From NCBI GenBank assembly GCA_028281465.1, contig JANQJV010000148.1, positions 1 to 42,215 of the forward strand: a stretch of 42,215 nt of DNA, given 5' to 3'. The notes beneath the pieces are model-generated. The model searched no databases. It was not told the origin of the DNA and worked only from the letters and a program-made list of their open reading frames with translations. This document shows, one piece after another, positions 1-42,215 of this stretch (position 1 is the stretch's first letter; every line of letters starts with the position of its first letter). This DNA is from Azospirillaceae bacterium (GTDB lineage: Bacteria > Pseudomonadota > Alphaproteobacteria > Azospirillales > Azospirillaceae). The position numbers and the translations under genes were made by a program.

Positions 1-63
1 TTTGGGGGTCGCTGGAGCCTGTTAACGTCTTGATCTTGCACGATGGGAGTTTGCCAAATCGCG

Positions 64-251
64 TGTAGTGAAGACCAATCCCCTTTTTAAGAATCCGCCT
101 CACGGTTAAAATACAGCGGTCAATTTCCCGCCGCCGATAGTAGGGAAGGCAATAGGCCCTTGCCCATCGGCCCAATCTAAGCCCGACGACCGAACCACGC
201 CCCAGCGTCGCGGTCGCACTCCCCGGATACGATCCCCTTGTAGTGAAGACC
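64..251. repeat. 13-base direct repeat pair
   Basis: The 13-mer TGTAGTGAAGACC occurs at 64-76 and again at 239-251, 175 bases apart. The second copy lies four bases from the left arm of the inverted repeat. It may be a recombination scar or the remnant of a short repeated element. A pair this short could also be partly chance. Confidence 0.4.
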
Positions 252-254
252 TTT

Positions 255-389
255 GGTAAGAGGGGCAAAATGGGGGGCAATGGCCCAAGATGACGATCTG
301 CTGAACCTACACCCCATTGATTTGGCTCGAAGAATTCTGGCATCCCTTCGGCACCTTCATGATCTGCCACCCATTTTGCCCCTCTTACC
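255..389. repeat. 25-base interrupted inverted repeat
   Basis: Bases 255-279 and 365-389 are reverse complements at 24 of 25 positions, with a perfect 20-base core (255-274 and 370-389). They enclose 85 bases. No target-site duplication is visible at the outer edges, and no transposase is present, so a MITE is possible but unproven. The right arm begins exactly where the recombinase homology ends, which suggests that this repeat marks the breakpoint of that gene. Confidence 0.6.
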
Positions 390-1527
390 GTCGCCTCCAA
401 TAACTCGTTGAAACCTTTGCTGAACGATCGCAGATTGCCCGTTTCAGGATTGGTCAACACGAAGTCATTCTGATCCGGCTCACTGCCGGTCTTGTCCTTC
501 CAGTAGTCCCTGAACACGTCGAAATATAGCGTGATCGCTGGCACGGGAATGATGGTCCGGCCTTCAGCCTTCTTACCATGCACCCGAAGGTTGATCTGAT
601 CGAACCGTTCGCCAATCGTTTTCTTATTACGCCCACCATAGCCGAGCACATCGCTCCAGCGCAGGTTATTGAATTCGGTAGGACGCATGCCCGGGAACGT
701 CAGGATCATTCAGTAGGCGTGCAGGAGACGTCGCTGCCATGCGATGGAACGGTTGAGACGATATTTGTTCCCGTTTCGGTCCAGCATGCTCCCATTGCTG
801 ATTCTAAGCCGTTCCAAGAAGCGTTCCCGTGCCGTTTTCTTAAAAAGCTCAAACGCCTCCATGGAGAAGGATGGTCGGTTCACCTTTGTCGGTTTGGGCA
901 GATCGATCTTGGGCAGTGTGGTCTACGGGGCGTGTTTTCTGCCAATCGCGAATCGGAGGATACTCCTCAGAAGGATGATCTCCTTCTCGATCTGCCTTTC
1001 CGATGGCGGGCGATTCTCAGGTTTGATAGGCCGTGACACCCACCGTCCGCCCCGGCGGTATCTGATCTCCTTGACGTCCTGACGGGACGGTCCTGCCAAT
1101 AGGACCGACGCCAGCGTATCCATGGCTGAAAGTCGGCTTCGATCACGTCCTCAATCGGTTGGGATCCGAAGAATGGCGTGAAGTATCTTTTGATTATCGC
1201 GGGATGCTTCTCAGTGTGATAGGGCTTCAACCGGCCTTGTTTGACGCCTTCGACCAAGTCTTCGATGAACTCCGCCACAACGTCCTTTGAAGAGTCTTGG
1301 GTCGGGCGGCAGGCCTTGCTCAGTTCGGACGGTCGTTTCCGCCCAAATGTGATGGGCTTTGCGCCGTGCTTCCTTGTACAATCCGACCTGCCAAGCGACC
1401 GTTTCTTCCGGCCGGTACCAGGTACGCTATAGCGCATATACCAAGCGCTGCTGTTGGGGCGCTGGAACAACTGGTACGGGGTCAGTAGATCGGGCAGTAG
1501 CCATTGGCACACCTCTTGATCACCCAC
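390..1527 (-). pseudogene. Tyrosine recombinase / phage-type integrase, broken
   Basis: This is a remnant of a site-specific tyrosine recombinase that would have integrated a mobile element. Homology runs across three reading-frame changes. The N-terminal arm has the pattern WYMRYSVPGTGRKKRSLG near 1420-1450. A core-binding part follows (EKHPAIIKRYFTPFFG near 1190-1220), then a segment with RPIKPENRPPS and LLRSILRFAI at about 940-1070. Catalytic box I is readable as GMRPTEFNNLRWSDV near 645-690. Two in-frame stops are present, TAG at 923-925 and TGA at 710-712. The catalytic HxxR box and the Tyr-containing C-terminus are missing, since homology stops near 390 at an inverted repeat. The gene starts about 160 bases from the 3' end of a tRNA-Phe gene, the usual place for an integrase of a tRNA-targeting island. 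It is certainly non-functional. Confidence 0.85.
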
Positions 1528-1685
1528 TCCCCAAACTACGCTAAACGTGCGCTAATTCACGGGCCAAGAGAAAAATTACGTCCCGTATTCCGGGGTCTCT
1601 TGACGGGGGGTAGGCTAAGACTTGGGCCAACGTAAAACCGCCCTATCCATGGCATCAAGAGTATCGTGTAAGTGCCTGAAATAAA

Positions 1686-1761
1686 TGGTGCCCAGGGGCG
1701 GATTCGAACCACCGACACGGGGATTTTCAGTCCCCTGCTCTACCAACTGAGCTACCTGGGC
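1686..1761 (-). tRNA. tRNA-Phe (anticodon GAA)
   Basis: The reverse complement of this 76-base stretch folds as a canonical tRNA: acceptor GCCCAGG paired with CCTGGGC, D-arm with AGCTCAGTTGGTAGAGC, anticodon loop CTGAAAA with anticodon GAA, T-arm GGTTCGAATCC, and an encoded CCA end. Its 3' end faces a broken integrase gene, so it is the probable attachment site of the decayed island on the left. The tRNA itself is complete, as expected when integration restores the gene. Confidence 0.97.
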
Positions 1762-1792
1762 AAGCCGGCCATTTTGAACACCGGAAACCGTG

Positions 1793-1821
1793 CTTATAGG
1801 ACCGAATCCTGCACGTGTCCA
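1793..1821 (-). promoter_or_regulatory. Sigma-70-type promoter of tRNA-Phe
   Basis: On the minus strand a -35 box TGGACA (1821-1816; 5 of 6 matches to TTGACA) and a -10 box TATAAG (1798-1793; 5 of 6 matches to TATAAT) are separated by exactly 17 bases. Transcription would begin near 1786, giving a leader of about 25 bases before the mature tRNA-Phe. Position, orientation and spacing all fit. Confidence 0.7.
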
Positions 1822-1950
1822 GCCCTGTTTGGCGCTCTAGTCAAAAAACGCCTGCGGGCTGCGCCTTGCGGGCTCACCATGTCTTGACTTGTCGGGTCCG
1901 CCCCCATCGGCAATGTAGGGACCAGCAGCAGAGTTTTGATGGGGAGCACC

Positions 1951-2910
1951 ATGTTGGTTCGGTCGAAACGCGACTGGGAGATGCAGGAATGCGACGCGAC
2001 GCCGGAAGCAAGTTACCTCGACCGGCGCCGGCTGCTGGCCAGCATGGGTTTTGTCGGCCTTTCGGGTTTGTTTCCCGCAGGCGCAGCGCGAGCGGCCGAC
2101 CGTGACCCCAACGCCGACAAATACCCAGCTCCGCGCAACACCACCTTTACGCTGGACCGGCCGCTGACCAGCGAAGAGGACGCGACCACCTTCAACAATT
2201 TCTACGAGTTCGGGTCGCACAAGCGCATTTGGCGTGCCGCCCAGCAACTGCGCATTCGGCCCTGGAGCATCGTGATCGATGGGTTGGTGGAACAAGAACG
2301 CACGGTCGATGCTGATGCTTTGATCGCGCGCATGCCTCTGGAAGAGCGCCTCTATCGGTTCCGCTGCGTCGAAGCTTGGGCCATGGCTGTGCCGTGGACC
2401 GGGTTTCCCATGAAGGCCCTGGTCGACTTCGCCCGGCCCTTGGGGTCCGCAAAATATGTACGCATGGAAACATTCCTCGATCCGGAGCGAGCGTCGGGAC
2501 AGCGACAGTTCTGGTATCCCTGGCCTTATGTGGAAGGTCTGACCATGGCGGAAGCGACGCACAACCTGACCTTGATGGTGACCGGTCTGTACGGCAAGCC
2601 GCTGCCGCCTCAGAACGGCGCGCCGATCCGTCTGATCGCGCCATGGAAGTACGGCTTCAAGTCGGTCAAATCGATCGTAAGGTTTACCTTCACGGACACG
2701 CGGCCCGTGTCATTTTGGGAGACCATCCAAGGCAGCGAGTACGGCTTCTGGGCCAATGTCAACCCGGATGTGCCGCACCCGCGGTGGAGCCAAGCCACCG
2801 AGCGCATGCTCGGCACCGAGGAACGCAGGCCGACGCAGTTGTACAATGGATACGGTGACCAGGTGGCGCCTTTGTATCGAGACCTTCAGGACGAACCATT
2901 GTATATGTAA
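1951..2910 (+). CDS. msrP: Protein-methionine-sulfoxide reductase catalytic subunit MsrP (YedY)
   Basis: This molybdopterin enzyme of the periplasm reduces methionine sulfoxide in oxidised envelope proteins. A twin-arginine signal (RRRLLASMGF followed by a hydrophobic stretch and AGAARA) directs export of the folded protein. The Mo-coordinating Cys is seen in RFRCVEAWAMAVPW about 140 residues in, and the family pattern APWKYGFKSVKSI lies further on. The length of about 320 residues is normal. ATG at 1951 is preferred because GGGGAG stands just upstream; ATG at 1939 and TTG at 1936 are in-frame alternatives. The membrane haem partner msrQ, usually next door, is absent: a small secreted protein follows instead. 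Electrons may therefore come from another quinol donor, or msrQ may lie elsewhere. Confidence 0.93.
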   Translation: MLVRSKRDWEMQECDATPEASYLDRRRLLASMGFVGLSGLFPAGAARAADRDPNADKYPAPRNTTFTLDRPLTSEEDATTFNNFYEFGSHKRIWRAAQQLRIRPWSIVIDGLVEQERTVDADALIARMPLEERLYRFRCVEAWAMAVPWTGFPMKALVDFARPLGSAKYVRMETFLDPERASGQRQFWYPWPYVEGLTMAEATHNLTLMVTGLYGKPLPPQNGAPIRLIAPWKYGFKSVKSIVRFTFTDTRPVSFWETIQGSEYGFWANVNPDVPHPRWSQATERMLGTEERRPTQLYNGYGDQVAPLYRDLQDEPLYM

Positions 2911-2945
2911 CCTCGCGGTGGCCCAAGGGACCAAGGGGGATCGGC

Positions 2946-3293
2946 ATGGACCTGTTCGACACGTCAAGGAAGGGCAGGCAGCAAAGATTTTCTGCCGCCC
3001 TGATTGCCGCGGCGATCGTGGCCGCCAATTCGCCGGCCGCACTGGGCAACGCCGTATCGATCAGCCAGGACAGCCATGCCGGCTCTTCGACCTCCATCAA
3101 TGCGATCACCATCAACGGCCGGGCCGGGAACGCGGAGATCCGCGTGGTGAACGGGCGTCTGTGGATCGGCGGGATCGAAATTCCGCCAGAGGCGACGGAC
3201 TACATCGACGATGCCGGCCGTCGGTACCGTATCGATCGCTCCGGCGGACAGCTATCCGTCCAGACCGTACAGCCGCCGTCTTCGTCTGATTGA
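2946..3293 (+). CDS. Small secreted protein of unknown function
   Basis: A 115-residue protein with no recognised domain. Its first 35 residues are a basic stretch followed by a hydrophobic Ala-rich segment (ALIAAAIVAANSPAALG), which reads as a Sec signal peptide, so the mature part is probably periplasmic. That part contains short alternating polar and hydrophobic stretches that suggest beta structure (NGRAGNAEIRVVNGRLWIGG). The start at 2946 has a G-rich ribosome binding site (GGGGG) seven bases upstream. It begins 35 bases after msrP and could be co-transcribed with it, but no functional link is known. Confidence 0.6.
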   Translation: MDLFDTSRKGRQQRFSAALIAAAIVAANSPAALGNAVSISQDSHAGSSTSINAITINGRAGNAEIRVVNGRLWIGGIEIPPEATDYIDDAGRRYRIDRSGGQLSVQTVQPPSSSD

Positions 3294-3637
3294 TCCGATC
3301 CGCAATGGTGCTGTGTGTCGACGTCGCCGCGATTGCGATCTGTGGCTCCCCGGTGGCGTGGGGATAACGCGTGCGTCGACCGACCCAGGCCGACGAAACC
3401 AAGCCAAGTTCTGTGGACACGGACAACACAAGGTCCGCTTTGCCGGCCGTACGCCTTTCCTGCCCCATATCAGGTGTGGTACCTCTGGGGTCAACGCGCG
3501 TTCACCCGCGGTTCGGCCACCGGCCGAGCGGGTTTGGGGGGAATTGACAGCCCCGAATTCGGTCTTGCGCCGTCGAATGCGGCCGGATCGGTCGGACCAA
3601 CGGCGCACCCACGGTGTCAGGGGTTGGAGGTCGCACC
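3294..3637. other. Non-coding stretch between two small envelope genes
   Basis: I see no convincing gene in these 344 bases. Open frames that cross it are rich in Arg, Pro and Ser in the manner of GC-rich shadow frames. A good ribosome binding site for the following gene (GGAGG, 3626-3630) stands at the right end, so a promoter for that gene may lie here. No clear promoter boxes or terminator could be assigned. Confidence 0.4.
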
Positions 3638-4282
3638 ATGAAGTTGAGCACGAGTCTGGAGCTGATCGTTTTCGTGTTTGTTGTTGCTGCGATGATCTAC
3701 ATCGTCCAACCGGAATCCCGGCGCCAGCCCCAGCATCTCCTGGCCTCGGAGATCGCTCAGCTGGCACCGGAGGCGCCGCGTTCCAACAACGGCCAAATCC
3801 CCCTGTTCAACCGCCCACCGCCGCCGACGGCTCCAGAAGAGCCCGGGGCGACCGAAATCGGGACCGGATGTCTCGTCTTCGGTGGTGTCGGTTTGGGACT
3901 GGCCTATCTGGTCGGACCGGCGCAGGTGGCGACCCTTGTTACGGCCGGTGCCGCTGTGCCCGCGGCCGGGGCGGTGGCCGCACCAGCGGTTTTATCGACC
4001 GCTGCCACGACCGGTGTGCTAGGGTCGATGTTTGCCGCCGGTTGTGCACTCGGTGCGGTCGTCGTCCCTCTGATCTTCACCGGCTACGACACACCCCAAG
4101 AGATGGCCTCAGAGTTCGCTGTGGCGTTCGACCGGGCCTCGGCGGCCGTAACCGCGGAACCAGCCCATCCGCGCCCGGCCGTTATTCGGCAAGACGCCGT
4201 GACCCGCCAGACGCTGCTCGAACCGTATGAACAACCGCGTCTCATCCACATCGCCTATCGTCCAATGCCGACGGCCGATTGA
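3638..4282 (+). CDS. Putative membrane protein of unknown function
   Basis: A protein of 214 residues with an N-terminal membrane segment (LELIVFVFVVAAMIYIV), a Pro-rich linker, and a long Gly/Ala/Val-rich hydrophobic region from about residue 82 to 150 that could form two or three further membrane segments with glycine-zipper character. A polar C-terminal tail of about 60 residues follows. ATG at 3638 is chosen because GGAGG stands seven bases upstream and because it starts directly at the first hydrophobic segment. No family is recognised. It lies 221 bases before an ABC transporter operon on the same strand; a link is possible but not shown. Confidence 0.6.
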   Translation: MKLSTSLELIVFVFVVAAMIYIVQPESRRQPQHLLASEIAQLAPEAPRSNNGQIPLFNRPPPPTAPEEPGATEIGTGCLVFGGVGLGLAYLVGPAQVATLVTAGAAVPAAGAVAAPAVLSTAATTGVLGSMFAAGCALGAVVVPLIFTGYDTPQEMASEFAVAFDRASAAVTAEPAHPRPAVIRQDAVTRQTLLEPYEQPRLIHIAYRPMPTAD

Positions 4283-4503
4283 GCCCGTTCCGATGGCACC
4301 CACATCCTCCGGGCGTCGGGTGTGCCTCGCCGCTCCCACGGTCAAACCGGCCGCAGCGAACGGAAATTCATTGCCTGTCCCAGATGTTGGCGGTAGGCAT
4401 GGTGCCGCTGGGTAGCTACGATGGGAGTCGATGTATCCAGACTCGGGGTCGCCGTCGCGATTCCGGTTTCCTGCCAAGTGCCTGACAACAGCGGGTCACG
4501 CAA

Positions 4504-5427
4504 GTGATTTCGGTCCGAAATCTTGTTTTCGACTATCCGACCAAGCGCGCCTTGCGTTCGGTGTCCTTCGACATCCAGGCCGGGACCATCACAGGCCTGG
4601 TTGGCCCCAATGGTGCCGGCAAAACAACCCTGCTGCGGTGTTTGGCCGGCCTGGAGGTGCCGTTCTCTGGTTCCATCACCGTCGATCGCGTCGACGTGAC
4701 CGAGAGTCCACGCGAGGCGCATCGTCGACTCGGCCTGTTGCAAGATTATCTCGGTCTTTATGATGATCTGACTGGCCGGCAATGTCTGATGTACCATGCG
4801 GCTGCCCATAACTTGCCGTTGCGCGATCGCGAGAAGCGGGTTCAGGACATTACCCTTCGGCTGGGCGTTGCCGACCGGTTGGATGACAAGGTCGGCACCC
4901 TGTCGCGTGGGCTTCGCCAGCGCTTGGCCATTGCGCAAGCCATGATCCACCGCCCACGCGTGCTCTTGTTAGATGAGCCCGCGGCTGGCCTCGATCCCGA
5001 TGCCCGCTACCGGCTTTCCGAACTGTTGCGCGTGCTCGGTACCGAGGGCATGACGCTCGTTGTCTCCTCCCACATTCTTGCGGAGTTGGAGGACTACACG
5101 ACACATATGATGATCCTGCGCAATGGCCGCGTGGTTGAGCATTGTCCAACCCGGGCGCCGATCGGCCGTCCCCGCCGATTGCGCGTGTCATTGGTGTCCT
5201 CCTCCTCCGCCCTGCGCCCGGCCTTGGTTGCAGATCCGGCGATTGCCGCGATCGAAGTGGACAACACCAGCAGTTCCGCACGCTTCGACTTCGCCGGCGA
5301 TCTCGCCGCCCAGGCCCAGCTTCTTCGCAGCCTGCTTGACGGCGGTCTACCGGTCGCGGCCTTGCACGAAGAGCCACGATCGATGCAAGCGGTTTACACC
5401 GAAAAGATGCGGGGCCCGAAACGATGA
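4504..5427 (+). CDS. ABC transporter ATP-binding protein (ABC-2 / NatA-like)
   Basis: This is the cytoplasmic ATPase of a two-gene ABC transporter. Walker A GPNGAGKTT is at residues 34-42, the Q-loop Gln near residue 80, signature LSRGLRQR at 133-140, Walker B LLLDEP at 154-159 and the H-loop His at 190. A C-terminal extension of about 85 residues follows the nucleotide-binding domain, as in many NatA-type ATPases. The start is GTG. The 3' end overlaps the permease gene by four bases (ATGA), so the two are translationally coupled and form one transporter. The substrate cannot be told; related systems export sodium, drugs or lipids, or move copper-site factors. Confidence 0.92.
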   Translation: MISVRNLVFDYPTKRALRSVSFDIQAGTITGLVGPNGAGKTTLLRCLAGLEVPFSGSITVDRVDVTESPREAHRRLGLLQDYLGLYDDLTGRQCLMYHAAAHNLPLRDREKRVQDITLRLGVADRLDDKVGTLSRGLRQRLAIAQAMIHRPRVLLLDEPAAGLDPDARYRLSELLRVLGTEGMTLVVSSHILAELEDYTTHMMILRNGRVVEHCPTRAPIGRPRRLRVSLVSSSSALRPALVADPAIAAIEVDNTSSSARFDFAGDLAAQAQLLRSLLDGGLPVAALHEEPRSMQAVYTEKMRGPKR

Positions 5428-6788
5428 ACCCCGAGTTCCAGCGTAATCTTTGGCTCGAATTGCCGACACACCGACTGATTGCCATGCCGGCGGTTTTGAT
5501 GTTGGTGTTTCTGGCGACCTGGCTGGGTGGCGGTCTGCAGGCCTTGCCGCCAGTCGCAGAGATAACCTTGGCCTTGCTACTCATCGTCTGGGGCAGTAGG
5601 CTGGCCGCCGATTCTGTGATCAGTGAAGTAACGGCCCGGACCTGGGACAACCAGCGCATGTCGGACCTCGGGCCGGTCGAGATGACCTGGGGCAAGCTGC
5701 TCGGCGCCACGATCTATGTCTGGTACGGAGCCCTGTGGTGTGTCGCCGCCTTCCTGCTCGGGGATGGTGGCGATGAGACCGAGTTGGTCCGTTTGCTTCT
5801 GTTGGGATTGCAAGCCCAAGCCCTGGCGCTTCTGGTCAGCCTGCTGTTGCTGCGTCGTGGGACTGAAAATCTCGCCTTCCAGGTGACCATCTCCCAGGTC
5901 GCGGCCATTCTTGTGGTGCTGCCCTTTCTCCTGGTGATCAACGCGAGCCCCTACGGCATTGTGCTGTGGTTTGGCCTGGATTTCCCACAACCTGCCTTCC
6001 TCCTGGTCTCCCAGGCGATTTTCGTTGGTTTTACCATTGTCGGCGTCTACCGGCTGATGCGTGCAGAGTTGCAGTACCGCGGTGGGCAGGGTGCCTGGCT
6101 GTTGTTTGTGGTGTACACCGCGGTCTATGTTGCCGGGTTCGATGGCTTACTGTTGCTGAGCGCCAATTGGCAACTGCCGAGCATTCTGGCGGCACGGTTC
6201 GCCATGGCATTCTGTGCTTGTGTGGCCCTGACATATGTCGCTGCATTTGTCGAACCGAAAGGGTTCGTTCGTCTGCGCCGCTGGGTGCAGTTTGCCCAGA
6301 CAGGCAAGGTTGACCGGGTCATGGAAATGATGCCGACCTGGATGATCAGCGCAGCTCTTGGCGGCATTGCCGGACTTTTGACGCTTGGAGCAACGGCGCT
6401 AGCGACCCCCAACAATCCGGATACCTTGATCGAGGTCGGTTCGTTCATTTTGGCCATGGTTCTGTTCTGTACGCGTGACGTGGCCATGGTCTACTATCTT
6501 GTTCTGCATGAGCGGTCGCGCCGCGGTCATCTGACAGCGCTGGTTTATTTGGTCATTCTGTATCTTGTTCTCCCAGTGACGTTGCTGTCTGCGCCACCGC
6601 CATTGATGGAGCTAACGCCAATCTTCTGGCCGAGCCTGACAGCGGCGCCTGCCATGACCGTTCTCCCCGTTCTGGGTCAGGCCTTGGTTGCCCTGGTGTT
6701 GGCGCTACGGCGGTGGCGCTTGGTGCGCAGTATCGAGGCGATGGATAAGCCCAGCCTACCGGATGGCATGCACCACGCTCGGACATAA
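5424..6788 (+). CDS. ABC-2 type transporter permease
   Basis: An integral membrane protein of 454 residues that is mostly hydrophobic, with about ten to twelve predicted membrane segments. Examples are near residues 20-50 (LMLVFLATWLGGGL), 130-150 (LLLLGLQAQALALLVSLLLL) and 405-435. It is the membrane partner of the ATPase encoded immediately upstream, whose stop codon overlaps this start. The length is greater than that of simple ABC-2 permeases (250-380 residues), so it may carry two permease-like halves. The substrate is unknown. Transcription ends convergently with the nuclease-fold gene on the other strand. Confidence 0.85.
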   Translation: MNPEFQRNLWLELPTHRLIAMPAVLMLVFLATWLGGGLQALPPVAEITLALLLIVWGSRLAADSVISEVTARTWDNQRMSDLGPVEMTWGKLLGATIYVWYGALWCVAAFLLGDGGDETELVRLLLLGLQAQALALLVSLLLLRRGTENLAFQVTISQVAAILVVLPFLLVINASPYGIVLWFGLDFPQPAFLLVSQAIFVGFTIVGVYRLMRAELQYRGGQGAWLLFVVYTAVYVAGFDGLLLLSANWQLPSILAARFAMAFCACVALTYVAAFVEPKGFVRLRRWVQFAQTGKVDRVMEMMPTWMISAALGGIAGLLTLGATALATPNNPDTLIEVGSFILAMVLFCTRDVAMVYYLVLHERSRRGHLTALVYLVILYLVLPVTLLSAPPPLMELTPIFWPSLTAAPAMTVLPVLGQALVALVLALRRWRLVRSIEAMDKPSLPDGMHHART

Positions 6789-6797
6789 GGTGGATTG

Positions 6798-6812
6798 TTG
6801 CCACGCTGGCAA
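6798..6812. terminator. Possible hairpin between convergent genes
   Basis: TTGCCA and TGGCAA form a perfect 6-base stem around a CGC loop within the 46-base gap between the ABC permease and the nuclease-fold gene. No run of T follows, so if it is a terminator it is a weak or Rho-assisted one. Confidence 0.25.
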
Positions 6813-6834
6813 GGGAGCCATGATCTCGGTTCGG

Positions 6835-7425
6835 TTACGGTCCTTGTTCCCTGAGGTGCCGTGACCGATATTGCCATGGCTTTTCAACTCGGCCGGCCCA
6901 CATGCCTATGCGTCGGGCCTGTGCAAAGGATTGGCTGCGGCCATAGCGGTGGGTGAGAGGGTTGTAAACAAACGCCCAGCCACGCGCCACCATGGCCGCT
7001 CCAAGATCGACGCCGGCAATGCTGCAAACACCGACGGCGTTGCGGTTCCGATCGGTGGCCGTCACGCGGCAATTGACGGTACGGTCTGCAACCAGGGCCT
7101 CCAGGACTGCGGTGGCAATGGCAAAGCAATCGTACTCCCGGCCATAACGGTTCTTGCACAACTGCCCCTGCAGCGGCGCCGCGATCCCCTCCAAGCGAAC
7201 CACCGTGCCACCCACACTGATCAGATCGCCGGTCATCGGAACGCCGATACCAGTCAGCAATTCGCCACCCGGCGGATTGGCCCCAACCTCCCGCTGTTGG
7301 GCGGCCAAATCGATGGCCAATCCGAGACAGCCGGCAGCCAGAGACCCACCCAGAAAAACAAAACGTCGGAAGATTGCGGTTCCCTTCCACCATTCGAACA
7401 AGCGGCCGGAGCCCCGATCAGCCAT
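6835..7425 (-). CDS. Staphylococcal-nuclease-fold protein with altered active site
   Basis: A protein of 196 residues with an N-terminal membrane anchor or signal (FVFLGGSLAAGCLGLAI) and an SNase-like domain, seen in VRLEGIAAP, LVADRTVNCRV, MVARGWAFVYNP and ARRIGMWAG. The Arg of VRLEGI is kept. The Glu expected after the AAP turn is replaced (APLQGQ), and the second catalytic Arg, normally in a DRYGR motif, reads DRNRN. It may therefore be a non-catalytic, binding version of the fold, acting outside the cytoplasmic membrane. The start at 7425 is supported by AAGGAAG six bases upstream; the frame extends further up without a better signal. It is transcribed towards the ABC permease. Confidence 0.78.
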   Translation of the reverse strand: MADRGSGRLFEWWKGTAIFRRFVFLGGSLAAGCLGLAIDLAAQQREVGANPPGGELLTGIGVPMTGDLISVGGTVVRLEGIAAPLQGQLCKNRYGREYDCFAIATAVLEALVADRTVNCRVTATDRNRNAVGVCSIAGVDLGAAMVARGWAFVYNPLTHRYGRSQSFAQARRIGMWAGRVEKPWQYRSRHLREQGP

Positions 7426-7769
7426 GCCGATCTTCCTTCTTTGGGCGCCCATGGGAACAATCGCGTGACCGATGTCCCGGTTTGCCTTCGCGAGGATCTT
7501 GGTCATTGGGTTCAAGCCATCCCACGGTTGACTTGCGTCGACGGGGGACAGGCGCCAACGGGTCATCCGCAAGGTAAATGGGTCGACGCCAACGATGCCG
7601 CTAGAGCCGCCCCCAAGCAGATTGACTCAATCTGCCACGACGATTTTCTCCAAATCGAATGGCCCGAGAATTGTCCGCGAACCAGTTTGAGCGGACAATG
7701 CTTCCGGTGCCGGTCGGTCCATCGGGCGGGAAGCTTGAACGGCCGGTAACGCTCATGGTTGGCGCAGCG
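7426..7769. other. Intergenic region hisI to nuclease-fold gene
   Basis: These 344 bases hold no convincing gene. They should contain the promoter of the nuclease-fold gene and the 3' end of the gap-GTPase-hisI transcript. The only structure seen is the stem-loop at 7670-7699. Confidence 0.4.
7670..7699. repeat. 9-base inverted repeat downstream of hisI
   Basis: ATTGTCCGC (7670-7678) and GCGGACAAT (7691-7699) are exact reverse complements separated by 12 bases. The structure lies about 70 bases beyond the hisI stop, so it may be a terminator stem without a T-tract, or an operator for the nuclease-fold gene. Confidence 0.4.
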
Positions 7770-8201
7770 CTACAGCCTACCCACACTCTGCTCTGTCGGC
7801 GCGCCCGACTGGAATAGCGGTTCCACCTCAGCTCCGGGGGACGGGCCATCAACCGCACGAAAGAAACAGGACCGCCGACCGGTATGACACGCCGGCCCCT
7901 TCTGGTCGACCAGCAACAGAAGGGTATCGCCATCGCAGTCCAGGCGCATCCCACGCAGCCATTGGTGGTGACCGGATGTGTCTCCTTTGCGCCAACGCTC
8001 TCCGCGCGAGCGGGACCAGTAGCACACGCGGCCGGTCTCAAGAGTTTCGAGGATCGTGGCGCGAGTCATCCAGGCGACCATCAACACCTCACCACTGTCG
8101 TATTGTTGTGCCACAGCCGTGACCAAGCCGCGGTCATCGAACCGGATCGTATCGAGCAGTGAGGTCAGGATATCCGTCCCCAGACCCTCGGCCACCGTCA
8201 C
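7770..8201 (-). CDS. hisI: Phosphoribosyl-AMP cyclohydrolase HisI
   Basis: The enzyme opens the adenine ring of phosphoribosyl-AMP, the third step of histidine biosynthesis, in the cytoplasm. The 143-residue sequence carries the family core [11 protein letters not shown], then the Mg/Zn-binding LDCDGD (Asp88, Cys89, Asp90, Asp92), ACHTG (Cys105) and SCFF (Cys112). All three Cys ligands of the catalytic zinc are present, so it is the zinc-dependent type. It is a stand-alone HisI without the HisE domain. The start overlaps the stop of the upstream COG0523 GTPase gene by four bases (ATGA), outside any histidine operon, which hints at metal delivery by the GTPase. Confidence 0.96.
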
Positions 8202-9349
8202 ATCACACCCCTTTCCATGGGATCGTGGTCATTAGGCATCGGTGCTGGAAGGGCATCGCGCAGCACGTCAAGGGATTGGCGCAGTTTCACGGCGTCCACA
8301 TTGCGTGTGATGAAGACAAGCCGTGTCGCCCGGTCCGCGGTCGGCCAGTCCGGCAACGGGGCCGGTGGGTGGAATACATGCTGCACGCCGTGCACTGCGA
8401 TCGGCTGTTCCATGCCGGCCAGAGCGACGATCCCCTTGACCCGTAACAGGTCTGGACCGGCAAAGACGGCCAATGTTTCCGTCCAAAGCTCGAACAGCCG
8501 AGGGTCGATCGGCTCCTCAAACCGCACGCAGAACGCCCGGATTTGGTCGTCATGCCGGTTGACATCGTGCTTATGACCTTGTTGATGCGCCTGTTGGCCG
8601 TGATCGTGCGCGTCGTGCCCAGTCGCAGCATGATCGTGGTCAGCGCCATCCACGACGCGATAGGCTTCTTCCTTGAGCCAACGGCGCACATCCAGAGACT
8701 TCGAGTCCGGGTCGTACAAACCGGCATTGAAAATCCGGGCGGCCTCAACGACACCGTGATCGGCAAGGATCTGCGGTGCCGCCGGGTTCAGCGTGGTCAG
8801 CCGGTCTTGCACAGAAGCCAGCCCCTGATCGGAAACCAAATCCCGTTTGGTGATCAACAGGCGGTCGGCAACAGCGATCTGCTTCACGGATTCGGGCTGG
8901 CGGGAAAACGTGTCCACGGCCGTGGTCGCATCCACCGTCGTGATCACCCCGTCCAATCGATACCGGGCGGAAATCAGCGGATCGGTCATCAAGGTGTGCA
9001 AGATCGGGGCTGGGTCCGCCAATCCGGTCGTTTCTATGACGACGCGGTCAAACCGCGGCACCTCTCCCTTGACCCGCTTCAAGAAAAGGTCTCGCAGCGT
9101 CTCGATCAGGTCGCCGCGTATAGTACAACACAAACATCCACTGTTGAGCTGCACCACACTCTCATCAATCGGTCGCACCAACAGATGATCGATTCCGACC
9201 TCACCAAATTCGTTGATCACAACGGCACAGCGCGCCATTCCCGATTGGCGCAAAAGGTGGTTGAGCACCGTGCTCTTGCCGCTGCCGAGAAACCCGGTGA
9301 GCAGGGACACCGGCAGACATTCTGCCGTGAACGCCGCCACGCCGCCCAT
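8198..9349 (-). CDS. COG0523 (G3E family) GTPase, putative metallochaperone
   Basis: A P-loop GTPase of the CobW/ZigA/YeiR group, whose members deliver metal ions, often zinc, to client proteins. Visible are Walker [10 protein letters not shown] (19-27), the metal-binding CxCC motif in [10 protein letters not shown] (Cys72, 74 and 75), ETTG (106-109), the guanine-specificity motif TKRD (167-170), and a His-rich loop with nine His between about residues 238 and 266. A C-terminal CobW domain follows. ATG at 9349 is chosen because GGAGG precedes it; upstream in-frame starts would run into the gap gene. It lies 38 bases after gap and is coupled to hisI. Its client is not proven, but the adjacent zinc-dependent HisI is the natural candidate. 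Confidence 0.92.
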
Positions 9350-9387
9350 GCCCCCCTCCGGCCGCTCTCCGACCGCATCCACCACCG

Positions 9388-10395
9388 TCAGCGCGCCGCC
9401 ATGGCCAGGGCCGTGTCGCCCATGCGGCAAGAGAAACCCCATTCGTTGTCGTACCAGGCGAGCACTCGTACGAAGCTGCCATCGACCACCTTGGTCTCGT
9501 TCAAGCCAACCACAGACGAGCGGGAATCATGGTTGAAATCGGAGGACACCAGCGGTTCGCGATAGCACCCGAGCACCCCGTTCAGACGTTCGCTGCGCGT
9601 AGCCAGCTCAATGGCCGTGTTGATCTCTTCCGCCGACGTCGCCCGCCCCGCCTCGAATTTGAAATCCACCAGCGAGACATTGGGCGTGGGCACCCGCAAC
9701 GCCGTTCCGTCCAGTTTCCCATTGAGCGCTGGCAAGACCTTACCCACCGCCCGGGCTGCACCCGTGGTGGTGGGGATGATGTTCATGGCCGCCGCGCGCG
9801 CACGGTGCAAATCGCTGTGCATCGTGTCCACGATCCGCTGATCGCCGGTGTAGCTGTGGATCGTGGTCATGAACCCCTTCTTGATGCCGACGGTCGCATG
9901 CAGAACGGCAGCCACGGGCGCCAGGCAATTGGTGGTACAAGATGCGTTTGACACAATCCGGTGTTCGGCGGTCAACCGGTCTTCGTTGACCCCATAAACC
10001 ACCGTGATGTCTTCATCTGTCGCCGGTGCGGAGATCAGCACCTTGCCCGCACCGGCCTGAAGATGCGCCATGGCATCCGGTCGTTTCGTGAACCGCCCCG
10101 AGCATTCGAACACCATGTCGATGCCAAGGTCGGCCCAGGGCAGCTTGGCCGGTTCGCGCACCTGAAACGTGCGGATATCGCGACCGCCCACCCGCAAAAC
10201 CGACTCCTGGGCTTCCACGGCGAAGGGCAAACGGCCGTGGACGCTGTCGTACTTCAGAAGATGCGCATTCGTGGCGGAATCGGCCAGATCGTTCACCGCC
10301 ACCACCTCGATATCCCGGCGGTCGTGCTCGATAACGGCGCGCAAAACCAAACGGCCGATGCGTCCGAACCCATTGATCGCGACCCGAAGTGCCAT
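9388..10395 (-). CDS. gap: Glyceraldehyde-3-phosphate dehydrogenase, type I
   Basis: This cytosolic glycolytic and gluconeogenic enzyme converts glyceraldehyde-3-phosphate with NAD(P) and phosphate to 1,3-bisphosphoglycerate. The protein has 335 residues, normal for the family. The Rossmann start INGFGRIGR is at residues 7-15, NDL with the coenzyme-selecting Asp at about 36, the catalytic Cys153 in SNASCTTNC and His180 in MTTIHSYTGDQ. The start at 10395 follows a G-rich binding site; a longer in-frame extension to 10506 lacks family similarity. It is the first gene of a probable gap-GTPase-hisI transcription unit and is divergent from the zapA cluster. Confidence 0.97.
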   Translation of the reverse strand: MALRVAINGFGRIGRLVLRAVIEHDRRDIEVVAVNDLADSATNAHLLKYDSVHGRLPFAVEAQESVLRVGGRDIRTFQVREPAKLPWADLGIDMVFECSGRFTKRPDAMAHLQAGAGKVLISAPATDEDITVVYGVNEDRLTAEHRIVSNASCTTNCLAPVAAVLHATVGIKKGFMTTIHSYTGDQRIVDTMHSDLHRARAAAMNIIPTTTGAARAVGKVLPALNGKLDGTALRVPTPNVSLVDFKFEAGRATSAEEINTAIELATRSERLNGVLGCYREPLVSSDFNHDSRSSVVGLNETKVVDGSFVRVLAWYDNEWGFSCRMGDTALAMAAR

Positions 10396-10590
10396 TCCCG
10401 TTTCCCCCTCGCGCCGCACCGGCCTGAGCAGCGCCAACCCTCTGGTGTTGCAGTTTCGTGAGATGGCCGCAGCTTGCCCCCGCAACCGAGCCCGGTCAAC
10501 CGGCATCTACCACGCGTCGGCGTTGACGCCCAGGCCACACGGGCCTTAACCAAGGGCCTTTGAAAGCCGTGACCCATTCGGAGACCACCC
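10396..10590. promoter_or_regulatory. Divergent promoter region gap / zapA cluster
   Basis: These 195 bases separate the minus-strand gap gene from the plus-strand DUF4164-like and zapA genes, and must hold promoters for both directions. An imperfect palindrome around 10542-10559 is seen. No -10/-35 pair could be assigned with confidence. Confidence 0.4.
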
Positions 10591-10818
10591 ATGAGCCTCT
10601 TGCATGACAGCCTGAACCGCCTGGACCGCGCGGTGGCGCGTCTGGACGCGGCGATCGACGCTCACCTCGCCCGCACCAGTGCCAGTCCGTCGGTGCCGCA
10701 GGCTGGGGTCGACGATTCGTATACGTCATTGGCGCACAAAGATGACGCCCTTGGCGCAACCGTGGGAACAGCCGGCGCTCTAGGACCAGGACACGCCGAT
10801 CCCGTGACTGGAGCCTGA
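10591..10818 (+). CDS. Small coiled-coil protein, DUF4164-like, upstream of zapA
   Basis: A 75-residue protein whose first 28 residues form a heptad-like helix (LNRLDRAVARLDAAIDAHL); the rest is polar and probably disordered. In alphaproteobacteria a short coiled-coil protein of the DUF4164 type commonly sits directly in front of zapA, and position rather than strong sequence similarity supports the assignment. GGAG stands eight bases before the ATG. The stop is two bases before the zapA start. Its role is unknown; a link to cell division is inferred from context. Confidence 0.7.
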   Translation: MSLLHDSLNRLDRAVARLDAAIDAHLARTSASPSVPQAGVDDSYTSLAHKDDALGATVGTAGALGPGHADPVTGA

Positions 10819-10820
10819 GC

Positions 10821-11156
10821 ATGGCAACCGTGACCGTTCACCTCAATGGCATACCCTACGCCGTCGCGTGCGAAGACGGGCAAGAGGATCGGCTGCATCG
10901 GCTGGCGCAGCAGGTGGACGACACCATCCGTGGTATTCTAGCCCGGGGGGCCACGGGTACCGAACCACACATCCTGGCGGTGACGTGCCTCGTCCTCGCC
11001 GATCGCGTGTTCGATTTGATGGAGGCCACCGCTCTGGCCGAGAAACAGGCCGCGGACCACAAGGCGGCCGACGGGGCCCTGGAGGAAGCGGCGGCCCAGG
11101 TCGATGCCCTGAGCAACCAGATCGAGTGGCTTGCCGAGCGCTTGAAACGTGCCTAA
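10821..11156 (+). CDS. zapA: Cell division protein ZapA
   Basis: ZapA binds FtsZ and bundles its filaments at mid-cell. The 111-residue protein shows the N-terminal beta-rich part MATVTVHLNGIPYAVACEDG, then LHRLAQQVDDTI and LAVTCLVLADRVFDL, and a C-terminal coiled coil. This is the standard length and layout. It sits between the small coiled-coil gene (two bases upstream) and 6S RNA, the common alphaproteobacterial arrangement. Confidence 0.93.
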   Translation: MATVTVHLNGIPYAVACEDGQEDRLHRLAQQVDDTIRGILARGATGTEPHILAVTCLVLADRVFDLMEATALAEKQAADHKAADGALEEAAAQVDALSNQIEWLAERLKRA

Positions 11157-11166
11157 GTTTGCCGAT

Positions 11167-11331
11167 GGAAGGACGCTGTGCGGTTCGTCAGGCTGCTTTA
11201 TCCCCGGGGCCGATACCTTATCTTCCTGGGAGCTGTCCCTGCCGGGATCCAGGTCTCGGTACATGGCGCCCACCTGCTGATGGCAGGCCGCGGAGGATAT
11301 GCTCATGCCAACGGCCGAAATGGCGCCTTCC
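11167..11331 (+). ncRNA. ssrS: 6S RNA
   Basis: 6S RNA mimics an open promoter and sequesters sigma-70 RNA polymerase in slow growth. The stretch GTTCGTCAG through TATCCCCGGGGCCGATA matches the conserved 5' side of the central bubble in known 6S RNAs (compare CCCCUGAGCCGAUA of E. coli). CCGA pairs with TCGG across the apical arm, CCTGG with CCAGG forms the tip, and GGCTGC pairs with GCAGGCC in the closing stem. An outer pairing of GGAAGG (11167-11172) with CCTTCC (11326-11331) gives about 165 bases, a usual length, but the ends are approximate. The location between zapA and the cyclo-ligase gene is the classic 6S locus. It may overlap the start of the downstream gene. Confidence 0.75.
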
Positions 11332-11946
11332 TCCCAGCCTTCCGACACGAGGGACCCAAGCTGTGCGTCGCCGCTGCTTGCACAGATCAAGCACGAGGCT
11401 CGACGGAGAGCACGGATTCGACGCAAACGGGCCTTGTGCAGCCTCGACAACGATGCCGACGCATTGGCTTGCAACTTCCTCCGTCGTATCGATTTGTCGG
11501 GCACGGTTTCGGTGGCCGGTTATTGGCCCATGGGCAGTGAGATGGATGTCCGGTCCTTGCTGACGGCGCTCCATGCGCTGGGGGTGCGTATCCTGCTGCC
11601 GGAAGTGCTGGGCCCAACGAACCCACTTGGATTTCGGAACTGGGCTCCAGGGATTGCTTTGGAGAGCGGCCCGTTTGGCATCCCCGTGCCAGCCGGCCCA
11701 CGGTGTGATGAGCAACCATCCATCCTGCTGATCCCGTTACTCGCCTTCGACCGGTTGGGTTTCCGATTAGGGCAAGGGGGTGGCTACTATGACCGGACGC
11801 TTGCCGCGATTCGGCGGACTCGCCGCGCCATCCGCGCCATTGGCATCGCCTATGCGGCGCAGGAGATCCCGCTGGTCCCACGCGAGCACCACGATCAAAA
11901 GCTCGACGGCGTGGCGACCGAACGTTTCGTTGTCCAATTCACGTGA
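11305..11946 (+). CDS. 5-formyltetrahydrofolate cyclo-ligase
   Basis: This enzyme converts 5-formyltetrahydrofolate to 5,10-methenyltetrahydrofolate at the cost of ATP, in cytoplasmic one-carbon metabolism. Family motifs are GYWPMGSEMD near residue 72 and the ATP-binding pattern RLGQGGGYYDRTL about two thirds along. The ATG at 11305 has GGAGG eight bases upstream; ATG at 11299 is too close to it, and ATG at 11320 is another option. The start region may be shared with the 3' arm of 6S RNA, as in other bacteria where the pair (ygfA in E. coli) is co-transcribed. The stop overlaps a possible GTG start of ymdB. Confidence 0.93.
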   Translation: MPTAEMAPSSQPSDTRDPSCASPLLAQIKHEARRRARIRRKRALCSLDNDADALACNFLRRIDLSGTVSVAGYWPMGSEMDVRSLLTALHALGVRILLPEVLGPTNPLGFRNWAPGIALESGPFGIPVPAGPRCDEQPSILLIPLLAFDRLGFRLGQGGGYYDRTLAAIRRTRRAIRAIGIAYAAQEIPLVPREHHDQKLDGVATERFVVQFT

Positions 11947-11954
11947 GTAGCCCC

Positions 11955-12791
11955 ATGCGGCTGTTGTTCCTGGGTGACGTGGTCGGCCGCGCCGGCCGTG
12001 ATGCCGTCCATAAGGCACTGCCCGATTTGAAGCGACGACTGGCGCCGGAGGTGGTGGTCGTGAATGCCGAGAACGCTGCCGGCGGGTACGGCCTGTCGGA
12101 AAAGCTGGCGCGGGAGTTCCTGGAGCTGGGCGTTGATTGCCTGACCATGGGCAACCACCTCTGGGATCAAAAAGATTTGGTCGGCGCGATCGAGCGACTC
12201 CCGCAGGTGATCCGCCCGCTCAATTATCCCGAAACGACACCTGGCAAAGGTGCTGCCGTCTTTGCCGCCCGCGACGGCCGGAAAGTGGTGGTCACGAATC
12301 TGCTCGGCCGCCTGTTTATGGAACCGGTGGACGACCCGTTCGCCGCCATCGATCGCATCATCAAGGCTTACCCGCTGGGTAACGTTGCCGCGGCCATCCT
12401 GGTCGACCTCCATGCGGAGGCGACCAGCGAAAAAATGGCCATGGGACATCATTTGGACGGCCGGGTCTCCTTGGTGGTGGGCACGCACACCCATGTGCCG
12501 ACAGCCGATGCGCAGATATTACCGAATGGAACCGGTTATATTACCGATGCCGGCATGTGTGGTGACTATGACAGCGTCATCGGTATGAAGAAAGAGGTCA
12601 TCCTCACCCGCTTCACCCGCAAGATACCGACGGAAAAGCCGCAGCCAGCGGACAGGGACGCCTCGGTTTGTGGCGTGTACTGCGAAACCGACGAGCGCAC
12701 CGGTCTGGCGCGCCGACTGGTCCCGATCCGCATCGGCGGCAAGCTCTCGCCGAGCCTGCCGGACGCCGATGTGGTCTCAGCACCAGAATAA
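11955..12791 (+). CDS. ymdB: YmdB-type metallophosphoesterase (TIGR00282)
   Basis: A dinuclear-metal phosphoesterase of the family in which Bacillus subtilis YmdB hydrolyses 2',3'-cyclic nucleotides and influences motility and biofilm decisions. Metal ligands are visible in LFLGDVVGRAG at the N-terminus, NAENAAGG, GNHLWDQKD and VGTHTHVPTAD. The length of 278 residues is standard. ATG at 11955 starts directly at the conserved first strand; a GTG at 11943 overlaps the upstream stop and could be used instead. It is probably co-transcribed with the cyclo-ligase gene. It ends four bases from the convergent TPR gene. Confidence 0.92.
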   Translation: MRLLFLGDVVGRAGRDAVHKALPDLKRRLAPEVVVVNAENAAGGYGLSEKLAREFLELGVDCLTMGNHLWDQKDLVGAIERLPQVIRPLNYPETTPGKGAAVFAARDGRKVVVTNLLGRLFMEPVDDPFAAIDRIIKAYPLGNVAAAILVDLHAEATSEKMAMGHHLDGRVSLVVGTHTHVPTADAQILPNGTGYITDAGMCGDYDSVIGMKKEVILTRFTRKIPTEKPQPADRDASVCGVYCETDERTGLARRLVPIRIGGKLSPSLPDADVVSAPE

Positions 12792-12795
12792 CAAG

Positions 12796-13401
12796 TCAGG
12801 GTTTGTGCATGCGTTGCGCCCGGTCCGCGGACTCCAGGCGGAGCACACGTTTGTGTTCGGGCAGTGCGAGTTGGCGAGCCAGGTACAGGGCCCGCTTCTC
12901 CACCGTGGACGGCGTCGGGTCGTGGATGATGCGGTGCCACAGACCCGGACCATTCACGGCGACCGCGTCGGTGGCAAGGGCTTGCCAATAGCTCTCCAGA
13001 GCCGCCTCATATCGCCCTTGGCGGTCATAGAGAATGCCAAGGTTGGCATGGGCGGCCGCCAGGGTTCCCCGACCAGTGCCGTCATCCGCCGTCACCGTGC
13101 GCCGCAGGTGGTCGATTAAGAACCGCAAACCTGCTTCAGCCGCGCCAAGTTGCCCCGTCTGCAGGAACACAATGGCACGCCCCATCAGCGCGCCACGATG
13201 GTTTGGGCTGAGGGCGAGCGCGTGATCGAAATGGGCCAACGCCTGGTCATAATCGCCCACCGACAGGTCGATGTCCCCCTGGCGCACCGCAAAATCGCCT
13301 GGTGGTGGCGTCAGGTAGTCGTAGCCGAGCATGGCCAGCGATAAGACAAGCACGACCAAGACCACGACACCGGCAAATCGCCCATGCACCCGATGCGCCA
13401 T
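12796..13401 (-). CDS. Membrane-anchored TPR protein
   Basis: A 201-residue protein with one N-terminal membrane segment (FAGVVVLVVLVLSLAMLGY) and tetratricopeptide repeats, for example QGDIDLSVGDYDQALAHFDHA and AHANLGILYDRQGRYEAALESY, ending in a polar tail. TPR domains bind other proteins, so it is probably an adaptor facing the periplasm or cytoplasm. The start at 13401 lies 86 bases after the symporter stop and has a G-rich upstream stretch; a longer frame to 13527 would overlap the symporter. Co-transcription with the symporter is likely. The function is unknown. Confidence 0.75.
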   Translation of the reverse strand: MAHRVHGRFAGVVVLVVLVLSLAMLGYDYLTPPPGDFAVRQGDIDLSVGDYDQALAHFDHALALSPNHRGALMGRAIVFLQTGQLGAAEAGLRFLIDHLRRTVTADDGTGRGTLAAAHANLGILYDRQGRYEAALESYWQALATDAVAVNGPGLWHRIIHDPTPSTVEKRALYLARQLALPEHKRVLRLESADRAQRMHKP

Positions 13402-13486
13402 CACTGGCCCACCCCCAACCGCCGGAACGGCCGGGACGCACGGGGCCACCGGCCGATCGCGCTCCGCCGACGCCGCTGAACGACCA

Positions 13487-15772
13487 TCACTCCGCTCCCG
13501 CACCGGATCGACGGGGAAGTGGTGCATCGCCGATATCGTCCAGCAACGCCTCGACCTGACGCTGCGGAACCGTGGAGAGTTCGAGCTTCACGGCCAAAAA
13601 CCACATCATGGCGACACCCAAAACCCAGAAAAGGATTTGCCAGGCCCAGATCGATGGGATGCCGAAAACCCAGGACTGCGCATCGTCGGGGGCACCAAAG
13701 ACCGTATTGCCAATGACCGCACCCGGACCGATGGCAAAGATTGTCCACAAGATAACAGCAGCCCAGCCCCAGGGGACGAGGGCACGCTTGTGCTCGGGCA
13801 GACTGGCATGATCGCGCAGGAAAGTGTGGAAGGTCATCCGATGCGCCGTGGCGCGTTCGTTTTGGGTGACCGCCGATATGGCCACCGTGGCCACCAAGTT
13901 GAAGAGCATGCCCCAACCGGCGGAATGGATCGTCAAAGGCCAACGGCCCCACAGATCCATCCCCATCGCTTCAAGTACTTCGATCCCGAATGAGTCCGTA
14001 AATGTTACACCAAGGATGCCCAGCAGCATCCCCCAAGTCGCCCCTTGGCGGGTTATCCAGGGAAAGTAGCAGATTGCCGCGAGTGAGGTCCACATCTGGA
14101 AGCCGAACGCCACAGCGAGGCCACCCAACAACACCAAAGCATCGGTGGAGAAGGTGGCCACCAACAGGGCTGACAGCACAATGAACGCCACCCCCATGCG
14201 ACCGAAGCGTTTCTGCGTGTCATGCGATGCGGTTGGATTAAGGAAGCGTTTGTACAAATCGCGGGTCAGCATGCTCCCTGCCGTCGACATGTAGGCTGCC
14301 CCCGTCGATTGCATCGCGGCGAGCGCACACACCGCTAGTATGCCGACCAACCAGGGCATGCCATCACCGATCAGATTGAAGTAATACGGCACCAGGGAAT
14401 CCGGATCCTCGGCCACGGTTTCCGGAATGGTCAGCCGATACACGATCGCCCCTTCCAACGCCGTGACATCACCGCCCGCCAAAGCCGCGGCAACCGCCGC
14501 GCTGCCCGCTGCGCGCTGCTCAGAAAGGGTGCCGTTGCCCACCAACACAATCACTCTTCTGATCTCAAGGTCACGCCTGAGACCGCCGTCGTCGGCCACC
14601 GCCGCAGACCAGTTCGGTGGCGCGGCGATCTGAACCGCCGCCCCCCGGTCCTGCAGGCTCTGCCACAAAGCCTCGTCCTGGTTGACCAACGGGTTGCCAC
14701 CAAGCAGATGGGCCCCCACCCCCTGCATGGCGGTGAAAAAGAAAAGGATGAGACCAACCCCGAACGACGACGCCCAGACCTGTTGCAGGGCAAAAGGCTT
14801 GGGATTGGTGTTGCCGAAAGCCCACATGGTGAACGCTGGTGCGGATTGAATGCCCATGAGGGCCCACATGTAGGTCAGGCACATCACCCCGGTCCACAGA
14901 CCGCCAGCCGGTGTTTCCTTGCCGAGACCTGCAGTGAACTGGATGACACCCGGGATGGCGAAGTATGAACTATGGGTGCCACACGCCTCAGCCGTCGGGC
15001 ATCGCAGATCGACCCAAAGCCCTTCGTCGGTGCGCGCCGCCCCCAACTGTGCCAAGCCGCCATTCAGGGCCTGCCAACCACCGACAGCATCCAACGCGAT
15101 CACGCCGGTAATCACAATACCGACTGCCAGCAAGATACATTGCATCGTGTCGACATAAGCGACCGCCCGCAGCCCACCGCTGGCGACATAGGCGAGCACC
15201 ACGGCAGACAACACCCACATGCCGAGATTCCGGTCGACCAGACCATCCGTCAGCACGTTGAACAGATACCCGGACGCCCCAAGCTGAACACCCAAGTAGG
15301 GGATGGAAAACAATAGCGCCACCAGAACGGTGAGCAAGCGAATCACGTCGCCCTGGAAATAATCCGATAGCATTTCCCCCGGCGTGACATAACCGAAGCG
15401 CTTCCCCAGCATCCATTGCCGCTTCAGGAAGATCACGCCGGTCAACGGGATGGTGATCGTGTAGAAGGATGCGTAGGCGTATTGGAAGCCGTCGCGATAG
15501 ACGAGACCCGGATGGCCCATGAAGGTCCAGCCTGAGAAAGACGTCGCCGTTGCCGCAAGCACGAACACCCACAGGCCGAGCCTCCGGCCGGCTATGAAGT
15601 AGTCGCTCGCAGTCTTCACCATCCGCATGCCCTTGAGGCCCATCGCAATGCAATAGGACCAGTACAGGAACACGAAGACACACAACCAGATCACTTTCGC
15701 ACTCAACGCCCTTCTCCTCCGCGTCGTCGCGGCACCCCCGTTCGTCTTGTCGCGATCCGCCCCAAGGGACAC
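13487..15772 (-). CDS. Sodium:solute symporter family (SSS) protein
   Basis: A secondary transporter that uses a sodium gradient to import a solute; the substrate is not evident. It has an LeuT-like arrangement of about 12 to 14 membrane segments, with the family pattern DYFIAGRRLG near residue 57 and FSGWTFMGHPGLVY a little later. At 761 residues it is longer than most relatives (450-600), mainly because of a hydrophilic insertion of about 100 residues in the middle (around 1210-1370 bases into the gene, QDEALWQSLQDRG onward). The GTG start at 15772 gives the longest form. A TTG at 15706 with a strong upstream GGAGGAGAAGG begins right before the first membrane segment and may be the true start. 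Confidence 0.88.
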   Translation of the reverse strand: MSLGADRDKTNGGAATTRRRRALSAKVIWLCVFVFLYWSYCIAMGLKGMRMVKTASDYFIAGRRLGLWVFVLAATATSFSGWTFMGHPGLVYRDGFQYAYASFYTITIPLTGVIFLKRQWMLGKRFGYVTPGEMLSDYFQGDVIRLLTVLVALLFSIPYLGVQLGASGYLFNVLTDGLVDRNLGMWVLSAVVLAYVASGGLRAVAYVDTMQCILLAVGIVITGVIALDAVGGWQALNGGLAQLGAARTDEGLWVDLRCPTAEACGTHSSYFAIPGVIQFTAGLGKETPAGGLWTGVMCLTYMWALMGIQSAPAFTMWAFGNTNPKPFALQQVWASSFGVGLILFFFTAMQGVGAHLLGGNPLVNQDEALWQSLQDRGAAVQIAAPPNWSAAVADDGGLRRDLEIRRVIVLVGNGTLSEQRAAGSAAVAAALAGGDVTALEGAIVYRLTIPETVAEDPDSLVPYYFNLIGDGMPWLVGILAVCALAAMQSTGAAYMSTAGSMLTRDLYKRFLNPTASHDTQKRFGRMGVAFIVLSALLVATFSTDALVLLGGLAVAFGFQMWTSLAAICYFPWITRQGATWGMLLGILGVTFTDSFGIEVLEAMGMDLWGRWPLTIHSAGWGMLFNLVATVAISAVTQNERATAHRMTFHTFLRDHASLPEHKRALVPWGWAAVILWTIFAIGPGAVIGNTVFGAPDDAQSWVFGIPSIWAWQILFWVLGVAMMWFLAVKLELSTVPQRQVEALLDDIGDAPLPRRSGAGAE

Positions 15773-16926
15773 GGCTCTTTATTTTCGGTGAGGACCGACC
15801 CGGATGGACCGCGGATGCCTTTTCCCCGCATCCCCGACGGGGTGGATGCCGCCCTATCCCGCACCGTGCCGTCGACCGGTGCGGGGGCCCCGGAAACCAA
15901 CCAGGCCTGCATCATCCCGCCCTCGCCCACAACCTCCGAGGCGCTGCGGCCGATTCCCACCCGGGATCACCAAGTGTCACGGGTTCACCGCAGGTGCAAA
16001 GTCACGACGACACCCACTGTGACAGCGGCCGGATGTCTGTCAAGGTGACCTTTTGCCGGACGGTTGACGCTACGGACGTCGCCTCGTCGCCGGCATGACA
16101 CCGGCGGCCCAACCTCCGGTCCTCCCACCGGCACCATTGCGGCAATTGGCACCAGGTCCAGCCGGTCCGTGTGAGACGCATGGTGCCATAGTGCTTGCCG
16201 GAACGCTGGTGTCGCACGTGGCCATCAATGGATGGACCCTGCTCCACTGGCTGCCTCAAACCTCCGACACGGATGGCCACGATATCGTGGTGATTTGCCG
16301 ACGCTCTCTGGATACTGGAGACGTTCTGCCTGTCGGCCGGCTCGCAATGCGCGTGCATTTCAGGCAGAGTCTGACGCAGGCTGGAGTCTTGCGCCGCATC
16401 CAACACCATGACATACGCACGACAACCTGCCAGACGAAATCGCATTACATCGCGATGACGACGGAAATCACGCGGCATTGCGCGAGTTCCACGGTGAGGT
16501 CGCTCAGCACCAGGCGACAAAGAGTGTAGCTCAGATCGCATGACGACGGCTGGACAGCCGTAGGACCGCCTTAGCACTCAGGACATACCGCATTACAAAC
16601 TGCGTTGCGTCGATTGTCGGGTGAAATCTCTGTCATACAGGCTTGTGACATTGACACGCCTGCACCGCCTTGCCCGCGTCGAATGCGCCACCCCATGCCC
16701 ACTTCACGGCGCCAAATCAACGCGTTGCGACTCGTGGGTCGGAGCACGGCGGGTCTTGACCGTCGATTGCGGACAATGCTCTGGCGTTTCCACCGGCGGA
16801 TCGGCTGGGTGTTGGGGCGATTCGTCCCAAGCCTTCAAGACTCAAGCGACGGTGCGGACGGAACACAACAACCTGCGGTTTGGTCGTCCCGTCCAATCAG
16901 CCACCACCCGACCACATCGATGGTGC
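15773..16926. other. 1.15 kb stretch without a convincing gene
   Basis: Between the symporter start and the end of the chemosensory operon no frame gives a recognisable protein. The longest frames, 16002-16577 on the minus strand and 16095-16529 on the plus strand, overlap each other and are rich in His, Arg, Gln and Thr, a composition typical of shadow frames. A TGTCAC/GTGACA inverted pair occurs around 15974-16024. The stretch should hold the symporter promoter and the end of the che transcript. A small RNA or a decayed gene cannot be excluded. Confidence 0.4.
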
Positions 16927-18147
16927 TCAGGTTCTTCGGATAACCAGGGCCGTCAGATCGTCGTCCAAGGTTCCAACGGCAGCTAATTCGGGGAGCAAAC
17001 GGGGGAGCAAATCGTCATCGTTGGTCTCGATCAGAAGTCGGGCCGCCATGGCAACGAATCCCTCTTCATCCAGGATGCCGTTGCCAACTGCGATCTCCGT
17101 TGCCGCGTCACTATACAGAAAGATACTGGTGCCGCGTCCGAACCCAAGCTCCCGGTTCTCGTAGGTTGCCCGTGTGGTCAGACCGAGCGGCAGCCCGGCA
17201 CTGCCACCCAGCCGCGGGACGCGGTCGCCCTCCGACCAGACCAAAGGGCGGGTGGCCGCCGCCGTCGCGTAGATGAACCGATGGGCCTCTGGGTCAACCA
17301 CGCCCACCAGCATGGTGGCGAATTGACCCTGCGGCAGCAACGAGCACAGGCGCCGGTTGACCATGGCAAGGACGCCAGCCGGATCGTGATCGCCGGCCCC
17401 GATTTGCTGCAGCAGCACATGCAGACGGAACGTGTTCAAGGCCGCCGCCACCCCGTGGCCCGAGAAATCAATGAGCCAGATGGCTTGCCGCCCCCATCGA
17501 TCGGTGAACAAACCCCAAAGATCGCCGCCGAGCTCGGAGGACGGAGCGAAATGGCTGCGAATCACCAGGCCTTTCGCCAAAGCGGCCTCGATCTGTGGCT
17601 GCCGTGGCAGTAGGCGTTGTTGCATTCGGCGCGCCAGATTCAGCTCGGCTTCCCGCCGTCGACGATAGTGTTGCAAACTCATAACCAAAATTCGGTTGCG
17701 CAGGTGGTTGCGCACCCGCGAAATCAGCTCATTCGCATTGATCGGTTTGCTGATGTAATCGGTGGCACCGGCAGCGAAGGCACGGGCCCTGTCCTCGGCC
17801 CGATTCAAGCTGCTTTGCACAAGCACGGGCAAATGCCGGAAAGCGGCCAAGGCGCGCACCCGGCGGCATACTTCGAATCCGTCCAATCCCGGCATCATTA
17901 GATCAAGCAGCAAAAGATCGGGATCGAAATTCGGAAGGCGAGCCAAGGCTTGCATGCCGTCGGACGCAACCTCGACCCATCCGATACCACCGCGTTCCAG
18001 GATGGCGGTCAGGAGGTGCAGGTTGACCTGATTGTCATCGACCACCAAGACCCGAGCACCTTGCAACGCTGTGGCAATATCCTCTGCACGTTCCGTACCG
18101 GACTGCCCCATTTTGCCAGCGACTTGGCTGAGCGGTAAGGCGGACAT
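16927..18147 (-). CDS. Receiver-PP2C phosphatase B (RsbU-type), catalytically complete
   Basis: A 406-residue two-domain protein: a CheY-like receiver at about 31-150 with acidic pair Asp37/Asp38, phosphoacceptor Asp82 in LLDLMMPG, Ser112 and Lys134, then a helical linker and a SpoIIE/RsbU-type PP2C serine phosphatase. The metal-binding residues are intact: Asp209 in LGGDLW, Asp227 in LIDFSGHG, Asp347 in FLYSDAATE and the Asp cluster at 395-397. In partner-switch systems such enzymes dephosphorylate the STAS protein. The receiver would let CheA control it. It is the last gene of the operon and overlaps the previous gene by one base (TGATG). It is a diverged tandem copy of the upstream gene. 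Confidence 0.92.
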   Translation of the reverse strand: MSALPLSQVAGKMGQSGTERAEDIATALQGARVLVVDDNQVNLHLLTAILERGGIGWVEVASDGMQALARLPNFDPDLLLLDLMMPGLDGFEVCRRVRALAAFRHLPVLVQSSLNRAEDRARAFAAGATDYISKPINANELISRVRNHLRNRILVMSLQHYRRRREAELNLARRMQQRLLPRQPQIEAALAKGLVIRSHFAPSSELGGDLWGLFTDRWGRQAIWLIDFSGHGVAAALNTFRLHVLLQQIGAGDHDPAGVLAMVNRRLCSLLPQGQFATMLVGVVDPEAHRFIYATAAATRPLVWSEGDRVPRLGGSAGLPLGLTTRATYENRELGFGRGTSIFLYSDAATEIAVGNGILDEEGFVAMAARLLIETNDDDLLPRLLPELAAVGTLDDDLTALVIRRT

Positions 18148-19343
18148 CAGGGAGCCGCGATCCAGACCAGCGTGTGGTCGTCCGCTGGATCCTCGCCGAT
18201 CAACGCAGCGCAGGCCGTCGCAATCCTTTCAAACCGTCCGGCGGCCGGAACGTCCGCAACGGCCCGGACCACCACATCGGCGAAACCCAGATCCGGTGAC
18301 GGCCACCCAACGGCGTCGAGCACAGCGTTGCTGAACAGCAGGATACCCGTACCCGCTGGCACCTCCATCCGCACAGCATCATACCGAACCTGTGCGGACA
18401 CACCGATCGGTGGTCCCGTCGACGCGCGCGGCACGACAGATCCGTCCGTAGACACCAGAAGAAAGCCACTTGCTGCTGCACCGGCATAGGTGAAATGCCG
18501 GTCCGCCATGTCAACCACGCCGTACAGCATCGAGGCATGGGCCCCATCGTCGAAGATTTCCGTCGCCTGCTGATTCACCGCTTGCAAGAACTCGGACGGT
18601 GCCAAGTCCGACCCAATGAGCTCCTGCAGCACGGTGTGCAGTCGACATGCGTTGAGCACACTGGACAATCCGCGCCCAGCCATGTCGATCACATAGACAG
18701 CCGCAGCCTGGGGACCAAGAGGCACGACTCCCCACAGATCGCCGCATAACTCGGCAGCTTCGATCCTCTGCGACCGCACTTCAAGCCCGGTGTCCGCCAC
18801 AATGCGTTCGAGCATGCCGGAGCCGGGCTGGAGTTGGCGGAACATCTCCCGCGCGACGTCCAGTTCCCCCTCCAAACGCTGACGATAGTGGCGCAGATCT
18901 CGGATCAGCAGCCGGTTCTCCAAATGGATGCGCGTACGGGCGATCAGTTCGGCGCGGTCAAGCGGTTTGCAGATTAGGTCATCGGCGCCGACCTCAAAAG
19001 CCATGTTGCGTTCATCGACGCCGTTGAGCGCGGTTTGAACCAGGATCGGTGTGTCGGCAATTCGGGGGTCGGACCGTACCCGACGGCACACGTCGAAGCC
19101 GCTCAGGCCAGGCATCATGACATCGAGAAGAACGATATCCGGTTGCTCCTCCGTGATCTGCTTGAGCGCATCAAATCCGTCTGCGGCGTAAACCAGGTTG
19201 TGAAAACCTTCGGCCATCAGCATGCCGCCAATGAGCATTCGGTTCCATTCCACATCGTCGACCACCATGACTCGGCAGCCGTGGATCGGCAGGGCCGTCG
19301 CGTCGGTCCCAATCTCGCGCTCAAACACGTCGGCGCCAGTCAT
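18147..19343 (-). CDS. Receiver-PP2C phosphatase A, degenerate metal site
   Basis: A 398-residue protein with the same layout as its downstream neighbour. The receiver is intact: Asp29/Asp30, phosphoacceptor Asp74 in LLDVMMPG, Thr104 and Lys126. In the PP2C part Asp202 (CGDLW, where GGD is usual), Asp220 (VIDMAGRG) and the terminal DDHT motif are kept. The conserved TDG-type motif reads SNA at 338-340, so one metal-binding Asp is replaced by Asn, and the GHG turn is GRG. Activity may be weak or lost, making it a possible decoy or regulatory partner of the intact copy. The start is the ATG in a TAATG overlap with the HATPase gene stop, five codons inside a longer frame. Confidence 0.9.
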   Translation of the reverse strand: MTGADVFEREIGTDATALPIHGCRVMVVDDVEWNRMLIGGMLMAEGFHNLVYAADGFDALKQITEEQPDIVLLDVMMPGLSGFDVCRRVRSDPRIADTPILVQTALNGVDERNMAFEVGADDLICKPLDRAELIARTRIHLENRLLIRDLRHYRQRLEGELDVAREMFRQLQPGSGMLERIVADTGLEVRSQRIEAAELCGDLWGVVPLGPQAAAVYVIDMAGRGLSSVLNACRLHTVLQELIGSDLAPSEFLQAVNQQATEIFDDGAHASMLYGVVDMADRHFTYAGAAASGFLLVSTDGSVVPRASTGPPIGVSAQVRYDAVRMEVPAGTGILLFSNAVLDAVGWPSPDLGFADVVVRAVADVPAAGRFERIATACAALIGEDPADDHTLVWIAAP

Positions 19344-20092
19344 TAGAGTTCGAACCATGTGCGGATGCGGCGACCGCCATCCAAGATGGCGACCTTCTCA
19401 GCCGCAGCCGCGATCAACTGCAGGCCGCGCCCCCGGGCGCCTTGCTTCGGATGATCTGAAGCCAGATAGCCGCCCCCCTCGTCAAGCACCTCCACTGTCA
19501 CACCCCGGTCGTCCAACTCGAATGACACTTCGACCCGGCGCCCTGCCAGCCGCTCATCCGCCAGTCGGTCGACAAAACTGGCAGAAAAAGCATCCAGATC
19601 GGTCACATTCATGCCCATGAAACCTTCGATTTGAAGGTTACCATGGATCAAAGCATTACTAATGGCCTCATGCACAGCAAGCTCCACATCCTCCCGCCTG
19701 GACTTGGCAATCTGACGATGTTGCGCAAGGCGCGCCATCAAACGATTCGCCAAAAAAACCTGATTCGCCGTTGCACTGGTCAAAGAAACGAAGAGACTCT
19801 TCGCAAGCGCCCGATCGATCAAGGATCGAACGGCGTCGTCACCCAGATTACCGGGTTCGATCCAGGCCACCTGTGGCGCCGTCCAGCTCTCCTCGAGCTC
19901 GCCGTCCCCGTCCGGCGCCAACAAGACAACCACGCGATCGGACCCTTCCAGCCCAACGCGCCCAGCGCGCAGCCAAGCCTCCCAGACCGGCAAGCCACAC
20001 AATGCGGCGAGACGACGGCCGTACTCCACCGGGAGGCCGATGGTGTGGAGGGCGACAAACGACGCGGCGGGCACGTGGTCCCACCTAATCAT
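19343..20092 (-). CDS. HATPase anti-sigma / switch kinase (RsbW/SpoIIAB-like)
   Basis: The C-terminal half is a GHKL ATPase of the partner-switch type: N-box ELAVHEAISNALIHGN (Glu142, Asn146), G1 box LDEGGGY (204-208) and G2 box GARGRGL (218-224). Such proteins phosphorylate the cognate STAS protein on Ser and bind an output partner such as a sigma factor. Unusually, about 115 residues precede this domain, with a strand VVVLLAPD near residue 55 and no recognised fold. The gene overlaps the STAS gene upstream by eight bases and the phosphatase gene downstream by one, so STAS, kinase and phosphatase are co-translated. No sigma factor gene lies in the window, so the output partner is unknown. 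Confidence 0.88.
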   Translation of the reverse strand: MIRWDHVPAASFVALHTIGLPVEYGRRLAALCGLPVWEAWLRAGRVGLEGSDRVVVLLAPDGDGELEESWTAPQVAWIEPGNLGDDAVRSLIDRALAKSLFVSLTSATANQVFLANRLMARLAQHRQIAKSRREDVELAVHEAISNALIHGNLQIEGFMGMNVTDLDAFSASFVDRLADERLAGRRVEVSFELDDRGVTVEVLDEGGGYLASDHPKQGARGRGLQLIAAAAEKVAILDGGRRIRTWFEL

Positions 20093-20390
20093 CTATTGTG
20101 ATTAGCTTGCCCAATTGAGCCACCGTGAACACCCGTTTGACCTGTCCGGTCGCCCCGCGAAGCACCAGCTCCTTGCTACGGTTGGCCAATTCCTCGCGCG
20201 CGATGAGCAACATACCGATTCCTGCCGAGTCCACGAATTCCAGTCCGGATAATTCGAAGATCTGTCGCTTGGTCTCGTTGTCGCACAATTCCCGGATCAA
20301 GGCCCTTAGACTGGCATGATCATTGAACGTCAGCCGGCCACTCACGCTGACGATGGTTTCCTGGTTTTGGATTTGGGTGTAATGGTCCAT
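20085..20390 (-). CDS. STAS-domain anti-anti-sigma-like protein (RsbV/SpoIIAA-like)
   Basis: A single STAS domain of 101 residues. The phosphorylation motif is FVDSAGIGML with Ser55 right after Asp54, matching the phosphorylated Ser of RsbV (Ser56) and SpoIIAA (Ser58). In a partner switch the unphosphorylated form binds the HATPase kinase and frees its target; the kinase inactivates it and the PP2C phosphatase restores it. All three partners are encoded in a row here. It begins 50 bases after the soluble MCP-like gene and overlaps the kinase gene by eight bases. Confidence 0.92.
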   Translation of the reverse strand: MDHYTQIQNQETIVSVSGRLTFNDHASLRALIRELCDNETKRQIFELSGLEFVDSAGIGMLLIAREELANRSKELVLRGATGQVKRVFTVAQLGKLITIDD

Positions 20391-20440
20391 CGTACCGTGT
20401 TCCCATTCATTCGCTCAGCATGCCGTCCGGGCTCGTCTAC

Positions 20441-21610
20441 TCAGAACAGCTCGACATCGCCAGCCGGATCCGCTTCGGCTCCCACCGTCACCTCGAGCAC
20501 ACCATGATCATCCAAGGCCGATCCCTCCAGGAGCATCCGGCGCACAAACCGCTGGCGAACTTCTCCGAGTGTGAAGCGCTCCAACAATTGGTCGAGCCAC
20601 TCCTTTGGAAACCTTGGATTCAAATCCGGCGGCAGAAGGCTCCGGGTCTTGACCACCAAATCATCCAGACCGGCCGCCACCACCGACAAGCTGTCACCCA
20701 CATGTTCCAGTTGCTGCTTCGTCAAGTCCTGGAATTGCATTCCAGTTATCATAAGTCCAATGTTATTTGAGATCTGGTCTGACGATGCAACCGCGTTCTC
20801 AAGAACGCTTTGGAAGTGGTTTGTCTGTCGGACAAGGCTCTCCATGGTCTTGTCGACCCGCTCCTTGGCCAGCATCTGCGGCGACATGTCGGTGTTGGCG
20901 ATCAAACGCAGGATATCGTGACCCTGTCGGATGCCGCCGACCACAGCGGTGACGCGACCGCGCATGCGGTCGGCCAATTCGCTCGTGCTGCGCGACAGGT
21001 GGCGGACCTCGTTGGCCACGACAGCGAAAGTTCGGCCGGCTTCACCGGCCCGGTGCGCCTCGATTGTGGCATTCAGAGCCAAGAAGTTCGTCTGCCGGTT
21101 GATTTCGTCGATGTCCGCAATGCTGGCCTCAAGCGCCACGGCGTCCTCTTGCACGTCGTCGAGCAGATACACCATGCTCATCGCCTTCTTCGACAGTGTC
21201 ACGATATTGTTGATCATCTCGGTGATCAACGCCTGCATCGACGTCACCACTTCATCGAGCGGCACCTGTTCGTCATCGATGACCACCGATTGTGCCAATC
21301 CAACGATTTCTTCTACCCGCCTCGACTGGGTGCGCGCCGACTCTGCCAGTTCCCGAAACCGGGTGCTCAGCTCCAACGTGCTGGTTTCCACGACGCCGGC
21401 CACATGGGTGAGCTCGGCCTGCAGCCCGACCAGGGTGCGCTTTTGCACCTCCGCAAATCCCACCCACTGAACCAAGGTTTCGCCGGGCCCGTCCGGTCTC
21501 GAGTCACCGGGCGCCGACCCGTCCAACCGGACCGCCGAAAGCTGTTCCGCATCGATGATTGGGCCTGAATCCGAATCTGGCACGATGCCGCAACGGTCCT
21601 GCATTGCCAT
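20441..21610 (-). CDS. Soluble methyl-accepting chemotaxis-like protein
   Basis: A 389-residue protein with no membrane segment. The middle carries an MCP signalling hairpin, [19 protein letters not shown] followed by [18 protein letters not shown] (about 160-205), which would insert into CheA/CheW arrays. The tip differs from consensus ([12 protein letters not shown] instead of EAARAGE..GRGF). A later part, [14 protein letters not shown], resembles a segment common in cytosolic chemotaxis accessory proteins. The N-terminal 50 residues are polar and probably disordered. The ATG overlaps the cheB stop (TAATG), which fixes the start. It may be a cytoplasmic receptor, or an adaptor between the array and the partner-switch genes that follow. 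Confidence 0.82.
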
Positions 21611-22683
21611 TACTGAGTGCCCCGCGCCATGCGCTGTTCGTCGCCGGATCGATCCAGTGCGCGCATGAGCTCGCCGGCAATCTTGGAAAGCGGAACTTCG
21701 ACCGCTACGGCCCCGCATTGCCGGGCGATGCGCGGCATACCGTAGACGACGCAGCTCGCCTCACTCTCGCCGATGGTGGCCGCACCAGCACTACGCATGG
21801 CAAGCAGACCGTCAGCACCATCACGCCCCATCCCGCTCAGAATGATGCCGACGGCATCATTACCGGCCGCCTCGGCAACCGACTGGAACAGCACGTCGAC
21901 CGACGGACGATGGCCGCTCACCGGCGGACCGTCCGAAATCCGGCAAACATAGCCCTGCCGATCACGGATCACGCCCAGATGACGGTTGCCAGGTGCCACC
22001 GCCGCAGTGCCCGGGCCCAAGCGCAGGCCCGGTTCCGCCAATGCCACAGACAGCGCACTCAATGAGTCCAGTCGGGCGGCAAAACTGGCCAGGTAACTCG
22101 GCCCCATATGTTGCGTGATCACGACCGGCGGCACGTCCGAGGGCAGTACGGAGAGCAGATCACGAATCCGCTCCACGCCCCCCGTGGACGCACCGATCGC
22201 GACGATGGCTCCGGCCACCCGACGGCGTGGCGTCGCCAACGGCTGCAGACGCCGCTCCACCCGCCGGCTCGGCCGCGCATGCGCCGCCATCTTCACCTTG
22301 GCAATGAGTTCCGATTTCAAGGCCTCAAAACCGTGTCGGTCCGTCGCGATCGGCTTTTCCACATAGTCCACCGCACCCAGTTCCAAAGCCCGAACCGTGG
22401 CTTCGGACCCCTCACGCGTCAAACTCGACACCATGATCACTGGCGTCGGACGCAACGTCATGATCTTTTCCAGAAACGAAAGCCCATCCATGCGTGGCAT
22501 TTCCACATCCAAGGTCACGACATCTGGATTTGTTGCCTTGATCTTCTCGCGCGCCTCATACGGATCGCGAGCCGTGGCCACAATCTCGATCCCGGCATCC
22601 GCAGACAGCGCTGCCGTGAGGAACTGCCGAATGAACGTGCTGTCGTCGACCACGACGACACGGATCGGCCGGGTCACGATCAA
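21610..22683 (-). CDS. cheB: Chemotaxis response regulator protein-glutamate methylesterase CheB
   Basis: CheB removes methyl groups from receptor glutamates and deamidates glutamines, giving adaptation. The N-terminal receiver has phosphoacceptor Asp59 in [12 protein letters not shown], activated by CheA. The C-terminal esterase carries the triad Ser166 (GASTGG), His192 (TQHMG) and Asp288 (GMGRDGADG). The length of 357 residues is normal. The start overlaps cheD by four bases. It is paired with CheR, and with CheD just upstream, so the array is adaptation-competent. Confidence 0.96.
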
Positions 22684-23306
22684 TCCTCCGAGAAAAGCTC
22701 CACATCGCCTTCGATGGGTTTGCGTCGCAGGGAGGACAGGAAGCGCAGCTCCTGGTCCACCGTCTCCGAAAGCGCTTCAGGTCTGAGGATGCGCCGGAAT
22801 GCACGCCCGGTCACGGGAAAATAATGGACACGGCGGGCAAACGTTCCACCCAGATCCTTGCCCACCACGATCATCCCTTCGCGGTCAAGATAGTTCAGAA
22901 CGAATTCGACATTCTTGTTCCCCACATCAAGGCTACTGTTGATGACCTTCGCGCCACCGAACACTTTGGCCTCGAGCCGTTGCCGACGACCGCCACGCTG
23001 CAGAATATCATTGATCAGACGCTCCATCGCGACGCTGCCGTAGCGCGCGGCCGCCTGGTGATCACTCTGCTGTCCTTCCGGCACCTCAGGCAAGAGAAAG
23101 TGATTCATGCCACCCACAGCGACCACGGGATCGCGGATACAGGCCGCCACACAACTGCCCAAAGTCGTGACCAACATTTCGTCAGCACGGCTTGATATCT
23201 GGTGTTGCCCGAGGAGAACCTTGAGTGTGTGCGCATCGAAACGCGGATGAAAGAACCCGCCACCGGATCGGGCCCGCGCCGGGATGCCACTCTGACCGCG
23301 CTCCAT
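22680..23306 (-). CDS. cheD: Chemoreceptor glutamine deamidase CheD
   Basis: CheD deamidates receptor glutamines to glutamates and can modulate CheC-type phosphatases. Its catalytic Cys52 is in TTLGSCVAACI and His69 in GGMNHFLLPE; the motif KVFGGAKV follows. At 208 residues it is longer than the usual 160-200 because of a C-terminal tail of about 40 residues. The tail ends in DVELFSED, and the soluble MCP-like protein of the operon ends in a similar acidic DVELF. It overlaps cheR by one base and cheB by four. Confidence 0.95.
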   Translation of the reverse strand: MERGQSGIPARARSGGGFFHPRFDAHTLKVLLGQHQISSRADEMLVTTLGSCVAACIRDPVVAVGGMNHFLLPEVPEGQQSDHQAAARYGSVAMERLINDILQRGGRRQRLEAKVFGGAKVINSSLDVGNKNVEFVLNYLDREGMIVVGKDLGGTFARRVHYFPVTGRAFRRILRPEALSETVDQELRFLSSLRRKPIEGDVELFSED

Positions 23307-24283
23307 TACGGCACTCGCCGGTATATGGTAGCCCCGATCTGCCGGAACCGGGACGAAACGCCGTACAAACTCTCCGAATGACCAAGATAGAGGTACCCAC
23401 CCGACACCAAAAACCCGTGAAACCGCTCGATGACCGTCGATCGACCCGGGCGATCGAAATAGATTAGCACGTTGCGGCAGAAAATGGCATCGAACGGGCC
23501 GCGCATGGGCCAGTCCTCGAGCAGATTGAGCGGCTTGAATGTGATCAGTCGGCGAAGTTCTTCACCCATCTGCAACCTGTCCGTCCCGTCGGTGTGTCGC
23601 TGCGTCCGGGTGAATCGGGTCCGGATCTCCTCTGGTATGCTCACCGCCGACTCGATCGAGTAAGAGCCACGGCGCGCGGTCTCCACCATATGCGTGTCGA
23701 TGTCGGTGGCCAGGATGCGCGCATCCCATCGCGGCAAATTCCCAGCCAACTCGGCAGCCACGACCATGGCCAATGTGTAGGGTTCCTGTCCCGACGAACA
23801 GCCGGCCGACCAAAGACGCAGCCGCGGCCGACCACGGTCCGCCTGGCGTTTCGCGACCTCGGGCAGCGTCACCTCGCCCAAATGCCGGAAGTGGTGCGGC
23901 TCTCGATAGAAATTGGTCAGGTTGGTCGTCAGCGCGTTGACCAGATAGGCGAGCTCGTCGTGGCCATCCGGGCCATCCAGCAGCGCACAATAGGCGTCGA
24001 AATCGACCAATCCCAAAGCCCTGAGTCGGCGTGCCAACCGGGCGTACATCATCTCGATCTTGTGCGCAGCAAGATGGATGCCGGCTAACCGATACAGGAG
24101 TCCAGCAATATGATTGAAATGCTGCCTCTCGAATCGGAACTCGCGCGCCCGTTCCGACGCGTCGTCCGTCACCCGTTGTTTCGACAGGTCGACAACGTGA
24201 GACGATGTCAACGCGCCATCTCCCACAGTGGGGGGGCCAAAAGACCGATTGCGGGCGCCGCCTTGATGAAAGTCATGCCGCAT
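23306..24283 (-). CDS. cheR: Chemotaxis protein methyltransferase CheR
   Basis: CheR transfers methyl groups from S-adenosylmethionine to receptor glutamates. The SAM-binding motif is [17 protein letters not shown], followed by ILATDID and the family block [14 protein letters not shown]. An N-terminal helical domain with [13 protein letters not shown] precedes it. The first 45 residues are an extra polar stretch. The start overlaps the MCP stop by 11 bases, and internal starts cannot be excluded. No C-terminal NWETF-type tether peptide is present on the neighbouring receptor, so CheR probably acts without tethering. Confidence 0.95.
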
Positions 24284-27212
24284 GCTGGCGCCGCTGGCGC
24301 ATCATGTCGCGAAGGTCGGTGGCCAATCCATCGATGGAGCTCGCGACACTATGCGAGGCCCGGTGCATGTCCTCGCAGGCGCGCCGTGCGCCAACGTGGT
24401 CACCCTGGCTGGCCAGACGCAAGGCCTCCCGACCCGATTCGTGAACTTGCCGGTGGGGGGCCTCCAAAGCGGCATAGTGGCGGTTGCCGCGCACGTCAGG
24501 GTCCGACACCCCATAATACCATCGTCCAAGCCGACAGGAATGGTGATCAGGTACCTCCTCCGCAGCCATGCTGCGCCGGCCGTCGATCGCCTCATCGATA
24601 CCACGGCAGAACGTCTCATGGTCGACCCTCGTGCCCTCGACCAGCGCGGCATCGTGGGCTAGTCGGCCGTCCAAAGATTGATTGTTCTTGTCGACGACGA
24701 AGAACGCCATCTGGTCACGCAGCAGATCGGCCTGGGTTTCCATGGAGCGCGCCGCTGCCGTGCTCTCCTCCACCAAAGCTGCGTTCTTCTGCGTCATCTC
24801 GTCCATTTGCGCCACGGCAGTATTGATTTCATCGATCCCGTTGGCCTGTTCGGCGGTGGCGCGGGCGATTTCACTAACCAGATCAGCCACGCGGGTCACG
24901 CCTGAGACGATTTCCTGCAGCGCCTCGCCGGCACTACGGACCAGATCAACGCCTTCGCGCACCTGGCCACTGCTGTCGTTGATAAGCGCTTTGATTTCCT
25001 TGGAGGCCTGTGCCGAGCGCTGCGCCAATTGCCGCACCTCCTGGGCGACAACCGCGAAGCCACGCCCGGCATCGCCAGCCCGTGCCGCCTCGACCGCCGC
25101 ATTCAACGCAAGCAGGTTGGTCTGGAATGCGATCTCGTCGATCACCCCGATGATGTCGCTGATCTTCTGCGATGACGCCTCGATGCGTTGCATGGCCTGC
25201 ACGGCGTTGCCGGCCACGCGGCCACCCTTGTCCGCGGCCGTGCGGGCATCCTCGGCCACCCGATTGACCTGTTGGGCGTTCTCGGCGTTGCTCCGCACCG
25301 TGGCGGCAAGCTGCTCCATGGACGCCGCGGTTTCCTCAAGGCTCGAGGCCTGTTGCTCGGTGCGTTCCGACAGGTCTTGGCTGCCCGCCGCCACCTCGCT
25401 GGCCGCCGACATCATCGTTGCAGTGGCGTCGTTAATACGCCCAACGATTTCGCTCAATTTCGTTGCGGTGGCGTTGAAATCGTTCTTCAAGCGCTGGAAA
25501 ACGCCATCATAATCCTTGTCGATGCGCCGACTCAGGTCACCAAACGCCAACGACTCAGCCATTCCCGCCAACTCATTGGTGACGTCGGAGACATTCTGCG
25601 CCAGAGAGTTGATTCCTTCGCTCACCGTGCGGAAGAAGCCGGTCTTGCCCTCCAAGCTGATTCGCCGCGAAAACGAGCCGCGCACGGCTTCACCCACCAT
25701 GGTGTTGATCTCTTCCTCCACCAGCAGCTCCTCGGTCATGTCACGCCACTCGATGACAGTGCCGAGCCGCTCGCCATGCTTGCTGTGCATAGGGTTGGCA
25801 ACCACCCGAAAAATCCGCCGACCTGCCTGTGCCTTGCCATAGTGGGTCTGCTCCAACGCCTCTAGCAGCCGGCGCTGGTGCGCCGGATTTTTGTGGAACA
25901 GATCGATGTTCTTCCCGACCAGGGTCCGCGCCTCGAAATGTGGGATCGCCTTGCGCACATCGGCCTCGGCGTCAATGAACATTTGGACGATGGCGGGATT
26001 GACGTAGGTAATGATGCCCGACGCATCTGCCATCATAATGTTGGACGACACCTGGTTAAGGCCGGTGCTGGTGCGCACGGCATCGACCGCCACCTCCTTC
26101 AACGCCGCCGTGCTGCGCGCCATGGCAGCGATCTCGTCGCCACCGTCGGTGTGCGGAATGTCGACATCCAGATAACCCTCAGTGAGGCGATCCAAGGACC
26201 GCCGCAAGGCATCGACTGGCCGGGTGATGCTACCGGCGATCCAGCGTGCGGCAATGCCTCCCAAGACCAGAGAGATGATGGCGATCAGACCGATGAGTAA
26301 TTGACCGAAGCCGATGTCATCGGTGGTTCTATGCTGGATCGCCGCTTGCTCGTTTTCCGTCTCAACGCTGATCTCATGGGCGGTTTCGGCCAATTGCCGG
26401 CCAATGTCGCTCATCACCTGATCACGCAGACGCACCACTTCCGGGGCAATTCTGGCCACGTCAGCAAAGGCCCGAATGTATTCGCCCCAGTTGTCGCCAA
26501 TGGTCGTGACTAGGCGCTTGCGGCCCGGATCCTGAATCTCCGCCTGCAAACGATCGAACGCTTCGGCGAACGCCGTCGCGGCCGCATCGACCCGGTCCCG
26601 AGCCTTCATGTCGCCCAACCCGAGGAAGCGATTGGCGTTGAAGCGAATCAGTAGCCATTCCCGCTCCGCCAGGGAGGCGACATAGGATGCGGCCGCGTCG
26701 TCGTCCGCGAATGCGGTGGATTTGATCTCCGCAAAGGCTTCGGTGATGCGCGCACCGATCGGGTCCATGCGCGTGCGCAAAAGCTCGTCCTGCTCTAGGC
26801 GAACCCGTTCCAGCCGGTCGAACTGCCGCCCATACTCGGCATAAAGCTGCGCAAGGCGTTCGAATTGCGCTCGATGCTCAGACCCCACAATCAACACCTC
26901 GGCGGCCGCTGTACGGGCCTCGAAGGCACGCCGCAATTCGTTGACCCGAGCCGCAGAGTCTTCGTCGCCGGTCAATCCAAAGTTCCGTGAGGCAATGCGC
27001 AGCTGCGCCATACGCGATTCCAGATCGCGCGCCAAAGTCCCTTCAGCAGCCTTTGCGCCGAGCATGCGGACGTCGTGGGCGGCCCGGTCGAACCCGAACC
27101 AACCAACCGCCACCTGCACGAGTAGCAAAATCAGCAGCGTTCCAAAACCCATCGACAGCCGTGCCGAGATGCTTGTTCTCGCCAGGGCAACACCGAGGTT
27201 CTGCACAGCCAT
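24273..27212 (-). CDS. Methyl-accepting chemotaxis protein with PAS and CZB domains
   Basis: A transmembrane receptor of 979 residues. Order: cytoplasmic start, membrane segment 1 (about 21-43, [19 protein letters not shown]), a helical periplasmic sensor of about 260 residues, membrane segment 2 (about 300-325), HAMP, a PAS domain (about 388-500, [15 protein letters not shown]), a second HAMP-like region near 550, the signalling hairpin near 700 ([17 protein letters not shown]), and a C-terminal CZB zinc-binding domain. The CZB ligands are His in VDHETF, Cys in [10 protein letters not shown] and the pair in HRQVH, the expected His-Cys-HxxxH set. ATG at 27212 starts right before the basic stretch; a longer frame reaches 27251. 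It is encoded between cheW and cheR, so it is the cognate receptor. Confidence 0.93.
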
Positions 27213-27295
27213 TCCCGTCGTCCCCAAAAACCACGTGTCGTCGCACCACACGCCTCGCCGTCCCGACCCAAACCGCCGCCGGCGGCCGAGATCGA

Positions 27296-27886
27296 TCAGA
27301 CACCGATGGTCGCTTCTTCCGTTTCGACGTCGCCAGTGACGGCGGCAAATAGCCGCTCCACGTTCAAGATCGTCACCATCCTGTCCGCCCCGGTATAAAG
27401 TCCGCTCAGATACTGGGCATTGATCATACCAGTCTCCACATCAGGCGGCGGTTGGATCTGATCACGCGATACCGTTACAATATCGGAGATCGCATCCACA
27501 AGGATGCCACGCGTCCGCTCCCCGATCTGTATCACCACCACCACATGCCGTTTCGTCACCTCGGTCGCGCCGCCGCCGAACCGGGCGCGCAGATCGAAGA
27601 TCGGAATAATCACACCGCGCAGATTGACCACACCACGCACGAAGTCGGGCAAATTGGGCAGACGGCTTTCCGGAGTCCAGCCGCGAATCTCGCGCACGGA
27701 AAGAATCTTGATTCCGTACTCTTCGTCGCCAACCGTGAAGGTCACATACTGCTCTTCCGTCGCCGGTCCACCTGGAACAGCGGGTTCGCCACGGGCCGCA
27801 TCGCCGCGCGCCCCCCCGGCCTGGACGCCGGCCTGGACGCCGGTCTGGACCGGGGCCATCGGTGTGGAGGAAACCAGTGAGTTCAT
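27296..27886 (-). CDS. cheW: Chemotaxis adaptor CheW
   Basis: CheW couples receptors to CheA. The conserved fold is seen in [21 protein letters not shown], then [22 protein letters not shown], the standard receptor-contact region, and [10 protein letters not shown]. The 196 residues include an N-terminal extension of about 45 residues rich in Gly, Ala, Pro and Val, encoded partly by a 12-base tandem repeat. It follows cheA after two bases and is followed by the receptor gene after 83 bases, the largest gap in the operon. Confidence 0.95.
27819..27854 (-). repeat. 12-base tandem repeat inside cheW
   Basis: The unit GCCTGGACGCCG occurs at 27819-27830 and 27831-27842, and a diverged third copy at 27843-27854. 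In the protein it gives repeated Val-Gln-Ala-Gly near residue 17. Slippage would lengthen or shorten the disordered N-terminal tail in steps of four residues without changing the frame. Confidence 0.7.
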
Positions 27887-27888
27887 GG

Positions 27889-30156
27889 CTAGACCTCGAC
27901 CGTTTGGATCGGCGACACGGGGGGTGCCGCCAAAAGTCTTGCACGTCCCGACGATGACCGCCGGTTCATGTCCTGCACACCAGCGACATCCAGGATCAAA
28001 GCCACCCGCCCATCACCCAAAATGGTTGCCGCCGCCACGCCGTCGAGCCGTCGGAAATTCGCCTCCAGGCTCTTGATGACAACTTGTTGCTGACCCAGCA
28101 CCTCATCCACCACAAGGCCGGTGCGTTCGCCGTTTTCCGCTTCGACCAGCACCACCAGCGCTTCCGTCGGGTCTAGCACCGCACCTGGAATACCAAACAG
28201 CTGGTGCAGATAGACCAGCCGGACATACCGCCCACGCGCCATCATGACATCGCACCGGTTGACCAAGCTGTGCAGGTCGTTGTGTCTTGGCCGCAGGCTC
28301 TCGACGATATTGGTAAGCGGCAGGACGAAGCGTTCCGCCCCGACCGAGATGACCATGCCATCCAGCACCGCCAAGGTCAGCGGCAGCGACAGCACGAAGC
28401 GGGAGCCCTTGCCTGGTGCTGAGAACACGCTGATGCGGCCGCCCAGATTGGTGATGTTGCGCCGCACCACATCCATGCCGACACCACGCCCCGAGATGTT
28501 GGTCACCTTGTCGGCCGTTGAGAAACCGGGCTGGAAAATCAGGTTGTCGATCTCCTCATCCGACAAACCGGAACCGGACGGTATCAGACCGCGTTGAACC
28601 GCTTTGGCCAAAACGCGCTCGCGGTCGATGCCACGGCCGTCGTCGGCAACCTCGATCACAATTCGGCCCGACCGGTGTTGCGCCGAGAGATGAACGGTGC
28701 CACGCGTCGATTTCCCGACCCGGCGCCGGTCCTCCGGCGATTCAATCCCATGATCGATGGAGTTGCGGATCATGTGCGTGAGCGGGTCCACCAGGTTTTC
28801 AATCACCGTCTTGTCGACCTCGGTGGCCTCGCCGCTCATTTCGAGATCAACCTCTTTGTGCGTGTCGCCCGCTAGCTCCCGCACCAGGCGCGGCATGCGG
28901 GCAAACACCGACCCGACCGGCTGAGCGCGAATCGACATGACGCTTTCCCGCAGCTCGCGCGTGTGTTGGGCAAGCTGTTCCAAGCCTTCCTGCAGATCCT
29001 GAAACGACCCCGGCGGCAGGTCGCGGACATGTTCCGCCACCATGGCCTGGGTAATCACCATTTCCCCAACCATGTTCACCAGACGGTCGATCTTGTCGAG
29101 ATCGACGCGGATCGTGTGAACTGCGAGTCCGCCATCACCGCCGCTGGCGCGGCGACGGTCGGCGGTCGCGACGGTCCCCGTCGCCGATACTGTCGCTGAC
29201 GCCGCCGCAGCCTCGACTGAGTCCGCCTTCAGCGAAGCATCCGCATCCGAAACCATATCGATCGAGCTGTCCGTATCGCCGGACGCCACCTCGGTCGTGA
29301 TCTCAAGCGAGGATTCGTCGCTGACGAACTCGAACACGTCCTCGATCTCAGCCACCGCTGCATCCGTTGTCAGACGGACCCGCCACGACAAGAACAGATG
29401 TTCCGGCTCCAAATGGGCAAACGGCGGCACTAACCCCGTCTCGCAGGTGACCGCGATCGTGCCAAGCCGGGACAAGGCGCGCATCAGGAAAACAGGATCA
29501 TTCCCACTCAGCAACAAATCCGGCTTGGGAATGAAGACGATGGTGTAAGTTTGTTGATCCGGCGTGGTGACCACCGGCACCAAACCACCTGCCCCACGCC
29601 CGGCCGCCTGGGCCGATGTCCCAGCCGTGCCATCGACCAATCCAGTTTCAGGACCCTCCGTATCGTTGCTCGGGGTGGGGTCGGCGGGCGCCCTCTCGGC
29701 CGCTGAGTCCGCTTCGTCGTCATCCTCAACATTGAACCGACGCAAGGCTTCAACCACGGGCGCCGAGAATTCGTCCGGTGGCTTTCCGTCGTCACGGGCA
29801 TAAGCGACGAGCTGTGCTAAGACGTCGTTGGCCCGAATGAGGGTATCCACCAAATCGGTGGTGATCGGAATGCGGACGGAACGCACCAGCTCCATGACCG
29901 CCTCGAACTCGTGGGCAAAAGCAACAAGCTCGGTGAATCCGAATGCCCCCGCGCCACCCTTGATGGAATGGACGGCACGGAAAACGGCGTTAACCTCGTC
30001 GTCATCCACCTGGCCCGGTGCCAAGCGCAGCAGCCCTGCTTCAGCCACGCCCAGGAGCTCGGCGCTCTCGTCGAAATAGGTCTGTTTGAACTGGTCGAGA
30101 TTGGTCACCACCCGTCTCCCCCCGCGCGCCGGCGGCGGCGGCCCCGTGTCAGCCAC
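27889..30156 (-). CDS. cheA: Chemotaxis histidine kinase CheA
   Basis: This array kinase phosphorylates CheY, CheB and probably the receiver-PP2C proteins. The Hpt domain has His63 in AVHSIKGGAGAFGF. A second domain near 205-290 (FIPKPDLLLSGNDPVFLMRAL) resembles the P2-like segment seen in related kinases. The dimerisation region is near 345-410 (DKIDRLVNMVGEMV), with HATPase boxes HMIRNSIDHGIE (about 462), DDGRGID (about 505) and GRGVGMDVV (about 553), and a C-terminal CheW-like domain from about 610. All parts needed for activity are present in 755 residues. The GTG start overlaps cheY by eight bases. Confidence 0.96.
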   Translation of the reverse strand: MADTGPPPPARGGRRVVTNLDQFKQTYFDESAELLGVAEAGLLRLAPGQVDDDEVNAVFRAVHSIKGGAGAFGFTELVAFAHEFEAVMELVRSVRIPITTDLVDTLIRANDVLAQLVAYARDDGKPPDEFSAPVVEALRRFNVEDDDEADSAAERAPADPTPSNDTEGPETGLVDGTAGTSAQAAGRGAGGLVPVVTTPDQQTYTIVFIPKPDLLLSGNDPVFLMRALSRLGTIAVTCETGLVPPFAHLEPEHLFLSWRVRLTTDAAVAEIEDVFEFVSDESSLEITTEVASGDTDSSIDMVSDADASLKADSVEAAAASATVSATGTVATADRRRASGGDGGLAVHTIRVDLDKIDRLVNMVGEMVITQAMVAEHVRDLPPGSFQDLQEGLEQLAQHTRELRESVMSIRAQPVGSVFARMPRLVRELAGDTHKEVDLEMSGEATEVDKTVIENLVDPLTHMIRNSIDHGIESPEDRRRVGKSTRGTVHLSAQHRSGRIVIEVADDGRGIDRERVLAKAVQRGLIPSGSGLSDEEIDNLIFQPGFSTADKVTNISGRGVGMDVVRRNITNLGGRISVFSAPGKGSRFVLSLPLTLAVLDGMVISVGAERFVLPLTNIVESLRPRHNDLHSLVNRCDVMMARGRYVRLVYLHQLFGIPGAVLDPTEALVVLVEAENGERTGLVVDEVLGQQQVVIKSLEANFRRLDGVAAATILGDGRVALILDVAGVQDMNRRSSSGRARLLAAPPVSPIQTVEV

Positions 30157-30514
30157 ACACCTTCTGAACCACGGAAATCAGTTTCTGTGGATTGAACGGC
30201 TTCACGATCCAGCCTGTGGCACCAGCGCTGCGTCCCTCGGCCTTCTTCTTCTCGTCGGCTTCGGTCGTCAGCATGAGGATCGGTAGCGTGCGGTAGCTCG
30301 GATTGGCCCGCAACCGCCTGATCAGGGTCAGCCCATCCATGTTCGGCATGTTCACGTCGGCGATGACCAAATCCACCTTGGTGCCGGAGATGACCGTGAG
30401 CGCGTGCTGCCCGTCGTGGGCCTCGATCACATCGTAGCCCGCGCTCTTCAGCGTGAAGCCGACCATCTCGCGGATGGTCCGGGAATCGTCGACGGTCAGG
30501 ACCGTTTTTTTCAT
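30149..30514 (-). CDS. cheY: Chemotaxis response regulator CheY
   Basis: A single receiver domain of 121 residues with acidic residues Asp9 and Asp10, phosphoacceptor Asp53 (VIADVNMPNMDG), Thr83 or Thr84 and Lys105 (IVKPFN). It would be phosphorylated by CheA and either bind an output or act as a phosphate sink. It lies between a STAS gene (four-base overlap) and cheA (eight-base overlap). Whether it binds FliM cannot be judged from sequence. Confidence 0.95.
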   Translation of the reverse strand: MKKTVLTVDDSRTIREMVGFTLKSAGYDVIEAHDGQHALTVISGTKVDLVIADVNMPNMDGLTLIRRLRANPSYRTLPILMLTTEADEKKKAEGRSAGATGWIVKPFNPQKLISVVQKVCG

Positions 30515-30822
30515 CGCGGCTGATGCTCCTCAAGCCACCCACCCAATCCCAGAGACTGGCAAGCCTCCTGCAGCACATCGCTGGCGTCGGTGATGGACAG
30601 GACGCGCCCGGTCAGCCCGGCCTGTCGTGACGCCGCCAGCAGTGTCTGGATGCAGGCGGTGCTGACCCGTTCGACGGCATCGGCCGCAATCTCGATCTGG
30701 TCGCCCGTCTCCAACGCCCGGCGCAGACCTTCGTACAGGTCGCCAGCCATGGCCAGATCGAGATCGGCCGGCAACTGGATGTGCACCAAACCGTTGTGTT
30801 GTTGCCACTTGAGCGGGGTCAT
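30511..30822 (-). CDS. STAS-domain protein at the head of the chemosensory operon
   Basis: A single STAS domain of about 103 residues (HIQLPADLDLAMAGDLYEGLRRAL). At the position where partner-switch STAS proteins have Asp-Ser, this one reads VSTACIQTLLAA: the Asp is missing and a Thr could be the acceptor. It is therefore unlike the second STAS protein of the operon and may be a scaffold or a differently regulated partner. ATG at 30822 is preferred because GGAGG stands nine bases upstream; ATG at 30831 abuts that site. It is the first gene of the 13-gene run. Confidence 0.85.
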   Translation of the reverse strand: MTPLKWQQHNGLVHIQLPADLDLAMAGDLYEGLRRALETGDQIEIAADAVERVSTACIQTLLAASRQAGLTGRVLSITDASDVLQEACQSLGLGGWLEEHQPR

Positions 30823-31152
30823 CGCGCCCATCCTCCCACACCCGTCCCGGACGTCCGCAACGGCCGCGCGAACGCCATGTCCCAGCCGACCGGCGGCCAG
30901 ATCAAGAAATGCTCAATGGGCATTCGATACCCGTTCGTGTAACCGGCCATTGGCGTGGCGTCAATGTGCCTCTCCGCCTGGAGCGCACCGGCCACCGGCC
31001 GATTCGCAACTATACCAGAGGTCAAGCATCCCTGTCCCCCTGGCGGCTTGAGCAGGGCGGGGTGTGCGCCGTTGCCCAGGCTGCGAGCGTGCAGTACCGT
31101 ACTGTTTGGCCACCGATCCGGCCGCAGTGGCCGTGACATACAGGGACACCGC
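30823..31152. promoter_or_regulatory. Divergent control region: che operon / oxidoreductase
   Basis: These 330 bases separate the minus-strand chemosensory operon from the plus-strand oxidoreductase gene and must carry both promoters. The perfect palindrome CAGTAC-C-GTACTG (31092-31104), about 50 bases before the oxidoreductase start, is a candidate operator. No sigma-54 or flagellar sigma-28 box could be identified, and no clear sigma-70 pair. Confidence 0.45.
31092..31104. promoter_or_regulatory. Palindromic operator candidate
   Basis: Perfect 6-base arms (CAGTAC and GTACTG) around one central C, in the spacer between two divergent operons. Size and symmetry fit a dimeric regulator site, but a single occurrence is weak support. 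Confidence 0.3.
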
Positions 31153-34100
31153 ATGCCGCCGGAACCCATTTCCCTCGACGACAAGTATCGCTTCGATCGG
31201 GATCGCGTGTACCTGACCGGGACCCAAGCGATTGTCAGGCTGCCCATGGTGCAACGCCGGCGTGATCTGGCGGCCGGCCTCAAGACCGCAGGCTTTATCT
31301 CCGGCTACCGCGGCTCGCCCCTGGGTGGCTACGACCAAGCGCTGTGGCAGGCAAAACCGTTCCTGGACCAGCACCACATCCACTTCCAGCCGGGCATCAA
31401 CGAAGAATTGGCCGCGGACGCCCTTTGGGGCAGCCAGCAACTCGCCCTCTCGCCCGGAGCGGCCTACGACGGCGTCTTCGGCATCTGGTACGGCAAGGGC
31501 CCCGGCGTGGATCGGGCGGGCGATGCGCTGAAACATGCCAACGGTGCCGGCACCGCCCGGCACGGTGGCGTGCTCGCGCTCGTCGGCGACGACCATGCCT
31601 GCAAGTCCTCCACGTTCGCCCACCAATCCGAGCAAGCACTCATCGCCGCCATGGTGCCGATTCTGTACCCGGCTTCGGTCCAGGAGCTACTCGACTTCGG
31701 TTTGATGGGTTGGGCGCTGTCGCGCTATTCTGGCTGTTGGATCGCCCTCAAGACCGTCGCCGAAATCCTCGACAGCGCCGCCACGGTTGCCGCGAACGGC
31801 AATCCTGCCGTGCCTGTATGGCCGACCGCCCATACCCTGCCGCCCAACGGCCTCAATCTACGCTGGCCCGACCCGCCCTTGGTACTGGAAGAACGGCTGA
31901 TCCGACACAAACTGCCGGCGGTGACCGCTTTCGTGCGCGCCAACCGGCTCGACCGCGTCGCTCTGGCGGCAGCACACCCGCGGATCGGCATCCTGTGCGC
32001 CGGCAAGAGCTATCAGGATGTCCGGCAAGCCTTGGCCTGCCTTGGCTTGTCTTCCGACCAGGCGGCACACCATGGCATCACGATCTTGAAGGTGGCCCTG
32101 ACCTGGCCGCTCGACCCTGAGGGTCTGCGCCAGTTCGCCCTCGGCCTCGATACGTTGCTCGTGGTGGAAGACAAGCGCGACGTGCTCGAGGGGCAGGCCA
32201 AGGCGATTCTGTATCACGAACCGGCCGACCGGCGCCCACGCATCGCCGGCAAAGACGATGGCATCGGCCGACCGCTGCTCCCGGCCACGGCCGAACTCTC
32301 GGCCGAGCAGGTGGCGGTGGCGATCGCTCGCTGTCTGCTCGCGTGCGGCGACGATCCCACCCTGGCCGCCCGCCTCGCTGCCCTGGCAGCCCAGATGGCT
32401 CCAGCCGAGCCCGGACCATCTCCGGCCATCCCGATCCGGCGCCCCCACTTCTGCTCTGGCTGCCCACACAACACCTCGACCACGGTACCGGAAGGCAGTC
32501 GGGCCCTGGCCGGAATCGGCTGTCACTACATGGCCACCTGGATGGACCGGCGTACCGAGACGTTCACCCAGATGGGTGGCGAGGGTGCACCCTGGATCGG
32601 CCTGGCACCATTCACCCGGGAGCCACACGTCTTCGTCAACATCGGCGACGGGACTTACGTGCACTCCGGCGCGCTGGCCATCCGCGCCTGCGTCGCCGCC
32701 GGCGTGACACTCACCTTCAAGATTTTGTTCAACGACGCCGTGGCCATGACCGGCGGCCAACCGCCAGAGGGTGGCCTGACCGTGCCACGGTTGACGCACC
32801 AGCTGACTGCAGAAGGCGTGGCGCCGGTCGTCGTGGTCACGGCCGAGCCGCAAAAGTACCGGCAACGTTCCGGATTGGCGACGGGCGTCGAAGTTTGGCA
32901 CCGCAACCAACTGGAAACGGTTCAACGCCGGTTGCGCCACACGCGCGGTGTTTCCGCGCTGGTCTATGACCAGACCTGTGCCGCCGAGAAACGCCGCCGG
33001 CGCAAACGCGGTCTGATGCCCGACCCGGCCACGCGGGTCGTCATCCATCCCCTCGTGTGCGAGGGCTGCGGCGATTGCTCACGTCAGTCCAACTGTTTGT
33101 CCGTCGTGCCGCTGGAGACCCCATTCGGCACCAAACGACAGATCGACCAGTCGTCCTGCAACAAGGACTTCTCCTGCCTGGACGGCTTCTGCCCCAGTTT
33201 CATCACGGTCCACGGCGGGCACCTGCGGCGTCCGGCCGCGCGACCTGCGGGCGGTGACACCACCGAGACGAACGTTGCAATGCCGGAACCAACGTTGCCG
33301 TCGCTCGATCGCCCCTATGCCATCGCCGTCGCCGGCGTCGGTGGCACCGGCGTGGTCACCGTCGGCGCGCTGCTCGGCATGGCCGCCCATATCGACGGCC
33401 GGGCAGCGACCGTGCTCGACATGACGGGGATGGCGCAGAAATTCGGCGCGGTCACCTGCCATATCCAGATTGCCATGGCCCCTGACGACTTGCACGCCGT
33501 GCGCATCGCCAGCGGCATGGCCGACCTCCTGCTCGGCTGCGATCCGTTGGTCGCAAGCCAGCCGGAAACACTAACCCGATTGGCGGCGGATCGCAGCCAG
33601 GTCATTCTGAATAGCCACGAGGCGGTGACCGGGGAGTTCGCACGGGACCCCGACCGGCGCGTCGCCATGGCGACACTCCTGGCGGCGCACCGGCGTGCCC
33701 TCGGGCCGAACCACGCCGACCGTCTGCGGGTCTTGGACGCCACAGCACTGGCGACCACCCTGATCGGCGATGCGGTCGCTGCCAACCTGTTCCTCACCGG
33801 CTACGCCTGGCAACTTGGCCTCATCCCGATATCGAAACAATCAATTTTGCAGGCCATCGCGCTGAACGGTGCGGCGGTCGAAATGAACCGGCAAGCGTTC
33901 CATTGGGGTCGGCGCACCGCCATCGATGCGGCCGGGGTTCAACCGCTGACCGGGACGGCCACCGGCGTCGACGCCGTCCCGACGTTCGCCGAGCAGGTGG
34001 CGGACCGGGCCGATTTCCTGATCGGCTACCAGGATCGGGCCTATGCCGACCGGTATTGCAGGCTGGTCGAAACGGTGCGCAGGGCGGAAACCGAACGCTG

Positions 34101-34665
34101 CCCGGGTCGTACCGCGCTCGCCGACGCCGTCATGCGGAACTATTTCAAACTCTTGGCCTACAAGGACGAATACGAGGTCGCGCGACTTCATACCGATCCC
34201 AATCACCTGCAGAAACTTAGGGATCAGTTCGAAGGCGATACAAAACTGATGTTCCATCTGGCCCCACCAGTTCTATCGTGGATGGTCCGACCGAAACCTG
34301 GTGCAGCGCCGCGAAAATGGCGCTTTGGGTCATGGATTCTCGCTCCGTTACGCCTACTGGCATCCCTGAAGCATCTGCGCGGTACGTGGATCGACCCATT
34401 CGGGCGCACGGCGGACCGGCGTCTGGAACGCACATTGATCCGGGCCTACGAGGCCGTTGTCACCGAGTTGCTGGCCGGATTGTCGGACAGCAATCATTCG
34501 CTCGCGGTCGAATTGGCAAGCCTCCCGGACCGTATCCGGGGTTACGGGCACGTCAAACGCGCGGCGGCGGATGCGGTCAAGACCGAGGAGACACGGTTGC
34601 TGGCCTCGTTCCGCGCTGCCAGCGCCGCCGGCGCACCCGACGGACCATTGCGCGACGCCGCGTGA
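31153..34665 (+). CDS. Fused indolepyruvate ferredoxin oxidoreductase
   Basis: A 1170-residue cytoplasmic enzyme of the 2-oxoacid:ferredoxin oxidoreductase group that decarboxylates aryl or branched pyruvates to acyl-CoA using TPP and iron-sulfur clusters. The N-terminal pyruvate-oxidoreductase-like part has GYRGSPLGGYD near residue 55. FCSGCPHNTST is near 433, and the TPP-binding block NIGDGTYVHSG near 495 is followed by FNDAVAMTGG. A 4Fe-4S motif CEGCGDCSRQSNC lies near 635. The gamma-subunit-like domain starts at GVGGTGVVTVG near 728, and a C-terminal family domain closes the protein. All parts of the alpha and gamma subunits are on one chain. The start at 31153 has AGGGA upstream; longer frames lack similarity. 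It is divergent from the che operon. Confidence 0.93.
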   Translation: MPPEPISLDDKYRFDRDRVYLTGTQAIVRLPMVQRRRDLAAGLKTAGFISGYRGSPLGGYDQALWQAKPFLDQHHIHFQPGINEELAADALWGSQQLALSPGAAYDGVFGIWYGKGPGVDRAGDALKHANGAGTARHGGVLALVGDDHACKSSTFAHQSEQALIAAMVPILYPASVQELLDFGLMGWALSRYSGCWIALKTVAEILDSAATVAANGNPAVPVWPTAHTLPPNGLNLRWPDPPLVLEERLIRHKLPAVTAFVRANRLDRVALAAAHPRIGILCAGKSYQDVRQALACLGLSSDQAAHHGITILKVALTWPLDPEGLRQFALGLDTLLVVEDKRDVLEGQAKAILYHEPADRRPRIAGKDDGIGRPLLPATAELSAEQVAVAIARCLLACGDDPTLAARLAALAAQMAPAEPGPSPAIPIRRPHFCSGCPHNTSTTVPEGSRALAGIGCHYMATWMDRRTETFTQMGGEGAPWIGLAPFTREPHVFVNIGDGTYVHSGALAIRACVAAGVTLTFKILFNDAVAMTGGQPPEGGLTVPRLTHQLTAEGVAPVVVVTAEPQKYRQRSGLATGVEVWHRNQLETVQRRLRHTRGVSALVYDQTCAAEKRRRRKRGLMPDPATRVVIHPLVCEGCGDCSRQSNCLSVVPLETPFGTKRQIDQSSCNKDFSCLDGFCPSFITVHGGHLRRPAARPAGGDTTETNVAMPEPTLPSLDRPYAIAVAGVGGTGVVTVGALLGMAAHIDGRAATVLDMTGMAQKFGAVTCHIQIAMAPDDLHAVRIASGMADLLLGCDPLVASQPETLTRLAADRSQVILNSHEAVTGEFARDPDRRVAMATLLAAHRRALGPNHADRLRVLDATALATTLIGDAVAANLFLTGYAWQLGLIPISKQSILQAIALNGAAVEMNRQAFHWGRRTAIDAAGVQPLTGTATGVDAVPTFAEQVADRADFLIGYQDRAYADRYCRLVETVRRAETERCPGRTALADAVMRNYFKLLAYKDEYEVARLHTDPNHLQKLRDQFEGDTKLMFHLAPPVLSWMVRPKPGAAPRKWRFGSWILAPLRLLASLKHLRGTWIDPFGRTADRRLERTLIRAYEAVVTELLAGLSDSNHSLAVELASLPDRIRGYGHVKRAAADAVKTEETRLLASFRAASAAGAPDGPLRDAA

Positions 34666-34678
34666 GCGGCCAATTCGC

Positions 34679-37384
34679 TCAAGATGGCTCGATCAGGCGC
34701 CGTAAATCGAACAAAAGGTCGAGCGCCTGGCGTGGCGTCAGATCGTCCGGGTCTATGCCGCGCAAAGCATCGTCCACCGCAGATGGTTTCGGATCGGGAG
34801 CGGGCGCCCGAGGCGGTGGCGCCGTGCGCATCAGCGAGGCGAACAAGGGTAACTCCGCCAGCCCCGCCGCGCCAGGCCCGGCTCGCCCTGACTCGATCAT
34901 ATCGAGGATCTCTTGCGCACGCCCAACCACCGCCTTGGGCAGACCGGCCAAACGGGCGACATGCAGCCCATAGCTGCGGTCAGCCGCGCCAGGTACGACC
35001 TCGTGCAGGAATACCACGTCGCCGTGCCACTCTTTGATGCGCATGGTCCGGCACGACACCCCAGCCAAGGGTTCGCGCAAATGGGTTAGCTCATGGAAAT
35101 GCGTCGCAAACAAGGCGCGGCATCCGACGACATCATGCAAATGCTCGACACAGGCCCAGGCAATGGAGAGCCCATCGAATGTCGCCGTCCCACGACCGAT
35201 CTCGTCCAGGATAACCAGTGACCGCGAACTCGCCTGATTCAGAATCGTGGCGGTCTCGACCATTTCGACCATGAACGTGGACTGCCCCCGGGCCAGATCG
35301 TCGGCAGCCCCGACCCGGCTGAACAGGCGGTCGACGACGCCCAAACCGGCGGAGTCGGCAGGCACAAAGGAGCCCATCTGCGCGAGAATCGCGATCAGCG
35401 CATTCTGACGCAGGAACGTCGATTTGCCGGCCATGTTGGGCCCGGTCACCAGCCAGAGCCGCTGATCCGGCCCGAGATCGCAATCATTGGCGACGAACGG
35501 ACCAGCACCCGAGGCTACGAGCACCGCCTCGACCACCGGGTGACGTCCGCCACGGATCGCGAAGCGCCGGTCGTCGAACAAGTCAGGCCGGCACCAACGC
35601 CGCTCCACGGCCAGATCCGCGAGCGCCGTTGTCACGTCCAGCCGAGCCACGGCGCCGGCCGCCTTGGTAATCGCCTCGGCGCGGCCTGCCACCTCTCCGA
35701 CGAGATCGTTGAACAACTCCAGTTCCACGGCCAACGCGCGACCAGCCGCTTCGGTGATGTCGCGCTCCAGTTCTCCCAGTTCCACAGTGCTGAAGCGCAC
35801 GCTGTTGGCCGTGGTCTGGCGATGGATGAACAGGTCGCGGCGGGTCCCCGTCATCAGCTTGTCCGCCTGGGCGGCAGAAACCTCAATATGGAATCCGAGC
35901 ACGTTGTTATGTTTGACCTTGAGCGAAGCCACACCGGTCATTTGGGCATATTTCGCCTGCAATCCGGCCACCAGCCGCCGCCCTTCGTCCCGCAGCGTCA
36001 CCAACTCGTCGAGCTGTGGCGCGTAAGATCGTGCAATGAAGCCCCCGTCCCGTGCCAGTAGCGGCAGATCTGGCGCCAGGGCCCGGGTTAGGCGGTCGAC
36101 CAGCACCGAATGCTCACCGATGTCGGCCAGGGTGGCGGCAAGTCCCTCCGGCATCGGCGTCAGAGCCGGCGCACCGATGGCCGTGCGACAGGCCGCAGCG
36201 GCCGCCAAGCCATCGCGGACCGCGGCCAGATCACGTGGCCCGCCGCGCCCCAACCCCAATCGCGCCAAAGCCCGTTCCAAGTCCGGAATGCCACGCAGAC
36301 GGTGGCGCAGATCCTGGCGCAACGTGTCTTCCGCGATCCAGAAGCCGATCATGTCGAGACGCCGTATGATCGCAGCGCGGTCCGTCAACGGCATGGCGAG
36401 ACGCTCGGCCAGCAACCGGGCACCACCGCCAGTGACCGTCCGATCGATCGTGCCAAGCAGGCTGCCCGCACGACTGCCGTCCAGAGTCCGCGACACTTCC
36501 AAATTGCGCCGCGTTGCCGGATCGATTTCCAACACACTCCCAGGAACCACCCGTAGCGGTGGCAGCAGCGTCGGCAGGCGCCCCTTTTGTGTATGCTCGA
36601 CATAGTCGACCAGCGCACCGGCGGCCGCGATCTCGGCCCGACTGAACGGACCGAACCCATCAAGCGTGCCGACGCCATAGAGCGCAAGCAGCCGGCGCCG
36701 GGCGTTGTCGCTGTTGAACCGGCTTGCCGGCTGCACCGCAAGCCGAGGTTTCCAGCTAGAAAACAGCTCGAACAAAGCCGGCTGCTGGGTCAGCCGGTCG
36801 GAGACCAGCACTTCGCTTGGCGCCAATCGTGCCAGCGCCGACGCCAAACCCGCAGCCGCCACTGGCTGCACCGCAAGCGTGCCAGTCGAAAGGTCGATCC
36901 ATCCCAGGCCGAAGCCACCGGACGCCTCCGCCAACGCAGCCAAGTAGTTGTGCGCCCTCGCTTCCAGAAGGCTGTCTTCGGTCAGCGTGCCCGGCGTGAC
37001 GATGCGCACGACAGCGCGCTGAACCACCGCCTTGGCACCGCGTTTGCGCGCTTCTGCCGGATCCTCCGTCTGCTCGCAAATCGCAACGCGAAATCCGTGC
37101 CGGATTAGCCGCTCCAAATAGGATTCGTGGCTGTGCACCGGCACGCCGCACATGGGAATGTCGTCACCGTCGTGTCGGCCACGCTTGGTCAGAGTGATAT
37201 CGAGCGCCCCCGCCGCCGCCACGGCGTCGTCGAAAAACATCTCGTAGAAGTCGCCCATGCGGTAGAAAAGCAGGCAGTCTGGATGGGCGCCCTTGATCTC
37301 CAGATACTGTGCGAGCATCGGCGTGACTGCCGCGTTGGTGACCGGCGATGCTGCGGCACCGGCTGCCCCACCTTTCGCCCCCAT
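34679..37384 (-). CDS. mutS: DNA mismatch repair protein MutS
   Basis: MutS recognises base mismatches and small loops and starts repair with MutL. The 901-residue protein has the mismatch-contacting Phe-Xaa-Glu in GDFYEMF (Phe46, Glu48), the connector and lever domains, and an ATPase with Walker [11 protein letters not shown] near 648, Walker B region [11 protein letters not shown] and the conserved ATHFHELT. The ATG at 37384 is preceded by AAGGAG at ideal spacing, so it is favoured over the TTG at 37399. It ends 13 bases from the convergent oxidoreductase gene. Confidence 0.97.
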
Positions 37385-37483
37385 CCCCACTCCTTCCAAA
37401 AATCGTCACAATGCCCTCCCGGGCGTCGCCGAGCCTATCGTCTTCCATCCTGCCATGCACCCCGCCGGGCGTATCAACGCATC

Positions 37484-38404
37484 TCAGCGCGCCGCGCCGG
37501 GATCGGACGACGGCAAGCCAAGACAGGGGGCTCGGCCGGCCGCCGTATTGGCGATGAACGTGACGACCTCATCCAACACCGGTGCGCGCCAGCGGAAGGC
37601 ATGTGCAAATGACGTGACGATACCAATATGACCGAGACCTGGGTAACGACGGAGGCAAACAGCATTGCCGGCCGCGGCCAATGCCGCCGCCAGGCGCTCG
37701 GAATTGGCCGGCAGGACCGTGGTATCGGCGGTGCCGGTGGCAAGCAGCATGGGTGGCGCCGGCCCATTGGCGAAGGTGATTGGTTGGGTCACGGACAGAT
37801 CGGCCGCTGGCGCAAAGATTGCCCGCATCGTCTCACCGTCCAGCGGCAGAAAATCATACGGCCCAGCCAGACCAACCACGCCAGCCACACGCTCTGGTGC
37901 CACGCCGACGGTGCGAAGATAGTCCCGGTCCAAAGCCAGTAAGGCAGCGATGTGTGCGCCTGCGGAATGGCCGATGAGGATGAGCCGTGTCGGGTCGCCG
38001 CCGAAGAATGCGGCATGCTCGGCGGTCCAGCGCACCACCTGTGCCGCATCTTCGACGAAGGTGGGAAAGCGCACCGCGGGATACACGCGGTAATCGGGCA
38101 CGACCACCACCAACCCCTGCGTCGCCAGGGCTGCGGCGATAAACAGGTACCAGTCGCGGGTCCCAGACTCCCAACCGCCACCATACAGGAATACCACCGT
38201 CGGCGCCCCGATTGTTCCCGCCGCCGGTCGATAAACATCAAGCCGCTGACGCGCCTCCGACCCGTAGGGGATTGTCCGGGACCGATTGAGATGCGCCGTT
38301 GGCACAGTCAGATTCAGCACGTCGGCCGGCGCGCACGCGCCGAGTATCAGAACCAGTCCCAGGTAAAAACAGCGAAGGACCCATCGTCCGGACCGATGGA
38401 CCAT
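37484..38404 (-). CDS. Alpha/beta-hydrolase esterase, predicted lipoprotein
   Basis: A 306-residue secreted esterase of the hormone-sensitive lipase / BD-FAE-like group. The lipobox LGAC (Cys24) follows a basic and hydrophobic signal, so the protein is probably lipid-anchored. The oxyanion-hole motif reads YGGGWESG (74-81; HGGG is usual). The catalytic triad is Ser147 (GHSAGAH), Asp227 (GTADTTV) and His259 (GLGHIG). The natural ester is unknown. The start at 38404 places the signal peptide first; the frame extends to 38602 without a plausible function. It is divergent from the L,D-transpeptidase gene. Confidence 0.85.
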   Translation of the reverse strand: MVHRSGRWVLRCFYLGLVLILGACAPADVLNLTVPTAHLNRSRTIPYGSEARQRLDVYRPAAGTIGAPTVVFLYGGGWESGTRDWYLFIAAALATQGLVVVVPDYRVYPAVRFPTFVEDAAQVVRWTAEHAAFFGGDPTRLILIGHSAGAHIAALLALDRDYLRTVGVAPERVAGVVGLAGPYDFLPLDGETMRAIFAPAADLSVTQPITFANGPAPPMLLATGTADTTVLPANSERLAAALAAAGNAVCLRRYPGLGHIGIVTSFAHAFRWRAPVLDEVVTFIANTAAGRAPCLGLPSSDPGAAR

Positions 38405-38686
38405 TGTCGTGGAACAGTCCTGCCGAGTCGACACGGTCCTGAGGCCTGCTCTGGTAACCGCTCGTTCTCCATTCGTCAACCTGTGGATCATACGCCTCCT
38501 TGTAAGACTGCATCCATTGCGTACATCGTCTTGAAGTGCAAGACACCTTGCTTGTTTGAGCGCCTGCCTGACGGTAAGAAGGCTCATGAATTGCTGGGCC
38601 AATTCAGGAGCGACTGATAATCAGTGATCCGGTCGGTCCGACGCCGACCGATCCATGCCCACCATGGCTGAAAGAGGATGGTGACG
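38405..38686. promoter_or_regulatory. Divergent control region: esterase / L,D-transpeptidase
   Basis: A 282-base spacer with two inverted repeats close to the transpeptidase side: TGAATTG-N6-CAATTCA (38587-38606) and ACTGA-TAA-TCAGT (38613-38625). These are operator candidates. No confident -10/-35 pair was found. Confidence 0.4.
38587..38625. promoter_or_regulatory. Two adjacent palindromes, operator candidates
   Basis: Arms TGAATTG and CAATTCA (7 of 7, 6-base spacer) are followed seven bases later by ACTGATAATCAGT (5-base arms, 3-base centre). Their AT content is higher than that of the neighbourhood. They lie 60-100 bases before the transpeptidase start, a position typical of regulator binding. 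Confidence 0.35.
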
Positions 38687-40336
38687 ATGGGACACGCGGA
38701 CAGGGCCGGAGCGCGACTCACCCAGCCTCCGGCACTCCTCCTAATGGTGTGGCCCTGGTTGGCGGCACTGGCGGTGGTGGTCGCCAGCACCGTCGGTGCG
38801 CCCGGGCGCACGGCGGCAGAGGCCGCGGATGCGGTCCTGCGGACCCAGCTAGAGACGCTGGCCACGACGGCGGGGGACACGCTCGCCGCGTTCTATGCGC
38901 ACTCTGACTATGACCCGATCTGGCTTGCCGACGGCGGCACGAAGGCTGACACGCTACTCGATCTCCTGAGCGGCAGCGGGACACACGGTCTGGAACCGGC
39001 CCACTACGGTCTCGAGCAGCTCGTGCATCAACGGCAATCGGCCACCCGTCCGCGCGATCGCGCGGCGTTGGAGCTCGCTCTGAGCCAGGCCGCCCTCACC
39101 TACGCCCGCGATCTGGCCGCCGGCCATACCGTGCCGTCATCGATCGCCCACGATCTCGACATCCATCCGGAACGGCCAAATCCAGGTTTGCTTCTGGCGC
39201 TGTTTGCGGCGGCCAGGGATTTGCCCGCCGTGTTCCGCGCCTTCGCCCCGGTTTCGCAGCGCTATGCCCGACTACGCACAACCCTGCCCCAGCACCAGCG
39301 CATTGCGGCCGCCGGGGGCTGGACCACGGTGCCAAACGGTCCGACGCTTCGACCCGGTACGACGGGCCGGGCCGTGGCCCTTCTGCGGCGACGGTTGGTC
39401 GAGTCGGGCGATTTAGCCACACTGAGCCGCCAACCTGACCACTTTGATGCCACACTTGAGGCCGCGGTGGTGCGGTTTCAGCGGCGCCACGGGCTGGACG
39501 ACGACGGGCTGGTCGGGCGCAAAACCCGGGCAGCCCTGGCTGTGTCGGCGCAGCGACGGGTCGACCAGATCGTTCTCAATCTGGAACGGTTGCGCTGGCT
39601 GCCGCGATCTCTGGGCGGACGCTATGTATTCGCGAATCTTGCCGACTTTCGGGTTCATGTGTTCGATGGAGAAGACATAATCTTTACGTCACGGACCGTG
39701 GTTGGCAAACCCCGCCATCGCACCCCAGTGTTCTCAGACGAGATCAGATACCTGGAGATCAATCCATTTTGGCACGTGCCCTACAGCATTGCCAGCCGGG
39801 AGATTCTGCCAGAGCTGCAAGCCGACTCGAGTTATCTGACCAGAAAGAACATGGTTTTGTTTGGCGATGGTCGGCGTATCGATCCGGCGGAGGTGGATTG
39901 GACCACCATTTCGCGGCGTCAGTTTCCTTATCGGATTCGTCAGAATCCGGGAAGCGGCAACTCCCTCGGCCGGATCAAGATCATGTTCCCTAACCGGCAT
40001 TCTGTTTACCTGCACGACACACCAGCAAAGAGTTTGTTCTCGCACTCGGTGCGTGCCTATAGCCACGGCTGTGTGCGGGTTGAAAACCCCCTTGCCCTCA
40101 CGACCGTGCTTCTGGAGGGACAGGGTCTACCCTGGGACCGCGCCGCAATCGACCGTCAAGTGGCGTCGGGTCAGCGCAGGGTGATCAACTTGCCGCGCAA
40201 AATCCCTATCCATCTGGTCTATCTGACCGCTTGGGTGGACGAGGCCGGTGAGATTCAGTTCCGGGACGACATCTACGGACGCGATGATGCCCTGCGGGCC
40301 GCCCTGCATGATAGTTGGAGCCGACCGATCATGTGA
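38687..40336 (+). CDS. L,D-transpeptidase, YcbB/LdtD type
   Basis: A periplasmic enzyme that forms 3-3 cross-links in peptidoglycan or attaches proteins to it. A membrane anchor or signal (VWPWLAALAVVVASTVGA) is near residues 20-38. A scaffold part follows, then a peptidoglycan-binding domain near 220-285 (ALLRRRLVESGDL, AVVRFQRRHGLDDDGLVG), and the YkuD catalytic domain with SHGCVR (459-464; Cys462) preceded by LHDTPAKSLF. The length of about 550 residues fits YcbB-type enzymes rather than the small Ldts. ATG at 38687 is preferred because AGAGG lies nine bases upstream; ATG at 38678 abuts that site. Confidence 0.92.
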   Translation: MGHADRAGARLTQPPALLLMVWPWLAALAVVVASTVGAPGRTAAEAADAVLRTQLETLATTAGDTLAAFYAHSDYDPIWLADGGTKADTLLDLLSGSGTHGLEPAHYGLEQLVHQRQSATRPRDRAALELALSQAALTYARDLAAGHTVPSSIAHDLDIHPERPNPGLLLALFAAARDLPAVFRAFAPVSQRYARLRTTLPQHQRIAAAGGWTTVPNGPTLRPGTTGRAVALLRRRLVESGDLATLSRQPDHFDATLEAAVVRFQRRHGLDDDGLVGRKTRAALAVSAQRRVDQIVLNLERLRWLPRSLGGRYVFANLADFRVHVFDGEDIIFTSRTVVGKPRHRTPVFSDEIRYLEINPFWHVPYSIASREILPELQADSSYLTRKNMVLFGDGRRIDPAEVDWTTISRRQFPYRIRQNPGSGNSLGRIKIMFPNRHSVYLHDTPAKSLFSHSVRAYSHGCVRVENPLALTTVLLEGQGLPWDRAAIDRQVASGQRRVINLPRKIPIHLVYLTAWVDEAGEIQFRDDIYGRDDALRAALHDSWSRPIM

Positions 40337-40346
40337 CCGGGGCAGC

Positions 40347-40360
40347 GGCCGGTGCCGGCC
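40347..40360. terminator. GC-rich hairpin between convergent genes
   Basis: GGCCGG and CCGGCC form a perfect stem around TG directly after the transpeptidase stop, followed by GGTTT on the plus strand. It could end transcription from either side. The T-tract is too short for a strong intrinsic terminator. Confidence 0.3.
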
Positions 40361-40390
40361 GGTTTGGGCCGTGTCCGTGCACCGGCACTG

Positions 40391-41455
40391 TCATCGGCCG
40401 CGCCGGCTGAACTCGTCGTAAACTTCACCGTAGGATCGCCAGAACTCGTTGTGGAAACCGTCTTCGATCTCCCTCGAGATGCGCTGGAAAGCGTCCTCGT
40501 AAAGTTCCCAATATCGAGCCTTGCGCAAAGCCGGCACGAGCTTTTCTGCCACCGAGCCACCATCAAGTCGCTGCGTCAAGCTGGTCGGTTCGAACTGTTT
40601 GACGAGTTCGGCCAGGGCCACGCGGAGCCCCTCCATCATGGCCTTGTTGTGTGCCTCGATGTCCTTGAAGGCACTCTGCACCGCCACCGGCGCCTCGAGA
40701 TAACCTGACCGGACCGGCATGAGCAGGGCAGAAAGCGCTTCCTCCGCATTGGCGGCGAACTTCAGCGGGTTGTTCTCCATCGGCCGGAGCACGGTGCCAT
40801 CGATGTAAAGGTCAGCCTTCACGTCGGCCCGCGCAACCAGAGCATCGTGCAGACCGCTGGCCGACTGCCGCAACACGGCGCCGATCTGTTGCATGAGTGC
40901 CGGCAGCGCGTCGTCGGTGATCTCCAGATGTGTTGCACCGGCTGCCCGCAACAGTATCTGCACGAGGGCCCGCCCCTCAAGCTGAGACGGTGCCGCGTCT
41001 CCCGATCCACCGGTTGGAACGTCCAACTCTGCTGGCAACTGTTCCCGCGTCGCCAATTCAGCCTGGGCCGGGTCAATCACCTCGATATCAAGCCCCTGGC
41101 TGGACGACCGTACCGGACGCAGGTCCTGATCGTCATCCGTCAGAACTCGAGCAATAAGTGTGAAGCCTGATATCTGAAGGTTATCGCCGTCCGCCACTGG
41201 CATCCGCTGTCCGGTGCCGACCGGTTGGTCAGCACCGTTCAGGAACACGCCGTTAGAACTCATGTCCGTGACATAGATGGACCCATCGGTCACCTCGAAC
41301 ACACAATGGCGCCGGGAGATTTTGCGGTTCGGGTCATCGATCACCCAGTCGTTGTCGGAGCCACGGCCAACTGCATAGCGCCCGCTCGCCACCATCCGGG
41401 TCTCCATGGGCGACGACGACGCACCGTCGTACAGGGCCAATTGCAACACCACCAT
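40391..41455 (-). CDS. tagH: FHA-domain protein, type VI secretion TagH-like
   Basis: A 354-residue protein. The N-terminal FHA domain (about 1-95) keeps the phosphothreonine-binding residues: GRGSDN (30-35), ISRRH (46-50) and SSNGVFLNG (66-74). The C-terminal half matches the VI_FHA domain of TagH/Fha proteins (NPLKFAANAEEAL, then LRKARYWELYEDAF and EIEDGFHNEFW). In type VI secretion such proteins act in the PppA/PpkA threonine-phosphorylation switch. No other type VI gene is in the window, so it is an orphan here. ATG at 41455 has CGGAG upstream; the frame continues to 41716 without similarity. Confidence 0.87.
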   Translation of the reverse strand: MVVLQLALYDGASSSPMETRMVASGRYAVGRGSDNDWVIDDPNRKISRRHCVFEVTDGSIYVTDMSSNGVFLNGADQPVGTGQRMPVADGDNLQISGFTLIARVLTDDDQDLRPVRSSSQGLDIEVIDPAQAELATREQLPAELDVPTGGSGDAAPSQLEGRALVQILLRAAGATHLEITDDALPALMQQIGAVLRQSASGLHDALVARADVKADLYIDGTVLRPMENNPLKFAANAEEALSALLMPVRSGYLEAPVAVQSAFKDIEAHNKAMMEGLRVALAELVKQFEPTSLTQRLDGGSVAEKLVPALRKARYWELYEDAFQRISREIEDGFHNEFWRSYGEVYDEFSRRGR

Positions 41456-41780
41456 GCCGTTCTCCGCTTCACCGTCTGGTCGCCTGTACCGCCGACGTCG
41501 CCAGGGGCGAGAAGCTCCGCGCCGCATCGCCAGTTTGTCAACGCACTTCAATGCCGACCATCGACCAGCCCCGAGGGCCGACCGTCCGGGATGGAGTCCG
41601 GACGCTGTATCCAGATAGGCCCCGCGACCCTTGGTCACACAGCTCGGTTCGGTTCGCTGTACTAACCAGAAAGCAGACTCACTTGCCAGTTGTCCCAGGC
41701 CCCCGCTCCAAGCCATACCCGGACCGCATGACCTGCGGGGCCGGCCGGTGGGTTATGCGGCCCACGACCGAAACGAGGCG
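41456..41780. promoter_or_regulatory. Divergent region: tagH-like gene / ABC exporter
   Basis: A 325-base spacer that must hold promoters in both directions. A CGTCCGG-N8-CCGGACG inverted repeat (41583-41604) is visible, but GC-rich palindromes are common in this sequence. No gene and no confident promoter boxes are seen. Confidence 0.35.
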
Positions 41781-42215
41781 ATGTTGGAATCGAGCATCTA
41801 CAAATTCATTTGGCGCTATAGCAAACCACAGCAGCTCCTTCTCGTTGTCCTTACTCTCATTTCGTTTCCATTCTTGTATATTGCCCTTGATCTTCCCAAA
41901 CGGATCGTCAATCAAGGAATCCAAGGGCAGAATGTACCGGACAGCGTGTTCGGCATCCCGGTCGACCAGGTGACCTATCTGTTCGTTCTGTCGGCTGCCT
42001 TCCTTGTCCTTGTGTGCGTCAACGGTGGCTTCAAATACCTGATCAACACCAAGAAGGGACAAATCGGCGAGCGTATGCTGCGCCGCCTGCGTTTCCAGCT
42101 CTATTCCCACGTTCTGCGTTTCCCTCTGCCCCAGTTCCGACGCATGTCGCAGGGCGAGATCATCACCATGATCACGGCCGAGGTGGAACCGCTCGGTGGC
42201 TTCATTGGCGATGCG
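41781..42215 (+). CDS. ABC exporter, transmembrane domain (partial, cut by window end)
   Basis: The first 145 residues of an ABC exporter with its membrane domain at the N-terminus. Membrane segment 1 is at about 17-38 (LLLVVLTLISFPFLYIAL) and segment 2 at about 64-84 (YLFVLSAAFLVLVCVNGGFKY), followed by the typical coupling region with GERMLRRLRFQLYSHVL and MSQGEIITMITAEVEPLGG. That pattern is characteristic of type IV (exporter-fold) ABC proteins. AGG precedes the ATG at 41781. The nucleotide-binding part lies beyond the window, so the substrate and full length are unknown. Confidence 0.88.
   Translation, partial: MLESSIYKFIWRYSKPQQLLLVVLTLISFPFLYIALDLPKRIVNQGIQGQNVPDSVFGIPVDQVTYLFVLSAAFLVLVCVNGGFKYLINTKKGQIGERMLRRLRFQLYSHVLRFPLPQFRRMSQGEIITMITAEVEPLGGFIGDA

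Follow-up and report, generated by a model that had tools for sequence, protein, structure and literature searches.

A class F7 chemosensory operon of Azospirillaceae followed by a partner-switch module, with a probable pseudophosphatase and a receptor-like protein bearing a CheZ-like motif

The F7 class of chemosensory systems is the ancestor of the E. coli chemotaxis machine, and the output of the ancestral F7 system is still called unknown (PMC7184735). The published gene order of the stage 1 F7 clusters is STAS-cheY-A-W-W-aer2-R-D-B-mcpA-STAS-phosphatase (Ortega 2020, PMC7184735). In A. brasilense, the Che4 system, which is classed as F7 and includes the receptor Tlp4a with its HAMP-PAS-HAMP layout, controls swimming reversals (PMC6759762, PMC8100600); these two papers deal with CheA4, CheY4, CheW4 and Tlp4a, and the words 'STAS' and 'phosphatase' are absent from both texts. 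In S. oneidensis, the CrsR/CrsA switch of the che1 locus controls RpoS (PMC9855816, PMC6482189), and the related HsbR of P. aeruginosa is fed by HptB and not by a CheA (PMC6482189).

We analysed a stretch of 42,215 nucleotides from an Azospirillaceae bacterium, hereafter the window, in which a preliminary description had listed thirteen consecutive minus-strand genes encoding STAS, CheY, CheA, CheW, MCP, CheR, CheD, CheB, MCP-like, STAS, HATPase and two receiver-PP2C proteins. A Pfam domain search of the window's ORFs recovered all thirteen between 16927 and 30831, and every named domain exceeded the Pfam cut-off. The genes are as follows, in the direction of reading:

30511..30822, minus strand: STAS1, single STAS domain, CheS-like (Pfam STAS_2, E 1.9e-13)
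30149..30514, minus strand: CheY response regulator (Response_reg, E 2e-29)
27889..30156, minus strand: CheA histidine kinase, class F7, with Hpt, dimerisation, HATPase and CheW-like domains (Pfam domains and CheA tree)
27296..27886, minus strand: CheW adaptor (CheW, E 7.5e-39)
24273..27251, minus strand: main chemoreceptor with HAMP, PAS-like, HAMP_2, MCPsignal and C-terminal CZB, Tlp4a/Aer2-like (Pfam domains)
23306..24283, minus strand: CheR methyltransferase (CheR, E 3e-59)
22680..23306, minus strand: CheD deamidase with conserved C-terminal GDVELF tail (CheD, E 1.9e-28)
21610..22683, minus strand: CheB methylesterase (CheB_methylest, E 5.3e-56, and receiver)
20441..21610, minus strand: McpA-like soluble receptor-like protein with MCP tip, QFQDLTKQ and GDVELF tail (MCPsignal, E 2.4e-22)
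20085..20390, minus strand: STAS2, anti-sigma-antagonist-like, predicted phospho-acceptor Ser55 (STAS, E 1.6e-15)
19343..20092, minus strand: HATPase switch kinase, RsbW/SpoIIAB-like, with an N-terminal extension of about 100 aa (HATPase_c_2, E 1.6e-14)
18147..19358, minus strand: RP1, receiver-PP2C, probable pseudophosphatase (Pfam domains and orthologue alignment)
16927..18147, minus strand: RP2, receiver-PP2C phosphatase with intact catalytic residues (Pfam domains)

The junctions had been described as mostly overlapping and indeed only three of them leave a gap (2, 44 and 50 bp), the others overlapping by 1-16 bp. The 109-bp overlap listed for the MCP-like gene is an artefact, because the listed start lies too early; its likely ATG is at 21610, within the TAATG that ends cheB, which gives a protein of 389 aa. 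For STAS1, the longer listed ORF ends at 30831; the ATG at codon 4 (30822) is probably the better start, since it aligns with the starts of the orthologues. Sequence scans, which serve as indications only, showed a single weak promoter-like match at roughly 180 bp before the first gene and no terminator-like site downstream of RP2, the last one. The operon itself contains no sigma factor or cyclase gene as a target of the switch.

A search for the gene string in related genomes found the identical order in Azospirillum, including two A. brasilense genomes, in Skermanella and in other Alphaproteobacteria. The string is therefore kept far beyond chance, and this conservation rules out a chance arrangement or an artefact. 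The placement of CheA agreed with the proposed F7 type: the window CheA falls in a clade of 23 together with E. coli CheA and the CheAs of gamma F7 clusters (support 100/99). The second CheAs that the gamma genomes carry as paralogues fall outside this clade, as does the bacterium's own second CheA. Across the kinase core, the window CheA is 82% identical to that of A. brasilense. Judged by its sequence, the cluster is the F7 chemosensory operon of Azospirillaceae, orthologous to Che4 of A. brasilense.

In comparison with the stage 1 F7 cluster (V. cholerae cluster III; PMC7184735), the gene order from STAS to phosphatase is the same and CheA belongs to the same clade. However, the window has one cheW where stage 1 has two, its McpA-like protein looks soluble whereas the gamma ones (P. 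aeruginosa, V. cholerae) are reported with a transmembrane region, and its HATPase is a protein of its own, with two receiver-PP2C genes of which one is degenerate. The fusion of che genes with a switch is not a novelty, because the layout is that published for stage 1 F7 and the che1 locus of S. oneidensis already pairs F7 with CrsR/CrsA (PMC7184735, PMC9855816). Three features of the proteins seem to be unreported: a phosphatase that is probably dead, the CheZ catalytic motif in a receptor-like protein, and a tail peptide common to that protein and CheD. With the Che4 operon of A. brasilense the window shares the family, the F7 class and the receptor type, the HAMP-PAS-HAMP_2 layout of the main chemoreceptor resembling that of Tlp4a (PMC6759762); it differs in coming from a distinct genus and in a receptor that has a CZB domain and ends with RRQHAA, without the W-x-x-F pentapeptide. 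An orthologue of this receptor between cheW and cheR was not detected in three g4 MAG loci.

Among the chemosensory proteins, CheY has D9, D10, D53, T83 and K105 conserved, and CheD has C52 and H69. The STAS1 profile matches the ORF directly before cheY in rhizobial clusters, which is the position of CheS, and a STAS-like protein encoded directly before cheY-cheA is thus a trait that the window and these clusters share. In addition, the Thr of VSTAC in STAS1 is replaced by Ala in some orthologues. A place for the first STAS protein in the switch is not supported, as it is nearer to CheS and has a phospho-site that is not conserved. STAS1 resembles rhizobial CheS and probably stands outside the partner switch.

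The module at the end of the operon does look like a complete partner switch, as had been claimed. STAS2 carries the pair D54-S55 (DS) in 48 of 48 sequences, which corresponds to the conserved phospho-Ser of the CrsA type, and the boxes of the HATPase are intact (E142, N146, D204, G206, G208, G221 and G223 conserved). In RP2, the GGD, DFSGHG, YSD and DD motifs are conserved across 18 rows, with all conserved metal-binding Asp residues present and an intact receiver. The module is paralleled more closely by CrsR-CrsA than by siaABCD of P. aeruginosa. CrsR-CrsA of S. oneidensis, which sits within an F7 locus, and HsbR-HsbA of P. aeruginosa likewise combine a STAS antagonist, a HATPase kinase/anti-sigma domain and a receiver-controlled PP2C, but the window splits the CrsR-type domains over HATPase and receiver-PP2C genes and has the latter in duplicate. 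Receiver, PP2C and HATPase are joined in one protein in three gamma and two alpha loci, and not in the window or in Azospirillaceae; in the gamma loci, STAS2 is followed by this fused form, of about 565-585 aa. RpoS cannot be assumed to be the target in an alphaproteobacterium.

Of the two receiver-PP2C phosphatases first described, both genes have intact receivers (D34, D35, D79 and K131 in RP1) and RP2 has its catalytic residues; RP1 lacks a catalytic Asp. The predicted metal-binding Asp of its SDG motif is Asn here and is a residue other than Asp in all 18 duplicate-bearing loci examined, where SNA, STA, SVA, NNA and others replace SDG. Because of this loss RP1 is probably an inactive phosphatase with an intact receiver. 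That RP1 would instead be active through a different metal ligand, both PP2C proteins acting on STAS2 or on different STAS proteins, appears quite improbable; its gene is retained and most copies keep other PP2C motifs (GGD and the C-terminal DD), yet six loci have also lost the DMAG-type Asp, and it is the single-copy relatives that keep the SDG Asp. The bacterium's own genome holds at least two further STAS-HATPase-receiver-PP2C sets, so that cross-talk between switches is possible. Near this genome's second che cluster (contig C146) there is also a switch module; two relatives that were checked do not have it at that place, and it is therefore not counted as evidence here.

We propose, with a probability of roughly 0.6, that this is an F7 operon with two outputs, CheY and the motor on the one hand and a partner switch fed by CheA on the other, with RP1 as a sink or competitor and the McpA-like protein dephosphorylating receivers. 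Receptors would tune CheA, and CheA~P would pass phosphate to CheY, leading to flagellar reversals as A. brasilense genetics suggests, and to the receivers of RP1 and RP2. Once phosphorylated, RP2 would dephosphorylate Ser55 of STAS2, and STAS2 in this form would capture the HATPase, which would free or engage a target. RP1, whose receiver is intact and whose phosphatase site is broken, may take up phosphate as a sink or compete with RP2. The McpA-like protein would dock at the receptor array via its tip, and its CheZ-like DxxxQ site may strip phosphate from one or more receivers of the operon.

By analogy with HsbR, which receives phosphate from HptB (PMC6482189), other kinases could phosphorylate RP1 and RP2. 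On another reading the operon would be shared by two separate devices, the che genes acting on the flagellum via CheY and the switch receivers being fed by another kinase; we regard this as unlikely. It would agree with a STAS-HATPase-receiver-PP2C set that stands alone, close to a PAS histidine kinase, in the bacterium's own genome (contig C77) and with those F7 clusters that have no switch, a nearby partner switch being absent from a few McpA-bearing F7 clusters (L086, L094, L270). Against it, che genes and switch stay linked in Azospirillaceae, in other Alphaproteobacteria and in Gammaproteobacteria, gene starts in the window are coupled or overlapping, and the window cluster showed no other kinase gene. 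The proposed two-output model is also favoured by the named loci that contain McpA, since 25 of these 30 have both STAS2 and a receiver-PP2C gene further on. As Azospirillum lends itself to genetic work and has an F7 system that also acts on the flagellum, a single operon could reveal how the signal of a chemosensory kinase is divided between motor and partner switch.

The soluble MCP-like protein fits its first description and is a member of the published McpA-like family, with an MCPsignal domain, a conserved C-terminus that is not of the W-x-x-F type (GDVELF) and a gene next to cheB in an F7 cluster. Its CheZ-like QFQDLTKQ occupies residues 328-335 (425-aa numbering). Residues D277, Q328, D331 and Q335 are near-invariant in 48 sequences, about 47 of which keep QFxDxxxQ (D331/Q335). 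As in the DxxxQ phosphatases CheZ and CheT, the motif lies in a C-terminal helix, with F-Q before the D as in CheZ; McpA-like proteins are, however, longer and have an MCP signalling tip. The pattern DVELF as well as a link between CheZ and FQDLT gave nothing relevant in the open-licence literature.

The tail itself, [VI][DE]LF, ends the McpA-like protein and 67 of 69 named alpha CheDs, and is found in 2 of 539 other che ORFs and in none of 68 ordinary receptors; in CheD, G200, E203, L204 and F205 are conserved (49 CheDs). It is not confined to McpA and CheD of stage 1 clusters, as rhizobial, Caulobacter and beta-type clusters that have no McpA still encode a CheD with this tail. A partner inside the switch module is unlikely because L086 and L094, without nearby STAS2 or PP2C, keep the tail. 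A role as CheR tether is also unlikely: the McpA of P. aeruginosa, which has Val there, does not bind any of four CheRs (PMC7184735). In the bacterium's own genome, the exact stop-terminated tail has one match, the MCP-like gene, and the reversed-pattern control has two, so that this search does not bear on a wider set of proteins with the tail.

A tentative and somewhat doubtful reading is that F7 systems have their missing CheZ in the McpA-like protein, as a phosphatase on a chemoreceptor hairpin, and that the [VI][DE]LF tail docks both this protein and CheD on one partner (CheA, CheW, CheR and CheY being candidates). Signal removal would then be physically part of the array, and shared docking would tie adaptation and signal termination together. 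The published work on F7 leaves open what the conserved C-terminus of McpA does and how F7 CheY is turned off (PMC7184735); the CheZ-like motif and the tail common to McpA and CheD offer testable answers to both. There is close to an even chance that the protein serves simply as a soluble receptor or as a spacer of the array, with QFxDxxxQ and the tail being structural or serving in docking to CheD or CheR. By sequence and predicted model (of low overall confidence, pLDDT 67, pTM 0.34, disordered N-terminus) it is clearly an MCP, matching ordinary chemoreceptors in a fold comparison, and its Pfam CheZ match is not significant (best E 1.8, in 3 of 14). Moreover, P. aeruginosa McpA is reported in the F6 array and the F7 array does not need it (PMC7184735). 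A spacer role does not readily account for QFxDxxxQ being present in 28 of 29 McpA-like ORFs and missing in 68 of 68 ordinary receptors, for the alignment of the McpA-like profile with the CheZ catalytic segment (pairwise E 3e-4 over 44 columns, against 0.52 for an ordinary MCP control), or for stage 1-2 F7 clusters being without cheZ (PMC7184735).

The window is an entire contig (C283) of a 6.3-Mb assembly with a completeness of 97.5%, and a search by order placed its relatives in the Azospirillaceae. The preliminary description had assigned domains to thirteen genes, read as a chemosensory operon fused to a partner-switching module, and all these assignments were borne out. The genes overlap by 1-16 bp or are separated by gaps of 2, 44 and 50 bp, and the flanks carry no signalling-related genes:

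30831 to 16927, minus strand: operon of thirteen genes, each domain exceeding its Pfam cut-off
One side, divergent to the operon: indolepyruvate-ferredoxin-oxidoreductase-like gene
Other side, about 1.1 kb away: sodium:solute symporter gene

The start first proposed for STAS1 (the gene before cheY), 30822, is probably right, and the gene for the soluble MCP-like protein probably begins at 21610, within the TAATG closing cheB.

The preliminary description had proposed to place CheA by phylogeny. In a maximum likelihood tree of 39 CheA kinase cores, the window CheA shares a clade (100/99) with E. coli CheA and with the CheAs encoded in gamma F7-type clusters. The second CheA of the own genome branches elsewhere, as do the second paralogues from the gamma genomes; the system is therefore F7. 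In A. brasilense, the Che4 operon is classed F7 and its receptor Tlp4a has a PAS flanked by HAMP domains (PMC6759762); swimming reversals are governed by CheA4 and CheY4 (PMC8100600). The thirteen-gene order of the window is also present in L243 and L247, two records under the name A. brasilense. Its class, its gene content and its occurrence in A. brasilense together mark the window operon as the probable orthologue of Che4. We give the identity of the operon a probability of about 0.9.

The order STAS1-cheY-cheA-cheW-mcp-cheR-cheD-cheB-McpA-STAS2-HATPase-RP1-RP2 (RP1 and RP2 being the two receiver-PP2C proteins) is kept throughout Azospirillum and Skermanella genomes. In a MAG genus (L036, L038, L039), no receptor orthologue was found between cheW and cheR; the remainder of the operon is retained. 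In other Alphaproteobacteria the string recurs with one receiver-PP2C gene, the HATPase often being undetected, and STAS2 and a receiver-PP2C gene both lie downstream of the McpA-like gene in 25 of the 30 named McpA-containing loci.

The finding is real and well conserved, its layout is largely known, and it offers three testable details. Stage 1 F7 clusters of Gammaproteobacteria begin with an anti-sigma antagonist, cheY, cheA, two cheW and an aer2-like receptor, followed by cheR, cheD, cheB, an mcpA-like receptor, an anti-sigma antagonist and a serine phosphatase (Ortega et al. 2020, PMC7184735). In addition, the F7 che1 locus of S. oneidensis contains CrsR and CrsA, an RpoS-controlling partner switch (PMC9855816), so the joining of chemosensory input to a partner switch is an already published idea. 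In the gamma loci that we fetched, STAS2 is followed by a receiver-PP2C-HATPase fusion protein of about 565-585 aa, whereas the window has a split version with the PP2C duplicated.

The phospho-site DS of STAS2 is present in 48/48 sequences, and the HATPase retains E142, N146 and the D-G-G and G-x-G boxes. STAS1, unlike STAS2 with its constant DS, has Ala for Thr in some orthologues; its profile matches the small gene directly before cheY in rhizobial clusters, the position of CheS, which reportedly helps CheA to tell two CheYs apart (PMC12654446). Both receivers have an intact pocket, and RP2 also every PP2C acidic motif. All duplicate-bearing loci examined encode an RP1 in which Asn, Thr, Val or some other residue takes the place of the SDG-motif Asp, and in several of them the first-motif Asp is missing as well; single-copy relatives retain both. 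In SpoIIE-type PP2Cs the SDG Asp binds a catalytic metal. From these residues we infer that the receiver of RP1 works but that the protein is a pseudophosphatase, so that of the two phosphatases first proposed only RP2 would stand as such.

Beyond the parts, order, class and residue conservation, which are directly observed, CheA would phosphorylate CheY and the RP receivers, RP2 would reset STAS2, STAS2 would capture the HATPase, RP1 may act as competitor or sink, and the McpA-like protein might drain phosphate from the receivers. We see even chances for signalling from CheA to the RP proteins.

The soluble MCP-like protein (20441-21610; residues in 425-aa numbering) is the alphaproteobacterial McpA-like protein, members of which were found across Alpha- and Gammaproteobacteria by profile searches. 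Across 48 diverse sequences, D277 never varies, and 46-47 of them retain Q328, F329, D331 and Q335. The latter four form a QFxDxxxQ motif similar to the active segment of CheZ, which reads FQDLTGQ in E. coli and FQDITGQ in Azospirillaceae. A profile-profile alignment with CheZ covers 44 columns and brings D and Q into register (pairwise E 3e-4, against 0.52 for ordinary MCPs as a control). The Pfam CheZ model had no significant match to the McpA-like protein, and we therefore do not claim common descent. Stage 1-2 F7 clusters lack cheZ (PMC7184735), and a further DxxxQ protein, CheT of rhizobial clusters, reportedly acts on CheY~P (PMC12654446), which makes the predicted CheZ-like role plausible; the reading as a whole is tentative and rather doubtful. 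A short beta hairpin is modelled, with low overall confidence, at residues 144-153 within the N-terminal helix, which would be unusual in a chemoreceptor hairpin. One open frame (L099, 8598-10688) has two McpA-like domains, the aligned copy lacking QFxDxxxQ.

McpA-like proteins end in [VI][DE]LF. This C-terminus is conserved with an unclear role, Val replacing the aromatic residue of the CheR tether (Ortega et al., PMC7184735). As far as our searches go, its occurrence on CheD is new. In the named alphaproteobacterial set, it lies within the last residues of 67/69 CheDs (close variants such as IEFF included), 2/539 other che ORFs and 0/68 ordinary receptors. Of these 68 receptors, 32 have W-x-x-F at their end. 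Gamma CheDs and several beta-type clusters without McpA also carry it; the short CheD class (L215, L217, L218) does not. Since clusters that lack a nearby switch (L086, L094) or a visible cheB (L102, L103) retain the tail, its partner is likely CheA, CheW, CheR or CheY. The same tail type (GVELF, EIELF) is found on second, isolated McpA-like genes away from any che genes in two Skermanella-group genomes (L045, 6415-7485; L051, 10929-12032). A GD[VI]ELF tail is present in a different cluster type (L145, L153, L154, L155, L156) with cheA, cheW, McpA-like, STAS2, receiver-PP2C, cheB, cheR and cheY, with no cheD in the fetched stretch.

The own genome (G000) has two further STAS-HATPase-receiver-PP2C sets. 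One, on C146 (L374, 4219-6478), stands behind its other che cluster, with SPFH/Band_7 and NfeD genes between the set and cheR. In one Azospirillum and one Skermanella-group genome, no such set was seen at the corresponding position. The other, on C77 (L375, 6335-8691), is stand-alone and close to a PAS histidine kinase gene. Some Azospirillum genomes carry an additional HATPase and receiver-PP2C pair on the opposite strand, no more than about 3 kb from the F7 operon (L040, 11-1385; L054, 17851-19201).
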